Shown: positions 1 through 64,000 of the stretch, piece by piece
Position numbering within the stretch: the stretch's first letter is position 1
How the letters are laid out: every line of letters begins with the position of its first letter
DNA from: Mesorhizobium sp. M9A.F.Ca.ET.002.03.1.2
Lineage (GTDB): Bacteria > Pseudomonadota > Alphaproteobacteria > Rhizobiales > Rhizobiaceae
Assembly: GCF_003952365.1 (NCBI RefSeq)
Contig: NZ_CP034443.1
Coordinates: 124,001-188,000, forward strand
Reading direction: 5' to 3'
Length of the DNA: 64,000 nt
Translations under genes and position numbers: made by a program
Notes under the pieces: generated by a model
Database searches by the model: none
What the model was told of the DNA's origin: nothing
Seen by the model: the letters and a program-made list of their open reading frames with translations, nothing else

Positions 1-1096
1 CAACGGTGCGTCCCAGGAGGGCGTCGGCATATACCAGATCACCACCAGGAACGGCCGCCGCATGTCGGCCGCCCGCGCCTTCCTGCGTCCGGCGATGCAG
101 CGAAAAAATGTCCGTGTCGAGATGAATGCGCTGGCGACCAGGGTCCTGTTCGAGGGCAAGCGCGCCGTCGGCATCGAATATCTGCAGAACGGCGAGACCA
201 GGACCGCCCGCGCCGGCCGCGAAGTGATCCTGTCGGGCGGCTCGATCAATTCGCCGCAACTGCTCCAGCTCTCCGGCGTCGGTCCCTCGGCGCTGCTCGG
301 CGCTCTCGGCATTCCCGTCATTCACGCCAACGAGAATGTCGGGGCGAACCTGCAGGACCATGTCGGCATCAACTACACGTTCAAGGGCAGGCTGCCGACG
401 CTCAACCAGATCCTGCGCCCGTGGTGGGGCAAGCTCATGGTCGGCATGCAATACATGCTGATGCGCTCCGGCCCGCTGTCGCTGTCGATGAACAACGCCG
501 GCGGCTTTTTCCGCACCGACCCGGCGCTTTCGCGGCCCAATATGCAGCTCTATTTCCAGGCGTTCTCGACCGTCATCCCCAAGAGCGGCGAGCGTCCGAT
601 CCTGACGCCCGACCCGTGGCCGGGCTTTTCCATCGGCCTGTCGAACTGCCGTCCGTCGAGCCGTGGCGAGATCATGATCCGCTCGAAGAATCCGCGCGAC
701 TATCCCCGGATCGTCGCCAACGCCTACTCGACCGAAGCGGATGTCGCCGAAATGCTGGCGGCAGTGAAGTTCGTTCGCAAGATCGCCTCGATGCCGGCAA
801 TGGCCGACATCATCGAGGAAGAGGTTTTGCCTGGTCCATCGATCACCTCCGACGCCGATCTGATCCAGGATTTCAGGAAGCGCTCGGGCACCGTCTATCA
901 CCCGGTCTCGACCTGCCGCATGGGGCCGGACGCCGCCCGCGCCGTCGTCGACCCACGCCTGCGAGTTCACGGGTTCGCCGGCTTGCGCGTCATCGACGCT
1001 TCGATCTTTCCCGATAATATCACCGGCAACACCAACGCCGCCGCGATCATGACCGGATGGAAGGGCGCGGAATTGGTTCTGGAGGATCAGAAATGA
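1..1096 (+). CDS. GMC family FAD oxidoreductase (choline/alcohol dehydrogenase-like), 5' end outside window
   Basis: This is the C-terminal part of a glucose-methanol-choline oxidoreductase; the reading frame is open from base 2, so the start lies upstream. The visible part carries the substrate-domain hallmark GGSINSPQLLQLSGVGP and the C-terminal HPVSTCRMG stretch, whose His belongs to the active site, followed by the FAD-contacting VIDASIFP..TGNTNA segment. Such enzymes oxidise an alcohol or sugar hydroxyl with FAD. Its stop overlaps the next start by 4 bp (ATGA), so it is translationally coupled to the enolase-superfamily gene, suggesting a catabolic operon for a polyol or sugar acid. The substrate cannot be read from sequence. 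Confidence 0.9.
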   Translation, partial: NGASQEGVGIYQITTRNGRRMSAARAFLRPAMQRKNVRVEMNALATRVLFEGKRAVGIEYLQNGETRTARAGREVILSGGSINSPQLLQLSGVGPSALLGALGIPVIHANENVGANLQDHVGINYTFKGRLPTLNQILRPWWGKLMVGMQYMLMRSGPLSLSMNNAGGFFRTDPALSRPNMQLYFQAFSTVIPKSGERPILTPDPWPGFSIGLSNCRPSSRGEIMIRSKNPRDYPRIVANAYSTEADVAEMLAAVKFVRKIASMPAMADIIEEEVLPGPSITSDADLIQDFRKRSGTVYHPVSTCRMGPDAARAVVDPRLRVHGFAGLRVIDASIFPDNITGNTNAAAIMTGWKGAELVLEDQK

Positions 1097-2304
1097 AAAT
1101 CACCGACGTAAAAACCTGGGTTGTCGGCAATCCACCGCCCGGCATCGGCGGCAAGTATTTCATCTTCGTCAAGCTCACCACCGACGGCGGCGTCATTGGC
1201 TATGGCGAGGCCTACAACGCCACCTTCTCCGCTCATGTCACCGCGAAGATGGTCGAGGACATGGCCGAGCGCTATCTCGTCGGCCGCGATCCGCACGACA
1301 TCGAGAATTTCTTCCGCCGCGCCTATTCCTCCGGCTTCACCCAGCGCCCCGATGTTTCCGGCATGGGCTGTTTCTCGGCGCTCGAAATGGCCTGCTGGGA
1401 CATCATCGGCAAGGAGGCCGGCAAGCCGGTCTACAAGCTGCTCGGTGGCCAGGTGAACGAAACGTTGCGTTCCTATACCTATCTCTACCCGCATACCGGC
1501 AGCGTCCATTCGGAGGACGCGCGCGGCAAGAACGTCTACAACGATCCCGACCTGGCGGCCGAATGCGCGCTCGAATATGTCGAGCAGGGTTTTAACGCCG
1601 TCAAGCTCGACCCGGCCGGTCCCTACACCGCCTTTGACGGCCACCAGCCGCGCCTCGTCGACATCGACCTCTCCGCCCGCATGATCAGGGCGATCCGCGA
1701 GGCGGTCGGCACAAGGGCCGACATCCTGTTCGGCACGCATGGCCAGTTCACCGCATCGGGAGCGCTGCGCATGGCCCGCGCCATCGAGCCTTACGATCCG
1801 CTGTGGTTCGAAGAACCGGTGCCGCCCGACATGCCAGAAGTCATGGCGCAGGTCGCCCGCGCGACCTCCATCCCCATCGCCACCGGCGAACGGCTGACGA
1901 CCAAGTTCGAATTCGCCCGTGTCATCGAGAACCGCGCCGCGACCATTTTGCAGCCCGACCTCGGCCGCTCCGGCGGCATTTTCGAAACCAAGAAGATCGC
2001 CGCCATGGCCGAAGCCTATCACATACAGATCGCCCCGCACTGCTATTGCGGGCCGATCGTCGGTGCGGCCAACATCCAGCTTGCCGTGACCCTGCCCAAC
2101 TTCCTCATCCTGGAATCGCTGAAGCAGTGGGACGGCTTTCACGAGAAGCTGCTGAAGAAGAAAATCGAGTGGCAGGACGGCAACGTCATTCCGTCGAAGG
2201 AGCCTGGCCTCGGCGTCGAGCTGAACGAAGCCGTCTGCGAGGCGCATCCCTGGACCGGCAAGGACTTGCATCTGCAGATGATGCAGACGCCGTTGACGCC
2301 GTGA
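1093..2304 (+). CDS. Mandelate racemase/muconate lactonizing enzyme family protein (enolase superfamily)
   Basis: A 403-residue enolase-superfamily enzyme, the usual length. The ATG at 1093 overlaps the previous stop; an in-frame ATG at 1057 lies inside the GMC gene and would add 12 unlikely residues. Visible residues: K171-L-D173 in the position of the catalytic KxK/KxD motif, E240/E241 in WFEEP, E266 in ATGER and H316 in APHCY, the usual general acid/base of galactonate dehydratase-like members. The first metal-ligand position reads G214-T-H216-G where a D-x-H/N is expected in galactonate dehydratases. The operon context suggests sugar-acid dehydration or lactone isomerisation; the exact reaction is unknown. 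Confidence 0.88.
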   Translation: MKITDVKTWVVGNPPPGIGGKYFIFVKLTTDGGVIGYGEAYNATFSAHVTAKMVEDMAERYLVGRDPHDIENFFRRAYSSGFTQRPDVSGMGCFSALEMACWDIIGKEAGKPVYKLLGGQVNETLRSYTYLYPHTGSVHSEDARGKNVYNDPDLAAECALEYVEQGFNAVKLDPAGPYTAFDGHQPRLVDIDLSARMIRAIREAVGTRADILFGTHGQFTASGALRMARAIEPYDPLWFEEPVPPDMPEVMAQVARATSIPIATGERLTTKFEFARVIENRAATILQPDLGRSGGIFETKKIAAMAEAYHIQIAPHCYCGPIVGAANIQLAVTLPNFLILESLKQWDGFHEKLLKKKIEWQDGNVIPSKEPGLGVELNEAVCEAHPWTGKDLHLQMMQTPLTP

Positions 2305-2454
2305 GCGCGCCGCGCTTGGCCGACCTTCGTTCGCCCGGTTTCCCAGCCAGGCCAGATATCTGACATCGGGCAATTATCACGCGATTTCAGCATATTGGCC
2401 GGATCGCTCGAATCACATCCGAAGGGACTTGAATCAGTCTCTCAACACCTTGAT

Positions 2455-3399
2455 TCAATATCTGAGCGTCAGCGCGCCGGGCAGGATCTCGAAGGTCGCT
2501 GGTATGCGCCCCGGCGACTCGCCGTCTATGTCGACCAGCGCGCCGTTCTCTGCCACATCGCCGAGCGGTTCGACAACCACCTTCTTGCCGCGCAAAATGG
2601 TGATTGCCGGATGGTTGCGGTGCCGCCCGCCATAGAGCAGCCTGATATCCCAGATCAGTTTCAGCTTGCCCGCCGCCCGCAGGATGATGATGTCGAACTG
2701 CCCGTCGTCCAGTTCGGCATCGGGCGCGATCATCATGCCGCCGCCGAAGAACTTTCCGTTGGCCACCGCCACCAGCGCCGTGCGCGCCTCGACCGGAGCG
2801 CCGTCGTCGACTGATATCCTGACGTCCTGGAACCGGTAGCGGATGAACTCCCACACGGTGCGCCAATAGAACAGCGCCTTGGCCGACACCTTGCCCTTGC
2901 GCTTGTCGGCGTTGACCGCGCGGTCGGTGGCGCCCGAAAGACCGAGGCTGGCGATGTTGATGAAGTGGCGGCTGGCCAGCGCGCCATGGTCGTCGACATA
3001 GCAGACGCGGCCGGCATCGACCTTCCGGGCCTTGGCCCCGGCGATGCGCTTCAGCGTCAGGTCGACCTCATCAGGCAGGCCGAGCCCGCGGGCGAAATCG
3101 ATGCCGGTGCCGCAAGGCAGCACGCCGAGCGCGGCCGTCCGGCCGCTTTCTCCAAACGCCTGCAACAGCCCGTCGGCCACTTCGCTGGCGGTGCCGTCAC
3201 CGCCGGCCGCGATCACCAGGTCGAAGCCGCTGGCGGCAAGGTCGAGCGCCAGCCGTTCGGCGTCGCCCTCGGCTTGCGTCTCGCGCAGTTCGAAATCGCC
3301 AAAATGCTTTTTCAGCGAAGCACCGACCTCAGGCCAATGTCGTTTGAGCCGGCCGCCACCGGCAATCGGATTGAGAACCACCCCGACCTTCAAGCACAT
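2455..3399 (-). CDS. Diacylglycerol/lipid kinase family protein (YegS/DagK-like)
   Basis: A 314-residue protein with the diacylglycerol-kinase catalytic fold: NPIAGGG near the N terminus, the nucleotide-binding GGDGTASEVADGL, and LPCGTGIDFARGLG. It probably phosphorylates a membrane lipid at the cytoplasmic face of the inner membrane. The open frame extends to 3645 but family homology begins at VGVVLNP, so the start is near 3399. GGGGGAGG sits directly against the ATG at 3399 (no spacing) but 6 nt from a TTG at 3393, which may be the true start. Single gene, tail-to-tail with the enolase-superfamily gene. Substrate not determinable. Confidence 0.85.
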   Translation of the reverse strand: MCLKVGVVLNPIAGGGRLKRHWPEVGASLKKHFGDFELRETQAEGDAERLALDLAASGFDLVIAAGGDGTASEVADGLLQAFGESGRTAALGVLPCGTGIDFARGLGLPDEVDLTLKRIAGAKARKVDAGRVCYVDDHGALASRHFINIASLGLSGATDRAVNADKRKGKVSAKALFYWRTVWEFIRYRFQDVRISVDDGAPVEARTALVAVANGKFFGGGMMIAPDAELDDGQFDIIILRAAGKLKLIWDIRLLYGGRHRNHPAITILRGKKVVVEPLGDVAENGALVDIDGESPGRIPATFEILPGALTLRY

Positions 3400-4145
3400 C
3401 CTCCCCCAGGGAACCAAGCCACGCCGCCCTGGATCCTTTGCCGGCATTGAAACCCGCGCCGGCCGGCGGGGCAAGGTCGATTGTCCGGCAATCTCGGTTC
3501 GCCACAGAAATGGTATGGGCCGTGCCAGCGCCCGCGGCGGCGTCTGGTCGAGAAAAATGCTCCGCCGCCGAACTTGGTCCCCGATAATCCCGCTATCCAC
3601 AGGCCCGCGGCTGTTTCGCCAAAAGCTTATCCGGCGTATATTCAACCCATCTCAGGCGGCTACCAATCGCCAAGCCGAAAGGCAAAGCGAAACGGCGGAT
3701 TTCCTGAGGCCCGTACGGCCCCAATGACAGCAGGCTTGCCTGTTTGAGGAGGGACGCCGAGACCTACGGGGCCGCGGAAAGCGTGCGAACGCCAACGGCG
3801 GACCGATGCTGCCATGAAGGACGGCGAAAACCTTCGATGGCACGCTGGAAGAAGCTCGCAAGGGTGGAGACTGGCGTGGTCCCGAACGGACGCTGCCCTT
3901 GGGCGGTGGCTGGCAGGACCGTCAACATCAAGGCTGGCAAGGCGCGACGTCTTTACGGAAGTTGCTGCCGCAACCGTGTCCTGATCTGACAGGGAGGCGC
4001 TGGGAGAAATCCCGGCGCCGACTGTCTTTTCGGTCATGAATCCCTGACCTGGCATTCCCCCACAATTTTTACGGTCTTTCCGGTTGGGGCTGCAACTGGC
4101 AGCAAAATCAGCTAACGTTTAGCGTCACTTGGAGGGGGATACTTC
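3400..4145. other. Long intergenic region without a convincing gene
   Basis: About 745 bp between the lipid kinase and a membrane protein. Open frames here are short, arginine-rich or use weak starts, and none resembles a family. The only structure noted is an interrupted inverted repeat around 3810-3850 (tgccat..aagg / cctt..atggca). The 3' end carries the promoter and ribosome-binding site (GGAGGGGG) of the gene at 4146. A structured RNA is possible but not demonstrated. Confidence 0.4.
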
Positions 4146-4580
4146 ATGACGTTGATCCAGAAGCTTGCCGTCGCCTATGCCTTGCTGTTCTTCGGCGTCG
4201 TCGCCATCGGCTACATCCCGGCATTCAACGACCCCGGCGGCAATCTGTTCGGCCTGTTCTCGCTGCAATGGTACGACGATCTTCTGCACGCCTTCTCCGG
4301 CGTCTGGGCGCTGGCCGCCGCCTTCATCTCGCACCGCCAGGCGGTGTTCTATTTCAAGCTGTTCGGCTCGGTCTATCTGTTCGACGGCGTGCTCGGCCTG
4401 ATCACCGGTTCCGGCTGCCTCGACGCCGGCATCTTCATCAACGGCTTCCGCTCACTTGACGACATCGAATTCCCGGCCCGCTTCTTCGCCAACCTGCCGC
4501 ATCTCGTCATCGGCGGCTTCGCCGTCTATGTCGGCTTCCGGCTGTCGAAGCGCGTGCACGACCATTTTGCCGCGGCCTGA
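4146..4580 (+). CDS. Small integral membrane protein of unknown function
   Basis: A 144-residue protein with about four hydrophobic segments (residues ~5-25, ~45-65, ~72-92, ~118-136). Conserved-looking features are YDDLLHAFSGVWAL between helices 1 and 2 and GSGCLDAGIFINGF before helix 4. GGAGGGGG lies 9 nt before the ATG, supporting this start. It lies 6 bp before the next gene and probably forms an operon with it. I do not recognise the family; the sequence shows only an inner-membrane location. Confidence 0.75.
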   Translation: MTLIQKLAVAYALLFFGVVAIGYIPAFNDPGGNLFGLFSLQWYDDLLHAFSGVWALAAAFISHRQAVFYFKLFGSVYLFDGVLGLITGSGCLDAGIFINGFRSLDDIEFPARFFANLPHLVIGGFAVYVGFRLSKRVHDHFAAA

Positions 4581-4586
4581 CCGGCC

Positions 4587-5717
4587 ATGTTCGTGTTCCG
4601 CCTGGTAAAGCGCATCGTCAAGGCGATCCTCTGGCTGGTCGTCATCGTCGTGTTCATCCCGATCGCCGGGCTGGCCTATGGCTTCCTGACCACGCCGTCG
4701 CAGGACACGGCACCGCTGCTAGGTATCGCCGACGGCGCCCCGCCGGCGAAGCTGGCCGACAAGGTGCGCGCCGAGATTCCCGGCTACCAGCGGCCGGAGG
4801 AATCGACCTGGCTCACCTATCCGGAATGGGCGATCGTCTACGCCGCCCGCGACTATGCCGGTTTCGTCGACAGGAACCAGCCGAGCGGCTTCCCGTACTG
4901 GTCGTATATCGGCCGCTACTGGCAGGACTATGCGATGGTCCTCCGCGCCACCTCCGACTACGAATTCAACCTCGCCAACCACCAGATGCTGACGGTCATC
5001 GGCATCAGCCATACGATCGAGCACGCCATCCAGTGGGCCTATGAGAACACGGTCGGCCGCATCACCGAGGCGACATCAGGCAAGCGCGCCGCCGTCGACA
5101 TCTATCAGGCCAAGGTGGCGAGCGAATATGCCGGCTTTCTCGACCAGGTGCCGTGGTACGAGTTTCCCTACGCCGAAAAGCGCGCCGGCCTGTTTGCCGT
5201 CGAGCCGGCACCGGGCGACGGCGCCGTCCGCACTGGCGAACGCAAGCTCGCCTTCGGCCTCGCCGATACGATCAAGCAGGGCTATGCCGACCTGATCAAA
5301 CAGGCGCTGGCCGCCACGTCCGACCCGGCCATGCTCGACATCCACGTCTGGGCCAAGGGCCCGGTCGGCGAAGCGACGCGCAACGAGCCGGACACCTTGC
5401 TCGAACGCGACTACGGTGCCGACGGCGCGATCTTCGTCACCAGGCGCTACCAGGTGTTCACGCAGATGATCCCGCGCCTGATCGGCAAGGGCGTCTCCTT
5501 CGTCGAGATCGGCGGCAATGACGAGATCATGGTCACCATGCTCTCCAATGACGAGATCGCCGTTCCCGATGGCGCCCGCGCCCTGTTCAGCTACGAGGTT
5601 CCGGCAGAGCCAGCCACGCGCCGCACCGGCCTGACCGTGGCCGTGCGCAAGCTGCACACAGCTCTGCCGGCGCTGACCAAGGCAGGCGCCAGGCTGGAGC
5701 ACGTCTACGACTATTGA
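4587..5717 (+). CDS. Conserved membrane-anchored protein of unknown function
   Basis: A 376-residue protein with one N-terminal signal-anchor helix (residues ~10-33, rich in V/I/L) and a long soluble remainder, probably periplasmic. The soluble part has aromatic-rich stretches (TYPEWAIVYAARDYAGF, SYIGRYWQDYAMVL) and a histidine-containing ISHTIEHAIQWAYE segment. It starts 6 bp after the preceding membrane protein, so the two are likely co-transcribed and may work together. No family recognised; the HxxxH-like part could bind a metal, but that is only a guess. Confidence 0.75.
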   Translation: MFVFRLVKRIVKAILWLVVIVVFIPIAGLAYGFLTTPSQDTAPLLGIADGAPPAKLADKVRAEIPGYQRPEESTWLTYPEWAIVYAARDYAGFVDRNQPSGFPYWSYIGRYWQDYAMVLRATSDYEFNLANHQMLTVIGISHTIEHAIQWAYENTVGRITEATSGKRAAVDIYQAKVASEYAGFLDQVPWYEFPYAEKRAGLFAVEPAPGDGAVRTGERKLAFGLADTIKQGYADLIKQALAATSDPAMLDIHVWAKGPVGEATRNEPDTLLERDYGADGAIFVTRRYQVFTQMIPRLIGKGVSFVEIGGNDEIMVTMLSNDEIAVPDGARALFSYEVPAEPATRRTGLTVAVRKLHTALPALTKAGARLEHVYDY

Positions 5718-5883
5718 GGCTTTTCGGCCACAGCCGGTGCTCCCAAAACATTCCGTAACGCTTCGCCACGCTCATTCCGCAATCGCGGCCAAATCCCGCC
5801 TTGTTCCACGGCGATTGAAGACGTTCCAGCGCCGCGCATCTTTTCCGTCGCGCGAGGAACGCTGTAGCTCGAAGGACAAGACC

Positions 5884-6390
5884 GTGATCAAGAACGCCCT
5901 TGTCGCCATGACCATCGTCGGCTGCGACTGCGACGCCAGGCTTTGCGAATATATCGGCGAGACGCCGGCCAAGTGGTCGACCATCGCCGATTGCGAAGCG
6001 GCGATGAAAAGCCAGATGTTGCACGAGCGCAATTTCAACTACCCGCTTGTCTCCGGCATCTGCCGCACGACGCAAACGCAGTCGTCGCAGCTTGCCGCGA
6101 CCGATCCTGAATTGACGACGGCGATGCAGACCGCGACCGGCCCGCTTCCCTCGGAATTGAGCCGTCGGCCCAGCGTCGCTGTCGGGTCGCAGGCAACGGC
6201 GACGGAACCGGAAGCTGCCCTGCCCGTCGCCTATGAATCCGTGGCCGATGGCGAACGCGCGGTGCTGTATCGCACGCAGAGCGGTTACGCCGTGGTCAGG
6301 ACCGACCTTGGCCGCGCCGCATCCGCAACGATCGGCATGGCCAAGCGGTCGGCGAGTTGGCTGGCGGCGAAGATGCCGGATGGTCTGTGA
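5884..6390 (+). CDS. Hypothetical protein with hydrophobic N terminus
   Basis: A 168-residue protein. The GTG at 5884 is chosen because GAAGGA lies about 7 nt upstream and residues 1-13 form a signal-like hydrophobic segment (VIKNALVAMTIVG); the frame is open from 5737 but the extra 49 residues are arginine-rich and poor. The N-terminal third has five cysteines (GCDCDARLC...DC...GIC), suggesting an exported disulfide-bonded module; the rest is A/T/S-rich. It converges on the flavoprotein gene (8 bp apart at their ends). No function assigned. Confidence 0.55.
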   Translation: MIKNALVAMTIVGCDCDARLCEYIGETPAKWSTIADCEAAMKSQMLHERNFNYPLVSGICRTTQTQSSQLAATDPELTTAMQTATGPLPSELSRRPSVAVGSQATATEPEAALPVAYESVADGERAVLYRTQSGYAVVRTDLGRAASATIGMAKRSASWLAAKMPDGL

Positions 6391-6397
6391 GTGACCT

Positions 6398-8017
6398 TCA
6401 GGCCATCCCGCTCAACGCCTTGATCGCACGGTGGAAGGTCGACGAAAACAGCTCCTCCGGATCGTACTCCCGCTTCTTCGCCAGGAAGGCCGGCAGTTCC
6501 GGATAGGAAGCCAGCAGTTCCTTGCCCGTATAATGCAGCTGGTAGGGCAGGAAAAACCGCCCGCCATGCCTGGTCGTCACGTCGATCAGCGCCCGTGTCA
6601 GTGCGCGCATCTTCGCATTGCCGCCGGCATCTGTCGGCTGGTTGATGTAGAGCACCAGCGAATAGGCCGGTTCCGGCGCGTAATTCAGCGCCACATCCTC
6701 CTTGTGGACGATGCGCACCGAGGCGTTGAGCACCGGTAATGACTGGTTGCGCAGGATCTCCCGGGCTTCCGCGATGAACGGAGTGTAGGCTGCGCGTGGG
6801 ATGAAATACTCGTGCAATATGTCTGTTTCGTCTACGAGATCGTTGAACAGATAGGGCACTGAATCGTGCATCGGGTTGTTGCGCGTGACCAGGCAGGCCT
6901 CGCCTTCTCCCATCGCTGCCGTCCGCGCCACCGTGCAGCTCTCGAATTTCGGCTCCAGCGTCTTTTCGGTAAACCACTTCAGCTCCTGGAACAGGTCTCC
7001 CCATTTCGCCAGGTTCATAATCACCCGTTTCAACTCGACTGATCCGGGTTCGCCGAGGACCGGCTGCCCGGCCGGCGGCTGGTCGGCCACCTTGTCGTAG
7101 CGGTAGACGATCATGTCCTCGAGGAAATTGCCCGGCGCCGTCGACAGGTGCCCGTAGAACAGGCCGATATCCTTGTTCGGCTCCAGCACCTCGGCGAAGA
7201 ATTTCGGGAAATCATCCGATTTGATGATCTCGCGCGAGGTCCGGTAGACGGCGTTGTCGACGATGTCGAGCGTCGCCTCCAGCACCACGCCGAACAGGCC
7301 GTAACCACCGACGACATGGCGGAACAGTTCGGCATTCTCGGTCGGCGTGCAACTCGTCACCGACCCGTCGGCCAGCATCACCCGCATCGAGCGGATCGAG
7401 CTCGCCACCGAGCCGGACTGATGGTCCATTCCATGCGCGTTGACCGACAGCGATCCGCCGACCGAAAAGATGTCGGTCGACTGCATCGCCTTCACCGCGA
7501 AGCGCGGATGCAGCAGGTTCTGGATATCGTGCCAGCACGCACCCGGCTGCAGGGTCATCGTCTTCGCCGCCGTGTCGACCGTCACCTTGTTGAAGGCGCG
7601 CATGTCGAGCACCAGCGCATTGTCGTCGAAGGCGTGGCCGCCCATCGAATGGCGCACCGCGGCCACCGACACTTTCAAGCCGTTGGCGCGGGCGAAGGCC
7701 AATGCCTTGGCGACGTGGTCTTCCTCGCGCACTTCGACCACGCCATAGACCGGCGTCATCGACAGGCCGCTGGCATCGTTGATGTCGCCGCCTTTGGCCG
7801 ACCATGGCAGCGATGGATCATGGGCCGGCGCGTTCTCCAGCGGCCTCAGCGGCAAGGAAATGCCGTCTATGTCGGCGATGCGTCCAGCATTCTTCTGCCC
7901 CGACGGGCCGCGCGCCAGCCGCGCCACCGTCGTCCCGCCCCACAGCATGGCGCCGCCGACGACGGCCGCACCAAGCAGCAGCCGCCGCGACAGGCGAAAT
8001 CCTTTTTGCTCTATCAT
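6398..8017 (-). CDS. FAD-binding oxidoreductase (PCMH/GlcD-type), Tat signal
   Basis: About 539 residues. The N terminus has a twin-arginine export signal (LSRRLLLGAAVVGGAML), so the folded flavoprotein is probably exported. Residues ~85-260 form the PCMH FAD domain: RHSMGGHAF, in the position where flavin-linking His often lies, and GGSLSVNAHGMDH. The C-terminal half resembles the lactone/alditol oxidase class, but the substrate is unclear and the HWxK motif of aldonolactone oxidases was not seen. Start: GGGAG 4 nt before the ATG at 8017; an ATG at 8035 adds six residues. Likely co-transcribed with the DUF3137 gene 42 bp upstream. Confidence 0.85.
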   Translation of the reverse strand: MIEQKGFRLSRRLLLGAAVVGGAMLWGGTTVARLARGPSGQKNAGRIADIDGISLPLRPLENAPAHDPSLPWSAKGGDINDASGLSMTPVYGVVEVREEDHVAKALAFARANGLKVSVAAVRHSMGGHAFDDNALVLDMRAFNKVTVDTAAKTMTLQPGACWHDIQNLLHPRFAVKAMQSTDIFSVGGSLSVNAHGMDHQSGSVASSIRSMRVMLADGSVTSCTPTENAELFRHVVGGYGLFGVVLEATLDIVDNAVYRTSREIIKSDDFPKFFAEVLEPNKDIGLFYGHLSTAPGNFLEDMIVYRYDKVADQPPAGQPVLGEPGSVELKRVIMNLAKWGDLFQELKWFTEKTLEPKFESCTVARTAAMGEGEACLVTRNNPMHDSVPYLFNDLVDETDILHEYFIPRAAYTPFIAEAREILRNQSLPVLNASVRIVHKEDVALNYAPEPAYSLVLYINQPTDAGGNAKMRALTRALIDVTTRHGGRFFLPYQLHYTGKELLASYPELPAFLAKKREYDPEELFSSTFHRAIKALSGMA

Positions 8018-8059
8018 GATGCTCCCACTGCCCATCCCAAGGGTGACGCCTCGATCCGG

Positions 8060-9031
8060 CTAACCCGCCGCCTCGTCCTTCGCCCCGATCTTGCGCACCA
8101 GCGCCGCCGTCGCCAGGATCGCGCCCATGTCTGATATCATCGGCGCGACATGCTTGGCGTAGTCGATCGGCACGGAGATATCAGGCAGCCCGAAGAAATT
8201 CTTCGTCTGCGGCAACAGCAGAAAACCGTCGCTGCCGTTGAGCGCAACCCGCGCCGGATCATCAGGCCATGTCTCGCCTAGCCATGTCAGAGCCTGCGCC
8301 AGCCGGCCGCTCACCAGCGGCTGCGCCGCCTCGACATTGTCGGTGCGGAAGTCGTAGGCCGCATCGAGTTCCGGCACGCCGCATGACAGTTCCTGCATCT
8401 TGCCGGCGAAGATGCCGCGGAAAAAGCCGACGACCGCATTTGTCCGGCGCGTCGCCACCAATATGCCGGGGAACGGCACGATGGTCTCGAAGGCGACGAC
8501 GACGCCCTTGAACGCGGTCGTTTCGCTCTTGCCGGTGCCTTGCCGGAGATCGGCTTCGTAAAGCTCGAACGGAAATCCCTCGTAGCGGCCGGACACGATG
8601 TCGTCGAAGCGCTTGGTGTTGAACGTGCCGATCGTCTCGCGCGGCAGCCGGCCGAACGAATTCGGCGTCACGTCATGCTCGTAGCGAATATCCCTGATGA
8701 AGCCGAAGGCGATCGGCAGCAGGGTCTTGCGGTACGATTGCTGCAATTTGCTCGCTGGCTTGATCGCCTGGAAATAGAGCAGGATCGCCGCTACGAACCC
8801 GACGACATAGAGCAACACATGCGGCGTCGAGACCCATTGCTCGTTGGGATCGGCGACCGTGTTGAAGAGCCAGGCGACCAGCGCCACGAACACCAGCACC
8901 AGCCCGACGAACAGCGGCACCCGCCAGCGGACTTGCCGGTAGGCCAAAGCCCTCCCGGCCTCATAGGCCTCGAGATTTCTCTTGATGCCGGCGATGTCAG
9001 CTTCATCAGGCATGAAATCCGCTGTTTCCAT
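8060..9031 (-). CDS. DUF3137 domain-containing membrane protein
   Basis: A 323-residue protein with two transmembrane segments near residues 38-60 and 70-90, then a soluble domain with the DUF3137 pattern (DVTPNSFG..; FDDIVSGRYEGFPFELYEADL; FKGVVVAFE). DUF3137 proteins are widespread in alphaproteobacteria with no agreed function. An ATG at 9031 or a GTG six bases earlier could start it. Its neighbours are an exported flavoprotein and a CapA-like phosphatase on the same strand, so it may belong to an envelope-related operon. Confidence 0.8.
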   Translation of the reverse strand: METADFMPDEADIAGIKRNLEAYEAGRALAYRQVRWRVPLFVGLVLVFVALVAWLFNTVADPNEQWVSTPHVLLYVVGFVAAILLYFQAIKPASKLQQSYRKTLLPIAFGFIRDIRYEHDVTPNSFGRLPRETIGTFNTKRFDDIVSGRYEGFPFELYEADLRQGTGKSETTAFKGVVVAFETIVPFPGILVATRRTNAVVGFFRGIFAGKMQELSCGVPELDAAYDFRTDNVEAAQPLVSGRLAQALTWLGETWPDDPARVALNGSDGFLLLPQTKNFFGLPDISVPIDYAKHVAPMISDMGAILATAALVRKIGAKDEAAG

Positions 9032-9120
9032 CGCCACCCCCGCCGTCGAAAACCTGGCCGCGTCAGGTATGATAGCTGCTTTTGCGGGAAAGTCGCCTGT
9101 CGGATGGGCGCCGGCGTTGG

Positions 9121-10170
9121 CTATCCGTTCTCCTCTTGTGGGAAGATCGCTTTCAACCGACCCTCGACCTTGCCGCGCATTCGGCTTTTCAGCGCCTCAA
9201 CCGGAACCAGCCGCTCATGCCCGCCCTCCCGCAGCCGCATGAAGGCGTGCAGCCGGTAGGCGGCAATGGCGCCCCGCGTGCCGGCGTCGGCGCTGATATC
9301 GACGGTCAGGATGCCCCCGATGCGGCCGGGCCATGGCTGGCGCGCAAAGGCCGTGCCGAGGAAATCGCCGAGCCCATAGGCGACGAGCGCCTTGCCGATC
9401 CGTTCCACCGGCTGCACGACATGGGCATGATGGCCGGCGATCAGCCCGACGCCTTGCGCGGCCAAACGCCGTGCCAGTGCCCGCGTCTCGCCTCGCGGAA
9501 AATGCCGGAACTCCCAGTCCCAATGCGGCACCGCGCAGACGAGATCGACACCGTCGGCGGCGCCGCGCGGCCATTGAGCCGGGTCGCCCTGCATCGACGC
9601 CCGGCTCGCGAACGCCGCCGCGTCGGCATTGCGCCACAGCGTGAAGGCGGCAAAGCCTATCGTCAGCGGCCCGACCGCAAGGCGCTCGACCGGACCGTCG
9701 GCGGCGGTACCGATGGTGCGGATGCCGAGCCGTTTCAGCGCCGCAACCGTCTCGTCGAACCCCTCGACGCCCTGGTCGAGCACATGATTGTTGGCGAGCG
9801 ACAAAACCAGTTTCTCATGCGGGATGCCGACGGCGGCCAGCGCCTCGGCGAGAAACCGCTCTGTCATGGCATGATGGGTGCCGAGCGTCGTGCCCATCGC
9901 CGCGCTCGGTCGCTCCACCACCGGGCTTTCGCAATTGCCGATCACCAGGTCGGCGGAGCCGAGCAGCGCCTTGATCGCCGGATCGCACTCCGGCGCTCTG
10001 CGATTGGCCACCGCGGAGATATCGCCGACAAAGGCCAGTCGCACCGCGCTGGCCGGCGGCTCCATCGTCGCTGCGGCCGCCGGCGCAAAGCCTTGTCGAT
10101 CGCCGCCGAGCGAAGGCCGGAGGAAGCGCGGCAGCCACGACAATTTGTAGGAGAGCGGATAGTTCGACAC
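9121..10170 (-). CDS. CapA family protein (PGA_cap metallophosphatase fold)
   Basis: About 350 residues with the CapA/PgsA metallophosphatase pattern: FVGDIS near residue 50, GNCESPV, LANNHVLDQG, PHWDWEF and GHHAHVVQPVE, the D/N/H ligands of a two-metal site. Family members act in export or anchoring of poly-gamma-glutamate or in nucleotide/phosphoester hydrolysis, but no other capsule genes are present. No ATG precedes the domain. A GTG at 10170 has an AGG six bases upstream and is preferred; a TTG at 10176 is the alternative. No clear signal peptide. Confidence 0.8.
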   Translation of the reverse strand: MSNYPLSYKLSWLPRFLRPSLGGDRQGFAPAAAATMEPPASAVRLAFVGDISAVANRRAPECDPAIKALLGSADLVIGNCESPVVERPSAAMGTTLGTHHAMTERFLAEALAAVGIPHEKLVLSLANNHVLDQGVEGFDETVAALKRLGIRTIGTAADGPVERLAVGPLTIGFAAFTLWRNADAAAFASRASMQGDPAQWPRGAADGVDLVCAVPHWDWEFRHFPRGETRALARRLAAQGVGLIAGHHAHVVQPVERIGKALVAYGLGDFLGTAFARQPWPGRIGGILTVDISADAGTRGAIAAYRLHAFMRLREGGHERLVPVEALKSRMRGKVEGRLKAIFPQEENG

Positions 10171-10236
10171 GCGCAACCTGTACCGGAATGAACGGCCAAG
10201 GTAGACGATGTGCCTGCCATAGCGAAGAGTTTCAAC

Positions 10237-10265
10237 TTGACAGGTGACGGCAGTTATGCTAGGAA
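10237..10265 (+). promoter_or_regulatory. Putative sigma-70 promoter (TTGACA-17-TAGGAA)
   Basis: A perfect -35 TTGACA at 10237-10242, 17 bp spacer and TAGGAA at 10260-10265 point rightward in the intergenic region between capA and the gene at 10489. A terminator-like hairpin follows within about 50 bp, so the transcript would be very short unless readthrough reaches the downstream gene. Inferred from sequence only. Confidence 0.4.
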
Positions 10266-10294
10266 TTTATTCATGGTGCTGATTTGCGCCAACG

Positions 10295-10318
10295 ACCCGC
10301 CCGTCGAGGCGGGTTTTT
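10295..10318 (+). terminator. Rho-independent terminator-like hairpin
   Basis: ACCCGCC (10295-10301) pairs with GGCGGGT (10308-10314) across a 6-nt loop and is followed directly by TTTT. No plus-strand gene precedes it: capA is divergent. It may therefore end a short RNA starting at the promoter at 10237, or control transcription into the gene at 10489. Confidence 0.6.
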
Positions 10319-10488
10319 CATTTCAGGCTTCGGCGCTATTCCTTCACAAGGCGATGAACAGCAGGCTTGCGCACCTTCACCTTGGCATATCAAACCGTTC
10401 GAGGGCTCATGGCAGGGCCACAAATAACCCACAGGCGCCATGCAGAAATGCATGCATGGTCGGCGTGGAATACTGGAGGAAGACCTAG

Positions 10489-11742
10489 ATGACGCGATTT
10501 TCGAGCCTGCTGGCATCCGCCCTTATTCTGCTGCTGCCGGTTGCTTCCGCCGGTGCCGCAGCCCCCGAACCGGCCGCCCTGTTCGAGGCAAGAACCGTGG
10601 CGGAGCGCGACAGCACGCTCACCGCGCTCGAGGCCGCCGCGCCCGGTGACCCCGCGGCCGCCTATGCCGCCGGCGCCGGTGAGTTCTTCACCGCGCTGGA
10701 AATCCTGGCCGGCGGCCTTCACCGCCATGGTTTCGAAAGCCCGCAATCCCTGGTGCTGCCGCTGATGCGGCTGCCGGTGCCGGAAAATCCCGATCCTCAA
10801 CCGCTGACCTATGACGGCTTCCGCGCTATCCTGGTCGCCTTCCGCGACCGGCTGGAAAAGTCCGCCGCCACGCTTGGGTCCGTGCCTGCCGATGCCGATA
10901 TTGGCATGGAGGTCGACCTCACCCGTGTCGGCATCGATCTCAACGAGGACGGCCAGATCGCGCCGGACGAAAGTGCGGCCGCGATCATGGCGTCTCTGTC
11001 AGGTGGAGGGGTCACGCCGGACGCCGCCGCGCCCGCCCTCACCTTCCGCTTCGACCGCGCCGATGGCTACTGGCTGCAGGGCTATGCCGAATTCCTGATG
11101 GCGCAAGCGGATTTCTGGCTGGCGCATGATTTCAGGAACGCCTTCGACGGCTCGTTCCACATGCTGTTCCCGCGCGCCAAGCTGCCGCTGCAGGACACGC
11201 TCGTTCCGCCGGACGGCGGCATGGGTGGCGGCATGCTGTCGGCCGAATGGCGCATCGCCGACTTCATTTCGCTGGTTCATCTTGTCAACTGGCCAGTGGT
11301 CGAGCCGGAGCGCCGGCAGGCGGCGCGCCGCCATCTCATGGAAATGATCCGGCTGTCGCGTGAGGACTGGAAGGCGATCCGCGCCGAGACCGACAACGAC
11401 CGTGAATGGCTGCCCGGCCCGCAGCAGAAAGGCGCCAGCCCGCTCACCGGCCTGGAAGTCGGCGAAGAGCAGGTCCAGGCCTGGCACGCCGCGCTTGATA
11501 TGGCCGAGGATCTGCTCGAAGGCCGCACCTTGCTGCCGCATTTCCGCATCGCCGACAAAGGCATCGACATGAAGCGCTTCTTCGACGAACCAAAACCTTT
11601 CGACCTGGTGCTGTCGATCACCGGCCCGGCCATCGCGCCCTATCTCGAGAGCGGAAAGATCCTCACCGGCGAGGAGCTCGACCAGATCCAGCGCCAGTTC
11701 GGCGGTGCCGGATTCTTGACCTTTGCGCTGTGGTTCAACTGA
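10489..11742 (+). CDS. Secreted protein of unknown function with a canonical EF-hand loop
   Basis: A 417-residue protein with a clear signal peptide (residues 1-24, ending SAGAAA), so periplasmic or secreted. Residues ~150-161 read DLNEDGQIAPDE, a textbook 12-residue EF-hand calcium loop with ligands at positions 1, 3, 5 and 12 and Gly at 6. The rest is mostly helical with W/F-rich patches (FDRADGYWLQGYAEFLMAQADFW in part). No enzymatic motif recognised. It is separated from uvrB by a 7-bp perfect hairpin. A calcium-binding role is supported; anything beyond that is unknown. Confidence 0.8.
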   Translation: MTRFSSLLASALILLLPVASAGAAAPEPAALFEARTVAERDSTLTALEAAAPGDPAAAYAAGAGEFFTALEILAGGLHRHGFESPQSLVLPLMRLPVPENPDPQPLTYDGFRAILVAFRDRLEKSAATLGSVPADADIGMEVDLTRVGIDLNEDGQIAPDESAAAIMASLSGGGVTPDAAAPALTFRFDRADGYWLQGYAEFLMAQADFWLAHDFRNAFDGSFHMLFPRAKLPLQDTLVPPDGGMGGGMLSAEWRIADFISLVHLVNWPVVEPERRQAARRHLMEMIRLSREDWKAIRAETDNDREWLPGPQQKGASPLTGLEVGEEQVQAWHAALDMAEDLLEGRTLLPHFRIADKGIDMKRFFDEPKPFDLVLSITGPAIAPYLESGKILTGEELDQIQRQFGGAGFLTFALWFN

Positions 11743-11763
11743 GGGCGTGTTTCGACATCGCTC

Positions 11764-11781
11764 CTGACACCCTTGTGTCAG
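11764..11781. repeat. Perfect 7-bp inverted repeat between the EF-hand gene and uvrB
   Basis: CTGACAC-cctt-GTGTCAG, followed on the plus strand by cagcttctttt. It could be a weak terminator for the upstream gene or an operator for uvrB. I looked for the alphaproteobacterial SOS box (GTTC-N7-GTTC) here and did not see it. Confidence 0.4.
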
Positions 11782-11854
11782 CAGCTTCTTTTCGTCCCGC
11801 GTCCCTCGCCACTCCGCTCTTTCCATTTTGGCCGATACCTCCCATATTCGGGGC

Positions 11855-14800
11855 ATGGCCAAACTTCCCGATAAAAACACGCCGCCACCGGCGCGTGACG
11901 ATCGCGCTTCGCCGCCCAAGCGGCGCAGCCCGCTGACCGATTTCCTCGATGCGTCCGAGCCGCTGCACAAGGGCGGCTTCGCCGAGGCGCCGCAGGCCGA
12001 ATTCTCCGGCGCGCCGCTGACCGGTTCGATCGCCGATTGGGCCGAGCAGATCGAGCAGGAAGCCGAGAAGGAAGGACGCCAAGTCGTTTCCGACAAGAAT
12101 GGTGGCAAGGACGGCGGCAAATCGCCGAAGGCGGCGAAAAAAATCCCCGGGCGCTCCGCCTCCCCCGGCCGCACGGCACGCGGCACCTCGATGGGTGGCG
12201 CGGCGTCGGCCAGGGAGCGCACCGCGGCGGGCCTCAACCCGGTCGCCGGCCTCGATATCTCGTTGGAAGAAGCCGAGACCATGGCCTCCGGCGGCGTCAC
12301 CGCCACCGTCGCCGCGCTGTCGGCGCTGATCGAATCCGGCAATCCGCTGCACAAGGACGGCGTGCTGTGGACGCCGCACCGCCCGGCCCGGCCGGAAAAA
12401 TCCGAAGGCGGCATCGCCATCAGGATGGTGTCTGATTTCGAGCCGGCGGGCGACCAGCCGACGGCAATCAAGGATCTGGTCGAAGGCGTCGACGACAACG
12501 ACCGCACTCAGGTGCTGCTCGGCGTCACCGGCTCGGGAAAGACCTTCACCATGGCCAAGGTGATCGAGGAGACGCAGCGCCCCGCCTTGATCCTCGCCCC
12601 CAACAAGACGCTCGCCGCGCAGCTCTATTCCGAGTTCAAGAAATTCTTTCCGGAAAACGCCGTCGAGTATTTCGTCTCCTACTACGACTACTATCAGCCG
12701 GAAGCCTATGTGCCCCGTACCGATACCTTCATCGAGAAGGAATCCTCGATCAACGAGCAGATCGACCGCATGCGCCATTCGGCGACGCGCTCGCTGCTGG
12801 AGCGCGACGACGTCATCATCGTTGCCTCGGTGTCCTGCATCTACGGTATCGGCTCGGTCGAGACCTACACGGCGATGACCTTCCAGATGCAGATCGGCGA
12901 CCGGCTCGACCAGCGCGCGCTGCTCGCCGACCTCGTCGCGCAGCAATACAAGCGGCAGGACGTCAACTTCGTCCGCGGCTCGTTCCGCGTGCGCGGCGAC
13001 ACGATCGAGATTTTTCCGGCCCACCTTGAGGACCGCGCCTGGCGCATCTCGCTGTTCGGCGACGAGATCGAGGCGATCACCGAGTTCGACCCGCTCACCG
13101 GCCAGAAGACCGGCGAGCTGAAAAGCGTCAAGATCTACGCCAATTCGCACTATGTCACGCCGCGCCCGACGCTGAACCAGGCCATCAAGTCGATCAGGGA
13201 AGAGCTGAAGCATCGCCTGCAGGAGCTCGAACGGGCCGGCCGCCTGCTCGAGGCGCAGCGGCTGGAACAGCGCACCCGCTTCGACCTGGAGATGCTGGAA
13301 GCGACCGGCTCCTGCGCCGGCATCGAGAACTATTCGCGCTATCTCACCGGCCGCCAGCCGGGCGATCCGCCGCCGACGCTGTTCGAGTACATCCCCGATA
13401 ACGCGCTGGTCTTCGTCGACGAAAGCCATGTCACCGTACCGCAGATCGGCGGCATGTACCGCGGCGACTTTCGCCGCAAGGCGACGCTGGCGGAATACGG
13501 CTTCCGCCTGCCGTCCTGCATGGACAACCGGCCGCTGCGCTTCGAGGAATGGGACGCCATGCGCCCGCTTTCCATCGCGGTTTCGGCGACGCCCGGCGGC
13601 TGGGAGATGGAACAGTCCGGCGGCGTCTTCGCCGAGCAGGTCATCCGCCCGACCGGCCTGATCGACCCGCCGGTCGAGGTGCGCCCGGCCAAGACCCAGG
13701 TCGACGATGTCGTCGGCGAAATCCGCGACACGACAAAAGCCGGCTACCGCACGCTGGTCACCGTGCTGACCAAGCGCATGGCCGAGGATTTGACCGAGTA
13801 CCTGCACGAGCAGGGCATCCGCGTCCGCTACATGCATTCCGACATCGACACGCTGGAGCGCATCGAGATCCTGCGCGACCTGCGCCTCGGCGCCTTCGAC
13901 GTGCTGGTCGGCATCAATTTGCTGCGCGAAGGCCTCGACATCCCCGAATGCGGTTTCGTCGCCATCCTCGATGCCGACAAGGAGGGCTTCCTGCGCTCCG
14001 AAACCTCGCTGATCCAGACCATCGGCCGCGCCGCGCGCAATGTCGATGGCAAGGTCATCCTCTATGCCGACCAGGTCACCGGCTCGATGGAGCGGGCGAT
14101 GGCCGAGACCAACCGCCGTCGCGAAAAGCAGATGGAATGGAACGCGGCCAACGGCATCACCCCGGAATCGGTCAAGTCGCGCATCTCCGACATCCTCGAC
14201 TCGGTCTACGAGAAGGACCATGTCCGCGCCGACATCTCGCAGTTCACCGACAGCGCCGGCGCGATGATGGGCAACAATCTGAAAGCCCATCTCGACGCGA
14301 TGGACAAGCAGATGCGCGACGCCGCCGCCAATCTCGACTTCGAGAAGGCCGCCCGCATCCGCGACGAGATCAAGCGGCTGCGCGAGATGGAACTGTCCAT
14401 CTCCGACGACCCACTGGCCAAATATGCCGACATGGAAAGCCCGGTTTCGGGCCGCGAAAAGGGCAAGCACAACAAGGGCCGCGCGGTGCACCGGACGGTC
14501 GACGATGACGGCAAGAGTCTCTTCCGCAAGCCGCATCTCGACGAGATGGGCGCCGACGGCGCCGTGCCGGTCAAGAAGCCGCTCTTCGCCAAACCCTCGC
14601 TCGACGCCATGGGTCCGGGCACCGATATGCAGACTCCAGCCGGGGCGGTATCGCGCTCGCTGTTCAAGAAACAATCAGCCGAGGAGGCGCACGGTTCCGA
14701 TTTCGGCATTCCCGGAGAGCCGACCAAGCGCCTGTTCAAGAAGAACTCGCTCGACGAGATGACGGTGCGCCGGACCGAAAAGCCTGTTGAGGGAAAAGTG

Positions 14801-15007
14801 CCGGCCAAGCCACAGCCGATCTTCCCCATTGTGGGGCAGATGCCAAGTGGTGGCAAAGAGGGCAGGACAGAGGGGGGCGCGAAGGAACGCGACGATTCCG
14901 CGAAGCCAATCGTCCGCCAGCGCAGTGGTATCGGCTCCTACGAGGATCCGGCCGACGCCCGCCGTGAGAAGCGCCGTCCCGGCAAGACAGGGCGGCCTGG
15001 ACGGTAG
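11855..15007 (+). CDS. uvrB: Excinuclease ABC subunit B with long N- and C-terminal extensions
   Basis: UvrB, the helicase-like damage-verification subunit of nucleotide excision repair, cytoplasmic. The family core spans residues ~190-850: Walker A GVTGSGKT (~223-230), the beta-hairpin region ([13 protein letters not shown]), DESHVT, and the UVR motif near 816-850 that binds UvrC. At 1050 residues it is far longer than the usual ~670. The N-terminal ~190 residues are low complexity, and the ~200-residue tail carries four spaced copies of a [KR]-x-LF-x-K-x-SLDEM-like motif (residues ~887, 908, 934, 958). ATG 11855 is chosen over an in-frame TTG at 11828. Confidence 0.96.
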
Positions 15008-15031
15008 GACCGGGCAATCGCTTCAGGTCGC

Positions 15032-15204
15032 GCTGCCCCTCATCCGCCTGCCGGCACCTTCTCCCCGTAAACGGGGAGAAGCCCGCTGGCCGCAACCTCG
15101 GCACCCTTTCCGCAACGCTGGAGATTGGCGAAACCGTCAGCGAAGGCGCCCTTCTCCCCGTCTCTATACGGGGAGAAGATGCCGGCAGGCAGATGAGGGG
15201 CAGC
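15032..15204. repeat. Rhizobial palindromic intergenic repeat
   Basis: Outer arms GCTGCCCCTCATC..GCCTGCCGGCA (15032 onward) and TGCCGGCAGGC..GATGAGGGGCAGC (to 15204) form a long inverted repeat; inside are two CTTCTCCCCG..CGGGGAGAAG hairpins. This is the architecture of the mosaic palindromic elements scattered between rhizobial genes. It lies just after uvrB and could also end its transcript. It encodes nothing. Confidence 0.8.
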
Positions 15205-15349
15205 ACCGACATTGATGGTCAATTGCCTCCACGCATGGGTTGTTATCTGTCTGAAGCGACTGCCCGGACGGGAGGGGTGTGGCACTTGCTATCGGCCCCT
15301 CCCTGGTGTAGCCAATTCCCCAACTCGAACGTCTTGAAAGGAGGGCTGC

Positions 15350-15415
15350 GTGACTTTCGACCACCACCGTCAGCGCGGCCCTGTCCCTGCCCTGCGAGCT
15401 TGCCTGCAGGGCTGA
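15350..15415 (+). CDS. Putative 21-residue leader peptide upstream of the ABC-F gene
   Basis: A GTG-started frame of 21 codons with an excellent ribosome-binding site (AAAGGAGGG, 5 nt spacing), better than that of the main gene downstream. The product reads VTFDHHRQRGPVPALRACLQG. The RQRGP stretch (Arg-Gly-Pro near the middle) is similar in kind to arrest motifs of ribosome-stalling peptides. Its 3' half lies inside the 5' arm of an RNA hairpin, so ribosome position would decide folding. This is the arrangement expected of translational or transcriptional attenuation. Expression and stalling are inferred, not shown. Confidence 0.55.
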   Translation: MTFDHHRQRGPVPALRACLQG

Positions 15416-15452
15416 CCAGGGACGGTCCGGGTTTTTCCCGCTTCGATTTTTT
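15383..15452 (+). promoter_or_regulatory. Putative attenuator hairpins and U-tracts in the ABC-F leader
   Basis: GTCCCT (15383-15388) and CCCTGC (15390-15395) pair with GCAGGG (15406-15411) and AGGGAC (15418-15423), forming a long bulged helix that overlaps the leader reading frame. It is followed by CGGG-ttttt-CCCG and a run of six T (15447-15452). A ribosome stalled in the leader would cover the 5' arm and could release downstream transcription or translation of the ABC-F gene 100 nt away. Confidence 0.5.
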
Positions 15453-15551
15453 GGTCTGCCCTTCGTGGTGCCGCAACGCTTAGCCTGGTGGCCAGCACGC
15501 GCACCGTCAAAGTGCATTGAGCCGGGCTCCGGCAAGACCAGAGAAATCCAA

Positions 15552-17081
<1,530 letters not shown>

Positions 17082-17208
17082 ACAGTTGCGAACGCCGGTC
17101 CGCCAGTCTTGCGGCAAAAAAATTCGCCGGCCTGTCGGATCATGGCCGCGCGCCACGTCCTTGGGTTGCCGACACGGTGATGCCGGCGCCAATCGAGGAG
17201 AGAGCATC

Positions 17209-17394
17209 ATGTCTATTCTGTCATCCATAGGTCGCATCGCGACCCGTTACTCGGCGGCCCGCGCCCGTTACCGCAGCGAGCGCGCGCTCCTTTCATTGCC
17301 GATCGAATTGCGCAAGGACATCGGCTGGCCGGAAATCGTCGTCGACGCGCAAAACAGCCCCCGGATCGCAATCTCCTTGTCCGAGGCAAGATAA
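17209..17394 (+). CDS. Small DUF1127-like protein
   Basis: A 61-residue basic protein starting at ATG 17209 with GAGGAGAG upstream. The RSERALLSLPIELRKDIGWPE segment (in parts: LLSLP..LRKDIG) fits the DUF1127 pattern L-x-x-L-x-x-x-L-x-DIG. Small DUF1127 proteins in alphaproteobacteria have been linked to phosphate/carbon regulation and RNA turnover; the function here is not shown. It stands alone between the ABC-F gene and the VOC-family gene. Confidence 0.7.
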   Translation: MSILSSIGRIATRYSAARARYRSERALLSLPIELRKDIGWPEIVVDAQNSPRIAISLSEAR

Positions 17395-17513
17395 CGGCCC
17401 GGCGCATCTGGTCCCGGCATTAAAAAAGCGCGTCGACGGTGTAGGATCGCCGCCGCCTCATTCGTCCTGCGAATGGCCGCAACGGCAAAACCCGGTATCA
17501 AGGAGGAACAGAG

Positions 17514-17942
17514 ATGAACGATCAGCCCCAAACCCAGCCTGCCGCGAAAGTCCTCGGCGGATTGACGCCCTACCTTCAACTGGACGGCGCGTTCAAGGCT
17601 TCAGAATTCTATCAGAAGGCCTTCGGCGCCGAGCAGGTCTTCTTCTACCCGCCGGATGAGAAGGGGCGGACGATGCACATCCATCTCCACATCAACGGTT
17701 CGACCTTGATGATTTCCGACTTCTATCCCGAGCACGGAATGGCCGCGGTGAAGCCGCAGGGCTTCACCATGCAGCTGCATCTGCGCAGCGACGATATCGA
17801 CGCCTGGTGGCAGCGGGCCGTCGACGCCGGCTGCAAAGTCGGCACGCCGCTGCAGGTGATGTTCTGGGGCGACCGCTGGGGTCAGCTGACCGATCCGTTC
17901 GGCGTCGAGTGGGCGATGAACGCGCCGGTGAAAAAGGCATAG
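17514..17942 (+). CDS. VOC superfamily protein, PhnB-like
   Basis: A 142-residue protein of the vicinal-oxygen-chelate (glyoxalase/PhnB-like) fold: LTPYLQLDGAFKASEFYQKAFGAE at the N terminus and WGDRWGQLTDPFGVEWAM at the C terminus are diagnostic of the PhnB-like branch (split here as LTPYL, FYQKAFGA, DPFGVEW). AAGGAGG lies upstream of the ATG. Family members include poorly defined metalloenzymes; substrate unknown. It is followed after 10 bp by the DUF1428 gene, forming a two-gene operon that often recurs in proteobacteria. Confidence 0.88.
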   Translation: MNDQPQTQPAAKVLGGLTPYLQLDGAFKASEFYQKAFGAEQVFFYPPDEKGRTMHIHLHINGSTLMISDFYPEHGMAAVKPQGFTMQLHLRSDDIDAWWQRAVDAGCKVGTPLQVMFWGDRWGQLTDPFGVEWAMNAPVKKA

Positions 17943-17952
17943 GAGAAGCACA

Positions 17953-18306
17953 ATGTCCTATGTCGATGGTTTCGTTCTCGCCGTACCCAAGGCAAATCTC
18001 GATGCCTACAAGAAAATGGCGCAGACAGGCGGCACTGTCTGGATGGAGCATGGCGCGCTCGCCTATGTCGAATGCATCGGCGACGACGTGCCCTACGGCG
18101 AACTGACCTCGTTCCCGCGCGCCGTGCAGGCCAAGGACGACGAAATCGTCGTCTTCTCATGGGTCGTCTATGAATCGCGGCAGAGCCGCGATGCGGTAAT
18201 GGCCAAGGTGATGGCCGACCCACGCATGGACTCCGACTGGTCGGCGATGCCGTTCGACGCCAAGCGCATGATCTTCGGCGGCTTTCAGCCGTTCATGGAG
18301 CTTTGA
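17953..18306 (+). CDS. DUF1428 family protein
   Basis: A 117-residue protein beginning MSYVDGFVLAVPKANLDAY, the typical DUF1428 opening, and ending in the MIFGGFQPFMEL-like tail of the family. It adopts a ferredoxin-like (dimeric alpha/beta barrel) fold in known members; no reaction is established. AGGAG precedes the ATG and the VOC gene ends 10 bp upstream, so the two are co-transcribed. Confidence 0.9.
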   Translation: MSYVDGFVLAVPKANLDAYKKMAQTGGTVWMEHGALAYVECIGDDVPYGELTSFPRAVQAKDDEIVVFSWVVYESRQSRDAVMAKVMADPRMDSDWSAMPFDAKRMIFGGFQPFMEL

Positions 18307-18368
18307 GGAGCTGGCGCAACAACAGGGTTGGCAGATTGCAACCCTTTGCGACTGGCCGAAACGCTCGT

Positions 18369-18562
18369 GATGTCGTCATCCTATGGCGAAGCAAGGAGCG
18401 AAGCGACACGGCGCAGACCATAGGATCCATGCCGTTATCTATAAGCGTCACGGCGGTGCAGAACGACCTCTGTTCTGCGCCGCCTTTACCCTTCGCGCGA
18501 GGTCACGGCATGGATCCTCGGGTCTTCGCGACGCCGCTTCGCGGCCGCTCCGCCCGTGGATG
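18369..18562. repeat. Palindromic intergenic repeat element
   Basis: Contains a perfect 13-bp inverted repeat GGATCCATGCCGT (18423-18435) / ACGGCATGGATCC (18505-18517), nested inside a wider imperfect dyad that begins gtcgtcatcc and ends ggatgacgag. It fills most of the 294-bp gap between DUF1428 and the convergent sulfotransferase gene. No coding capacity; probably one copy of a dispersed family. Confidence 0.65.
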
Positions 18563-18600
18563 ACGAGTTCTGGCGCTTCGGCCAATTGGCGACCTGTGTG

Positions 18601-20235
18601 CTAGTTCAGCCTGTCCAGCAGCGGCTTGAGCCGGTCGCCATAGCGTTTCCACAGATCGACCGAGCCCTTATACATCGGCTGGCGCACCTGCGCCGCCGAG
18701 GCCGTGCGCACCGGCCGGTTGGTCTCGTGGAACGACAGCACCGCATCGTCCCATGGCAGACCGAGATGGGCGAGCAGCGCCCGCGTCTGCCCTTCCTGGT
18801 CGGCGACGAAATCCTCGTAGCGCACATCGTGCACGACACCAGGCAAGACGGAATGCCAATGCGCCATGATGTCGGTGTAGAGATTGTGAAAATCGGCGAG
18901 CTCGCCGAGGTCGTAGCCATAGCGGTGGCTGTCGCCGCGGAAATGCACCTTGTAGATCGACAGGCACGTCGCCGCCGCATCGCGCGCGCAGTGGATGATC
19001 TTGGCCTTGGGCAGCATCAGGTGGATGAAGCCGACCAAAAGGAAATTGCCGGGCATCTTGTCGGTGACGTGCCGGAAACCCGGATAGCGGGCGTGCAGCA
19101 GGTCTAGATAGGCTTGGCCGGCCTCGGCATAGACCTTGTCGGACATGTCGGCGATCCCCTGGGGAAAGCCGCCCTTCATGCCCGGCGGAAACTGTTTTCC
19201 CACCGCCGTCTTCAATATGCCGAGCTCGCCCGCACCATAGACCTGGGGATGGCTGGCTATGATCTGTTCGACCAGCGTGGTGCCGGAGCGCGGCATGCCG
19301 ACGACGAAGATCGGTGTGTCGTCGGCTATCCCGCTCGGTCTGTGCTCGTCGAAGAACGCCTTGTCGAACACCGCCTTCATCGCTTCGAACTCGGCGCGCG
19401 TCCTGCCCGCATCATAGTCGATGCCCTTGCGGCGGATCGCATTGCCTTCGGAGAAATAGTCGAAGGCACGGCCATAATCCTTCAGATCGTCATTGGCCTT
19501 GCCGAGGCCGAACGAAAGCTGCATCCGCGCCAGGCTGCCTTCGGGCGCCTTGGCGTGCTGCGCCTCCATCCCGGCAAGCTCAGCGTCGCGCTCCTGCTGG
19601 CGCTTGACCTGAGTGAGCATCAGCCAGGCCCTGGCCATGCCGGGATCGACCGCCAGCGCCTGGCGGAAATGCTCCGCAGCTTCAGCGAGGCTGCCCTTCT
19701 CCATCAGTCCGACGCCCAGCCCGTGCAGCAAATCGGCGTCCTTCGGCCGGATCGCCAATGCTTCGCGGAAGACGGTGAGCGCCTCGTCGAGCCGCCCGGC
19801 CTCCTGCAGCGTTTCGGCAAGCCCGATGCGGGCGCGGACATGGAACGGATTGCGGCCGATGGTGCCGCGATAGATCTCCTCCGCGCCCTCGAACTGTCCC
19901 ATTTGCTTCAGCGAGGAGCTGAGATTGTCGCGCGCCGCGAGCTGGTCCGGCCGGATATCCACCGCGCCGCGGAAGAAATCGATGGCCGCCGCGACGCGGC
20001 CGAGATCGCGCATAACTGTGCCGAAATTGTTGAGGAAATCCGGATTCTTGGGTTGCAGGCGCACCGACTGTTCGAGGAGATCGAGCCCTTCGGCGCTGCG
20101 CCCGGTCTGGTGCAGCAGAAGCCCGAGGAAATGCGCCGCCGCCGCGTGATTGGCCTTTTGCGCAAGCACCTGCCGGTAGAGCATCTCGGCTTCCTGCCGG
20201 CGCCCGGCCTGATGCAGTTGCAGCGCCTGCTGCAC
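18601..20235 (-). CDS. TPR repeat-containing sulfotransferase family protein
   Basis: A 544-residue two-part protein. Residues ~1-260 are tandem tetratricopeptide repeats (AxxxFLGLLLHQTGR, ALAIRPKDADLLHGLG, etc.). Residues ~300-540 form a sulfotransferase domain: VGMPRSGTTLVEQII is the 5'-phosphosulfate loop of PAPS-dependent enzymes, and HCARDAAATCLSIYK resembles the 3'-phosphate-binding region. The TPR part may recruit the substrate. The start is uncertain: the first usual start codon is GTG 20235, without a good ribosome-binding site, yet the frame stays open with plausible sequence for about 35 codons further. Convergent with DUF1428. Confidence 0.85.
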   Translation of the reverse strand: MQQALQLHQAGRRQEAEMLYRQVLAQKANHAAAAHFLGLLLHQTGRSAEGLDLLEQSVRLQPKNPDFLNNFGTVMRDLGRVAAAIDFFRGAVDIRPDQLAARDNLSSSLKQMGQFEGAEEIYRGTIGRNPFHVRARIGLAETLQEAGRLDEALTVFREALAIRPKDADLLHGLGVGLMEKGSLAEAAEHFRQALAVDPGMARAWLMLTQVKRQQERDAELAGMEAQHAKAPEGSLARMQLSFGLGKANDDLKDYGRAFDYFSEGNAIRRKGIDYDAGRTRAEFEAMKAVFDKAFFDEHRPSGIADDTPIFVVGMPRSGTTLVEQIIASHPQVYGAGELGILKTAVGKQFPPGMKGGFPQGIADMSDKVYAEAGQAYLDLLHARYPGFRHVTDKMPGNFLLVGFIHLMLPKAKIIHCARDAAATCLSIYKVHFRGDSHRYGYDLGELADFHNLYTDIMAHWHSVLPGVVHDVRYEDFVADQEGQTRALLAHLGLPWDDAVLSFHETNRPVRTASAAQVRQPMYKGSVDLWKRYGDRLKPLLDRLN

Positions 20236-20331
20236 GCGCTGGTCGAGCCCCAGCGGCGGCTGTCCGCCTGAGCCGAATTTAGCGCCAGCGCCTGCCGGTC
20301 TTCTCTGATCTCTGTTGATGGGAAACCTGCC

Positions 20332-20619
20332 GTGTTTTTGTCCGCCTGCCGCGATCTAGGCCATTGGCGCGTCAGGTTCAAGGGTTCGCAGGCCAGCTTA
20401 CCGGAAATCGGCCTGGGTCAGCACATACATGTTCTTGAGACCGTGCGAATAGGCTTCCGCGCAACATCCTGGATCGACGAACGCTCCGCATCGAACGCGC
20501 TGAGCAACCGCGAGACACGCAAGCCCAAGAAGGACAAGGCGGTGGCAAAGCCGGCCTCGCCCTTCGGCTCGGCCGTCAAGCAGGCGGAAGCCGGTTTGAA
20601 GCCGAAGTCCAAGGGCTAG
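20332..20619 (+). CDS. Small lysine-rich protein, start codon unclear
   Basis: The C-terminal ~37 codons encode SNRETRKPKKDKAVAKP..., ending LKPKSKG. This resembles a small basic protein type seen across Hyphomicrobiales that normally begins close to NRETRKPK. The frame has no ATG: the only usual starts are GTG 20332 and TTG 20338, far upstream, while a CTG at 20500 stands exactly where the initiator would be expected. Either the gene uses CTG, or the start has mutated and the gene is decaying. No function known. Confidence 0.35.
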   Translation: MFLSACRDLGHWRVRFKGSQASLPEIGLGQHIHVLETVRIGFRATSWIDERSASNALSNRETRKPKKDKAVAKPASPFGSAVKQAEAGLKPKSKG

Positions 20620-20729
20620 CGCCCTGAGGCGCCGCGCAAGCGTCACCTCATCTGCCCGCCCCTCCCCGTCCGGAGACCCCCGTCCGGAAACGGAGAGGAA
20701 ACCAGCCCCTCAGCAGGGACCCCAGCCTC

Positions 20730-21131
20730 TCAGCAGGGACCATTGTCGACGATGCGATAGTCGGCGGCGCGGGCCTCGCATGCGTTGGGGAAGGTGCGCA
20801 GCCGGCCCCGGCGGCTTGCACAGACCGGGGCATACTCGCGCGTGCAGAACGTCTGCTCCTCGCCATAACCGCCGTCGTCGCGGCACTGGCCGCCGCGGAT
20901 GATGCGGTACCCAGCCCGCTCGGCAAGGCAGGCATTGGCGAAGGTCTGGCGGTCGCCACCGCGCCGGGCGCAGACCGGATCATACTGCCTGGTGCAGTAT
21001 TGCGGCCCGGGCCTTGGCGGGCGGTACCCCGGTCCTTCATCCACCACCACCGCGGTACAAGCTGCAAGAACTGCCGACAGCAACAGGATGGTAAAACCCT
21101 GCCGCGAGAAGATTGCCGCAAGAAACTTCAT
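20730..21131 (-). CDS. Lipoprotein with two Kazal-type inhibitor domains
   Basis: A 133-residue protein with a lipoprotein signal (LLLSAVLAAC lipobox near residue 25), so anchored in the envelope. Two tandem modules follow, each with the Kazal signature: YCTRQYDPVCA...TFANAC...GQC and FCTREYAPVCA...TFPNAC...GPC, about six cysteines in all. Kazal domains inhibit serine proteases; in bacteria the targets are mostly unknown. Start at ATG 21131 with GGGAG 8 nt upstream. Single gene, divergent from the cold-shock genes. Confidence 0.85.
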   Translation of the reverse strand: MKFLAAIFSRQGFTILLLSAVLAACTAVVVDEGPGYRPPRPGPQYCTRQYDPVCARRGGDRQTFANACLAERAGYRIIRGGQCRDDGGYGEEQTFCTREYAPVCASRRGRLRTFPNACEARAADYRIVDNGPC

Positions 21132-21160
21132 GACTATAGCTCCCTCGAGCCCCCGCTCCA

Positions 21161-21232
21161 ATGCATGTCACCCAAAAGCACGCCCGCGGGCCCGACCCGA
21201 GGGTGCGCAGCGGTTGGGATAACGACATGCAC
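21161..21232. repeat. Dispersed repeat, ATGCATGTC family, copy 1 (interrupted)
   Basis: Ends ATGCATGTC and GACATGCA form a dyad around a cccaaaag...cagcggtt..gggataac core. Compared with copy 2 at 22981 it carries about 20 extra GC-rich bases (21181-21202). Two copies within 2 kb indicate a dispersed element. Confidence 0.8.
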
Positions 21233-21442
21233 AAGAAAGTGCAAAACGCCCCTCCACGCCGATCCTCGCTATTCCACCGCCAAATGCAACCCCTGTTTGC
21301 AAGCCGCCCCAGCGCGCTGGACCATGCGTGGCCGGGCTTTGGCCGATGACCGGGCAAGGACCCAAGTCTATCGATACCGTGCGTCGGAGTGCGCCTATAA
21401 GGCGGCCCGCGGCGCTACCTTGCAACCACCACGTTTCCGTGC

Positions 21443-21480
21443 GATAAATTTTGCGTTCGGGCATTTGCGACCCGGAGAGC
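21443..21480 (+). promoter_or_regulatory. Conserved stem-loop shared by the two csp leaders, copy 1
   Basis: Contains aaattt-(6-7 nt)-tcGGGcatttgcgaCCCgga. The same aaattt plus CGGGcatttgc..CCCG hairpin occurs at 22061-22098, upstream of the second cold-shock gene, although the sequence around the two is otherwise different. Here it lies 177 nt before the start codon. A cis-acting RNA element or a shared regulator site are both possible. Confidence 0.45.
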
Positions 21481-21656
21481 GGAACGTTTTGGACGACCTT
21501 TCCCCGATACATTGTGAATCTCTGACGGCCCCGTTTTTCGGCGAGGGGTTTTGATCATGCGCCAATGCATGACTGCCGAAGCAACCACCGGGACTTGCCC
21601 ACGGCGCCAGGCGGCGGGCAAACCACAAGACTGACACGGGTGAAGGAGTTTCCCCA

Positions 21657-21869
21657 ATGGCCCAGACCGGCACCGTTAAATTCTTCAACGCTACCAAAGG
21701 CTTCGGCTTCATCACGCCAGATGACGGCGCCAAGGACGTGTTCGTCCACATCTCCGCGATCGAGGCTTCGGGCCTGCGCACGCTCGTCGATGGCCAGAAG
21801 GTCACCTTCGACGTCGAGCCCGACCGCATGGGCAAGGGACCGAAGGCGGTCAATCTCCGCGCGGACTGA
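21657..21869 (+). CDS. cspA: Cold-shock domain protein (CspA family), copy 1
   Basis: A 70-residue single cold-shock domain with both RNA-binding motifs: KGFGFI (RNP1) and VFVHIS (RNP2), the canonical length. It binds single-stranded nucleic acid and acts as an RNA chaperone. AAGGAG lies upstream of the ATG; a strong terminator follows at 21970. Its paralogue 258 bp downstream is closely similar, so this is a tandem duplication with separate transcription units. A long leader with a shared hairpin suggests post-transcriptional control. Confidence 0.95.
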
Positions 21870-21969
21870 GCCGTCGGCTCGCGCATGTCCACTCGAGCGT
21901 GCGCAGGAACGTATCCGAGGGCGCTCCAAACGCCTTGAACCGGCTTTCAGCGCCGGATCCGAGTTTTCG

Positions 21970-21999
21970 AAGGCGCGGCGGTTTTCGTCGCGCCTTTTT
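21970..21999 (+). terminator. Rho-independent terminator after cspA copy 1
   Basis: AAGGCGCGGCG and CGTCGCGCCTT pair with one mismatch around a gttt loop and are followed by a T-run. It separates the two cold-shock genes into independent transcription units. Confidence 0.8.
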
Positions 22000-22060
22000 C
22001 GTGCCCGGGAGGCAAGCCAATGTTCGCAAAAACTTTCTCTTGCCGATGACGCTAAAATAA

Positions 22061-22098
22061 AGGACAAATTTCCACTCGGGCATTTGCCGGCCCGAGAC
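22061..22098 (+). promoter_or_regulatory. Conserved stem-loop shared by the two csp leaders, copy 2
   Basis: ctCGGGcatttgccggCCCGag preceded by acaaattt; same core as 21443-21480. Here the hairpin ends 30 nt before the start codon and about 18 nt before the Shine-Dalgarno AAGGAG, a position where it could influence translation. Confidence 0.45.
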
Positions 22099-22127
22099 TG
22101 GACTTGATGGGATCAAAGGAGCTTCCC

Positions 22128-22340
22128 ATGCCGCAGACCGGCACCGTCAAATTCTTCAATCATGCCAAAGGCTTCGGCTTCATCACGCCGGATGATGGCG
22201 CGAAGGATGTCTTCGTCCATATTTCGGCCGTGCAGGCGTCGGGTCTTCCCGGTCTTGAGGATGGGCAGAAGGTAACATTCGACACCGAGCCGGACAAGCG
22301 CGGCAAGGGTCCGAAAGCCGTCAACCTGTCGATCGGCTAA
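22128..22340 (+). CDS. cspA: Cold-shock domain protein (CspA family), copy 2
   Basis: A 70-residue cold-shock protein with RNP1 KGFGFI and RNP2 VFVHIS, very similar to its neighbour and differing mainly between residues 38 and 55 and at the end. The frame extends to 22104, but the ATG at 22128 is 6 nt from AAAGGAG and matches the start of the paralogue. Downstream a GC-rich hairpin (22357-22384) without a T-run may end the message. Role as RNA chaperone follows from the family. Confidence 0.95.
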
Positions 22341-22560
22341 GCCGAACTCGAGACAGCATCGGACAGGCCCTTGCGGGGCAGGTCCGCTCCTTGGTGAGCG
22401 TGCGGGTATTTGTTGGTCGCGCCGTGCCTGATCGATGAATGTCGACTGGTCTCAACCTGCCAATTTCGTTCAGCCCCCGTTCAGCCACGGTCGCCTATTA
22501 GTCTTCGGTAAAGCCGGACCGCATCCCCAGATTACGCGGGCCGGAACGAAGGAGACCGAC

Positions 22561-22980
22561 ATGAACCGAATTTTCAAGACCGCTATCCTGTCAGCCGCGA
22601 TTGTCGCGACCACGCTTGCGACCTTGCCGGCGGCCAGCGCTGGTGAGTGGCGCCACCACCGGCACCACCATCGTGGCAATGGCGACGCGATCGCGGCAGG
22701 CGTCCTTGGCCTCGCGGCCGGCGCCCTGATCGTTGGCGCGCTCAACAACCCGCAGCCCAGCTACTACGATCCCGGCTATGACGATTACAATCGCTACCCG
22801 CGGCAGGCCCCGGTGCGCCGCTACTACGCCCAACCGCGGGTCGTCTACAATGACGGCTACGCCGAGCCTTGGACCCGTGGCTGGTATGAATACTGTTCGG
22901 ACCGCTATCGCACGTTCAATGCCCGCACCGGCACGTTCACCGGCTATGACGGCGAACAGCATTTCTGCACCGCCAACTAG
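22561..22980 (+). CDS. BA14K-like secreted protein
   Basis: A 139-residue protein with a signal peptide (cleavage near ASAGEW, residue ~25), a His-rich stretch, a glycine/alanine hydrophobic segment (AAGVLGLAAGALIVGAL) and a Tyr/Pro-rich middle. The C terminus W..YCSDRYRTFNARTGTFTGYDG..FC matches the BA14K pattern of Brucella immunoreactive 14-kDa proteins (shown in parts: YCSDRYRTF, TGTFTGYDG). Start ATG 22561 with AAGGAG 6 nt upstream. Exported or outer-membrane associated; its role in free-living relatives is unknown. Confidence 0.85.
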   Translation: MNRIFKTAILSAAIVATTLATLPAASAGEWRHHRHHHRGNGDAIAAGVLGLAAGALIVGALNNPQPSYYDPGYDDYNRYPRQAPVRRYYAQPRVVYNDGYAEPWTRGWYEYCSDRYRTFNARTGTFTGYDGEQHFCTAN

Positions 22981-23029
22981 ATGCATGTCGCCCAAAAGTG
23001 CATAGCGGTTTTGGGATAACGACATGCAC
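22981..23029. repeat. Dispersed repeat, ATGCATGTC family, copy 2
   Basis: ATGCATGTCGCCCAAAAGTG...GGTTTTGGGATAACGACATGCA folds as a near-perfect dyad (ATGCATGTC / GACATGCA, CCCAAAA / TTTTGGG). It starts immediately after the BA14K-like stop codon. Uninterrupted, unlike copy 1 at 21161. Confidence 0.85.
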
Positions 23030-23040
23030 CAGGACAAGAC

Positions 23041-23063
23041 TTTAAAGCGCGAAGCGCTTTAAA
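23041..23063. repeat. Perfect 10-bp palindrome
   Basis: TTTAAAGCGC-gaa-GCGCTTTAAA, directly before the bidirectional terminator at 23081. As RNA it forms a 10-bp hairpin with a 3-nt loop. Probably part of the transcription stop region shared by the two convergent genes. Confidence 0.7.
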
Positions 23064-23080
23064 GCTCCCCTGCCCCAACC

Positions 23081-23112
23081 AAAAGCGCTGTCCGAAAGAC
23101 CAGCGCTTTTTT
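23081..23112. terminator. Bidirectional Rho-independent terminator
   Basis: AAAAGCGCTG and CAGCGCTTTT pair around a 10-nt loop; T-runs occur on both strands (TTTTTT on plus, TTTT on minus). It lies between the convergent BA14K-like gene and the MBL hydrolase gene and can serve both. Confidence 0.85.
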
Positions 23113-23148
23113 CTTCGCGATCAATTTTGCGCTGCAGCCGGGCCGGCT

Positions 23149-23790
23149 TCAGATGAGAAATGGATTGGTCCGGCGCTCCTCGCCGAAGCGGCCGCCGGGA
23201 CCATGGCCGCAGATGAAGCCGATGTCGTCGCCGAGCGGCAAGTGCTTGTCCTTGATCGAGGCGATCAGCGCGGCGTGGTCGCCACCCGGCAGATCGGTGC
23301 GCCCGACTGAGCCGCGGAACAATACGTCGCCGACATGGGCGAACTTCGCGGCACGATTGTAGTAGACGACATGGCCGGGCGCGTGGCCGGGGCAATGAAA
23401 GACCTCGAACGCGTGCTGGCCGAACGAGACGGTCTCGCCTTCGCTGAGAAAGCGGTCGGGCACGCAGTTGCGCACGGGATCGGTGATGCCGTAGCGTTTC
23501 GCCTGGTTCTCGAGATTGGCGAGCAATGGACGATCGGCTTCGTGCGGGCCGATGATTTCGATGCCAAGCGCCTCCTTCAACTCCATCGCGCCGCCGGCAT
23601 GGTCGATATGACCATGCGTGATCCAGATCGCGCCGGCGTCGATCGCATTGTCCTTCAGCGCTGCCAGCACCTTGTCGATGTCGCCGCCCGGATCGACGAC
23701 GACGCCTTGTCTGTCGTCCATGTCGAAGAGGATGGTGCAGTTTTGCTGGAAGGCCGTGACCGGCACGATACCGGCATTGAGCTGACCCAT
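23149..23790 (-). CDS. MBL-fold metallo-hydrolase (glyoxalase II-like)
   Basis: A 213-residue metallo-beta-lactamase-fold hydrolase. THGHIDHAGG (H-x-H-x-D-H) supplies both metal sites; later ligands are in FHCPGHAPGH and the HVGDVLF aspartate, with GHGPGG near the C terminus. This is the short YcbL/glyoxalase II-like type that hydrolyses thioesters such as lactoylglutathione, but the substrate is not certain. Start ATG 23790 with GAAAGGA 5 nt upstream; the longer open frame to 23913 has poor sequence. Single gene. Confidence 0.9.
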   Translation of the reverse strand: MGQLNAGIVPVTAFQQNCTILFDMDDRQGVVVDPGGDIDKVLAALKDNAIDAGAIWITHGHIDHAGGAMELKEALGIEIIGPHEADRPLLANLENQAKRYGITDPVRNCVPDRFLSEGETVSFGQHAFEVFHCPGHAPGHVVYYNRAAKFAHVGDVLFRGSVGRTDLPGGDHAALIASIKDKHLPLGDDIGFICGHGPGGRFGEERRTNPFLI

Positions 23791-23940
23791 GATCGTCCTT
23801 TCGCTGTGTCGCCCTTGATGTAGAGGCTCATGCCTACAGCGTCCACCGTCGCCGAGCGCCCAAGGCCTGCCCCGTGGGCGGGAGCCGGTTTGGAAAATCC
23901 AATGCTCGAACAAACCGGTCGCGGCAATGGCAAAAACGAA

Positions 23941-23961
23941 ATGGGCGGCCGAAGCCGCCCA
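23941..23961 (-). terminator. Terminator hairpin after the glycine-rich protein gene
   Basis: ATGGGCGGC-cga/tcg-GCCGCCCAT forms a near-perfect 9-bp stem; on the minus strand it is followed by ttcgttttt. It lies 26 bp beyond the stop of the gene at 23987-24304. Confidence 0.7.
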
Positions 23962-23986
23962 TGCGAAAAACCCAAAACCGCCAAGC

Positions 23987-24304
23987 TTACTTCTTCATCG
24001 CATTCATGACCGCGCCGATGATGGCCGTCAGAATGGCGCCACCACCGGCACCGCCGATGATGTTTTGCAGATTCAGCGCGCTGCCCAACCCGCTCGTTGC
24101 CGCTGCGGCCGCAGCCGGATCGACCGCGCCACCGCCGAGCAGGCTGCCGAGGATGGCCGCACCGCCAACACCGCCAACGGCGCCGCCCAGGATTTTGGTG
24201 AGCTGACCCATTGCCGCTGTCTTCAGCGCCGCGCCCACCGCCTGACCACCGATGATACCCGTAATCACCTGAATAATGATCGGAAGAAGCGTGTTCATGT
24301 CCAT
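23987..24304 (-). CDS. Small glycine/alanine-rich hydrophobic protein
   Basis: A 105-residue protein made almost entirely of G, A, I and L with glycine-zipper spacing (GGAVGGVGGAAILGSLLGGG) and hydrophobic segments at residues ~5-25, ~38-60 and ~83-100. It should insert in or associate with membranes. AAGGAGG lies 10 nt before ATG 24304 and 16 nt before a second ATG. Flanked by its own terminator, so monocistronic. Family not recognised; such proteins range from channel-like peptides to envelope stress components. Confidence 0.65.
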   Translation of the reverse strand: MDMNTLLPIIIQVITGIIGGQAVGAALKTAAMGQLTKILGGAVGGVGGAAILGSLLGGGAVDPAAAAAATSGLGSALNLQNIIGGAGGGAILTAIIGAVMNAMKK

Positions 24305-24393
24305 ATTACCAGTCCCTCCTTAGCTGCCAGCCTCCCGGGCCGACACCAAGATGAGACGCGGAATTGGGCGAAAGTCAAATGCAGAAGTGCTTA

Positions 24394-24422
24394 AATAAAA
24401 GGGGCGGCCCGAAAACCGCCCC
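24394..24422 (-). terminator. Terminator after ilvE
   Basis: GGGGCGG (24401-24407) pairs with CCGCCCC (24416-24422); read on the minus strand the stem is followed by TTTTATTT. It lies 29 bp past the ilvE stop. Confidence 0.8.
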
Positions 24423-24450
24423 TGCTTGTTAAAAAAAGCTGTGACTTTCG

Positions 24451-25344
24451 TTATTCTGCGGCGATCGCGTGGTTGGGTTGAACGGCCGCAGAATAGTCGT
24501 TCATCAATGTCTTGGCGATTTCACCCACCTCGAATCGGTACGGGCCGATCTCGGAAACCGGCGTCACCTCGGCCGCCGTCCCGGTGAGGAAGCACTGCTG
24601 GAAGCCTTCGAGCTCTTCCGGCATGATGGCGCGCTCGATCACCTCGAAGCCGCGATCCTTGGCAAGACCGATGACCGCACGGCGGGTGATGCCGTCGAGG
24701 AAGCAATCGGGCGTGGGTGTGTGGATCTTGCCGTCCTTGACGAAGAAGATGTTGGCGCCCGTCGCTTCCGCAACCTGGCCACGCCAGTCGAGCATCATGG
24801 CGTCGGCATAGCCCTTGGCTTCGGCCGCATGCTTGGACATGGTGCAGATCATGTAGAGGCCGGCAGCCTTCGATTTCGACGGCGCGGTGCGCGGATCGGG
24901 GCGGCGCCATTCGGCCAGATCGAGACGGATGCCCTTCAGCTTCTGTGCCGGATCGAAATAGCTCGGCCACTGCCAGATGGCGATGGCGCAGTTGATCCGG
25001 TTGTTTTGCGCCGAAACGCCCATCTGTTCGCTGCCGCGCCAGGCGATCGGCCGGACATAGGCATCCTGGAACCCCTGTTTTTTCAACAGCGTACGGCAGG
25101 CGTCGTCGATCTCGGCGACCGAATAGGGAATCTTGAAGCCGAGCAGGCGTGCCGATTCATGCAGGCGCTCGCTGTGGTCGGTTAGTTTGAAAATTTCGCC
25201 GCCATAGGCGCGCTCGCCCTCGAACACCGCGCTGGCGTAGTGCAGACCATGGGTCAGCACGTGGATCTTGGCGTTGGCCCATTCGACGAACTCGCCGTTC
25301 ATCCAGATAAAGCCATCCATTTGGTCAAAGGGAACGGATGTCAT
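24451..25344 (-). CDS. ilvE: Branched-chain amino-acid aminotransferase
   Basis: A 297-residue fold-type IV PLP enzyme that interconverts Leu/Ile/Val and their 2-oxo acids in the cytosol. Hallmarks: HGLHYASAVFEGERAY at the N terminus, YVRPIAWRG, the SKSKAAGLY segment carrying the candidate PLP lysine, and the phosphate-binding LDGITRRAV and TGTAAEVTPV loops. GGGAGG lies 5 nt before the ATG. It is divergent from the MarR gene, with a 241-bp shared promoter region. A terminator follows. Confidence 0.95.
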   Translation of the reverse strand: MTSVPFDQMDGFIWMNGEFVEWANAKIHVLTHGLHYASAVFEGERAYGGEIFKLTDHSERLHESARLLGFKIPYSVAEIDDACRTLLKKQGFQDAYVRPIAWRGSEQMGVSAQNNRINCAIAIWQWPSYFDPAQKLKGIRLDLAEWRRPDPRTAPSKSKAAGLYMICTMSKHAAEAKGYADAMMLDWRGQVAEATGANIFFVKDGKIHTPTPDCFLDGITRRAVIGLAKDRGFEVIERAIMPEELEGFQQCFLTGTAAEVTPVSEIGPYRFEVGEIAKTLMNDYSAAVQPNHAIAAE

Positions 25345-25585
25345 GGTAACCTCCCGCGGGCGGCCGCCCGCATATTATTGTGTCGTTGCGTGTCAGCCGC
25401 ACCGTGCGACCGGTATCTTGAAGCGTAGGCGGATATTAAAGCTCTGGCAAACACAGGAAGTTCCGGAAAAACGGCTTTCCCTTGCCTTTTCGTTCGCAAT
25501 CCGCCGAAAAGCTTGCCAAAAATTACCATCGGTGGAAAATTACGTCAATAGTGCTGACATAATTTCCCTTTCGCACGGAGAAAAG

Positions 25586-26119
25586 ATGACCGATCGTAGC
25601 CACCCAGCCGGAAAACCGATCAGGACGGCGATCTCCGACGAGGATGGCATCGACTTTGCCATCATCGAATTGTTCTTCTTCGCCTATCGCGATTTTACCT
25701 CCGATCCGGACCAGATCCTGTCCGATTATGGCTTCGGCCGCGCCCATCATCGGGTTCTGCATTTCGTCAACCGCAGGCCGGGCCTGACGGTCGCCGAACT
25801 CCTCGATGTGCTGAAGATCACCAAGCAGAGCCTGGCGCGCGTGCTCAAGCAACTGATCGACACCGACCATGTCGTCCAGTTGCAGGGTCCGCGCGACCGC
25901 CGCCAGCGCGAACTCTATCCGACGGCCAAAGGTCGCGCCCTGGCCCTAGCGCTGGCACGGCCACAGTCGCGCCGCATCCATGCTGCATTGGAAGATTCCG
26001 GAGCCACCGAACGCGCCTTGATCGAACGTTTCCTGGAAGCGATGGTCAATCCGGAACTAAGGGCGCAGATCGAAACTGTGCCAACAAAAATGTCAGGGAA
26101 AAGCCATGGAGACCATTGA
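25586..26119 (+). CDS. petP: MarR family transcriptional regulator, PetP-like
   Basis: A 177-residue winged-helix regulator. The MarR core is visible as FGRAHHRVLHFVNRRPGLTVAELLDVL...LARVLKQLID..VQLQGPRDRRQRELYPTAKG (quoted in fragments: the DRR wing and the LxPTxKG end are typical). Start ATG 25586, 6 nt from GGAG; the longer frame upstream runs into the ilvE promoter. Its 3' end overlaps the response-regulator gene by 14 bp, an arrangement matching petP-petR of Rhodobacter. The symbol is by analogy. Confidence 0.8.
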   Translation: MTDRSHPAGKPIRTAISDEDGIDFAIIELFFFAYRDFTSDPDQILSDYGFGRAHHRVLHFVNRRPGLTVAELLDVLKITKQSLARVLKQLIDTDHVVQLQGPRDRRQRELYPTAKGRALALALARPQSRRIHAALEDSGATERALIERFLEAMVNPELRAQIETVPTKMSGKSHGDH

Positions 26120-26825
26120 AAGGGTTGATCGACCGGCAGCACCGGACGACGATGCGCCGCATCTGCTGGTGATCGATGACGATACCCGTATCCGCAATCT
26201 TCTCAAACAATATCTGACCGAAAACGGCTTTCGCGTCACCGTTGCCGGAAATTCCGGCGAAGCGCGGCGCAAGCTCGCTGGCCTCGATTTCGATCTGCTC
26301 GTGCTCGATATCATGATGCCGGGCGAAACCGGCGTCGACCTCGCCAAGGCGCTGCGGGCAAGCAAGAACGTGCCGATCCTGATGCTCACCGCGCTTTCCG
26401 AAACCGACAGCCGGATCACCGGGCTCGAGGCTGGCGCCGACGACTATCTGCCGAAGCCTTTCGATCCCCGCGAATTGATCCTGCGCATCAACAACATCCT
26501 GCGCCGCGGCGGTCCGGCAACGACGCCCAAGGTCGAGCAACTGGTCTTCGGCCCCTACACGTTCCAGATCGCCAGGCGGGAGCTCAAGCGCGGCGGCGAG
26601 GCTCTGAAGCTGACCGACCGCGAGCAGGAGATCCTGGCGATCTTCGCGGCGCGGGCCGGTGAGACGATACCGCGCCATGAACTTGTCGGCGACGAGTCCG
26701 AGGTCGGCGAGCGCACCATCGACGTCCAGATCAACAGGCTGCGCCGCAAGATCGAACGCGATCCGTCCAATCCGGTCTGGCTGCAGACCGTGCGCGGTAT
26801 TGGGTATCGGCTCAGCGTGGAATAG
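26106..26825 (+). CDS. petR: OmpR-family response regulator, PetR-like
   Basis: A 239-residue two-domain regulator. Receiver domain: acidic D24-D25-D26, phosphoacceptor D68 in LVLDIMMPG, T95 and K117 in LPKPFD. C-terminal winged-helix DNA-binding domain ends RTIDVQINRLRRKIE and VRGIGYRL. It overlaps the MarR gene by 14 bp and precedes a histidine kinase by 52 bp, so the three form one operon. In Rhodobacter the MarR-RR pair PetP/PetR controls the cytochrome bc1 operon; petABC is present at 47205-50049 here. The target in this organism is inferred. Confidence 0.88.
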   Translation: METIERVDRPAAPDDDAPHLLVIDDDTRIRNLLKQYLTENGFRVTVAGNSGEARRKLAGLDFDLLVLDIMMPGETGVDLAKALRASKNVPILMLTALSETDSRITGLEAGADDYLPKPFDPRELILRINNILRRGGPATTPKVEQLVFGPYTFQIARRELKRGGEALKLTDREQEILAIFAARAGETIPRHELVGDESEVGERTIDVQINRLRRKIERDPSNPVWLQTVRGIGYRLSVE

Positions 26826-26877
26826 ACTGCCGCCCGCGGCCCCTTGTTGAGTGGCTGCAGATGAGCAAGAAGGGCGA

Positions 26878-28290
26878 ATGGCGACCACGCAACTGGAACG
26901 GCCGGGAGATCGCGGCTTCAGCGCTCGCGCCACGCGGGCGCTGAAGGCCGTGCCGCGTGCCTGGAAACGGTTCTGGCGCCTCGTTTCGCTTTACATGCCG
27001 AAGCGGCTCTATGCCCGCTCGCTGATCATCGTCATCGCGCCGATGATCCTGCTGCAATCGGTCCTCGCCTTTGTCTTCATGGAACGCCACTGGCAGACCG
27101 TGACGCAGCGCCTGTCGCAGGCCACGGTCCGCGACATCGCCGCGATCGTCGACCTGGTGGAAACCTATCCGAACGACGCCGACTACGCCAACGTCATCCG
27201 CATCGCGCAGGATCGCATGCAGCTGAAGATCGACTTGCTGCCGCCCGAGCCGCTGCCGCCGCCCGGACCAAAGCCGTTCTTCTCGATCCTCGACGAGATC
27301 CTCTCGTCCGAGATCACCCATCAGATCAACCGTCCGTTCTGGATCGATACGGTCGGCAATTCCAACATCATCGAGGTCCGCGTCCAGCTCGAGGGCAAGG
27401 TGCTGCGCGCCTTCGTGCGCCGCAGCCAGGCCTATGCCTCGAACACGCATATTTTCCTGATCTGGATGGTCGGCACGTCGCTGGTGCTGCTGATGATCGC
27501 CATCCCCTTCCTGCGCAACCAGATTCGGCCGATCCTGACGCTGGCCGAGGCCGCCGAAAGTTTCGGCAAGGGCCGGCCGATGCCGCGCGATTTCCGTCCG
27601 CGCGGCGCCGACGAGGTTCGCCGCGCCGGCTTTGCCTTCATCCAGATGCGTGAACGTATCGAACGCCAGCTCGAGCAGCGCACCGCCATGCTGACGGGCG
27701 TCAGTCACGATTTGAGAACCATCCTCACCCGCTTCAAGCTGCAGCTCGCGCTGACCGGGACCAAGGCCGACGCCGAGGCGCTCGGCCAGGACATCGACGA
27801 CATGCAGTCGATGCTGGAAGGCTACCTCGCCTTTGCCCGCGGCGAAGCGGCGGAAGACGCCGGCCGTTTCAATCTTGAAGCCTATTTCGAGAAGCTCGGC
27901 GAGGAGGCCACGCTGCGCAAGCGCAAACTGTCGACCACGCTCACCGGCGATCCGCACCTGCATGTGCGGCCCCATGCTTTTGCCCGGCTGCTTTCCAATG
28001 TCGTCGGCAACGCCTTCCGTTACGCCAAGACGGTTGAGATCAACGCCAACCATGGCCGCGGCACGCTGCTCGTCACGATCGACGACGACGGTCCAGGCAT
28101 CCCGCCTGAAAAGCGCGAGGACGTGTTCAAGCCTTTCGTGCGGCTTGACGAGGCCCGCAACCTCGACGCCAGCGGCACCGGCCTTGGCCTTTCCATCGCA
28201 CGCGACATCGCCCGCAGCCATGGTGGCGACATCATGCTGGACAAGAGCCCGCTCGGCGGCTTGCGCGCCGTCATCAAGGTTCCGGCCTGA
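26878..28290 (+). CDS. Sensor histidine kinase, EnvZ-like
   Basis: A 470-residue inner-membrane kinase: transmembrane helix ~45-65, periplasmic sensor loop of ~125 residues with a proline-rich stretch (PPEPLPPPGPKP), second helix ~192-212, HAMP domain, phosphoacceptor His277 in GVSHDLRT, then the ATPase N, G1 (DDDGPGIP), F and G2 (GTGLGLSIA) boxes. ATG 26878 has AGAAGGG just upstream; a GTG at 26851 would add nine residues. It follows the response-regulator gene and is its probable partner. The signal is unknown. Confidence 0.9.
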   Translation: MATTQLERPGDRGFSARATRALKAVPRAWKRFWRLVSLYMPKRLYARSLIIVIAPMILLQSVLAFVFMERHWQTVTQRLSQATVRDIAAIVDLVETYPNDADYANVIRIAQDRMQLKIDLLPPEPLPPPGPKPFFSILDEILSSEITHQINRPFWIDTVGNSNIIEVRVQLEGKVLRAFVRRSQAYASNTHIFLIWMVGTSLVLLMIAIPFLRNQIRPILTLAEAAESFGKGRPMPRDFRPRGADEVRRAGFAFIQMRERIERQLEQRTAMLTGVSHDLRTILTRFKLQLALTGTKADAEALGQDIDDMQSMLEGYLAFARGEAAEDAGRFNLEAYFEKLGEEATLRKRKLSTTLTGDPHLHVRPHAFARLLSNVVGNAFRYAKTVEINANHGRGTLLVTIDDDGPGIPPEKREDVFKPFVRLDEARNLDASGTGLGLSIARDIARSHGGDIMLDKSPLGGLRAVIKVPA

Positions 28291-28412
28291 TTAGAGCGAC
28301 GTGCGTCCAATTGGACGCACAAAGTGGCCCTAACACGTTGAACCTACGTATCGTGCTTTCCGAACCGAAGGTCAGCGCAGCAAAAATCGAATTCGATTTT
28401 CGGGCCGATGCG
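28291..28412. repeat. Dispersed repeat, GCGTCCA..TGGACGC family, full copy
   Basis: Begins agagcgacgTGCGTCCAATTGGACGCAca, a perfect dyad (GTGCGTCCA/TGGACGCAC), runs through cgtgctttccgaaccgaaggtcagcg and ends in tcgaattcgattttcgggccgatgcg. Parts of the same sequence recur at 32232, 46085 and 47061. Non-coding. Confidence 0.8.
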
Positions 28413-28569
28413 TCTGCTTTTGGTGGTTGCGGACGGCCACCGGCCTACGCCTTCATCGGCCCGTCATGAAACCATGCTGAAGAGCGCGCATGAAGCGCGC
28501 GATCCTGATTGATTCGGCCTTGCGGCCTCGCATCAAGGAAACCGACGACCTTTCAAGCAAAGGGCTGCT

Positions 28570-29655
28570 ATGCGCATCCTGATGGTCACCGACGCCTGGC
28601 GCCCGCAAGTCAATGGCGTCGTCCACACGCTGGAACGGCTTTCGGAAACCCTGAAATCCTTCGACGTCGAGACGGGTTTCCTGACGCCGAACATCTTTCG
28701 CACCTTGCCTCTGCCGACCTACCCGGACATCCGGCTGGCGCTGACGACGCCAGGCCATGTCGCGCGCCTGATCGCGGCGCGCAACGCCGATCATATCCAT
28801 ATCGTCACCGAAGGGCCGCTCGGCATCATGGCGCGGCGCTACTGCCGCAAGGCGGGCCGGCCGTTCACGACAAGCTATCACACGCGTTTTCCCGAATATC
28901 TGAGCGCGCGGCTGCCGATACCGGAAGCCTGGGCTTATCGCTGGCTTCGCGATTTCCACAATTCCGGACGAGGCACGCTGGTCGCCACCCAGTCGCTGGC
29001 GGACGATCTGTCGGCGCGCGGCTTCACCAAGCTCAGGCCATGGACGCGCGGCGTCAACACCGGCCATTTCCGGCCTGACAAGAGGAAGGATCTGGGGCTC
29101 AAGGGACCGATCTTCCTCTGCGTCGGCCGCGTCGCGATCGAAAAGAACCTGACAGCCTTCCTCGACCTCGACCTGCCCGGCAGCAAGGTGATCGTCGGCG
29201 AGGGGCCAGAACTGGCCAGGCTCAAGGCCAGATACCCCGATGCCCATTTCCTTGGCCACCGCCCGAACGACGAACTGGCCGAAATCTACGCTTCTGCCGA
29301 TGTCTTCGTCTTCCCCAGCCGCACCGACACGTTCGGCAATGTCATCATCGAGGCGCTGGCCAGCGGCACGCCGGTCGCGGCCTATCCGGTGACAGGGCCG
29401 ATCGACATTGTCGGCGACGGCGTTGGCGGAGCGGTGTCCAGCGATTTGCGTGAGGCCGCGCTTGCCGCGCTCCACGTCGACCGCGCCGAGGCGCGCGAGC
29501 GCGCCATGCGCTATAGCTGGAGGGCCTGCGCGGAAATGTTTCTCGACACGGTCGAGGAAGCGATCGGCGCGACGCGGAAGTTGGCACCACCTTTCGTCTT
29601 CCACGGGCGAAGCGGCGGCGAAGCCGACGCGCAGACCCGAGGATCCATTCCGTGA
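28570..29655 (+). CDS. Glycosyltransferase family 4 (GDP-mannose-dependent mannosyltransferase-like)
   Basis: A 361-residue GT-B fold enzyme. N-terminal half: MVTDAWRPQVNGVVHTLERL and YHTRFPEYL (acceptor side, typical of MgtA-like and lipid glycosyltransferases). C-terminal half: FVFPSRTDTFGNVIIEALASGTPV, the donor-binding E-x7-E region with D in place of the first E. Members transfer mannose or glucose to lipids or polysaccharides at the inner membrane; rhizobial relatives make glycolipids during phosphate limitation, but the substrate here is not known. Single gene after a repeat-filled gap. Confidence 0.85.
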   Translation: MRILMVTDAWRPQVNGVVHTLERLSETLKSFDVETGFLTPNIFRTLPLPTYPDIRLALTTPGHVARLIAARNADHIHIVTEGPLGIMARRYCRKAGRPFTTSYHTRFPEYLSARLPIPEAWAYRWLRDFHNSGRGTLVATQSLADDLSARGFTKLRPWTRGVNTGHFRPDKRKDLGLKGPIFLCVGRVAIEKNLTAFLDLDLPGSKVIVGEGPELARLKARYPDAHFLGHRPNDELAEIYASADVFVFPSRTDTFGNVIIEALASGTPVAAYPVTGPIDIVGDGVGGAVSSDLREAALAALHVDRAEARERAMRYSWRACAEMFLDTVEEAIGATRKLAPPFVFHGRSGGEADAQTRGSIP

Positions 29656-29714
29656 CCTGCGAGCAACCCCTTCGGTGAAGAACTTGTTGGGTTGAGGCGA
29701 CGAGCCGCACGAAG

Positions 29715-30074
29715 CTAAAACAAGCGGCCGCCGTCGGGCACCCTGCGTTCGATGGCGCCGAGTACGACGGCGCCCTCCTCGTCGGGAAAGCCAAGCGTCA
29801 GCACTTCCGACATGAACGGTCCGATCTGCCGCGACGGGAAATTGACCACCGCGAACACCTGCCGGCCGATCAGCGTCTCGGGCGCATAATATTTGGTGAT
29901 CTGCGCCGACGATTTCTTCACCCCGATCGCCGGACCGAAATCGATCTTCAGCTTGAATGCCGGCTTTCGCGCCTCGGGAAAAGGTTCGGCCTCGACGATC
30001 GTGCCGGCGCGGATATCGACACGGTCGAAATCGGCGAAGCTGATCTCGGGCTTGCGCTGGCTGCTCGAACTCAT
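29715..30074 (-). CDS. csaA: CsaA-type tRNA-binding domain protein
   Basis: A 119-residue single tRNA-binding (OB-fold, EMAP/Trbp111) domain: VDIRAGTIVEAEPFPEA, SSAQITKYY and VNFPSRQIGPFMSEVLTLGF are the family blocks. CsaA homodimers bind tRNA and have been described as export chaperones in Bacillus. The length matches CsaA exactly. It lies 18 bp after the YbjN gene on the same strand, so the two are probably co-transcribed. Confidence 0.92.
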   Translation of the reverse strand: MSSSSQRKPEISFADFDRVDIRAGTIVEAEPFPEARKPAFKLKIDFGPAIGVKKSSAQITKYYAPETLIGRQVFAVVNFPSRQIGPFMSEVLTLGFPDEEGAVVLGAIERRVPDGGRLF

Positions 30075-30092
30075 TGAGGGTCGGGACCTGAC

Positions 30093-30593
30093 TCAGGCGT
30101 TTCCATAGGTTTCGAACAGGACGCCGGCCAGCGCGTCCTTGGCCGAGGTTCCCGACCAGACGACGAACTGGAATGCCTGGAAATAGCATTCGCAGGCCTC
30201 CAGCGCCGATGACAGCAGCACCTCGACCTGCTGGCTCGACGGTTCTACCCCGCCGGCCAAGAGCAGCGACTGACGAAACATGATCGCGCCTTCCTGCTCC
30301 CAGAGGTCGAAATGGCCGAACAGCATCTGCTCGTTGATCAGGGATAGCAGCCGCATCACTTCGAGAGCGCGCCCCTCCGGCACCTTGATGTCGAAAGCGC
30401 AGGCCAGATGCAGCGCCTCGAAATCCTCCATCCAGGAAAATGAGACGTGGTAGTCGGTCCAGCTTCCGGCAACCGAAATCGAAATCTCATCGTCGCCGGC
30501 CCGTTCGAAGGACCAGTCGTTGTTGTGGGCTACCTGCTCGATAACATCCACCGGATGGATTTCGCGCGAGAATTCGAGTTCGAGAAGTTCCAT
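30093..30593 (-). CDS. YbjN domain-containing protein
   Basis: A 166-residue acidic protein of the YbjN (DUF1790) family, recognised from VIEQVAHNNDWSFERAGDDEI, YHVSFSWMEDFEALHLACAF and LLSLINEQMLFGHFDLW. These proteins resemble T3SS-chaperone folds and have been linked to stress and motility in enterobacteria; function in rhizobia is open. ATG 30593 is chosen over the open frame up to 30746; AGGAAG lies about 6 nt upstream. Followed by csaA. Confidence 0.88.
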   Translation of the reverse strand: MELLELEFSREIHPVDVIEQVAHNNDWSFERAGDDEISISVAGSWTDYHVSFSWMEDFEALHLACAFDIKVPEGRALEVMRLLSLINEQMLFGHFDLWEQEGAIMFRQSLLLAGGVEPSSQQVEVLLSSALEACECYFQAFQFVVWSGTSAKDALAGVLFETYGNA

Positions 30594-30910
30594 GGAATGC
30601 TTCCTGTCGTTCAGGGGAGCGCCACACGCTCCGCGGGGCACACACGACGAACAATCTTGTCTAGAAACTCGGACGGCCGGGACTTCGTCAACGCAAAGAC
30701 CCAGACCGGACCCCACCGCCCGGCGCATGACCCTGCTCCGAATCATGCAACAAATTCAGTCTATTGATCGGGAGTCGCGTGACCAGCCCAATTTTTCGCA
30801 CTGCGTCATTCGCATGTGGAAAGCCGCTGTCACAAAGATTCACGCAATGCCGGTAAGCGATTCACGACAAAGCGCTTTTTGCGATCGTGCTTTGTGGAAA
30901 AGTTTAACGA
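30594..30910. other. Intergenic region, no gene seen
   Basis: 317 bp between the YbjN gene and the BMFP/UbiK-like gene, both on the minus strand. AT-rich for this genome, particularly 30760-30910, so it probably holds the YbjN promoter. No hairpin terminator, tRNA or credible small frame was found. Confidence 0.5.
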
Positions 30911-31213
30911 TTATTTTTTTGATCTGGGCTTTGCCGCAGCCGCAGGTGCGGCCTGCCCGGCCAATTCAGCGAGCTTCGCCTCGAGTGCCTCGATGCGCGC
31001 CGCGAGACGGGTGTTCTCTTCCCTGGCCTTCACAGCCATGTCGCGGGCGGCCTCGAATTCTTCGCGCTGCACCAGGTCCATCGAGTTGAGAACGCGCTCG
31101 GCCTGCCCCTTGAAGGCGGTTTCCACCTCGCGTCGCACCCCTTGCGCGGCGCCCGCGGCGTCGGTCATCAGCTTGGCGAATTCATCGAGAATGCGGTTCG
31201 GTCCGGTCGACAT
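30911..31213 (-). CDS. BMFP/UbiK-like accessory factor (YqiC family)
   Basis: A 100-residue protein: an amphipathic N-terminal helix (ILDEFAKLMTDAAGAAQGVR), a central region, then a coiled coil (EEFEAARDMAVKAREENTRLAARIEALEAKL in pieces) and an A/K-rich end. This is the YqiC/BMFP layout; UbiK in E. coli assists aerobic ubiquinone biosynthesis as a trimeric coiled coil that binds lipids. ATG 31213 is chosen (GAGGA 6 nt upstream) over a longer frame to 31306. Divergent from lgt. Confidence 0.8.
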   Translation of the reverse strand: MSTGPNRILDEFAKLMTDAAGAAQGVRREVETAFKGQAERVLNSMDLVQREEFEAARDMAVKAREENTRLAARIEALEAKLAELAGQAAPAAAAKPRSKK

Positions 31214-31344
31214 GGCAAATCCTCGCTTGGTCGATTTGACGTAGTGGCGCACGACGCGGAATGCAAGCATCCACGTCGCCTTGACCCCGCCAAAACCCTG
31301 CCGCATGGTCCGCGCCCAAACGCGATCGCAACCGGGAGATCCTG

Positions 31345-32220
31345 TTGAGCGAGTATCTTATGCTGCCGCTGGCCGCCCTGCCCTTCCCCAAGATCGACCC
31401 GGTCATCGTCCAGATCGGGCCGCTGGCGGTGCATTGGTATGGCGTCGGCTACATCGTCGGCATTCTCTTCGCCTGGTGGTATGCCAAGCGGCTCGTCACC
31501 AATGCAAGGCTCTGGCCCGACGGCGCCTTGCCGATGAAGCCCGAGGATCTCGACGACTTCATCGTCTGGGCGGCCATCGGCGTGGTGCTTGGCGGGCGCA
31601 CTGGCTACGTGCTGTTTTACGACCTGCCGCGCTACATCGCCCATCCGCTCGATATCCTTGCCGTCTGGCAGGGCGGCATGTCGTTCCATGGCGGGCTGCT
31701 CGGCGTCATTCTCGCCATGACGCTGTTTTCCTGGTCTCGCGGCATCCGCACGTGGTCGCTGTTCGACGTGGTGGCGGCAGGCGTGCCGGTGGGGCTCGGC
31801 CTCGTCCGCATGGCGAATTTCATCAACTCCGAACTCTGGGGCAGGCCGGCCGACGTGCCGTGGGCGGTCGAATTCCCCAATGGTGGCCCATTTGCGCGCC
31901 ATCCGAGCCAGGTCTACGAGGCGCTGCTCGAAGGCCTGGTGCTGTTCCTGATCCTGCGCTTCCTCACCCATTCCAGGCTCAAGCTGAAGACGCCGCGCTT
32001 CGTCGGCGGCGCCTTCATCGCCGGTTACGGCCTCTCGCGCATCTTCGTCGAATTCTTCCGCGAGCCCGACCAACAGCTCGGTTACCTCCTCGGCACCGGC
32101 TGGCTGACGATGGGCATGGTGCTGTCGCTGCCGATGCTGCTGGCCGGCATCTGGGCGATGGCGACGGCGACCGCATCGACCCAAAAACCGGAATCGATTT
32201 TGGGGAAGCACGATGCGTAA
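31345..32220 (+). CDS. lgt: Prolipoprotein diacylglyceryl transferase
   Basis: A 291-residue inner-membrane enzyme with about seven hydrophobic helices that transfers diacylglyceryl from phosphatidylglycerol to the lipobox cysteine, the first step of lipoprotein maturation. Diagnostic parts: FHGGLLGV, the Lgt signature with [18 protein letters not shown], and [11 protein letters not shown]. The start appears to be TTG 31345 (GGGAG 6 nt upstream); ATG 31360 is the alternative. It opens an lgt-midA-pgeF run. It is needed for the lipoproteins at 20730 and 35500. Confidence 0.95.
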
Positions 32221-32231
32221 AATCATAGTGC

Positions 32232-32262
32232 TAGAGCGTACTTTCCAAATGGACGCGCGTCG
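32232..32262. repeat. Dispersed repeat fragment, GCGTCCA family (inverted)
   Basis: Reverse complement reads gcgacgcgcgtccatttggaaagtacgctct, an incomplete version of the element at 28291 and 46085. It sits in the 72-bp gap between lgt and the methyltransferase gene. Confidence 0.55.
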
Positions 32263-32292
32263 CCCTCGCCCGGTGACAAAATCGCAGCCGGT

Positions 32293-33381
32293 ATGACTCG
32301 GCTGAAAACCCGCATCGTCGAGCTGATCGGTGCGGCGGGGCCGATCCCCGTCAACCAATACATGGCGCTTTGCCTGTTCGATCCGCGGGACGGCTACTAT
32401 AAGACGCGCGAGCCGTTCGGGGCTGCCGGCGACTTCGTCACCGCGCCGGAGATCAGTCAGATGTTCGGCGAGCTGGTCGCTGTCTGGCTCTACGGAGCCT
32501 GGCTGGCGAGCGGCCGGCCGATGCCGGTCATCATCGCCGAGATCGGCCCCGGCCGCGGCACGCTGATGAAGGACATGCTGCGCACGTTTTCAAAGCTCGA
32601 TCCGGCGCTGACCGCCGGCGCCTCCTTCGCCATGATCGAGACCAGCCCGCGGCTGGCCGATGTCCAGAAGCAAACGCTGGCCGCCATGCCGGGCAAGGTC
32701 GGCTGGCACGAGACCATCGACACGCTGCCGCAGACCCCGCTTTTCATCGTCGGCAACGAATTGTTCGACGCGGTGCCCATCCGCCAGTTCGTCCGCGCCG
32801 GACCAGACTGGCGCGAACGGACGATCGGCCTCGACGGCGCGGACGAATTGCGCTTCTTCGCCGGCGCGGGCTCGGTCGATCCGACGCTGTTGCCGAACGA
32901 TGCCGAAGGCGCGCCACAGGGCGCGATCGTCGAGGTCGCGCCGGCCCGGGCCGCGCTGATGGCGGCCATCACCGAGCGGTTGGCTGGGCGCGGTGGCGCC
33001 GGCCTGTTCCTCGACTATGGCTACCTCCGACCGGGAGTCGGCGACACGTTGCAGGCCCTGCGCAAGCACGATCACGAAGACGTGCTGGCCAATCCGGGCG
33101 AAGCCGATCTCACCGCCCATGTCGACTTCGCCGCCCTTGCCGCGATTGTGCGGGCGCATGGCCTCGATGCCCATCTCTCCACGCAAGGCGAATTCCTGGT
33201 TGGAATGGGGCTTCTCGAACGCGCCGGCCAGCTCGGCGCCAATGCCAATGAGGCGACCCGCGAAAAGATTGCGGGCGAGGTCGAACGCCTCGCCGGCCCG
33301 CAGGCCATGGGTGACCTCTTCAAGGTGCTTGCCGTCCTGCCCGCCGGCGTCACCGTTCAGCCCTTTGCAACGGCGGATTGA
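32293..33381 (+). CDS. Class I SAM-dependent methyltransferase, MidA/NDUFAF7 family
   Basis: A 362-residue protein of the NDUFAF7 (DUF185, MidA) family: GPIPVNQYMALCLFDPRDGYY, GAAGDFVTAPEISQMFGE, the SAM loop AEIGPGRGTLMKD, and NELFDAVPI are conserved blocks. The mitochondrial homologue methylates an arginine of the complex I subunit NDUFS2 during assembly, so a similar NuoD-directed role is likely. It lies between lgt and pgeF on the same strand, a conserved alphaproteobacterial order. Confidence in the family is high; the target is by analogy. Confidence 0.92.
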   Translation: MTRLKTRIVELIGAAGPIPVNQYMALCLFDPRDGYYKTREPFGAAGDFVTAPEISQMFGELVAVWLYGAWLASGRPMPVIIAEIGPGRGTLMKDMLRTFSKLDPALTAGASFAMIETSPRLADVQKQTLAAMPGKVGWHETIDTLPQTPLFIVGNELFDAVPIRQFVRAGPDWRERTIGLDGADELRFFAGAGSVDPTLLPNDAEGAPQGAIVEVAPARAALMAAITERLAGRGGAGLFLDYGYLRPGVGDTLQALRKHDHEDVLANPGEADLTAHVDFAALAAIVRAHGLDAHLSTQGEFLVGMGLLERAGQLGANANEATREKIAGEVERLAGPQAMGDLFKVLAVLPAGVTVQPFATAD

Positions 33382-33500
33382 CTTTTCGCTGCCGCCTCTC
33401 CCACTCTCCCGACTTTCGACCGTCGCCGATCTTAGACTGTCGCCGATCGATCTTTGGACTGTAGCTTGACGAAATCGCCCACACGGACAACAACGCCGCC

Positions 33501-34295
33501 ATGCTGAATCAGACCAAACCGGATCCCGTTCGGTCGCTCTTTCTGGAAAAGGCGCGGGCGCAAGGCATTCGCCACGGCTACTTCACCCGCATCGGCGGCG
33601 TCTCCGGCGGCATCTATCAGGGCCTCAACATCGGCACCGGCTCGAGTGACGACCAGACTCAGGTAGCCGAGAACCGCCGCCGCGTCGCCGACTGGATGGG
33701 CGTGCCTCCAACCCATCTCTTGACCGCCCATCAGATCCATTCGCCCGACGTCGTCATCGCCAGGGAGCCTTTTTCCGGTGAGCGGCCGAAAGCCGACGCC
33801 ATCGTCACCGACCGGCCGGGCATCGCCATCGGCGCCTCGACCGCCGATTGCGGACCGGTCCTGTTCGCCGATGCCGAGGCGCGCGTCATCGGCGCTGCCC
33901 ATGCCGGCTGGAAGGGCGCCTTGTCAGGCGTGCTGGAAAACACCATTGCGGCGATGGAAGGCCTTGGCGCCCGGCGCGAGCGCATCGTTGCGGTTCTCGG
34001 TCCTTCCATCGGCCCCGAAAACTACGAAGTCGGGCCGGAATTCGTCGCCCGCTTCGTCGAGGCCGGTGCTGACAACATCCGCTATTTCGCGGCTTCCGCG
34101 AAGCCGGGACATGCAATGTTCGACCTCAACCTCTATACGGTCGATCGACTGACCCGGGCGGGTGTGACCGCCGACGGGCTCGGCCGCTGCACCTACGCCG
34201 AGGAGGATCTGTTCTATTCCTATCGGCGTACCGTGCATCGCAAGGAGCCGGATTACGGACGGCAGATTTCGGCAATCGTTTTGGAGACGGAATAA
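33501..34295 (+). CDS. pgeF: Polyphenol oxidase/peptidoglycan editing factor family (YfiH/LACC1)
   Basis: A 264-residue YfiH/LACC1-family enzyme. The active-site residues are visible in THLLTAHQIHSPDVV (His), ASTADCGPVLF (Cys) and IGAAHAGWKGAL (His). Members act as purine nucleoside phosphorylases and, in E. coli, PgeF corrects misincorporated amino acids in peptidoglycan precursors. Its TAA overlaps the next ATG by one base (TAATG), so the M24-fold gene is translationally coupled. The 119-bp gap upstream contains a short repeated gactttcgaccgtcgccgat-like stretch. Confidence 0.92.
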   Translation: MLNQTKPDPVRSLFLEKARAQGIRHGYFTRIGGVSGGIYQGLNIGTGSSDDQTQVAENRRRVADWMGVPPTHLLTAHQIHSPDVVIAREPFSGERPKADAIVTDRPGIAIGASTADCGPVLFADAEARVIGAAHAGWKGALSGVLENTIAAMEGLGARRERIVAVLGPSIGPENYEVGPEFVARFVEAGADNIRYFAASAKPGHAMFDLNLYTVDRLTRAGVTADGLGRCTYAEEDLFYSYRRTVHRKEPDYGRQISAIVLETE

Positions 34296-35446
34296 TGGCG
34301 CTGCATTTCGAACGGTCGGAATTTGACGCACGGCGCGATCGGCTGATGATCGAGATCGCCGAGAAGAAGCTCGATGCCGTCCTGCTGTTTGCGCAGGAGA
34401 GCATGTACTGGCTGACCGGCTACGATACGTTCGGCTTCTGCTTCTTCCAGTGCCTGGTGGTGAAGGCGGACGGTTCGATGATACTGCTCACGCGCTCGGC
34501 CGATCTGCGCCAGGCGCGCCACACCTCGATCATCGACAACATCGTGCTGTGGACCGATCGCGACGGCGCCAATCCGGCGATCGACCTGCGCAATCTGCTC
34601 AACGACCTCGACCTGCTCGGCGCCCGCATCGGCGTCGAATACGATACCCACGGCCTGACCGCCTACAATGGCCGACGCCTGGACGAGCAATTGCAGACCT
34701 TTGGCCAGATCGCCGACGCCTCCGGCATCATCAACCGGCTGCGTCTGTTCAAGAGCCCGGCCGAGATCGCCAAGGCGGAAAAGGCCGCGAATCTCGCCGA
34801 CGACGCGCTGGACGCGGCCCTGCCACTGATCAAGCAGGGTGGCGACGAAGCCTTGATCCTTGCCGCCATGCAGGGCGCGATCTTTGCCGGCGGCGGCGAC
34901 TATCCGGCCAACGAGTTCATCATCGGCTCAGGGGTGGACGCACTGCTTTGCCGTTACAAGGCCGGGCGCCGCAAGCTGACCAAGAACGATCAGCTGACGC
35001 TCGAATGGGCCGGCGTCTTCCATCACTACCATGCGGCGATGATGCGCACGGTGCTGACCGGCAAGGTGTCGAAACGTCACCAGGAACTGTTCGATGCCGC
35101 GCGCGCCGCACTTCTGGCCGTCGAAAAGGCGATGACGCCCGGAAATACCTTCGGCGACGTGTTCGACGAGCATGCCCGCACGCTCGAGGCGCACAATTTG
35201 ACCAAGCACCGGCTCAATGCCTGCGGCTATTCGCTCGGCGCCCGCTTCACCCCGTCCTGGATGGACATGCCGATGTTCTATCAGGGCAATCCCGAACCCA
35301 TCGCGCCGAACATGACGCTGTTCGCCCACATGATCATCATGGATTCCGAAACCGAGACCGCGATGACGCTTGGCCGCACCTATCTGACGACCGAGTCGCA
35401 GCCGAAGCCGCTGTCCCGCCATGATCTCGACTTGATCGTACGGTGA
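34295..35446 (+). CDS. M24 pita-bread-fold protein lacking the metal ligands (creatinase/ectoine hydrolase-like)
   Basis: A 383-residue protein with the creatinase N-terminal domain and a C-terminal pita-bread domain of the M24 family. In place of the D-x-G..D-x-x-R metal motif it has EWAGVFHHYHAAMMRT (second Asp is Ala), and GYSLGARFTPSW replaces the GHG-x-G histidine. It therefore cannot bind the usual metal pair and is more likely a creatinase- or ectoine-hydrolase-type C-N hydrolase than an aminopeptidase. Coupled to pgeF by a 1-base overlap. Confidence 0.82.
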   Translation: MALHFERSEFDARRDRLMIEIAEKKLDAVLLFAQESMYWLTGYDTFGFCFFQCLVVKADGSMILLTRSADLRQARHTSIIDNIVLWTDRDGANPAIDLRNLLNDLDLLGARIGVEYDTHGLTAYNGRRLDEQLQTFGQIADASGIINRLRLFKSPAEIAKAEKAANLADDALDAALPLIKQGGDEALILAAMQGAIFAGGGDYPANEFIIGSGVDALLCRYKAGRRKLTKNDQLTLEWAGVFHHYHAAMMRTVLTGKVSKRHQELFDAARAALLAVEKAMTPGNTFGDVFDEHARTLEAHNLTKHRLNACGYSLGARFTPSWMDMPMFYQGNPEPIAPNMTLFAHMIIMDSETETAMTLGRTYLTTESQPKPLSRHDLDLIVR

Positions 35447-35499
35447 ATCCATAATGGCAAGAATGCAAGGGGCGTTCATCGCCAGGGAGTTTTGAGGCA

Positions 35500-36120
35500 A
35501 TGAGGCGATCGCATGTGACGACCGTGTCACTGCTCGCGGCGCTGACGCTGGCCGCCTGCACCAGTGCGAAGGACGTTCTCGAACCCTCGGCCATCGCCCC
35601 GCAGTCGACACAGGCCGTGACCACGGCCGGGACCGACGCGACTGCAACGAACACCCCACCCGCAACGACTGCCCAGCCTTCCGCAACGGCACAACCTTCC
35701 GCCCCTGCGCAGCCTGCAACAACGCCCGCAACGAGCGCAGCCGTCATCGCACGGACCCGCCTGCAGGTGGCGCCGATCGTCGGCGCCTCGGTGGAAGCCG
35801 CGACACCACTGACCGCGGAGCTTCAGACCCGAGCCAAGCAACGCGGCATCACCTTGGCCGGCAGCGCCGGCCAGACCCCCACGCACGTGCTGAAAGGCTA
35901 TTTTTCGACGATGTCGGAAGGCAAGGACACCACCGTCATCTATGTCTGGGACGTCTATGACCCGGCAGGCAACCGGCTGCATCGCATCAACGGCCAGCAG
36001 AAGGCGCCCTCGGCCAATGGTGGCGAAGGCTGGGCCGCGGTCGCGCCGGAGACCATGCAGACGATCGCCGACCAGACGATCGACCAGTTTGCCACATGGC
36101 TTGGCGGTCAAGCGGGCTGA
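35500..36120 (+). CDS. Hypothetical lipoprotein
   Basis: A 206-residue protein with a lipoprotein signal (LLAALTLAAC, acylated Cys at residue 20). Residues ~25-85 are a low-complexity A/T/P/Q linker that would span the periplasm; residues ~85-206 form a compact domain with VLKGYFSTMSEGKDTTVIYVWDVYD and INGQQ. No family recognised, although proteins of this build are common in Hyphomicrobiales. A ribosome-binding site is weak. The gene stands between the M24-fold gene and prs on the same strand. Confidence 0.8.
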   Translation: MRRSHVTTVSLLAALTLAACTSAKDVLEPSAIAPQSTQAVTTAGTDATATNTPPATTAQPSATAQPSAPAQPATTPATSAAVIARTRLQVAPIVGASVEAATPLTAELQTRAKQRGITLAGSAGQTPTHVLKGYFSTMSEGKDTTVIYVWDVYDPAGNRLHRINGQQKAPSANGGEGWAAVAPETMQTIADQTIDQFATWLGGQAG

Positions 36121-36284
36121 CAGGCGGGCTGACATGTTGCCGGCTTCCCTCGCCGAAAACGTTTATTGAGATTAGCCGGCGGATTCCCGATCACGACGCT
36201 TGCAATACCGGCACGGGCCGCTAAAAGCCCGACTGAGAGGCTCAAGAGAGTCTGTCAGACTCCATCCTTCACCAGGAACGGTGC

Positions 36285-37220
36285 ATGAAGCTCTTCGCGG
36301 GCAATTCCAACAGGGTGCTGGCCGAAGCGGTCGCCCGCTATCTCAACATCCCGCTGGGCAAAGCCAGCGTCAGGCGCTTCGCCGATCAGGAGATCTTCGT
36401 CGAGATCCAGGAGAATGTGCGCGGCGAGGATGTCTTCATCCTGCAGTCCACCTCGTTCCCGACCAACGATCACCTGATGGAACTGCTCATCATGATCGAT
36501 GCCTTCATGCGCTCGTCGGCCAAGCGCATCACGGCGGTCATTCCCTATTTCGGCTATGCCAGGCAAGACCGCCGCGCCTCGGGCCGCACACCGATCTCGG
36601 CCAAGCTGGTCGCCAACATGATCACGCGGGCGGGCGTCGATCGCGTATTGACGCTGGATCTCCATGCCGGCCAGATCCAGGGTTTTTTCGACATTCCGAC
36701 CGACAATCTGTTCTCCGTGCCGGTCATGGCCCGCGACGTGAAGGCAAAGTACAAGCAGCTTGCCAATGTCGTCGTCGTATCGCCCGACATTGGCGGCGTG
36801 GTCCGGGCTCGCGCGCTCGCCAAGCGCTTCGATGCGCAACTCGCCATCGTCGATAAGCGCCGCGAGCGCCCCGGCGAATCGGAAGTCATGAACATCATCG
36901 GCGCGGTCGCCGGCAAGGATTGCCTGTTGATCGACGATATCGTCGATTCGGGCGGCACGCTGTGCAACGCCGCCGATGCCCTGCTTGCCAACGGTGCCAC
37001 CAGCGTCACCGCCTATATCACCCATGGTGTGTTGTCGGGCGGCGCCGTTGCCCGCATCAGCGGCTCGAAGCTGCAGGAGCTGGTCATCACCGATTCCATC
37101 CAGCCGACGCAAGGCGTGCTCGACGCCCCCAACATCCGCGTCATCTCCATCGCCGACCTGATGGGCGAGGCGATTTCGCGCACCGCGACCGAGGAATCGG
37201 TGTCGAGCCTGTTCGACTGA
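36285..37220 (+). CDS. prs: Ribose-phosphate pyrophosphokinase
   Basis: A 311-residue PRPP synthase, canonical length. It makes PRPP from ribose 5-phosphate and ATP for nucleotide, His and Trp synthesis. Motifs: [22 protein letters not shown] (ATP-binding flexible loop region), [13 protein letters not shown] and the PRPP-binding loop [11 protein letters not shown]. It lies shortly before rplY-pth-ychF, a neighbourhood widely conserved in bacteria, but here an AraC/MFS pair has come in between. It converges on the AraC gene with only 7 bp separating their stop codons. Confidence 0.97.
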
Positions 37221-37227
37221 AATCTCG

Positions 37228-38076
37228 CTACCTCTTCGACGCCACGATGTTGTCCCTTGACCCGCGCATATAGCCGCGCGGCGAGGTTCCCAGCATGCGC
37301 CTGAACATGGTGGTGAAGGCCGGCACGCTGTCATAGCCGAGGTCGAGCGCCACCCTTGTGATCGGCTCGCCATCCGCCAGCCTCGGCAAGGCCGCGAACA
37401 GGCAGGCCTGCTGGCGCCATGTCGACAGCGACAGTCCGGTCTGGCGATGAAAGGCGCGGGTGAAGGAGCGGCGGCTCATGCCGACGATATCGGCCCACTC
37501 GTTGATCGTCGCATGCGGCGAGGGTGCCGCGACGAAACGCCGGCAAAGCGCTGCCAGCCTGGGGTCGGACGGGAACGGCAACCCGAGCGGTTGTTCGGGC
37601 AGGTTCGGTATCTCGTGCAGCAAAAGGCCGAGCACCAGGCCCGTCCGACCGGTTGACCGCGGTTCGGCCGGCAGCGTCACCGCCTCGATGATCAGGCTGC
37701 GCATCAGGTCCGTCATGCCGACCACGCGCAGCCCTGTGGGCAGGCCTTCTATCGCATCGGGCGTGACATAGACCGAGCGCATGCTGACATTGCCCAGCAT
37801 TTCGACCGAATGTTCGATGCCCGCCGGTATCCACATGGCATGGTCGGGCGGCACCATCCAGCGGCCTTGCTGCGTCGTCACCAGCACGACGCCGCGCAGC
37901 GCGTGCAGCAACTGGCTGCGGCTGTGATGATGGTTGGGCACGTTGTAGCCGTCCGGATATTCCGACGGCAGCGCCACGATCGGGCCGCTGGTCCCCTCCA
38001 GCCAGGCCAGCCGCTCACGGTGCAACCGGCCGAGATCGCTGGGCGGCGCCTCCAGAAACGATATCAATTCTGCCAT
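37228..38076 (-). CDS. AraC family transcriptional regulator with cupin sensor domain
   Basis: A 282-residue regulator: N-terminal cupin-like domain (NVPNHHHSRSQLLHAL...WMVPPDHAMWIPAG) and a C-terminal AraC double helix-turn-helix (MSRRSFTRAFHRQTGLSLSTWRQQACLFAALPRLADG..VALDLGYDSVPAFTTMFRRMLGTSP, quoted in pieces). It is divergent from the MFS transporter, with 110 bp between start codons, and probably controls it, a common pairing for efflux pumps. The inducer cannot be deduced. Confidence 0.9.
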   Translation of the reverse strand: MAELISFLEAPPSDLGRLHRERLAWLEGTSGPIVALPSEYPDGYNVPNHHHSRSQLLHALRGVVLVTTQQGRWMVPPDHAMWIPAGIEHSVEMLGNVSMRSVYVTPDAIEGLPTGLRVVGMTDLMRSLIIEAVTLPAEPRSTGRTGLVLGLLLHEIPNLPEQPLGLPFPSDPRLAALCRRFVAAPSPHATINEWADIVGMSRRSFTRAFHRQTGLSLSTWRQQACLFAALPRLADGEPITRVALDLGYDSVPAFTTMFRRMLGTSPRGYMRGSRDNIVASKR

Positions 38077-38186
38077 GGTCGTGGCCCACTTGCGAAACTA
38101 TTGGACCAAACCACGAAAGAAGTCGCTTCGCAACGGGACTATAAGCGCTCCCGCGGCATCGCCTGCCAAAAGACACGGAGCCTGCC

Positions 38187-39443
38187 TTGACCGATACCAC
38201 AGCGACAGCCCCGGCCACGTCAGCCAGCCACGCTTCGGCGCAGGCGACGGCCTTCACCGTCATTCTGGCGGTGAGCTTCTGCCATTGTGTCAACGACACC
38301 ATGCAGTCGCTGCTATCGGCCATCTATCCACTGCTGAAGGACAATTACGGTCTCGATTTCTGGCAGATCGGCCTTTTGACCTTCACCTTCCAGGTGACGG
38401 CGTCATTGCTGCAGCCGCTGATCGGCATGATCACCGACAAGCGCCCGATGCCCTATTCGCTGCCCTACGGCATGGCCTCCTCGCTGATCGGCCTGATCGT
38501 GCTGGCCTATGCCGGACACTATTCGCTGCTGCTGATCGGCGCCTCGCTGATCGGCATCGGCTCGGCGATCTTCCATCCGGAATCCTCGCGCATCGCCCGC
38601 TTCGCCTCGGGCGGCAGGTTCGGCCTGGCGCAATCGCTGTTCCAGGTCGGCGGCAATCTCGGCCAGGCCATCGGGCCGTTGCTGGCTGCCTTCATCGTCG
38701 TGCCGCTCGGCCAGGCCAGCATCGCGTGGTTCGCCGTCGGCTCGCTGATCGGCATCATCGTGCTGTGGCGGGTGGGCGGCTGGTACAGCCGCCTGCGCGC
38801 CTCGCTCGCCAACCGCAAGGCGGCAGGGTTCGTCTCGCCCTTCCCGCGCCGCAGGGTGATGGGCGCGCTGGCGGTGCTGACCTTGCTGGTGCTGAGCAAG
38901 AATGCCTACGTCGCCAGCCTCGCCAGCTATTACACCTTCTATGCCATCGATAAATTCGGCGTTTCGGTGCAGATGTCGCAAGTCATGCTGTTCCTGTTCC
39001 TCGGCGCCTCGGCGCTGGGCATCCTGCTCGGCGGCCCGTTCGGCGACCGCTACGGGCAGAAGGCGATGATCTGGTTCTCGATCGTCGGCGTGCTGCCCTT
39101 CACGCTGGCCCTGCCCTACGCCAATCTCGAATGGACGATGATCCTGACGGTGCTGATCGGCCTGATCCTGTCCTCGGCCTTCTCCAACATCGTCGTCTTC
39201 GCGCAGGAACTGGTGCCCGGCCGCGTCGGCATGATCGCCGGCATCTTCTTCGGCTTCGCCTTCGGCATGGGCGGCATCGCCGCAGCCGTGCTCGGCATCG
39301 TCGCCGACATGAAAGGCATCGACTTCGTCTTTCAGGTCTGCTCGTATTTGCCGCTGCTTGGCCTGTTGACGGTGTTCCTGCCGAACATGAAGCAGGCGAG
39401 AGAGGTGGCGACTGGGACCGCCACAGGTGAGGCCTCAGTTTAG
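38187..39443 (+). CDS. MFS transporter, fosmidomycin resistance (Fsr)-like
   Basis: A 418-residue major-facilitator protein with about twelve hydrophobic helices. SFCHCVNDTMQSLLSAIYP, the PLIGMITDKRP loop-2 motif and GIGSAIFHPESSR are typical of the fosmidomycin-resistance (Fsr) branch of drug/proton antiporters. Start is TTG 38187 with CGGAG 6 nt upstream. It is divergent from the AraC regulator, which supports inducible efflux. The real substrate in this organism is not known. Confidence 0.9.
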   Translation: MTDTTATAPATSASHASAQATAFTVILAVSFCHCVNDTMQSLLSAIYPLLKDNYGLDFWQIGLLTFTFQVTASLLQPLIGMITDKRPMPYSLPYGMASSLIGLIVLAYAGHYSLLLIGASLIGIGSAIFHPESSRIARFASGGRFGLAQSLFQVGGNLGQAIGPLLAAFIVVPLGQASIAWFAVGSLIGIIVLWRVGGWYSRLRASLANRKAAGFVSPFPRRRVMGALAVLTLLVLSKNAYVASLASYYTFYAIDKFGVSVQMSQVMLFLFLGASALGILLGGPFGDRYGQKAMIWFSIVGVLPFTLALPYANLEWTMILTVLIGLILSSAFSNIVVFAQELVPGRVGMIAGIFFGFAFGMGGIAAAVLGIVADMKGIDFVFQVCSYLPLLGLLTVFLPNMKQAREVATGTATGEASV

Positions 39444-39780
39444 ATTTCGGCTTTTGACCTTCGCGTTGCAGTTCGAATCTCGCCAGGCGGGGCATGCAGG
39501 ATTCGAACTTCTACGTTGACGCCATTGCGCTGGCTTGAATCGCGCTACCGAGCGGAAGCCGCCATACTGTCCGCCCACCTTGCACCGCGCTCCGCCTTCC
39601 GCTATAGAGCCGCCACCCGCGTAGACACCCTTGGAGGCAACGCGGCGGAAGGCTGTCCGGCCTGCGTGATCCCAAAAGATTTTGGACCAGATCATGCATA
39701 GCCATGGCGGCTTTCGACGTTTACGGCCCAGGCATCTTCGCCGGCCGCGAACGCTCCAGAACAACGCGAAAGGAAATGCC
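39444..39780. other. Intergenic region upstream of rplY
   Basis: 337 bp without a protein gene. Holds a small inverted arrangement of gttcgaatc/gattcgaac words near 39470-39500 that resembles tRNA T-arms but does not fold as a tRNA, the promoter at 39580-39608, and a leader of about 165 nt before rplY. Confidence 0.55.
39580..39608 (+). promoter_or_regulatory. Putative strong sigma-70 promoter of rplY
   Basis: TTGCAC (39580-39585), 17-bp spacer, TATAGA (39603-39608): close to the alphaproteobacterial housekeeping consensus TTGaC/CTATAT-type. It predicts a transcript start near 39615 and a leader of ~165 nt before rplY. Confidence 0.6.
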
Positions 39781-40425
39781 ATGAGCCACGGTTCTTACGA
39801 GCTCAAGGCCGAAGCGCGCGAACAGGTCGGTAAGGGGTCCGCCCGTGCAGTTCGCCGTAACGGTAAAGTGCCTGCAGTAATCTACGGTGACAAGCAGCCT
39901 CCCCTGGCGATTGCCCTCACCTACAAGGACATCTACTACAAGATCCATGGCGGCGGGTTTCTGACCACGGTCGCCACGATCGATGTCGACGGCAAGAAAA
40001 TCCAGGTCCTGCCCAAGGACTTCCAGCTCGACCCGGTCAAGGACTTCCCTGTCCATGTCGACTTCCTGCGCATCGGCAAGGACACAGAAGTCAATGTCGA
40101 CGTGCCGGTCCACTTCATCAACGAGGACAAGTCGCCCGGCATCAAGCGCGGCGGCGTGCTCAACATCGTGCGTCACGAGGTCGAGTTCCACTGCCCGGCC
40201 AATGCGATCCCGGAATTCATCACCGTCGATCTCGCCGGCACCGACATCGGCGATTCGATCCACATCTCGGCGGTCAAGCTACCAGCCGGCGTCAAGCCGG
40301 TGATCTCCGACCGCGACTTCACCGTCGCGACCATTGCCGGCTCCGCGGCGATGAAGCCGGAGACGGAAGAGGCGGTCGAAGAGGCTGAGACCGAAGAGGC
40401 GGCTCCTGCCGACGAAGAGAAGTAA
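39781..40425 (+). CDS. rplY: 50S ribosomal protein L25/general stress protein Ctc
   Basis: A 214-residue protein of the long (CTC-type) L25 family that binds 5S r[29 protein letters not shown] at the start (shown in parts: [18 protein letters not shown]), then VDFLRI and the C-terminal beta domain, ending in an acidic E/A-rich tail. ATG 39781 is 6 nt from AAAGGAAA. It leads the rplY-pth-ychF set, with two palindromic elements between it and pth. Confidence 0.96.
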
Positions 40426-40436
40426 TCCTTTCCGCC

Positions 40437-40511
40437 CTAGTGTGGCGAATCCGAAATTCCCATCATTTTGGAGCCGCACCGGGCGAATTTCGGAACCTAA
40501 GGCCACACTAG
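40437..40511. repeat. CTAGTGTGG palindromic element, copy 1
   Basis: CTAGTGTGGC...CCGAAATTC (left arm) pairs with GAATTTCGG...GCCACACTAG (right arm), giving a ~75-bp hairpin. The terminal CTAGTGTGG/CCACACTAG arms are shared with copy 2, 14 bp away, but the interior differs. Non-coding, 12 bp after the rplY stop. Confidence 0.8.
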
Positions 40512-40524
40512 CAACCGTGACGTT

Positions 40525-40602
40525 CTAGTGTGGTTTTTGGATTTGAAGTTCCTGGCCGCTGATGCCGTCAAAGTGGCAGGAAATTCAAATCCACCACACT
40601 AG
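40525..40602. repeat. CTAGTGTGG palindromic element, copy 2
   Basis: CTAGTGTGG-tttttGGATTTGAAgTTCCTG pairs with CAGGAAATTCAAATCCACCACACTAG, leaving a loop near 40556-40577. It ends 8 bp before the pth start codon, so the pth leader RNA would begin with or contain this hairpin next to its ribosome-binding site. Confidence 0.8.
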
Positions 40603-40610
40603 AGGTGACG

Positions 40611-41342
40611 ATGCTGCTGTTTGCAGGCCTCGGCAATCCGGGCGCGAAATACGCTGACAACAGGCACAATGTCGGCTTCATGGCGGCGGACGCGATTGCC
40701 CGCCGCCATTCCTTTTCGCCCTGGTCGAAGAAGTTCCAGGGCCTGATCGCCGAAGGCACGCTTGGCGGCGAAAAGATCATCCTGATCAAGCCGCAGACCT
40801 TCATGAACAATTCCGGCCAGTCGATCGGCGAAGCGCTGCGCTTCTACAAGCTTGCTCCCTCGGCGCTCACCGTTTTCTATGACGAGATCGACCTCGCCGA
40901 CGGTAAGGTCCGCGTGAAGACCGGCGGTGGCGCCGGCGGCCACAACGGCATCCGCTCGATCGACGGCCACGTCGGCAACGCTTACCGTCGCGTACGCATC
41001 GGTGTCGGCCACCCCGGCGTCAAGGAGTTCGTTCAGCATCACGTGATCGGCGATTTCGCCAAGGCCGATCGCGAATGGCTGGAGCCGCTGCTCGATGCCA
41101 TCGGTGCTCATGCCGAAATGATCGTCAGGGGCGACGAATCCGGCTTCATGAACAAGCTCAGCCTCGCCGTTCAGGGCAAGACCGGTGCCGCGCCCGAGTC
41201 CGAAAAGCCCACCCCGAAACAACAGGGCCCAAAACAACAGAGCCACGTCCGTCAGGCGCGGCCGCAGCAGCCGGCGATCAAGCTGCCTGAAACCGGCCCG
41301 ATGGCCGCCATGCTGAAGAAGCTCTTCGGCGGCAAGGATTGA
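40611..41342 (+). CDS. pth: Peptidyl-tRNA hydrolase
   Basis: A 243-residue Pth that recycles peptidyl-tRNA released from stalled ribosomes. FAGLGNPGAKYADNRHNVGFM contains the catalytic His; KPQTFMNNSGQSI, GGGAGGHNGIRSI and HVIGDF are the other family blocks (all N-terminal ~180 residues). The C-terminal ~50 residues are a Q/P/K-rich tail beyond the usual ~190-residue length. ATG 40611 is preferred over GTG 40605. The start lies only 8 bp after a large palindromic repeat, unusual for an essential gene. Confidence 0.95.
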   Translation: MLLFAGLGNPGAKYADNRHNVGFMAADAIARRHSFSPWSKKFQGLIAEGTLGGEKIILIKPQTFMNNSGQSIGEALRFYKLAPSALTVFYDEIDLADGKVRVKTGGGAGGHNGIRSIDGHVGNAYRRVRIGVGHPGVKEFVQHHVIGDFAKADREWLEPLLDAIGAHAEMIVRGDESGFMNKLSLAVQGKTGAAPESEKPTPKQQGPKQQSHVRQARPQQPAIKLPETGPMAAMLKKLFGGKD

Positions 41343-41345
41343 GTC

Positions 41346-41909
41346 ATGAATACGGATGACGTTCAGGAATTGGTCCGCCGCGTCAGGCAGAAATATGTCG
41401 ATCACTTCGTCTCAGCTGTCGGCGAACTTGCTGCCAGCAGCCAAGGATCGCATGCGACCGAAGTCAAGTTCTCGAACGTCGATTCCTTCTATCGAAATTT
41501 CATCGCAGTTGATTTCGTTGCCAATGACGGACAGCCCAATCCGCAATTCATCAATAGCGATACCTATCTGAAATTCTCTCCGGATATTCGCGCCGAGATC
41601 GGCGGAATGGACGTTTTCATATCACCGTTCAAGTGGGACGACGTCCATTTCAAGTTCGATACAAAGGACCTTGACGACGATCTCTTCGATGAATGGTTTC
41701 GCACTTGGTTCGATATCGATGGCGAGCGTGAAACGATTGAGGTCGTCGGAAACATCATTCACAGCACGCAATTGCTCGATGGGCAGCTGACGGTTGATTT
41801 CGGAACCGCCGAGGCCGACGCGTTCTGGCATCTCCTACAGGTATTGAGCAGGTCCGGCGTCCGCTCGTTGGCCATAGGCACCGACGACATTGCGCAGCCC
41901 CTGAACTGA
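41346..41909 (+). CDS. Acidic protein of unknown function, atypical base composition
   Basis: A 187-residue, strongly acidic protein (WDDVHFKFDTKDLDDDLFDEWF is one example stretch, in parts) with no signal peptide or membrane segment. It begins 3 bp after the pth stop. Its codons are clearly less GC-rich than those of pth or ychF on either side, suggesting later insertion into this otherwise conserved ribosome-related cluster. I do not recognise the family. Small, acidic and horizontally acquired fits an immunity protein, but no toxin is next to it, so this is speculation. Confidence 0.7.
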   Translation: MNTDDVQELVRRVRQKYVDHFVSAVGELAASSQGSHATEVKFSNVDSFYRNFIAVDFVANDGQPNPQFINSDTYLKFSPDIRAEIGGMDVFISPFKWDDVHFKFDTKDLDDDLFDEWFRTWFDIDGERETIEVVGNIIHSTQLLDGQLTVDFGTAEADAFWHLLQVLSRSGVRSLAIGTDDIAQPLN

Positions 41910-41986
41910 ATTGCGCCTTGACGATCGTCGGCGCTTTCGCCCATAGCCCTCATCAAATTTCGATTTCCCGATAGGACCGGACAAAA

Positions 41987-43090
41987 ATGGGTTTCAAATG
42001 CGGCATCGTTGGCTTGCCCAACGTCGGCAAGTCGACGCTTTTCAACGCGCTGACCAGGACGGCGGCGGCGCAGGCCGCCAACTATCCGTTCTGCACCATC
42101 GAGCCGAACACCGGCGAGGTGGCGGTGCCCGACCCGCGCCTGCAGAAGATCGCGGCGATCGGCAAGTCGAAGGAGATCATCCCGACCCGCATCTCCTTCG
42201 TCGACATCGCCGGCCTGGTGCGCGGCGCCTCGAAGGGCGAGGGGCTGGGCAACCAGTTCCTGGCCAACATCCGCGAGGTCGACGCCATCGTCCATGTGCT
42301 GCGCTGCTTCGAGGATGACGACATCACCCATGTCGAGGGCCGCATCGATCCCGTCGCCGACGCCGAGACCGTCGAGACCGAGCTGATGCTCGCCGACCTC
42401 GACAGCCTCGAGCGCCGCATCGTGCAGTTCCGCAAGCGCGCTTCCGGCAAGGACAAGGAGGCGATGACCGTGCTTCCAATGATGGAAGCCGCTCTCGAAC
42501 TCCTGCAGGCCGGCAAGCCCGCCCGCATCCTGCTCAACGGCATCGCGCCCGAGGATCTGCGCATCCTGCAGGGGCTGAATCTGCTGACGTCGCACCCCGT
42601 GCTCTATGTCTGCAATGTCGCCGAGGCCGACGCCGCCACCGGCAACGCGCACACCAAAGCGGTCGAACAGATGGCTGCCGCGCAAGGTGCCCGCACCGTG
42701 GTGATTTCCGCGGCCATCGAAGCCGAGGTCGCGCAGCTCAGCGATGCGGAGGAAATGGAATTCCTCGCAACGATGGGCCTCGAGGAACCCGGCCTTAACA
42801 AGGTGATCCGCGCCGGCTACGAGCTTTTGCAGCTCATCACTTATTTCACCGTCGGGCCGAAGGAGACACGCGCCTGGACCGTGCACAAGGGCGCCAAGGC
42901 GCCGCAGGCGGCGGGCGTCATCCATACCGATTTCGAGCGCGGCTTCATCCGCGCCCAGACCATCGCCTACAACGACTTCATCACCCTGGGCGGCGAAGTG
43001 GCGGCCAAGGAAGCCGGCAAGGCGCGCGACGAAGGCAAGGAGTATGTCGTCCAGGACGGCGACATCATGCTGTTCAAGTTCAACACCTGA
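41987..43090 (+). CDS. ychF: Redox-regulated ATPase/GTPase YchF
   Basis: A 367-residue Obg-family P-loop protein. G1 GLPNVGKSTLFNAL, G3 DIAGLVRGASKGEGLGN, the NVAE stretch replacing NKxD (which explains ATP preference in this family), and a C-terminal TGS-type domain (TYFTVGPKETRAWTV..GAKAPQAAGVIHTDFERGFIRA, in pieces). YchF associates with ribosomes and represses the oxidative stress response. Close linkage with pth is conserved across bacteria; an unknown gene has entered between them here. Confidence 0.97.
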   Translation: MGFKCGIVGLPNVGKSTLFNALTRTAAAQAANYPFCTIEPNTGEVAVPDPRLQKIAAIGKSKEIIPTRISFVDIAGLVRGASKGEGLGNQFLANIREVDAIVHVLRCFEDDDITHVEGRIDPVADAETVETELMLADLDSLERRIVQFRKRASGKDKEAMTVLPMMEAALELLQAGKPARILLNGIAPEDLRILQGLNLLTSHPVLYVCNVAEADAATGNAHTKAVEQMAAAQGARTVVISAAIEAEVAQLSDAEEMEFLATMGLEEPGLNKVIRAGYELLQLITYFTVGPKETRAWTVHKGAKAPQAAGVIHTDFERGFIRAQTIAYNDFITLGGEVAAKEAGKARDEGKEYVVQDGDIMLFKFNT

Positions 43091-43141
43091 CCCGACCGAC
43101 GGCGCGTCGGCAGCCGTCATGGCCGTCGGCGCGACCACAGC

Positions 43142-43160
43142 CTCGTGCACCATGCACGAG
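43142..43160. repeat. Perfect 8-bp inverted repeat upstream of the CorA gene
   Basis: CTCGTGCA-cca-TGCACGAG, 15 bp before the -35 of the putative corA promoter. No T-run follows, so an operator is as likely as a ychF terminator. Confidence 0.5.
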
Positions 43161-43175
43161 CCCTTTCCGCGCGGC

Positions 43176-43204
43176 TTGACTGCCCGCAATGCCCGGTCTA
43201 AGGG
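43176..43204 (+). promoter_or_regulatory. Putative promoter of the CorA-like gene
   Basis: TTGACT (43176-43181), 17-bp spacer, TAAGGG (43199-43204), about 110 bp before the start codon. The -35 matches consensus in five of six bases; the -10 is weak. Confidence 0.4.
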
Positions 43205-43314
43205 GCGTCTGCACCGGCTCGGGCTTTCATCGAAAGCGCCTGTCCCGTGCAATCCGAAACGACGCATCGCTACCGAACATACCGCTCTTTGGCCACAGCA
43301 AGGGAGACCCGGCG

Positions 43315-44289
43315 ATGATCAAGGCATTCGTCGTGGACAATGATCGCCTGCGCCTCGCCGACGATCTCTTGGAAAGCAGCGACAAGGTCGTCTGGGCCGA
43401 CCTTCTGAGCCCGACCAAGGAGGAGGAAGCGGCCATCGAGGCCTGGCTCGGTGTCGCCATTCCGACGCGCGAGGAGATGGAGGAGATCGAGATTTCGAGC
43501 CGCCTCTATATCGAGGACGGCGCCTATTTCATGACCGCCATTCTGCCGGCCCAGACCGAGGCCGACGATCCCCTGATGTCGCCGGTCACCTTCGTGCTGG
43601 CCGGCAACAGGCTGATCACCGTGCGCTACCATGAGCCGAAGGCCTTCAAGACCTTTCCGCTGCGCGCCGAGAAGGTAGCGACCGGCTGCACCAGCGGCGA
43701 CACCATCCTGATCGGTCTGCTGGAGGCGATCGTCGACCGCCTCGCCGACATTCTGGAGCGCGCCGGCCGCGACATCGAGACGATCTCGCGCGACATCTTC
43801 GAAGCAAGCTCGACCAAGGCTTCCAAGCGCAACCGCGACTTCCAGGAATTGCTGAAGGCCATCGGCCGCAAGGAGGACATCGCCTCCTCGATCCGCGACA
43901 GCCTGATCTCGCTGCAGCGGCTCGCCGGCTTCCTCGCCCACGCCTCGACCCAGACCAGGATGAGCAAGGACCTCCGCGCGCGCATCAAGACCTTGTCGCG
44001 CGATGTTCTGTCGCTCGCCGACCACGCCACCTTCCTGTCGCAGAAGATCAACTTCCTGCTCGACGCGACGCTCGGCATGATCTCGATCGAGCAGAACGCC
44101 ATCATCAAGATCTTTTCCGTCGCCGCCGTCATCTTCCTGCCGCCGACGCTGGTCGCTTCGATCTACGGCATGAATTTCGACATCATGCCCGAACTGAAAT
44201 GGCAGTTCGGCTATCCCTTCGCCGTCGGCTTGATGATCGTGTCCGCGATTCTGCCCTTCTGGTATTTCCGCCGCCGCGGCTGGTTGTAG
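43315..44289 (+). CDS. corA: CorA-like divalent metal ion transporter
   Basis: A 324-residue CorA-family channel: a long cytoplasmic alpha/beta domain, then two C-terminal helices with the selectivity signature YGMNF (GMN at 285-287) between them and a basic end (FRRRGWL). It carries Mg2+ (or Co2+/Ni2+) across the inner membrane as a pentamer. ATG 43315 has GGGAG 8 nt upstream; the open frame to 43189 is unlikely coding. A perfect dyad and promoter lie upstream. Confidence 0.92.
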   Translation: MIKAFVVDNDRLRLADDLLESSDKVVWADLLSPTKEEEAAIEAWLGVAIPTREEMEEIEISSRLYIEDGAYFMTAILPAQTEADDPLMSPVTFVLAGNRLITVRYHEPKAFKTFPLRAEKVATGCTSGDTILIGLLEAIVDRLADILERAGRDIETISRDIFEASSTKASKRNRDFQELLKAIGRKEDIASSIRDSLISLQRLAGFLAHASTQTRMSKDLRARIKTLSRDVLSLADHATFLSQKINFLLDATLGMISIEQNAIIKIFSVAAVIFLPPTLVASIYGMNFDIMPELKWQFGYPFAVGLMIVSAILPFWYFRRRGWL

Positions 44290-44424
44290 AGCCTTCGAAC
44301 CTTCTGTTATCCGTTGGTCGCGGTGGCCTGGCGCACCAGAAATTACTTGACCAAATCCCGTCCCGCCTGCATCCGGGAACCCCGATCCGTCGCGATCGTA
44401 CAATCTTGAACCGGATTCCAGACC

Positions 44425-44886
44425 ATGACCGGAAAGACCTGGGCCTATGAGGACTTCGTCGAGGGCGCGTCGCTCGACCTCGGCACGAAGCTGGTGAGCG
44501 CGGCCGAGATCATCGAATTCGCCGGGGAATTCGATGCGCAGCCGATGCATCTCGACGAGGTTGCGGGCAAGGCCAGCATCCTCGGCGGGCTGGCGGCTTC
44601 CGGCTGGCACACCTGTGCGATGTTCATGCGCATGCTGTGCGATGCCTTCTTGCTCGATTCGACCTGCCAAGGCGCCCCTGGGGTCGATCAGGTCCGGTGG
44701 AAGAAGCCGGTGCTGGCCGGCGACATCCTGAGCGGCAACACCACCGTCCTTGCCAAGCGCCTGTCCCGATCCAAGCCGCAGCTCGGCCTTGTCACCATGC
44801 GCAGCGAGCTTTTCAACCAGCGCGGCGAAAGCGTCTTCGATCTCGAGAACACCGTGATGTTCCTGACCCGTGAGGCCAGCGCGTGA
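44425..44886 (+). CDS. MaoC family dehydratase, first of two
   Basis: A 153-residue single hot-dog domain with the hydratase-2 motif: EFDAQPMHLDEVAGKASILGG (catalytic D-x4-H) and GLAASGWHT. MaoC proteins hydrate 2-enoyl-CoA or act on related thioesters. Its TGA overlaps the GTG start of the next gene by 4 bp, so the two MaoC proteins are made together and may form a heteromer. No other fatty-acid genes adjoin; substrate unknown. Confidence 0.9.
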   Translation: MTGKTWAYEDFVEGASLDLGTKLVSAAEIIEFAGEFDAQPMHLDEVAGKASILGGLAASGWHTCAMFMRMLCDAFLLDSTCQGAPGVDQVRWKKPVLAGDILSGNTTVLAKRLSRSKPQLGLVTMRSELFNQRGESVFDLENTVMFLTREASA

Positions 44887-45353
44887 GCCTCGACGAGTTC
44901 TTCTGCATCGGCGTCACCGTCACGCTCGGTTCGCATACATTCGAACCCGAGGCGATCAAGGCCTTCGCCAGGAAATACGATCCGCAGGTTTTCCATCTCG
45001 ACGAGGCGGCGGCGAGGAAGAGCGTATTCGGCGGCCTATGCGCATCGGGCTGGCACACCGCCGCCACCTGGATGAAATTGAACCTCGAGACCCGCATGGA
45101 GACCGAGGGCGCCCGCTGGACCGGCCCTGGTCCCTTACCCGAATTCGGCCCCTCGCCCGGCTTCAAGAACCTTAAATGGCCGAAGCCCGTCTATGCCGGA
45201 GAGACCGTTACCTTCACCCGCACCGCGCTTGCCCACCGCCCCATAACCTCGCGCCCGGGCTGGCGGCTGCTCACCCTTAGCTCGGAGGCCGTCGATTCGA
45301 GCGGCGACAAGGTCATCGAGTTCGAAAGCGCCGTATTGGTGAAGGTGGGGTGA
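44883..45353 (+). CDS. MaoC family dehydratase, second of two
   Basis: A 156-residue hot-dog protein with KYDPQVFHLDEAAARKSVFGG (D-x4-H) and GLCASGWHT, paralogous to the gene before it. GTG start at 44883 overlaps that gene's stop (GTGA), implying translational coupling. Paired MaoC genes of this type are frequent in rhizobial genomes next to apt and petABC. The substrate is an acyl-CoA by family, not shown. Convergent with apt. Confidence 0.9.
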   Translation: MSLDEFFCIGVTVTLGSHTFEPEAIKAFARKYDPQVFHLDEAAARKSVFGGLCASGWHTAATWMKLNLETRMETEGARWTGPGPLPEFGPSPGFKNLKWPKPVYAGETVTFTRTALAHRPITSRPGWRLLTLSSEAVDSSGDKVIEFESAVLVKVG

Positions 45354-45389
45354 GGCGCTCCTTCTCCTGTGGGAGAAGCGTACGCTCTC

Positions 45390-45935
45390 TCAATGCCCTT
45401 TGAACCCGATCAGCGTCCTGACCGGCACGCCGAGCGCTTCGAGTTTCTCGCGGCCGCCGAGATCCGGCAGGTCGATGACGAAGCAGGCAGCGATGATGTC
45501 GGCGCCGATCTGCCGCAACAGCTTGACCGCCGCCTCGGCGGTGCCACCGGTGGCGATCAGGTCGTCGACCAGGATCACCTTTTCACCCGGGGACACGCCG
45601 TCCTTGTGCATCTCCATCTCGTCCAGCCCATATTCGAGGCTGTAGGCGACGCGCACCGTCTCGTAAGGCAGCTTGCCCTTCTTGCGGATCGGCACGAAGC
45701 CGGCCGAGAGCTGGTGGGCGACGGCGCCGCCGAGGATGAAGCCGCGCGCCTCGATACCGGCGATCTTGTCGACTTTCTGGCCGGCATAGGGGTGCACCAG
45801 TTCGTCGATGGCGCGGCGGAAGGCGCGCGCATTGCTCAGCAGCGTGGTGATGTCGCGAAACAGGATGCCCGGCTTGGGATAGTCCGGAATGGTGCGGATT
45901 GAGGCAAGCAGCGTGTCTTCGAGCGAAGGTTTCAT
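45390..45935 (-). CDS. apt: Adenine phosphoribosyltransferase
   Basis: A 181-residue type I phosphoribosyltransferase that salvages adenine to AMP with PRPP. The PRPP loop [35 protein letters not shown] and the EARGFILG block identify Apt; length is standard. ATG 45935 is chosen over the frame open to 46160, which crosses a repeat. In rhizobia apt usually follows petC closely; here a parDE module and repeats separate them by ~1.2 kb. Confidence 0.96.
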
Positions 45936-46084
45936 GAGGCGGCTCTCCGGGGCATTCGTCCGATTCGACCTGAAGACATGAAGGGAACTCCGGCCGACCG
46001 TAACCCGGCGCGGCCGGCGACGGCTACCGCGATGTGGCGCCTGACAGAAAATTGTCCGGCAAAGGGCTGGAGCCGGGCGGTCTT

Positions 46085-46122
46085 GGAGCGACGTGCGTCC
46101 ATTTGGACGCACAAAGTACGGT
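46085..46122. repeat. Dispersed repeat, GCGTCCA..TGGACGC family, partial copy
   Basis: gagcgacGTGCGTCCA-ttTGGACGCACaaagtacggtc: the dyad head of the element at 28291 without its tail. It lies in the 389-bp gap (45936-46324) between apt and parE, which is otherwise empty; the missing tail-like part appears on the other side of parDE at 47061. Confidence 0.8.
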
Positions 46123-46324
46123 CGTGATCTGTAACCAATTGGTATAAAATAAAAAGCCATCCGGCAGATGAGCTCACCAAATGACGAAAATTGACGGCAA
46201 AACCCTCCCCTCGCTGCCGCTTCTGCCTACTTAGTTCACTCCTCAGACCGTCGCTTCGAACGCCTTGATCCGCGGAATTACGGCAGCTCTGGCACTTCTG
46301 TGGATTCGCTGCCGAAAAGCAAGG

Positions 46325-46693
46325 TCAGTCGTCGCCGTAGTCGACCGGCAGATGCCGTTCGAGGTCCATCGCATCGTGCAGGATTCGACCTATGCCGATA
46401 ATGTGGGCGCGAGCCGCCCGGTAGAGCAGGAGATGGCGCGGACGCAAGACGATGCCGTACTCGGTCTTAGCAAGCTCGCGGCTGTAACGGAGGTGGTAGC
46501 TGCGGATGTTTTCGCCGAGCTCGGGCCGGGCAAGGCTTCCGAGCCGCTCGGGATCGGCCGCGATGTCGCGCAAAGCCGTCACCAGGAGCCGCTCGTAGCG
46601 CAGCCGTGCGACCTCGCCGAAGGTGGCGTCCGTGTAGGCGAGAAGTTCAATGATGTCTTGCTGGGCTGTCGCGGACAGCCGATAGACGGCCAT
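46325..46693 (-). CDS. parE: Type II toxin of the RelE/ParE superfamily
   Basis: A 122-residue ParE-like toxin: YRLSATAQQDIIELLAYTDATFG at the N terminus, the central YHLRYSR strand region and LLYRAARAHIIGIGRILHDAMDLERHL at the end fit the ParE pattern (quoted in parts). ParE proteins poison DNA gyrase. The gene starts 3 bp after the parD stop, as expected for a parDE operon. Its own expression depends on the ParD promoter. Confidence 0.88.
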   Translation of the reverse strand: MAVYRLSATAQQDIIELLAYTDATFGEVARLRYERLLVTALRDIAADPERLGSLARPELGENIRSYHLRYSRELAKTEYGIVLRPRHLLLYRAARAHIIGIGRILHDAMDLERHLPVDYGDD

Positions 46694-46696
46694 GCG

Positions 46697-46990
46697 TCAG
46701 CGGCCGCTGTTTCTGGTTCGGGCGTTCGCCTGCAGGCCAAGTCCGCTGATGAATTCTTCCAGGCCGTCGTCGCCGACCTCCTGGAACCGGCCTTCCTCGA
46801 TGTCTCGGAAGCCGACCCGGGCGGCTTGCTTAAGCGCAGCAAGCCTGGCCTCCTCGCGCGCCTCGCGCTGCTCGATCAGGCGCAGGCCCTCGCGCAGCAC
46901 CTCGCTGGCGTTCTGGTATCGGCCGGAACCGACCAGACGCTCGATGACTTCCTCGTGGTGCTCTGTCAGGACAACGTTGCGCGTCGGCAT
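46697..46990 (-). CDS. parD: ParD-family antitoxin (CopG/RHH)
   Basis: A 97-residue antitoxin. The N terminus RNVVLTEHHEEVIERLVGSGRYQNASEVLREGLRLIEQRE (shown in pieces) is the ribbon-helix-helix DNA-binding domain of the ParD/CC2985 type; the C-terminal tail would wrap ParE. ATG 46990 with GAAGGA 7 nt upstream. A 13-bp perfect palindrome lies 40 bp upstream and is a likely autoregulatory operator. Confidence 0.9.
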   Translation of the reverse strand: MPTRNVVLTEHHEEVIERLVGSGRYQNASEVLREGLRLIEQREAREEARLAALKQAARVGFRDIEEGRFQEVGDDGLEEFISGLGLQANARTRNSGR

Positions 46991-47029
46991 CGGGATTTCC
47001 TTCGCTGTTGCTCCCATCATATAAGCGAT

Positions 47030-47042
47030 GGCATATTATGCC
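47030..47042. promoter_or_regulatory. Candidate ParD operator
   Basis: GGCATA-t-TATGCC, a perfect 13-bp palindrome upstream of parD. It is AT-rich at the centre and could overlap the -10 region of the parDE promoter, as usual for RHH antitoxin autoregulation. Confidence 0.5.
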
Positions 47043-47060
47043 AATAGCCTTGGCCTGACG

Positions 47061-47147
47061 GTACGCTCTAACATTTTTATCCACGCATCGTGCTTTCCGA
47101 GCCGAACGTCAGCGAAGCAAGATCGATTCCGATTTCGGGCCGATGCG
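47061..47147. repeat. Dispersed repeat, tail portion of the GCGTCCA family
   Basis: gtacgctctaaca...cgcatcgtgctttccgagccgaacgtcagcg...gattccgatttcgggccgatgcg closely follows the second half of the element at 28291-28412. It lies between parD and the pet terminator. Confidence 0.75.
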
Positions 47148-47158
47148 CTCGGAAATGC

Positions 47159-47182
47159 AAAGGGCGCCTTTCGGCGCCCTTT
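47159..47182 (-). terminator. Terminator of the petABC operon
   Basis: AAAGGGCGCC-tttc-GGCGCCCTTT, a perfect 10-bp stem with 4-nt loop, 22 bp beyond the petC stop on the minus strand. The following T-run is weak (TTTGCATTT), but the position and stem strength support termination. Confidence 0.75.
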
Positions 47183-47204
47183 CGATCTCGTGGCTTTCCG
47201 GAGC

Positions 47205-48077
47205 TCAGTGCGCCACGCCGGCCCACACCTTACGCTTGGTCAGATAGACCAGCGCGCCGAACAGCAACAGGAAGACCAGCACGCGAAAGCCGGTCTTCTT
47301 GCGGGCTTCCAGATGCGGCTCGGCTGCCCACATCAGGAAGGCCGACACGTCACGGGAATATTGATCGACAGTCTGCGGCGAGCCGTCGTCATAGGTCACC
47401 TGGTCGTCGGAAAGCGGGTTGGGCATCTTCAGCGACACGCCGGCTATGAAATACGGATTGTAGTGCGTGCCTTCCGGTATCTCCATGCCCGCCGGCGGCT
47501 CCTCGTCATAGCCGGTCAGCAGCGAGTGGATATAGTCGGGACCGCCCTGGGCGTATTGCGTGAAGATGTCGAAGACGAAACGCGGAAAACCGCGCTCGAC
47601 GCCGCGCGCCTTGGCCAGCAGCGACATGTCGGGCGGGGCAGCCCCGCCATTGGCGGCCGCTGCTGCCTGCTCGTTGGGGAACGGCGCCGGGAAATGGTCG
47701 GACGGTATGCCGGGACGATCGAACATGTCGCCGGCATCGTTGGGACCGTCATTGATCGTGTACTCGGCCGCCAGCGCCTTGATCTGCCCTTCCGAATAGC
47801 CAAGATCTTCCAGCGTGCGGAACGCCACCAAATTCATCGAGTGGCAGGCCGCGCAGACTTCCTTGTAGACCTTCAGCCCGCGCTGCAACTGCGCCTTGTC
47901 GTAGGTTCCGAACGGCCCGGCGAAGCTCCAGTCCATCTCCTTCGGCTCGTGTATCGGGAAATGCGTCGGCGCGGCTGCGTTGTGCGCCTCCTCCTGGGCG
48001 ATGGCCCCGGTGGTCGCGGCCCCAGCGCCTGCCAACACAAGGCCGAGCAGCGCCAGTGAGGTGAGAACCTTCTTCAT
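47205..48077 (-). CDS. petC: Cytochrome c1 subunit of the bc1 complex
   Basis: A 290-residue cytochrome c1: signal peptide (~1-27, TTGAIAQ), haem c motif C75-A-A-C78-H79, PNDAGDMFDRPGIPSD, an axial Met region (VSLKMPNPL), and a C-terminal membrane anchor (VLVFLLLFGALVYL) followed by basic residues. Electrons pass from the Rieske protein to c1 and on to cytochrome c. ATG 48077 has AAGGGG 7 nt upstream. Third gene of petABC; an 89-bp gap before it holds a palindromic repeat. Confidence 0.96.
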   Translation of the reverse strand: MKKVLTSLALLGLVLAGAGAATTGAIAQEEAHNAAAPTHFPIHEPKEMDWSFAGPFGTYDKAQLQRGLKVYKEVCAACHSMNLVAFRTLEDLGYSEGQIKALAAEYTINDGPNDAGDMFDRPGIPSDHFPAPFPNEQAAAAANGGAAPPDMSLLAKARGVERGFPRFVFDIFTQYAQGGPDYIHSLLTGYDEEPPAGMEIPEGTHYNPYFIAGVSLKMPNPLSDDQVTYDDGSPQTVDQYSRDVSAFLMWAAEPHLEARKKTGFRVLVFLLLFGALVYLTKRKVWAGVAH

Positions 48078-48119
48078 GCCAAATCCCCTTGAGATTCTCT
48101 GCCGCGCTGTCGTCGTCTC

Positions 48120-48168
48120 GAGCATGATCTTGTCCGAAAACCGGTCTCCACTTTTCGGGATCATGCTC
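48120..48168. repeat. GAGCATGATC dyad between petB and petC
   Basis: GAGCATGATC (48120-48129) / GATCATGCTC (48159-48168), with inner TCCGAAAA / TTTTCGGGA pairing. A related dyad occurs at 60910. As RNA it forms a strong hairpin inside the petABC message and touches the petB stop, so it may modulate petC expression or mRNA stability. Confidence 0.75.
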
Positions 48169-49471
48169 AGCCCTTGGTTTCCGGTGCGGCTGTCGCGCCG
48201 GCCGGATGTCCGCCACCGCCACCTTTGTTCTTCTCGAGCACCGCCTCGGTGATCGAATTCGGCAACCGCCGCGGGGTCTCGATCAGGCCGAGCACAGGCA
48301 GCACGACCAGGAAGAAGGCGAAGTAGAACAATGTCGCCATCTGCGCCATGAAGACATAGCTGCCTTCGGCCGGCTGCGAGCCCAGCCAGCCGAGCAGAAC
48401 GGCATCGATCACGAACAGCCAGTAGAACAGCTTGTACCAGGGCCGATAGACCGCCGAGCGCACCTTCGAGGTGTCGAGCCACGGCACCAGGAACAGCATG
48501 GCGATGGCGCCGAACATGCAAAGCACGCCACCGAGCTTGGAGTTGATCGGCCCGATATTGAAAGTGATGGCGCGCAGGATCGCGTAGAACGGCAGGAAGT
48601 ACCATTCCGGCACGATATGGGCCGGCGTCTTCAGCGGGTCGGCGACTGTGTAATTGTCCGGATGGCCGAGATAGTTCGGCAGGTAGAAGACGAAATAGGC
48701 GAAGATGAACAGGAACACGATCATGCCGAACGCGTCCTTGATGGTCGCGTAAGGGGTGAAGGCGACGGTGTCGGTCTTCGACTTGACCTCGATGCCGGTC
48801 GGGTTCGACTGGCCGACCACATGCAGCGCCCAGACATGCAGCACGACGACGCCGGCGATCATGAACGGCAGAAGATAGTGCAGTGAAAAGAAGCGGTTCA
48901 GCGTCGGGTTGTCGACAGCGAAGCCGCCGAGCAAAAGCTGCTGGATCCAGTCGCCGACCAGCGGGATGGCGCTGAAGAAGCCGGTGATGACGGTCGCGCC
49001 CCAGAAGCTCATCTGCCCCCAGGGCAGCACATAGCCCATGAAGCCTGTTGCCATCATCAAGAGGTAGATGATGCAGCCGAGGATCCACAGAAGCTCGCGC
49101 GGCGCCTTGTAGGAGCCGTAGTAGAGACCACGGAAGATGTGGATGTAGACGGCGACGAAGAAGAAAGATGCGCCGTTCGAATGGAGGTAGCGTAGCAGCC
49201 AGCCCGAATTCACGTCGCGCATGATCTTCTCGACCGAATCGAAGGCGAGAGTGCTGTCCGCCGCGTAGTGCATGGCCAGCACGATGCCGGTCAGGATCTG
49301 CGCCACAAGCATGATCGACAGGATGCCGCCGAAGGTCCACGCATAGTTGAGGTTGCGCGGCACCGGATAGGCGACGAAGCTGTCGTAGACCAGCCGCGGC
49401 AGCGGCATGCGGGCGTCGAACCAGCGTCCGATACCGGTCTTGGGCGTATAGGTCGAGTGTCCCTCGCTCAT
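48167..49471 (-). CDS. petB: Cytochrome b subunit of the bc1 complex
   Basis: A 434-residue polytopic protein with eight helices. Haem-ligand histidines lie in helices B and D ([46 protein letters not shown], in pieces); [14 protein letters not shown] contains the Qo-site PEWY motif. It houses both quinone sites and haems bL and bH. ATG 49471 follows petA by 17 bp. The C-terminal ~20 residues are G/A/P-rich. Bacterial-length fused cytochrome b (not split as in b6f). Confidence 0.97.
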
Positions 49472-49488
49472 CGAAATGTCCCCTCGCC

Positions 49489-50049
49489 TCAGCCGATACG
49501 GATCTTGGTGTCGGAAATGAACTGGAACACCGGCACCGTCATGTTCTCCGGCGCCGGCCCCCCGCGGACGCGGCCGGCGGTGTCGTAAACCGAGCCGTGG
49601 CACGGGCAGAACCAGCCGCCGAACTCGCCTTCCTGGCCAAGCGGAATGCAGCCGAGATGGGTGCAGACCTGGACCATCACCATCCAGGCCTCCTTGCCCG
49701 GAGTGGTGCGGTTGGCGTCGGTCGCCGGCGCATCGGCCGGCAGATTGGCGTTGCGGGCGAGCGGATCCTTGAGCTGGGCCAGATTGACCGCTTCGCCGTC
49801 CTTCATCTCTTGTTCGGTGCGGTTGCGCACGACCACTGGCTTGCCGCGCCATTTCACGACGAGCGACATTCCCGGTGTCAGCGAGGAGACGTCGACCTCG
49901 ACCGAGGCCAGCGCCAGCGTCGAGGCGTCCGGGCGCATCTGGTCTATGAACGGCCAGGCAACGGCGCCCGCGCCGACCACCGCGGCCATGCCGGTGGCGA
50001 CGTAGAGAAAATCACGACGGTTGGGATCCTGGATGTCGGTTGCGCTCAC
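49489..50049 (-). CDS. petA: Rieske iron-sulfur subunit of the bc1 complex
   Basis: A 186-residue Rieske protein. [11 protein letters not shown] near residue 10 is a Tat signal that remains as the membrane anchor. The 2Fe-2S cluster is held by C129-T-H131-L-G-C134 and C148-P-C150-H151-GS, with the disulfide pair C134/C150. It moves electrons from ubiquinol at the Qo site to cytochrome c1. First gene of petABC; the promoter should lie in the 289 bp up to the divergent cupin gene. Confidence 0.97.
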
Positions 50050-50338
50050 GGGTGCCTGATCCTTTCGCCTCTTCCGTGCCGGTGGCCGAGCCTTGTTCCC
50101 CGCTCATTCACGCCAACCCGACAGCGCATGGCGAACAGGCTAGCGAATTCCTCCGGCATTTGGACTTCGGTTTATGCGTGAAGCCTGTTTTTGTCCAGAC
50201 GGGTGAAGGCACAAGGGCAGATTGTCGCGGGGACGCAATCTGGCGCCGGGCCGCATGGTGAAAACGACCGGAAATCAACCGCAAAGCAGCGCCTGCGTTG
50301 CCTCGACAGGAGACCCGGCCTCGGTCTATCCTCGACCC

Positions 50339-50695
50339 ATGGCGCATGTCATCAACCGCGACAAATGGGCCGGGGTCCCCGACCGCTGGCCAGACCATTG
50401 GCAGGGCGAACTGCAATGCGGCGCCTACGGCTCCAAAAGCTGCCTGATCTTCAACTATCTGCCGGAGATCGGCGGCGGCCCGCGCCTGCACACGCATCCC
50501 TATTGCGAGATTTTCATCATCCGCACCGGCAACGGGCTGTTCACCGTCGGCGACCGGCAGATCGAGGCGTCGGCTGGCCAGATCCTGATCGTGCCGCCGA
50601 ACACGCCGCACAAATTCACCAATCTCGGCCCAGGCCCGCTGGAGACCACCGACATCCACGAGAACAGCAGCTTCATCACCGAATGGCTGGAATAG
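50339..50695 (+). CDS. Cupin domain-containing protein
   Basis: About 118 residues forming one cupin barrel: GPRLHTHPYCEIFIIRTGNG (motif 1, with H-x-H and E) and GQILIVPPNTPHKFTNLG (motif 2, with H), which would hold one metal ion. Such proteins may be dioxygenases, isomerases or small-molecule binders. The ATG at 50339 lacks a clear ribosome-binding site, and an in-frame ATG at 50255 is possible. Divergent from petA. No function can be assigned. Confidence 0.75.
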   Translation: MAHVINRDKWAGVPDRWPDHWQGELQCGAYGSKSCLIFNYLPEIGGGPRLHTHPYCEIFIIRTGNGLFTVGDRQIEASAGQILIVPPNTPHKFTNLGPGPLETTDIHENSSFITEWLE

Positions 50696-50763
50696 ACCAT
50701 GAGCGCGAACCGAAGGTACACGTCAGCGAAAATGGAAACCGGTTTTCGCTGGAGATCATGGTC
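50695..50763. repeat. Palindromic element after the cupin gene
   Basis: Outer arms GACCATGA / TCATGGTC (50756-50763) and inner CAGCGAAAA / GGTTTTCGCTG surround a gcgaaccgaaggtacacgtcag core that echoes the tail of the element at 28291. Non-coding. Confidence 0.6.
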
Positions 50764-50807
50764 AAACTAGGTGAAGTCTGGACGCTTGGTTAGACAACCG
50801 CTTTGGC

Positions 50808-50878
50808 GAAGGTTTTCGATGCGGGCCGCGGCGCGAGGGTGTGTGCGGGCCGACCTCGGCCCGCGTTGGAAAACCTTC
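50808..50878. repeat. Inverted repeat GAAGGTTTTC / GAAAACCTTC
   Basis: Perfect 10-bp terminal arms (50808-50817, 50869-50878) enclosing GC-rich inner pairing GCGGGCCG / CGGCCCGC. It lies in the 396-bp gap between the cupin and HxlR genes, which holds no protein gene. Resembles a small non-autonomous mobile or BIME-type element. Confidence 0.6.
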
Positions 50879-51091
50879 ACCTGAGCGGACATTCCCATCG
50901 CTCTTCCAACCTTCAAAAGAACCGGCACCAATGACCTAGTTCAGACGTTTGTGAGTCGATCTGGCCGCTCGAAACAGTCATTCCCCATCAATCCCCATCA
51001 ATGCGACTGATGCAAGCGGTCTCGACTTTCTTGAGCAGGTTGCCAAAGGCCATCCCCTGACACGGCCGCCACAGCGATGAAGCTGCATACG

Positions 51092-51793
51092 CTACGCAGA
51101 AACCAGCTTCTTTTCCGCCGCGAAGGGGCTCAGGCCGAGCCAGGTCTGCATGTGACCGGCGACCTCACGATCGCCGGTGAGCAGGAGCTTTCCCTCGCTC
51201 ATCGCCTTGCGGACAGTCGTCAGCCCCATCCAGATCGCGGTCATGGTGCGCAGGTCGGCGGTGACGTAAAGGTCGACATCGAAGCCGGGGTCGACCCAGC
51301 AGAGATCCACCTCAGCACCGGGCTCGATGAGAAGCCACCACTGCCGGCGGGCGGCCGGCAGTTCGGGGTACAGGAAACGAACCACACAGCGCCGCGGCGG
51401 CAACGGTGAGGGATCGAGATTGCGGTGCATATCCCACATCAACAGCGACGGATCGAGATGTTGCAACGAGACATCGGCCTTGAACCAGCGCTGGCCCCAT
51501 ATGCCGATCGCCTCGACCACCGGCTTTAAGTCCCGTCCGGCAGGCGTTAGTTGATACTCCAGAATTCCCGGCTCGGTCCGCGAAGCAACACGATGGACGA
51601 TGCCGGCCTCCTCGAGATCACGCAGCCGCTTGACTAGAAGCGCCGGCGACATGAGCGGCACGCCGCGGCGCAGATCGTTGAAGCGGGTCGAGCCGGCCAC
51701 CAACTCGCGCAGGAGCACCACCGTCCAGCGCGTGCACAGCACTTCGGCAGCCATGGCCACCGGACAAAACTGTCCATAGCTGGCTTGTGTCAT
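51092..51793 (-). CDS. HxlR family regulator with C-terminal SCP2-like domain
   Basis: A 233-residue protein, about twice the usual HxlR length. Residues ~8-100 are an HxlR winged helix (CPVAMAAEVLCTRWTVVLLREL, RRGVPLMSPALLVKRLRDLEEAGIV, YQLTPAGRDL). Residues ~125-230 resemble the SCP-2 sterol-carrier fold (DLYVTADLRTMTAIWMGL, GKLLLTGDRE), which could bind a hydrophobic ligand. ATG 51793 has GGGAGGAGG 6 nt upstream, lying within a perfect inverted repeat. Divergent from the DUF1326 gene, its likely target. Confidence 0.85.
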   Translation of the reverse strand: MTQASYGQFCPVAMAAEVLCTRWTVVLLRELVAGSTRFNDLRRGVPLMSPALLVKRLRDLEEAGIVHRVASRTEPGILEYQLTPAGRDLKPVVEAIGIWGQRWFKADVSLQHLDPSLLMWDMHRNLDPSPLPPRRCVVRFLYPELPAARRQWWLLIEPGAEVDLCWVDPGFDVDLYVTADLRTMTAIWMGLTTVRKAMSEGKLLLTGDREVAGHMQTWLGLSPFAAEKKLVSA

Positions 51794-51818
51794 GGTGAAC
51801 CTCCTCCCTAGGTTCACC
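51794..51818. promoter_or_regulatory. 9-bp inverted repeat over the HxlR ribosome-binding site
   Basis: GGTGAACCT (51794-51802) and AGGTTCACC (51810-51818), 7 bp apart, directly before the start codon on the minus strand; the Shine-Dalgarno sequence lies between and within the arms. A plausible autoregulatory operator; as RNA, the hairpin would occlude the ribosome-binding site. Confidence 0.6.
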
Positions 51819-51970
51819 TGACGCTACGGCAGATCGCAGCTCCTGGCTAGTTCAGATTCTATACCGGGTCACTTCAATTCCTGAACTGGAGCTCGCTTCC
51901 TCCCTTGTGCCATCTTCGTGATGGTTGCGCCAACATCGGCGCTCTAAAAATCTGAGCTAGGGAGGAACAC

Positions 51971-52654
51971 ATGGCTCACAAAACAATGGCGGACCAATGG
52001 GTATTGAAGAGCGAAACCTATGATAACTGCAATTGCGAGATCAATTGCGGTTGCCAGTTCAATCTGCCGAGCACCCACGGCTATTGTCAGTCGACCTTCA
52101 TCGGCCACATTGCCGAAGGCCATTTCAACGAGACGCCGCTTGCAGGATTGAACTGGGCGGGGCTGTACAAATGGCCTGGAGAGATCAAAGACGGAGGCGG
52201 CAAACGTCAGATCGTCATAGATGAACGAGCGGACGAAGCACAGCGGAGCGCCTTGGAAACAATAATCTCAGGCAGGGCCTGCAAGCCGTTGAGCAATTTC
52301 TTCTCTGTTTTCGCGTCGACCTGTTCCGAGTTTTGCGAGACTTTGTTCTTGCCGATCGAGGTGGTGGCCGACCTGGAAGGGCGCACCGCCAGGGTCGAAA
52401 TACCAGGCATATTGAAGAGCACGGCGAGCCCGAAGATTAACGAGTTCAATGGTGAACCGTTTCATATTGCGATTGCCCGTCCGAGCGGCAGCTTCGAGTT
52501 TACCTACGCGGAACTCGGACTAGGCAGCACATCGGTCACTGGCGATATGGAGATGGCGTTCGAAGGTACTTGGGCGCACTTTTGCATTCACCACTTCAAT
52601 CAGGATGGCCTGGTGCGCGAAAGATCAAGGCTCACAGCGTGGCTTGGTGCATAA
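51971..52654 (+). CDS. DUF1326 domain-containing protein
   Basis: A 227-residue cytoplasmic protein with the DUF1326 opening (LKSETYDNCNCEINCGCQF: Cys-rich, metal-binding-like) and central GGKRQIVIDERADEAQRSAL and ASTCSEFCETLFLPIEV blocks. The family is uncharacterised; it often travels with a DUF2182 membrane protein, which is absent here. AGGGAGG precedes the ATG. Codons are less GC-rich than the surroundings. It is divergent from the HxlR-SCP2 regulator, so the pair probably forms a regulated unit. Confidence 0.85.
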   Translation: MAHKTMADQWVLKSETYDNCNCEINCGCQFNLPSTHGYCQSTFIGHIAEGHFNETPLAGLNWAGLYKWPGEIKDGGGKRQIVIDERADEAQRSALETIISGRACKPLSNFFSVFASTCSEFCETLFLPIEVVADLEGRTARVEIPGILKSTASPKINEFNGEPFHIAIARPSGSFEFTYAELGLGSTSVTGDMEMAFEGTWAHFCIHHFNQDGLVRERSRLTAWLGA

Positions 52655-52857
52655 GTCCGGGTTTTGGTGAATGGCGGCAGTGCATCATGAGCACCGGTTC
52701 GGCCGGCTCCAACGAAACGATCCGATTGAGACCGAGGCGACAGACGGGCGTTCTTGTGCATGTTCATCCGATCCCTAGGGAAACCACTGAAGTCTCGCAA
52801 CCTCAGCTTCCTCGCCCGAGACCGGATGGACAACCGATTGAAAGCTTACATCTCGTG

Positions 52858-53175
52858 CTATTTCGCACCGAGCCTCGCCAGCACGGCCTTGGGGATGTTG
52901 TACTCCCGGATCACCGCCTCATGCTTGCGCAAGCCGCATAATTCGCGCTGGATGAAATAGCCGTGGACAGCCTCGGCCGCGTCCCTGAGCTGCCGGGCAC
53001 GATGTTCGCCATCGTCGCCATTCTCACGCAACCTCGCCAGCGTTTCTTCCACGCGCCGGCCGGCGCGGCCAAGTGCTGCCGCCTTTTCGCCGAGGATTTC
53101 ATGGCCGAGCAGGTCGAGTGCTGACTCCTGCGCGCCGGACCGTCCGAAATTCGATGGCATTCGCACCGACATCAT
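52858..53175 (-). CDS. Small conserved protein, DUF6665-like
   Basis: A 105-residue protein with a central helical region (EILGEKAAALGRAGRRVEETLARL) and a C-terminal VHGYFIQRELCGLRKHEAVIREYNIPKAVLARLG that looks like a conserved family block. CGGAG lies 2-5 nt before paired ATGs at 53175/53172. It is 30 bp upstream of neither neighbour's start but ends in a 203-bp gap. I assign the DUF6665 type by resemblance; no function is known. Confidence 0.65.
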   Translation of the reverse strand: MMSVRMPSNFGRSGAQESALDLLGHEILGEKAAALGRAGRRVEETLARLRENGDDGEHRARQLRDAAEAVHGYFIQRELCGLRKHEAVIREYNIPKAVLARLGAK

Positions 53176-53205
53176 TCACTCCGGTTCTTGCCGAAATCCC
53201 TGGCC

Positions 53206-55089
53206 CTACTGCGCCGGCCGCGTCTCTTCCAGCACGCTTTCCTCGTGGAACAGGAAACCGCCGGACTGCCGTTTCCATAACCGCGCGTAGAGACCATCGA
53301 GCGCGACCAGTTCGTCATGCGTGCCTTGTTCGACGATGCGGCCGCCGTCGAGCACCACCAGGCGATCGAGTGCCGCGATGGTCGACAGCCGGTGCGCGAT
53401 GGCGATGACCGTCTTGTTTTCCATCAGCCTCGTCAGATTCTCCTGGATGGCCGCCTCGATATCGGAATCGAGCGCCGAGGTCGCCTCGTCGAGTATCAGG
53501 ATCGGCGCGTCCTTGAGGAAGACGCGGGCGATCGCCACGCGCTGGCGCTGGCCGCCAGACAGCTTTACGCCGCGCTCGCCGACAAAGGCCTCGTAGCCGG
53601 TGCGATCGCGATTGTCGCGCAGATCGAGGATGAAGTCGTGCGCCTCCGCCTTCTTCGCCGCCGCGATCACTTGCGCCTCGGTTGCGTCGGGCATGCCGAG
53701 CTTGATGTTGTCACGAAGCGAGCGGTGGAAAAGTGCTGTATCCTGGCTGACGACGCCGATATTGGCTCGCAGCGAATTCTGCGTCACCTCCGAGACGTCC
53801 TGGCCGTCGATGGTGATCTTGCCGCCTTCAAGGTCGTAGAGGCGCAGGATCAGATTGGCCAGCGTCGTCTTGCCGGCGCCGGACGGTCCGACCAGCCCGA
53901 CCTTCTCGCCCGGCCACACGACGAGGTCGATGCCGTTGAGCACCCCGAACCCCTTGCCGTAGTGGAACTCGACCTTCTTCACGTCGATCCGGCCGCCGGT
54001 CACGACAAGCTCCCTGGCGTCAGGCGCATCGGTCAGGCCGAGCGATTGCGAGATCAGCGCCTTGGAGTTTTCCAGCACGCCGAGATTGCGCAGGATGCCG
54101 TTGAGCTGCATCATCAGCCGTCCGAGCAGCATGTTGAGCCGCAACACCAGGGACAGCGTGAAGGCGACGGCACCGACGGTGATCGTGCCTTCCACCCAGA
54201 GATAGACGGCAAAACCGGCAATCGCGGTGATCATGATCCCCGAAAGCGTCGTCAGCGCCATGCGCACGCCGGTCAGCCGGCGGGTGAACGGGCGCAGCGC
54301 GTCGAGATAGATATCGAAACCGCTCCTGATGTAGCGGTCGTCGCCGTCGGCGGAGAACAGCTTCAGCGTTTGCACGTTCGAATAGGAATCGACGATGCGG
54401 CCGGTGATCATCGAACCGGCCTCGGCGGTCTCCTCGGCATGCTTGCGGATCGCCGGCACGTAGCGTTTTGCCAGCCAGCCGAAGGCGGTAATCCAGATCA
54501 CCACCAGCACCGCCAGCCGCAAGTCGAGGCCGGCGACCAGCACCAGCGTCGTCACCGTATAGACGACCATGAACCAGACGACCTCGATGAAGCTCTCCAT
54601 CAAATCGCCGGTCGCCTGTCCCGCCTGCCAGACCTTGGTGGCGATGCGGCCGGCGAAATCGTTCTGGAAAAAGGCGTAGGACTGGCGCGAGACATGGCGG
54701 TGCGCCTGCCAGCGCACCAGATTGTAGAAGCCGGGCGTGATCGTCTGCTCGTCGACCAGCGCCGCCAGGCCGACGACGGTGGTGCGGATGACCAGCACCA
54801 CGGCAGCCATGAAGACAAGTTCGGGGCCGGCGGCAGCCCACAGCGCGTCCCAGCTGCGCTCCTCGGGGAGCTGGTCGAGAATATCGACCAGCCTGCCGAC
54901 GAAGTAGAACAGCCCGGCCTCGACCAGCGGCGCGATGCCGCCGATGACCAGCATGGCGAAGAAGGCGACCTTCGCTTGGCCGACATAATGCCAGAGAAAC
55001 CCCCTGACGCTGACCGGTGGCCGAAGACTCGCGGGCTCCCTGAACGGATAGACCCAGTTCTCGAACCAGCGATAGACGGCAATCATCAT
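53206..55089 (-). CDS. ABC exporter, fused permease-ATPase (second of pair)
   Basis: A 627-residue MsbA-type half-transporter: six transmembrane helices in residues ~50-340, then an ATPase with VGPSGAGKTT (Walker A), LSGGQRQRVAIAR (signature), LILDEATSALD (Walker B with catalytic Glu) and an AHRLST H-loop. The nucleotide site looks complete. Start at 55089, 11 bp after the stop of the other transporter gene; the frame upstream only runs antiparallel through that gene by chance. The two proteins probably form a heterodimer exporting a lipid, peptide or drug. Confidence 0.9.
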   Translation of the reverse strand: MMIAVYRWFENWVYPFREPASLRPPVSVRGFLWHYVGQAKVAFFAMLVIGGIAPLVEAGLFYFVGRLVDILDQLPEERSWDALWAAAGPELVFMAAVVLVIRTTVVGLAALVDEQTITPGFYNLVRWQAHRHVSRQSYAFFQNDFAGRIATKVWQAGQATGDLMESFIEVVWFMVVYTVTTLVLVAGLDLRLAVLVVIWITAFGWLAKRYVPAIRKHAEETAEAGSMITGRIVDSYSNVQTLKLFSADGDDRYIRSGFDIYLDALRPFTRRLTGVRMALTTLSGIMITAIAGFAVYLWVEGTITVGAVAFTLSLVLRLNMLLGRLMMQLNGILRNLGVLENSKALISQSLGLTDAPDARELVVTGGRIDVKKVEFHYGKGFGVLNGIDLVVWPGEKVGLVGPSGAGKTTLANLILRLYDLEGGKITIDGQDVSEVTQNSLRANIGVVSQDTALFHRSLRDNIKLGMPDATEAQVIAAAKKAEAHDFILDLRDNRDRTGYEAFVGERGVKLSGGQRQRVAIARVFLKDAPILILDEATSALDSDIEAAIQENLTRLMENKTVIAIAHRLSTIAALDRLVVLDGGRIVEQGTHDELVALDGLYARLWKRQSGGFLFHEESVLEETRPAQ

Positions 55090-55099
55090 TCGGTGGCCA

Positions 55100-57007
55100 T
55101 CATTCTGCTGCTTGACCCCTAACCATGGCATCGTTGGCGGTCGCACCGTCGTCGAGCAGGAAGCCGCCCGACTGGCGCTGCCAAAGCTGCGCATAGAGCC
55201 CGCCGCTGGCGACGAGTTCCTCGTGCGAACCTTCCTCGATGATGCGGCCCTTGTCCATGACGACGAGCCTGTCCATCGCCGCGATGGTCGACAGCCGGTG
55301 CGCGATGGCGATGACGGTCTTGCCTTGCATGAGCTTGTAGAGGTTCTCCTGGATGGCCGCCTCGGCCTCGGAATCGAGCGCAGACGTCGCCTCGTCGAGA
55401 ATGAGGATCGGCGCATCCTTCAGCATAACGCGGGCAATGGCGATGCGTTGCCGCTGGCCGCCGGACAATTTGACGCCGCGATCGCCGACATGCGCATCGA
55501 AACCAGTGCGGCCTTTAGCGTCCGAAAGCCCTGATATGAAATCAAGCGCCTCGGCGCGGCGTGCTGCCTCGACCAGCATCTCGTTGCTGGCGTCCGGCCG
55601 GCCATAGAGGATGTTCTCGCGCACCGAACGGTGCAGCAGCGAGGTGTCCTGCGTCACCATGGCGATCTGGGCGCGCAGCGAATCCTGCGTCACCGAGGCG
55701 ATTTCCTGGCCGTCGATCAGGATCCTGCCGTTTTCAAGGTCGTAGAAGCGCAACAGAAGGTTGACCAGCGTCGACTTGCCGGCACCCGAGCGGCCGACGA
55801 TGCCGACCTTCTCGCCCGGCTTCACCGTCAGCGACAGGCTCTCGATCACGCCCTTCTTTTTGCCGTAGTGGAAGCGGATGTCCTCGAAGCGGATTTCGCC
55901 CTTGGTCACGGCAATGTCCTTGGCCCCGGGCCGGTCTTCGACCAGGCGCGGCAGCGAGATCGAACCGATGCCGTCCTGCACCGTGCCGATGTTCTCGAAC
56001 AGGCCCGACATCTCCCACATGATCCATTGCGACATGCCCCACAGCCGAAGCACGAGGCCGATGACCACGGCGACGGCGCCGATCGTCACCGCCTGGCCGA
56101 GCCACAGCCACAGCGAGATCGCGGTGACCGAAAACAACAGCAGCGAGTTCAGGACGTAGAGCAGGCCGTAGAGCTGCGTCACCAGCCGCATCGACCGATA
56201 GACCGTCTCGAGAAAGCCGGCCATGCCTTCCCTGGCGAAGGACGCCTCGCGGCGCGCGTGCGAGAACAGCTTGACCGTCTGGATGTTGGAATAGCTGTCG
56301 ACGACGCGGCCGGTCATGGTCGAGCGCGCGTTGGCCTGCTCCTCGCCGACCTTGCCCAGCCGCGGGATGAAGTAGCGCAACAGCCCGATGTAGCCCGCAA
56401 GCCAGACGGCAAGCGGCGCCGCCAGCCGCCAGTCGGCCGAGCCGACGATGACCAGCATGCCGAGGAAATAGACGACGACATAGTTGAGCACGTCGATGAG
56501 CTTGATGACGCATTCGCGCACGGCGAGCGCCGTCTGCATCAGCTTGGTCGCGATGCGCCCGGCGAACTCGTCCTGATAGAAGGTCATCGACTGCTTCAGC
56601 AGGTAGCGATGCACCTGCCAGCGGATACGCATCGGATAATTGCCCATCAGCGTCTGCTGGCTGAGAAGCGAATGGAACCAGACCGTCGCCGGCAGCGCGA
56701 ACACCACGACGAAAGCCATGCCGGCGAGCTTCCATCCCTCGGTCTCAAGGAACGTCTCGCGGTTCTGCGCCGACAGCCAGTCGACGATCCGGCCGAGAAA
56801 GCCGAACATCCACACCTCGGCAAGGGCGATAGCCGTCACCAGCACCGCATCGAGACCGATGTAGGGCCAGGCGCCGCGCGTATAGTGCACGCAGAAGGCG
56901 ATCAGCGTCTTCGGCGGCTCGACCGGCTCCTCGGCGGGGAACGGATCGAGCTTCTTTTCAAACCAGCGGAACATTGTCTTGGCACTCATATGCTTGTTTT
57001 CGCTCAC
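55100..57007 (-). CDS. ABC exporter, fused permease-ATPase (first of pair)
   Basis: A 635-residue half-transporter with six helices (residues ~35-340) and an ATPase: VGRSGAGKST, LSGGQRQRIAIAR, LILDEATSALD, AHRLST. GTG 57007 is chosen because it overlaps the stop of the preceding small gene (GTGA); ATG 56989 is an alternative. It is closely related to the transporter that follows 11 bp later, so the pair arose by tandem duplication and probably works as a heterodimer. Substrate unknown. Confidence 0.9.
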   Translation of the reverse strand: MSENKHMSAKTMFRWFEKKLDPFPAEEPVEPPKTLIAFCVHYTRGAWPYIGLDAVLVTAIALAEVWMFGFLGRIVDWLSAQNRETFLETEGWKLAGMAFVVVFALPATVWFHSLLSQQTLMGNYPMRIRWQVHRYLLKQSMTFYQDEFAGRIATKLMQTALAVRECVIKLIDVLNYVVVYFLGMLVIVGSADWRLAAPLAVWLAGYIGLLRYFIPRLGKVGEEQANARSTMTGRVVDSYSNIQTVKLFSHARREASFAREGMAGFLETVYRSMRLVTQLYGLLYVLNSLLLFSVTAISLWLWLGQAVTIGAVAVVIGLVLRLWGMSQWIMWEMSGLFENIGTVQDGIGSISLPRLVEDRPGAKDIAVTKGEIRFEDIRFHYGKKKGVIESLSLTVKPGEKVGIVGRSGAGKSTLVNLLLRFYDLENGRILIDGQEIASVTQDSLRAQIAMVTQDTSLLHRSVRENILYGRPDASNEMLVEAARRAEALDFISGLSDAKGRTGFDAHVGDRGVKLSGGQRQRIAIARVMLKDAPILILDEATSALDSEAEAAIQENLYKLMQGKTVIAIAHRLSTIAAMDRLVVMDKGRIIEEGSHEELVASGGLYAQLWQRQSGGFLLDDGATANDAMVRGQAAE

Positions 57008-57429
57008 GCGGCACGGGAGCGGATAGCGTCCTTGGAGCGCGTGTCGTCCTGGGAGCGCTTGGCATCAAGGATCGGCGTCCCGGGTGAACCCGGGCCGCCG
57101 ATCCTGCTTCGCGCCATATAGGACGTCGCGGGCTTTTCGCCGACAGGCTCGTTGGACGATCCTGACGGTGCTGTGTCGACAACCCGGAGTTTCGCGCCTG
57201 TTTTTGCGCCAGGGCGGATCAGCCTGATGAGCCGGCGCACCAGCGACGGCCGGCTGCGGTCGGGAACCGCGCGTGAGAAATCGACGTCCGGCAGCATGCC
57301 GCGATGCGGACGCCGGCGGATCTCGGCGTGAACCGCCGACGAATAGGTTTCGCCGATCAAAAGCGCCCAGGTCGCCATCCTGCGCTCGTGCAGGCTTCTT
57401 GAGCCGGGAATCTTGCAGGGATCGAACAT
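57004..57429 (-). CDS. Hypothetical protein coupled to an ABC exporter pair
   Basis: A 141-residue basic protein of no recognised family. Its start ATG 57429 has GGAGG 4 nt upstream; the open frame extends to 57681 but without a better start. The N-terminal half includes RRMATWALLIGETYSSAVHAEIRRRPHRGM; the middle is Arg-rich (RPSLVRRLIRLIRPGAKTGAK), and the end is low complexity with RSxD repeats. Its TGA overlaps the GTG of the first exporter gene, so translation of the exporter depends on it. It could be an accessory or the exported substrate's precursor; unproven. Confidence 0.55.
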   Translation of the reverse strand: MFDPCKIPGSRSLHERRMATWALLIGETYSSAVHAEIRRRPHRGMLPDVDFSRAVPDRSRPSLVRRLIRLIRPGAKTGAKLRVVDTAPSGSSNEPVGEKPATSYMARSRIGGPGSPGTPILDAKRSQDDTRSKDAIRSRAA

Positions 57430-57867
57430 CGGTCCGTCCTCCATGTGAAAATACGGAAAAAAGGGTGAATCCGGCCTGTTCGCGGGCGAATGGCCAGCGA
57501 AAGGCAAAGATTGACCAGAGGCGTGTTCAGGTGGGGCGTTTAGCCCCTTCGACAGCTTGAAAAACATCGCAGGATTCCTCCGAAGGCCGAAAAGAGATTT
57601 CGGCGAAGAATCGGTGCGATCGAAGTCTAAAGGGTCAGGAGAATCGTCGTACCGAAACCGCCGGCAGGCTGGTAAGCCCACAAGAAGGGCGCTGGATGTG
57701 CATGATCATCATGAATTACCCCTCCATCGGTTCGGGTTGACAATGCCCGGCGTATAACCGACTTCGCACAAAATGACCACCCGCCAGTCCAGAAATTTCC
57801 AAAACCATGAACGCGCTGTGGCCGATCTGCCACTTATTAGTCTGCCACTTATTAGAAAGACGCGGAA
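57430..57867. other. Intergenic region between the exporter operon and trmL
   Basis: 438 bp holding the divergent promoters. Small frames here are not credible. Near 57737 a TTGACA is followed by TATAAC, but the spacing (10 bp) is too short for a standard promoter. It ends with a 15-bp tandem duplication (57826-57855) next to the trmL start. Confidence 0.5.
57826..57855. repeat. 15-bp tandem duplication in the trmL leader
   Basis: TCTGCCACTTATTAG occurs twice head to tail (57826-57840, 57841-57855), ending 12 bp before the trmL start codon. It shifts the promoter relative to the start by one unit and looks recent, because the copies are identical. Confidence 0.85.
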
Positions 57868-58326
57868 ATGAACGATCGTCTCCGCATCGCGCTCTACCAG
57901 CCGGATATCGCCGGCAACACCGGGACAATCCTGCGCTTCGCCGCCTGTCTCGGTCTCGGCGTCGACATTATCGAACCGGCCGGCTTCCCGCTCTCCGACC
58001 GGGCGCTGAAACGGGCCGGCATGGATTATCTCGAAATGGCGCGGCTTTCCCGACATGTCGACTGGCACGCCTTCGAGAACTGGCGCAGAGGCGAAGCGCG
58101 GCGGCTGGTGCTGCTGTCGACCAGAGCCGCGACCGCCTACACGGATTTCGCCTTCGCCGATGCCGACATTCTTCTGTTCGGCCGCGAATCCGCAGGCGTG
58201 CCGGATCCTGTCCACGAGGTGGCGGATGCGCGACTGATCATCCCGATGCAGCCCGGCGCGCGCAGCATCAACGTCGCGCTTGCCGTCGCCATGGTGGCCG
58301 GCGAGGCGATCCGGCAGCTCAGATAG
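57868..58326 (+). CDS. trmL: tRNA (cytidine(34)-2'-O)-methyltransferase
   Basis: A 152-residue SPOUT-class methyltransferase. ALYQPDIAGNTGTILRFAACLG (motif 1), EPAGFPLSDRALKRAGMDYLE, LLFGRESAGVP (motif 2) and PMQPGARSINVALAVAM (motif 3, trefoil knot) identify TrmL, which methylates the wobble ribose of tRNA-Leu isoacceptors. Standalone minimal SPOUT length. No strong ribosome-binding site: the leader has a 15-bp tandem duplication ending 12 nt before the ATG. An 18-bp triplicated repeat follows. Confidence 0.93.
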   Translation: MNDRLRIALYQPDIAGNTGTILRFAACLGLGVDIIEPAGFPLSDRALKRAGMDYLEMARLSRHVDWHAFENWRRGEARRLVLLSTRAATAYTDFAFADADILLFGRESAGVPDPVHEVADARLIIPMQPGARSINVALAVAMVAGEAIRQLR

Positions 58327-58359
58327 GATTTGCAGACCGTCGGCGGGCGCAGCGATCAC

Positions 58360-58411
58360 GGCTGCTTCCTGGCCCCCGGCTGCTTCCTGGCCCCCGGCTG
58401 CTTCCTGGCCA
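58360..58411. repeat. 18-bp minisatellite, three copies
   Basis: Unit GGCTGCTTCCTGGCCCCC at 58360-58377 and 58378-58395, with a third copy (58396-58411) complete except its end. Copies are identical, so the array is probably variable between strains. It lies in the 218 bp between trmL and soxR. On the minus strand it spells GQEAA repeats, but no gene is supported there. Confidence 0.9.
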
Positions 58412-58510
58412 ATGACCGCGCCCTCTCTTGTCATTCTCACCCAGGCGCACATCGCCTTCTCCTGCGGTTTGCATGTCTGGTTTGCATGTCCTGGGTTTCT
58501 TCGTTACAAG

Positions 58511-58527
58511 CTCAACTTAACTTGAGG
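58511..58527 (+). promoter_or_regulatory. SoxR-box-like dyad at the soxR promoter
   Basis: CTCAACTTAACTTGAG differs from a perfect CTCAAgTTAACTTGAG dyad, the SoxR operator core, at a single position. It ends 18 bp before the soxR start codon, suggesting autoregulation. Confidence 0.65.
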
Positions 58528-58544
58528 TCAAGCGGAAAATTCGA

Positions 58545-58991
58545 ATGGTTGCGGTGAAGGAATTGACGGTCGGCCAGGTCGCCACGCGAAGCGGCGTGGC
58601 GGTATCGGCGCTGCATTTCTACGAGACGCGCGGCCTGATCCGCAGCCACCGCACGTCGGGCAACCAGCGGCGCTACGGCCGCGACGTGCTGAGGCGTGTG
58701 GCGATCATCAGGATAGCGCAGGAGGTCGGCATCTCGCTGGCCGAGATCGGCGCCGCGCTTGAATCGCTGCCTGAAGGCCGCACGCCAACGCGCGAGGATT
58801 GGAACCTGCTTTCCACGGCCTGGCGTGATCAGCTCGATCAGAAGATTGCTCAGTTGAAGAAGCTGCGCGACGGCCTGACCGACTGCATCGGCTGCGGCTG
58901 CATGTCGATCGACAAGTGCCCGCTGCGGAACAAAGAAGACCGATTGAGCGCCCAAGGCCCGGGAGCAAGGCGGCTGTTGGTCGCTCGTTAA
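58545..58991 (+). CDS. soxR: Redox-sensitive transcriptional activator SoxR
   Basis: A 148-residue MerR-family regulator: winged helix with [13 protein letters not shown], dimerisation helix, and the 2Fe-2S cluster motif C114-IG-C117-G-C119-MSIDK-C125 (C-x2-C-x-C-x5-C) diagnostic of SoxR. Oxidation of the cluster by redox-cycling compounds activates target promoters. A near-perfect SoxR box lies just upstream, so it controls itself; no soxS is present, as usual outside enterobacteria. Its last 4 bp overlap the tail of the convergent small gene. Confidence 0.96.
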
Positions 58992-59245
58992 TCCGCTGCC
59001 GGCAGCCGCCTGATCGTGAATTCGATGACGTCCCCCGGCCGCTCGAACCAGCTTTCGATCTCGGTCCAGTAGGCCTGCTTGGGAAAGCGTTCGAACCACT
59101 CCTGCGCCTTGAGGCGCGCATCGGAGCGCGGCAGGACGAAGGTCTCGCGCAGGAACCCGTCCCGCGGCATGCGCTCGCGCTCGGCGCGCGAACGGTCGAG
59201 CCTCTTCTTCAGGCCATCCAGCGGCGGTCTTGCCGGAGTGCGCAC
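58988..59245 (-). CDS. Small conserved hypothetical protein
   Basis: About 85 residues from GTG 59245, with TGGAG 7 nt upstream; the frame is open to 59281 (TTG). The protein is charged, with [32 protein letters not shown] and a tryptophan-containing C-terminal part ([29 protein letters not shown]; quoted in parts). No family recognised. The stop codon overlaps the soxR end by 4 bp, tail to tail. It is divergent from hemF. Confidence 0.65.
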
Positions 59246-59352
59246 GAAAGAACTCCATTCACACTTGACCCTTGCACCCAAGAGATTAGGGATCGCGGCC
59301 GGAAAAGACGAGTCATTTGTCGGGGCACGCGCCCCACAACCGGAGACAGCAT

Positions 59353-60261
59353 TTGCAACGACCCGAAATAGCGGCGGGGCTGCCGGCCGACATCGAACAG
59401 AAGAAGATGAAGGCGCGGCTGTGGTTCGAGACGTTGCGCGAGCGCATCTGCACCGCTTTCGAGCAGATCGAGCAGGAGCTGCAGGGGCCGCAGGCCTCGT
59501 GGTCGCCCGGCCGCTTCGAAAAGACGCCGTGGGAGCGCGACGACGGCCGCGGCGGCATCATGTCGATGATGCGTGGCCGCGTCTTCGAGAAGGTCGGCGT
59601 CCACACCTCCACCGTCTATGGCGAGTTCTCGCCGGAGTTCAGGAAGCAGATGCCGGGCGCCGAGGAAGACCCGCGCTTCTGGGCGAGCGGCATTTCGCTG
59701 ATTGCGCACCCGTGGAACCCCAATGTGCCGGCGGTGCACATGAACACACGCATGGTCGTCACCTCGCGCCAGTGGTTCGGCGGCGGCGCCGACCTGACGC
59801 CGGTGCTCGACCATCGCCGCAGCCAGGACGACCCGGACACGGTTGCCTTCCACCGCGCCATGCAATTCGCCTGCGAGAAGCACGCTGGCGTCGCCGACCA
59901 CGCGAAATTCAAGGCCTGGTGCGACGAGTATTTCTACCTGCCGCACCGCAACGAACCGCGCGGCACCGGCGGCATCTTCTTCGACTGGCTGCATTCGGAC
60001 GAGGACAGAGGCGGCTGGGACGCCGATTTCAACTTCGTCCAGGATGTCGGGCGCGCTTTTCTCGTCGTCTATGGCCATCTCGTGCGGGCCAATTTCAACG
60101 ATAACTGGACCGACGGCGACCGCGAAGAGCAGCTCATTCGCCGTGGCCGCTACGTCGAATTCAACTTGCTTCACGATCGCGGCACCATCTTCGGACTGAA
60201 GACCGGCGGCAACGTCGCCTCGATCCTGTCCAGCCTGCCGCCGGAGGTAAAATGGCCGTAA
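59353..60261 (+). CDS. hemF: Oxygen-dependent coproporphyrinogen III oxidase
   Basis: A 302-residue aerobic CPO that decarboxylates two propionates of coproporphyrinogen III on the way to haem. Blocks: [54 protein letters not shown] and [14 protein letters not shown] (all family hallmarks). The start is TTG 59353, 7 nt after GGAG; an ATG at 59317 exists but lacks a ribosome-binding site. Haem supply fits the cytochromes encoded elsewhere in the window. No FNR box was seen upstream. Confidence 0.97.
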
Positions 60262-60509
60262 AATCTCGGTGAGTTGGGCGTGAACCGCAATCAGGTCCAA
60301 ATCGCTGGATTTTGGCGGCGAATGTGGCGCACCGAATATCTTTTTCGTCTAATATCCGTTTGAAAAAACAGGACTAATTGTCGTTTCCGGGCCGGGAAAC
60401 GCCGGCGGTTCTCGCCTCCTCTGGAACCGCGACCCGACGCGACCGGACGGCCCATGATCGAGTGGGGCACCTTCCCAAACGGTGCCCTCATTTTTCAGGA
60501 GAGCATGCC

Positions 60510-60770
60510 ATGCGCAAGCTTGTTATGACGGTTGCGGCTGTTGCCGTTCTTGCCTCTGGTGGCGCTGCCTTCGCAGCGGTCAAGCACACCACAGGCACGG
60601 TCAAGACCTATGATGGAACGGCCATGAGCCTTGTTCTGGACGACGGATCGACCTTTACGCTGCCCAAGGCCTTCAAGAATCCTGGCCTGAAGGCCGGCGA
60701 AAAGGTCCGCGTTTCGTGGGACATGAGCGGCAAGCACAAAATTGCCGAGGCAGTCAGGATCGTGAAGTGA
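60510..60770 (+). CDS. DUF1344 family periplasmic protein
   Basis: An 86-residue protein with a signal peptide (~1-22, SGGAAFA) and a compact beta domain: TGTVKTYDGTAMSLVLDDGSTFTLPKAFKNPGLKAGEKVRVSWD (in parts: LVLDDGSTFTLP, LKAGEKVRV) matches DUF1344. Function unknown; probably periplasmic. ATG 60510 with CAGGAGA upstream (an out-of-frame ATG lies 6 nt before). A strong terminator follows, so it is monocistronic. Confidence 0.85.
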   Translation: MRKLVMTVAAVAVLASGGAAFAAVKHTTGTVKTYDGTAMSLVLDDGSTFTLPKAFKNPGLKAGEKVRVSWDMSGKHKIAEAVRIVK

Positions 60771-60826
60771 TGGCCTGCCCCCTGGAGTGAGACGAGACTA
60801 CGTCCGGTCTTGCTCTATGTAGCATA

Positions 60827-60856
60827 AAGGCGGAGCAGCGATGCTCCGCCTTTTTC
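60827..60856 (+). terminator. Rho-independent terminator after the DUF1344 gene
   Basis: AAAGGCGGAGCA-gcga-TGCTCCGCC followed by TTTTT: a 9-bp or longer perfect GC-rich stem with a 4-nt loop and U-tract, 57 bp after the stop codon. Confidence 0.9.
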
Positions 60857-60909
60857 GGTCTTTGCCGCAACCAAAGCCCATTCAACCGTGTTATGCTTGC
60901 TTCCCCCGT

Positions 60910-60950
60910 GCATGACCTGAAAACCGAACCGGTTTCCGACAGGATCATGC
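60910..60950. repeat. GCATGA..TCATGC dyad
   Basis: gCATGAcctgAAAACCGaaCCGGTTTccgacaggaTCATGc, a degenerate relative of the dyad at 48120 (GCATGATC, GAAAACCGG). Lies in the 254-bp gap before the DUF1059 gene. Confidence 0.6.
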
Positions 60951-61024
60951 GTTGATCAAAGGTGCTGGAGCTTCCGCGTTCAAGCAAGCGCGCGGCGCTC
61001 CAAGGAGGAAAAAGGGAGAATCCG

Positions 61025-61210
61025 ATGAAGGAATTTCACTGCGGCTCACTCGTCCCGGGTTGTGACTGGCATACGCGCGCCGACGAGGAAGCCGAAGTCA
61101 TGCGTCGTGCGGTCGAGCACATGCGCGAGACCCATGGCGAGACAATTATCCGCGAGACGATGATCGAAGCCATCCGTTCGCGCATCGAAAAGGCCCGCGA
61201 CGCGGCCTGA
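61025..61210 (+). CDS. DUF1059 domain-containing small protein
   Basis: A 61-residue protein: FHCGSLVPGCDWHTRADEEAEVMRRAVEHMRETHGE shows the DUF1059 pattern of two Cys and two His (C-x7-C ... H-x5-H) able to bind one metal ion (quoted in part). ATG 61025 with GGGAG upstream. It ends 5 bp from the convergent cca gene. Function unknown; the family is frequent in bacteria and archaea. Confidence 0.85.
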   Translation: MKEFHCGSLVPGCDWHTRADEEAEVMRRAVEHMRETHGETIIRETMIEAIRSRIEKARDAA

Positions 61211-61215
61211 TTTGC

Positions 61216-62484
61216 CTAAGTTTCGAGTGCCTGCGCGGCGCGCTTGAGAAGCGCGCCGCGATCGACCGCAAAGCCGGATTCGACCCACTCGTTTTCAAGG
61301 TTTTTCAGGATTGCGCCGAGTTTCGGCCCGGGCGACGCGCCAAGCGTCGTCAGATCCGCGCCCTTGAGCGGAAAGTCGGGCTTTTTCCATGTTCCGGCGA
61401 AGGCCAGCAGGCGCGAGAAGCCGCCGGCTTCAAGCAGCGCGTCATTGTCCTCGACGGCGCGGGCTCGGGCGGAAGCCAGCGACAGCCGCAAGCGATCGGC
61501 AAGGCCCTGATGATCGCCACGATAGAGCCGTTTTCCGAATTCCACCTCGGTGGTCTTCGCCTCGACAGGCGCGGTCAGCGCCCACTGCCTGAGACGGCCG
61601 GCTTCGCTGACGGAGAATTTCAGCCGCTCGGCGAGCATCTTCATCCGCGCGGCGTCCGGCGGCACGATTGCTTCGAGCCTGAGCAGCGGTTCCGGCGTCC
61701 AGCCCAGATCCTTCTCGGCCCTGGTCAGCGCATGGATCGCATCGATGCCCCATTTCTCGCTCTCCGGCAGAACGCTGGTGAGCACGCCGGCCTGGCGCAT
61801 CCACAGCAAGGCGCGCGACGGGTCGCGGGCCGACAGCAGCTTCTTGAGCTCGGACCAGACGCGCTCGGCGGAGAGTTGGCTGAGCCCATCCTTCAGCCGG
61901 GCGCAAGCCTTCAGCCCTTCGGCATCGGGCCGGCCGTCGCCATACCAGGCGAAGAAGCGGAAAAAGCGCAGGATGCGCAGATAATCCTCGCGGATGCGCG
62001 CCTCCGGATCGCCGATGAAGCGCAGCCGCCGCGCCTCGATATCGGCGATGCCGCCAACCAGGTCGACGATCGTGCCGTCGGCCTCGGCATAGAGTGCGTT
62101 GATGGTGAAATCGCGGCGTTCCGCGTCGGCCTTCCAGTCGCGCCCGAACGACACCTTGGCCCGCCGTCCGTCGGTCTCGACGTCGGCGCGTAAAGTGGTG
62201 GTTTCATAGGGCTTCCCGCCGGCGACAATCGTGATCGTGCCGTGCTCGATGCCGGTCGGCACGGCCTTGAAGCCCGCCGCCTCGGCACGGCGGATGGTTT
62301 CATCGGGCAGGCAAGTGGTGGCGATATCGATGTCGGCGACAGGTTGGCCGATGAGCGCGTTGCGCACCGCGCCGCCGGCAACACGCGCCTCCTCGCCGCC
62401 ATCCGCCAGCGCCGCCAGCAGGCGCTGCAGGTGCTGTTCGCCGAGCCAGTCGGCCTTGCCCGCGAGCGACACCCGGCCGCTCAC
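61216..62484 (-). CDS. cca: CCA tRNA nucleotidyltransferase
   Basis: A 422-residue class II nucleotidyltransferase: GGAVRNALIG..DIDIATTC (catalytic DxD), RRDFTINALY, and RIREDYLRILRFFRFFAWYG, followed by a helical C-terminal domain. It adds or repairs the 3' CCA of tRNAs. GTG start at 62484 overlaps the Nudix stop (GTGA). It is the last gene of a DUF1285-Nudix-cca operon conserved in rhizobia. Confidence 0.95.
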   Translation of the reverse strand: MSGRVSLAGKADWLGEQHLQRLLAALADGGEEARVAGGAVRNALIGQPVADIDIATTCLPDETIRRAEAAGFKAVPTGIEHGTITIVAGGKPYETTTLRADVETDGRRAKVSFGRDWKADAERRDFTINALYAEADGTIVDLVGGIADIEARRLRFIGDPEARIREDYLRILRFFRFFAWYGDGRPDAEGLKACARLKDGLSQLSAERVWSELKKLLSARDPSRALLWMRQAGVLTSVLPESEKWGIDAIHALTRAEKDLGWTPEPLLRLEAIVPPDAARMKMLAERLKFSVSEAGRLRQWALTAPVEAKTTEVEFGKRLYRGDHQGLADRLRLSLASARARAVEDNDALLEAGGFSRLLAFAGTWKKPDFPLKGADLTTLGASPGPKLGAILKNLENEWVESGFAVDRGALLKRAAQALET

Positions 62485-63113
62485 GTGTAGAGCCTTTCAT
62501 AGAGCGTCCGGATGATGCCGGCGGTGACGCCCCAGATACGCTGGCCGCCATAGGGCATCTCGTAGAAGACCCATTCCAGATCGTTCCACATGCGGCTGTC
62601 GCGGCCGTGGTTGGCCGGGTCCATCAGGAAGCGCAGCGGCACTTCGAACGCGGCGTCGACCTCATCGGAATTCAGCGCCAGCGAAAACCCCGGCCGCACT
62701 ATCGCCAGCACCGGGGCGATGCGGTAGCCGCTGCCGGAGGCATAATCGGGCATGCGGCCGATGATCTCGATCCGGTCCTGGCCAAGACCGATCTCCTCGA
62801 ATGTCTCGCGCAATGCCGCCGCCTCCGGGCTCGGATCGGTCGCATCGATCGTGCCGCCGGGAAAGGCCACCTGCCCTGAATGGTTGCGCAGCTTTTCCGC
62901 CCGCTTGGTGAGCAGAACCGTGGCGTCGCGTCCGTGATCGACCACCGGGATCAGCACGGCGGCATCGCGCAGTGCCTTGGCGGACTTCAGACGCGGATGG
63001 CCGGGATTGAAGCGGTGGTCGCCGTAATCGTCGGCGGCATGCGCCAGCGGTTGCGCCGCGACGCGTGCGCGAAAATCATCGGTGGAAAACGGCGTCGGAG
63101 TCACCTGGTCCAT
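62481..63113 (-). CDS. CoA pyrophosphatase-like Nudix hydrolase
   Basis: A 210-residue Nudix protein: GQVAFPGGTIDATDPSPEAAALRETFEEIGL is the NuBI/CoA-pyrophosphatase variant of the box (quoted in parts: GQVAFPGG, AALRETFEEIG). Related enzymes (NudL/PCD1) hydrolyse CoA. ATG 63113 overlaps the previous stop by one base, and its own stop overlaps the cca start by four, so the operon is tightly coupled. Start chosen by that coupling; frame is open well upstream without homology. Confidence 0.92.
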   Translation of the reverse strand: MDQVTPTPFSTDDFRARVAAQPLAHAADDYGDHRFNPGHPRLKSAKALRDAAVLIPVVDHGRDATVLLTKRAEKLRNHSGQVAFPGGTIDATDPSPEAAALRETFEEIGLGQDRIEIIGRMPDYASGSGYRIAPVLAIVRPGFSLALNSDEVDAAFEVPLRFLMDPANHGRDSRMWNDLEWVFYEMPYGGQRIWGVTAGIIRTLYERLYT

Positions 63114-63742
63114 CACGCACTCAGCCGCTGCAGTTTTTCCGCCGGCATGATCGGGTAAACCGCCCCCTTGGAGCGGACGGCAAACATCCTTCTGCCGCCG
63201 ACCTCGATCTCCTCGCCATGCTCGACCAGTTCGTACATGACCGGCCGCGCCACCAGCGCTTCCAGCCGCCCGCGCACCAGCACATAGGGTTTCAAGCCAC
63301 CGGTGGCGTCCTCGTCGACGAAGCGCAGCGGATGGTCCGGCCCGGTCTCGACCACGTCGCCGACATTGGTGCGGAAGGTGATGACCTGGCCATCGCCGGT
63401 GCCGGAAACGTCCATTTCGACGGCGATGAAGGGCGCATCGACGACGCGGATGCCGACCCTTTCCACCGGTGTCACCAGATAGGTCTTGCCGTCTTCGTCC
63501 TTGCGCAGCACGGAGGAAAAAAGCTGCACCAGCGGCATGCGGCCGATCGGCGTGCCCAGGTAGAACCAGGTGCCGTCCTGTCTGATCTCCATGTCGAGAT
63601 CGCCGCAAAAGGCCGGATTCCAGCGCTCCACCGGTGCCGGCCCCTTGTCCGCGCGGGCGGCACGCGAGATCATCGCTTCCAGCCCGTGCGCCTCGGTGGC
63701 GGCCGTCAGGCTCTCTTCACGATGGTTGGCGCGTTCTGTCAT
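63113..63742 (-). CDS. DUF1285 domain-containing protein
   Basis: A 209-residue soluble protein of the DUF1285 family: PVERWNPAFCGDLDMEIRQDGTWFYLGTPIGR and RKDEDGKTYLVTPVERVGI are the family blocks (in pieces: WYLGTPIGR-like). Structures of family members show two beta-rich domains without known activity. ATG 63742 or GTG 63748 start. First gene of the DUF1285-Nudix-cca operon and divergent from the MoxR gene. Confidence 0.88.
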   Translation of the reverse strand: MTERANHREESLTAATEAHGLEAMISRAARADKGPAPVERWNPAFCGDLDMEIRQDGTWFYLGTPIGRMPLVQLFSSVLRKDEDGKTYLVTPVERVGIRVVDAPFIAVEMDVSGTGDGQVITFRTNVGDVVETGPDHPLRFVDEDATGGLKPYVLVRGRLEALVARPVMYELVEHGEEIEVGGRRMFAVRSKGAVYPIMPAEKLQRLSA

Positions 63743-63888
63743 GGTCACGAAATAGTCACTGTTGTTCCGCTTGTCAGCCTAAGTCTGTGATTTAAGTTCA
63801 AGGACAGGCGCCATGCCAGGCCGAATCGCGGCACTCTGCGGCGCCGAAGGTGCAAGCTGGTATTTCCAACGAGAAGGATCGATGCTGC

Positions 63889-64000
63889 ATGAGCGTGATG
63901 ATCAAGGAAAGCCCGATCAGCGAAAATGACATGATCGCCCAAGCCGAGACGGCGCTGGCCGACATTTCCAGGGTCCGCGAGGGTGTCGGCCGCGTCATCT
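63889..64000 (+). CDS. MoxR-type AAA ATPase, N-terminal fragment
   Basis: The first 37 codons of a gene that continues past the window. AETALADISRVREGVGRVIF matches the N-terminal helix of rhizobial MoxR-family ATPases, which act as chaperones with von Willebrand-type partners. The neighbourhood (moxR divergent from DUF1285-Nudix-cca) is the usual rhizobial one and supports the call. The start at 63889 is 12 nt from AGAAGG; ATG 63898 is an alternative. Confidence 0.7.
   Translation, partial: MSVMIKESPISENDMIAQAETALADISRVREGVGRVI

Follow-up and report, generated by a model that had tools for sequence, protein, structure and literature searches.

We analysed a window of 64,000 nucleotides of Mesorhizobium sp. 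M9A.F.Ca.ET.002.03.1.2, in which a gene for an ABC-F ATPase is preceded by a short leader open reading frame (ORF) and by four RNA segments that can pair with each other in competing ways. The features of this locus, all on the forward strand, are as follows.

15286..15310, plus strand: promoter-like TTGCTA ... GGTGTA block in the interval from the uvrB-type gene to the leader, conserved as CTTGCC...GGTGTA in 81 aligned upstream regions
15337..15345, plus strand: leader Shine-Dalgarno (SD) sequence AAAGGAGGG
15350..15415, plus strand: leader ORF MTFDHHRQRGPVPALRACLQG followed by a stop codon, 21 codons, GTG start, conserved with synonymous change
15377..15382, plus strand: Gly-Pro codons, the proposed stall site, from their place relative to the stem in relatives and from stall simulation
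15389..15395, plus strand: segment 1 (GCCCUGC), pairs with segment 2, with compensatory changes in relatives
15406..15418, plus strand: segment 2, GCAGGGCUGACCA, contains the leader stop codon and pairs with segment 1 (OFF) or 3 (ON), from fold and alignment
15445..15461, plus strand: segment 3, GAUUUUUUGGUCUGCCC, holds the second U-tract and pairs with segment 4 (OFF) or 2 (ON), from the fold
15531..15548, plus strand: segment 4, GGCAAGACCAGAGAAAUC, the ABC-F ribosome-binding region, base-paired to segment 3 in the fold of minimum energy and unpaired with a ribosome on Gly-Pro
15552..17081, plus strand: ABC-F ATPase, 509 aa, ATG at 15552, the controlled gene in our reading, assigned by NCBIfam and by PDB relatives in sequence and fold

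The leader SD is a near-perfect, 9-nt match to the SD consensus. The gap between it and the GTG at 15350 is 4 nt, or 5 nt if counted from GGAGG. An earlier note on this DNA had described a leader with hairpins upstream of ABC-F, with an ideal ribosome-binding site 5 nt before a 21-codon GTG frame and a hairpin over the 3' half of that frame. These elements are real, the hairpin being formed by GCCCTGC (15389-15395) with GCAGGGC (15406-15412), and the region extends further than the note had placed it. Among 66 divergent orthologs, the median SD match was 7.5 nt for the leader and 4 nt for ABC-F itself. An attenuator of the ErmC type requires a leader ORF with its own strong SD, and such an ORF was found here, with four of the 66 leaders showing no SD match of 4 nt or more. 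Leader length in these representatives was 15-28 codons. The block at 15286-15310 may be a promoter, and a sigma-70 consensus scan returned no promoter at these positions.

The best NCBIfam match of the ABC-F protein, among all families, was NF000355 (ribosomal-protection-like ABC-F) with 286.6 bits, a score that fails the curated cut-off of 380. The nearest PDB relatives by sequence were YbiT, a chain labelled ExpZ (8buu, VmlR2) and YheS, and a fold search with Foldseek placed VmlR2 and PoxtA first. The structure model had a mean pLDDT of 76.6 and a pTM of 0.45, and because of this pTM the Foldseek result confirms the ABC-F fold only. Relatives with 32-35% identity occur in Gammaproteobacteria (Rahnella, Ewingella, Vibrio, Klebsiella and Morganella). 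They have a different leader, of 26-27 codons with an AAGGAGG-type SD, in nine of the nine inspected among 18 records listed, with hairpins over the leader end and over the ABC-F start. These leaders (L228-L230, L232-L237) end in R before the stop codon, e.g. MLTREVFLISLVLSDRHCSGISGTLLR, and contain no Gly-Pro. The similar layout suggests that leader control may be general for these ABC-Fs. The PAF1 ABC-Fs of Vibrio and Klebsiella have been predicted as resistance factors (PMC6723617; papers given by PMC number are cited from excerpts).

We built a covariance model of the leader, R1, from 40 sequences (38 from Mesorhizobium or near kin, one from Ensifer and one from Rhizobium). Of 146 Mesorhizobium genomes, 133 contained the ABC-F ortholog (best E < 1e-140). 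R1 matched 134 of the 146, and comparison genome by genome, with positions checked by eye for some rows only, showed that these were all 133 genomes with the ortholog plus G117. In an order-level sample of 297 genomes, the ortholog (at least 50% identity) was found in 41 and a relative with 32-33% identity in five more. All 41 genomes with the ortholog carried the leader, 40 by R1 and G237 by eye, and seven other genomes of this sample matched R1 at E > 0.003 and had no ortholog. The order, family and class samples (297, 297 and 385 genomes, partly shared) together gave 95 distinct genomes with R1 matches at E <= 1e-4, and ABC-F (50-100% identity) was found in the stretch around the leader in 93 of them. 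Because most of these 93 were found via the leader, the unbiased counts are 133/133 in Mesorhizobium and 41/41 in the order sample. The leader is tightly linked to ABC-F.

The two exceptions among the 95 are both disrupted loci. In L184 (G296), a Mutator/IS256-type transposase gene (PF00872; 5974-7619 of L184) lies between leader and ABC-F, and in L214 (G482) ABC-F is truncated, so that by eye its start alone remains after the leader. A set read on both strands held 203 ABC-F loci, of which 201 had the leader pattern (exceptions L184 and L201) with 61-229 nt between stem end and ABC-F start. In one locus set, 94 of 110 loci were used and the 16 without a plus-strand match were skipped. ABC-F genes were also found in plasmid records of Sinorhizobium meliloti (pSymA of strain M162), Pararhizobium, Ketogulonicigenium and Gemmobacter, with the leader in four of the four inspected. 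Those R1 matches at E > 1e-4 from the order, family and class samples that were inspected (L173-L183, L217, L218, L220-L223) had no ABC-F and were taken as chance. Among the Mesorhizobium genomes, the leader model also gave recurrent weak second matches of 79 nt at E values of about 1e-5 to 1e-3, and the one inspected (L219, G080) lay inside coding sequence.

The ABC-F gene was irregular in some Mesorhizobium genomes. In G117 (L238), the leader is followed by the remnant of a deleted ABC-F, and neither here nor in L214 has anything been restored. In G019, G054, G057, G075, G079, G097 and G102, the ABC-F match is in two parts on one contig, through decay or assembly error.

Conservation of the peptide was evaluated in the 66 representatives, which were taken from 170 distinct regions, with L210 excluded for its unsure ABC-F start. 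Because the pattern used to find them required GGNCC and most of the stem, the presence of Gly and Pro in 66/66 and of the first stem pairs is partly by choice. The test was therefore repeated with no demand for Gly-Pro. A stem and an SD-led in-frame ORF were then found in 158 of 173 distinct upstream regions, and Gly-Pro stood exactly two codons ahead of the stem in 157 of these 158, L201 having Arg-His in its place. Fourteen of the 15 regions missed have the leader by another pattern, and the 15th is L184.

The peptide core is R-[QT]-x-Gly-Pro. In the 66 representatives, variation in the Gly and Pro codons is confined to the wobble position (heterozygosity 0.35 and 0.63, respectively, and 0 at first and second positions). 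Position −3 was Arg in 56 of them, position −2 was Gln or Thr in 62 and position −1 was Arg in just 45, so that of the RQRGP stretch pointed out previously, Gly-Pro is the conserved core and RQR is not. The Gly is residue 9-13 from the start in 65/66 and residue 16 in the remaining one. After Pro, the eight commonest residues are V, D, R, I, F, K, N and G. The last part of the peptide is not conserved as protein: in 8/66 representatives the stop codon falls inside the hairpin, and the hairpin is retained there.

Two known arrest motifs were compared with this core and rejected. In all 66 representatives, Gly is preceded by R, F, Y, H or C and never by Ala, as opposed to the SecM/RAPP-type core (RAGP, RAPP, RGPP, RAPG). 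The macrolide +x+ arrest leader (Arg/Lys-x-Arg/Lys at the stall site) is a misfit because Arg at −1 is unconserved (45/66, against 56/66 at −3) and because the ABC-F site, on average, stays closed (0.373) in simulated stalls that place codon −2 in the P site.

Segment 1 (15389-15395) pairs with 15406-15412, and the tail of segment 2, UGACCA, can join the alternative 2:3 pairing. The fold of the whole region is only modestly more stable than those of shuffled sequences (z = −1.69), and 12 of 200 shuffles equalled or exceeded it. What is above chance is the particular set of competing pairings and their conservation, and not overall stability. RNAduplex on single sequences, a weak test, gave values below 0.05 in 16 and 19 of 66, and the ungapped test and the stall scan were therefore added. 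In the ungapped test, the 2:3 complementarity exceeded dinucleotide shuffles at 0.05 in 40 of the 66 representatives (Fisher p 6e-36; this combined p-value is too small because the sequences are related). The mutually exclusive 1:2, 2:3 and 3:4 pairings that the ErmC type requires are thus present, with 26/66 not significant alone for 2:3 at 0.05 (L171, L202, L204, L206 and L215 among them). The sites for 2:3 and 3:4 overlapped in 53/66, against 29 expected. When segment 3 was picked by its fit to segment 2 alone, it was also the part of the spacer best fitting the ribosome-binding region, with a median rank of 0.125 and two of 65 above 0.5 (the test covers 65 of the 66 representatives).

Compensatory base changes in relatives support 1:2 and 2:3. 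One column of 2:3 reads C-G in 51 representatives, U-G in eight, U-A in five and A-U in one, with one mismatch, and G237 shows, by eye, a change from A-U to G-C. In 1:2, U-A is replaced by C-G in three representatives and C-G by U-A in two. L172, L193 and L194 have the same layout with different letters (by eye). Codon-level conservation of the small frame and compensatory base changes in the stems, the lack of which would by the earlier note have spoken against the attenuator, were both found. No Rfam family matched at gathering score in the window, and none at E <= 1 in 15200-15600.

We then simulated stalls along the leader. A ribosome was placed with successive codons in the P site, the remainder was refolded, and the accessibility of the ABC-F ribosome-binding site was averaged, with three plain spacer shuffles per sequence as control; the model describes folding outside the co-transcriptional setting. 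Mean accessibility stood at 0.371-0.378 for codons ahead of Gly, rose to 0.442-0.456 over Gly and the five codons that follow, and fell back to 0.367-0.398 beyond them. Simulated stalls thus opened the site over the stretch from Gly to +5 codons and nowhere else, and since accessibility rises from Gly onward, Gly-Pro is the first codon position at which a stall opens the switch. With the spacer shuffled, the profile was flat at 0.47-0.48, and this flat and higher accessibility shows that the site is concealed by the real spacer. The shift in the mean is small (from about 0.375 to 0.445), and the stalled state nearly reaches, yet remains below, the shuffled-spacer level of 0.47. The window's own values were about 0.3 before the opening stretch, 0.65-0.77 during it and 0.23-0.35 after it.

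In the minimum-energy structure with a ribosome on Gly-Pro, 2:3 was formed and the ABC-F ribosome-binding site was open, and with a ribosome at the stop codon 3:4 was restored. In a separate run, a stall on Gly gave a gain above 0.05 in 39/66, a loss above 0.05 in three and little change in 24. Compared with a ribosome at the leader end, the Gly stall was up in 30 and down in eight of the 66 representatives. In simulation, then, a ribosome stalled over segment 1, with segment 2 left uncovered, frees the site that is hidden in the OFF state, as the ErmC type requires.

By computation, the leader is conserved, its geometry is fixed, its pairings compete and its linkage to ABC-F is tight. These observations point to a leader-peptide translational attenuator of the ErmC type that controls ABC-F, with a ribosome-binding drug as the most likely trigger, and we give this reading a probability of about 0.75. 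The attenuator architecture itself is hardly in doubt; a stall at or just after Gly-Pro is highly probable, and a drug as the trigger is probable. In unstressed cells, the ribosome would read the leader to its stop codon, 1:2 and 3:4 would pair, and 3:4 would hide the ABC-F ribosome-binding site. A ribosome that stalls on R-x-x-Gly-Pro, its P site occupied by the Gly (or Pro), would cover segment 1. Segment 2, thus freed, would pair with segment 3, segment 4 would be released and ABC-F would be translated. The trigger would most likely be a ribosome-binding drug whose effect ABC-F relieves. The earlier note had proposed that stalling in the leader frees ABC-F expression, and comparative and folding evidence supports that proposal, with the note's points on RQR and the U-tracts corrected. 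Its account of the structure had the hairpin right and lacked the helix that hides the ABC-F ribosome-binding site.

In ermC, alternative segment pairings control the ribosome-binding site of the main gene, and in chain length at the stall, 9-13 residues, the present leader resembles ErmCL and ErmBL. The locus shares with ermC/ErmCL (named in PMC10219788 and PMC10314930) the SD-led leader ORF and the alternative pairings. A further likeness is a main-gene ribosome-binding site that would stay hidden until the leader stall. The differences are that the gene there is for an rRNA methylase and here for an ABC-F, that the core here is R-x-x-Gly-Pro and not the ErmCL sequence, that the hosts here are Alphaproteobacteria, and that drug dependence here is a prediction.

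It is also conceivable, if rather doubtful, that R-x-x-Gly-Pro at 9-13 residues is a new arrest resolved by ABC-F, through which the cell would meter ABC-F activity with or without a drug. In the form with a drug, Gly-Pro this far into the chain would be a drug-specific arrest motif not described before, and it would reveal an antibiotic met by these soil bacteria. The drug-free form of this circuit, in which the arrest is intrinsic and ABC-F is made when its own activity runs short, we consider unlikely. Its chain at the stall would have only 9-13 residues, which is short for SecM-like arrests. The ortholog is patchy (41/297 order-sample genomes), and therefore a resistance-type gene suits better than a housekeeping one. 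However, Gly-Pro is the invariant core of the leader, and RAGP, RAPP and RGPP are arrest sequences of the SecM type (PMC12992588). Moreover, the SecM arrest is a target of YheS (PMC12096078) and the MgtL leader one of EttA (PMC11282234), and the expression of MsrD can be subject to feedback by MsrD itself (PMC10314930). SecM/RAPP-type arrest peptides resemble the present leader in having Arg and Gly-Pro in the core and in regulating a downstream gene by arrest; they differ in the RAGP/RAPP order, in a chain that is far longer at the stall, and in a target that is the protein-export machinery rather than an ABC-F (PMC12992588).

The main control could instead be transcription termination, intrinsic or Rho-dependent, in the interval from leader to ABC-F. 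The two U-tracts noted earlier after the hairpin do exist, at 15432-15436 and 15447-15452; terminators serve the vmlR and cplR leaders (PMC9226507, PMC10201436), and Rho-type attenuation has been proposed for a Sinorhizobium DUF1127 gene (PMC12218461). As conserved terminators, however, the U-tracts fail: a run of at least five T between stem and ABC-F was found in 9/66 orthologs only, and terminator-like sites in the 2.3 kb scanned were at chance level (three found against 1.9 expected). A conserved intrinsic terminator of the vmlR/cplR/msrD type before ABC-F was rejected on these two results. In addition, the second U-tract pairs with the ribosome-binding region, as one strand of the helix that hides it. 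Control by transcription attenuation is thus very improbable.

The possibility that the peptide acts in trans, or that the RNA alone matters and leader translation is incidental, has a precedent in peTrpL of Sinorhizobium meliloti, which acts in trans in antibiotic-dependent complexes (PMC7298713). The peptide past Gly-Pro-x-x also appears dispensable as protein, given the stop codons inside the retained hairpin. But Gly-Pro varies at the wobble position only and keeps a fixed distance to the stem, which ties the peptide to a position in cis on the RNA, and we regard this explanation as highly improbable. Least credible is an amino-acid attenuator stalled by scarce Arg, Gln or Pro tRNA: the core does contain Arg and Pro, but it has no single-residue run, neither Gln/Thr at −2 nor Arg at −1 is fixed, and ABC-F is no biosynthetic gene.

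ABC-F leaders of the vmlR, cplR and msrD type are drug sensors (PMC9226507, PMC10201436, PMC10314930). The leaders of vmlR, vmlR2, cplR and lsaA, which are Gram-positive ARE-ABCF genes, likewise place a uORF and an SD-hiding hairpin upstream of ABC-F, but their uORFs have 3-4 codons (MIN, MK[L/Q], MR[I/M], MAGN), against 15-28 here (PMC9226507, PMC10201436). Intrinsic terminators are used by vmlR and cplR, whereas our leader has an internal conserved motif and no conserved terminator (PMC9226507, PMC10201436). In msrD, the leader peptide MsrDL also controls an ABC-F, and negative feedback by the ABC-F is reported, but the attenuation there is transcriptional and macrolide-specific; the msrD operon is Gram-positive and has also reached some Proteobacteria (PMC10314930). 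Proteobacterial uORFs that read out ribosome stress are known from toiL-topAI of E. coli, whose target is not an ABC-F (PMC12121999), and from the Sinorhizobium DUF1127 gene, which has a non-ABC-F target and a Rho-type transcription attenuation model (PMC12218461).

The ABC-F leaders in the literature covered are those of Gram-positive-type resistance genes. In the excerpts of this open-access literature, which leaves subscription papers and preprints mostly outside, no such leader is described for a native Gram-negative ABC-F. If our reading is correct, Alphaproteobacteria own a native and widely conserved leader-peptide switch on an ABC-F gene, and its fixed arrest motif would be open to immediate testing with a panel of drugs. 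A role would also be indicated for this unassigned ABC-F group of soil and plant bacteria, and the leader would be a natural reporter for unknown ribosome inhibitors.

The gene upstream of the leader has UvrB domains. Between this gene and the leader lies a 38-nt inverted repeat (15032-15204), with arms that are 95% complementary and 97 nt apart. The element has 63 matches in its own genome; counting itself, about 12 are close to full length. It is a dispersed intergenic palindromic element. Downstream of ABC-F, a small arginine-rich protein (17209-17394) has no match in Pfam and, by eye, resembles DUF1127; a Glyoxalase/VOC-superfamily protein (PF00903) is encoded at 17514-17942.
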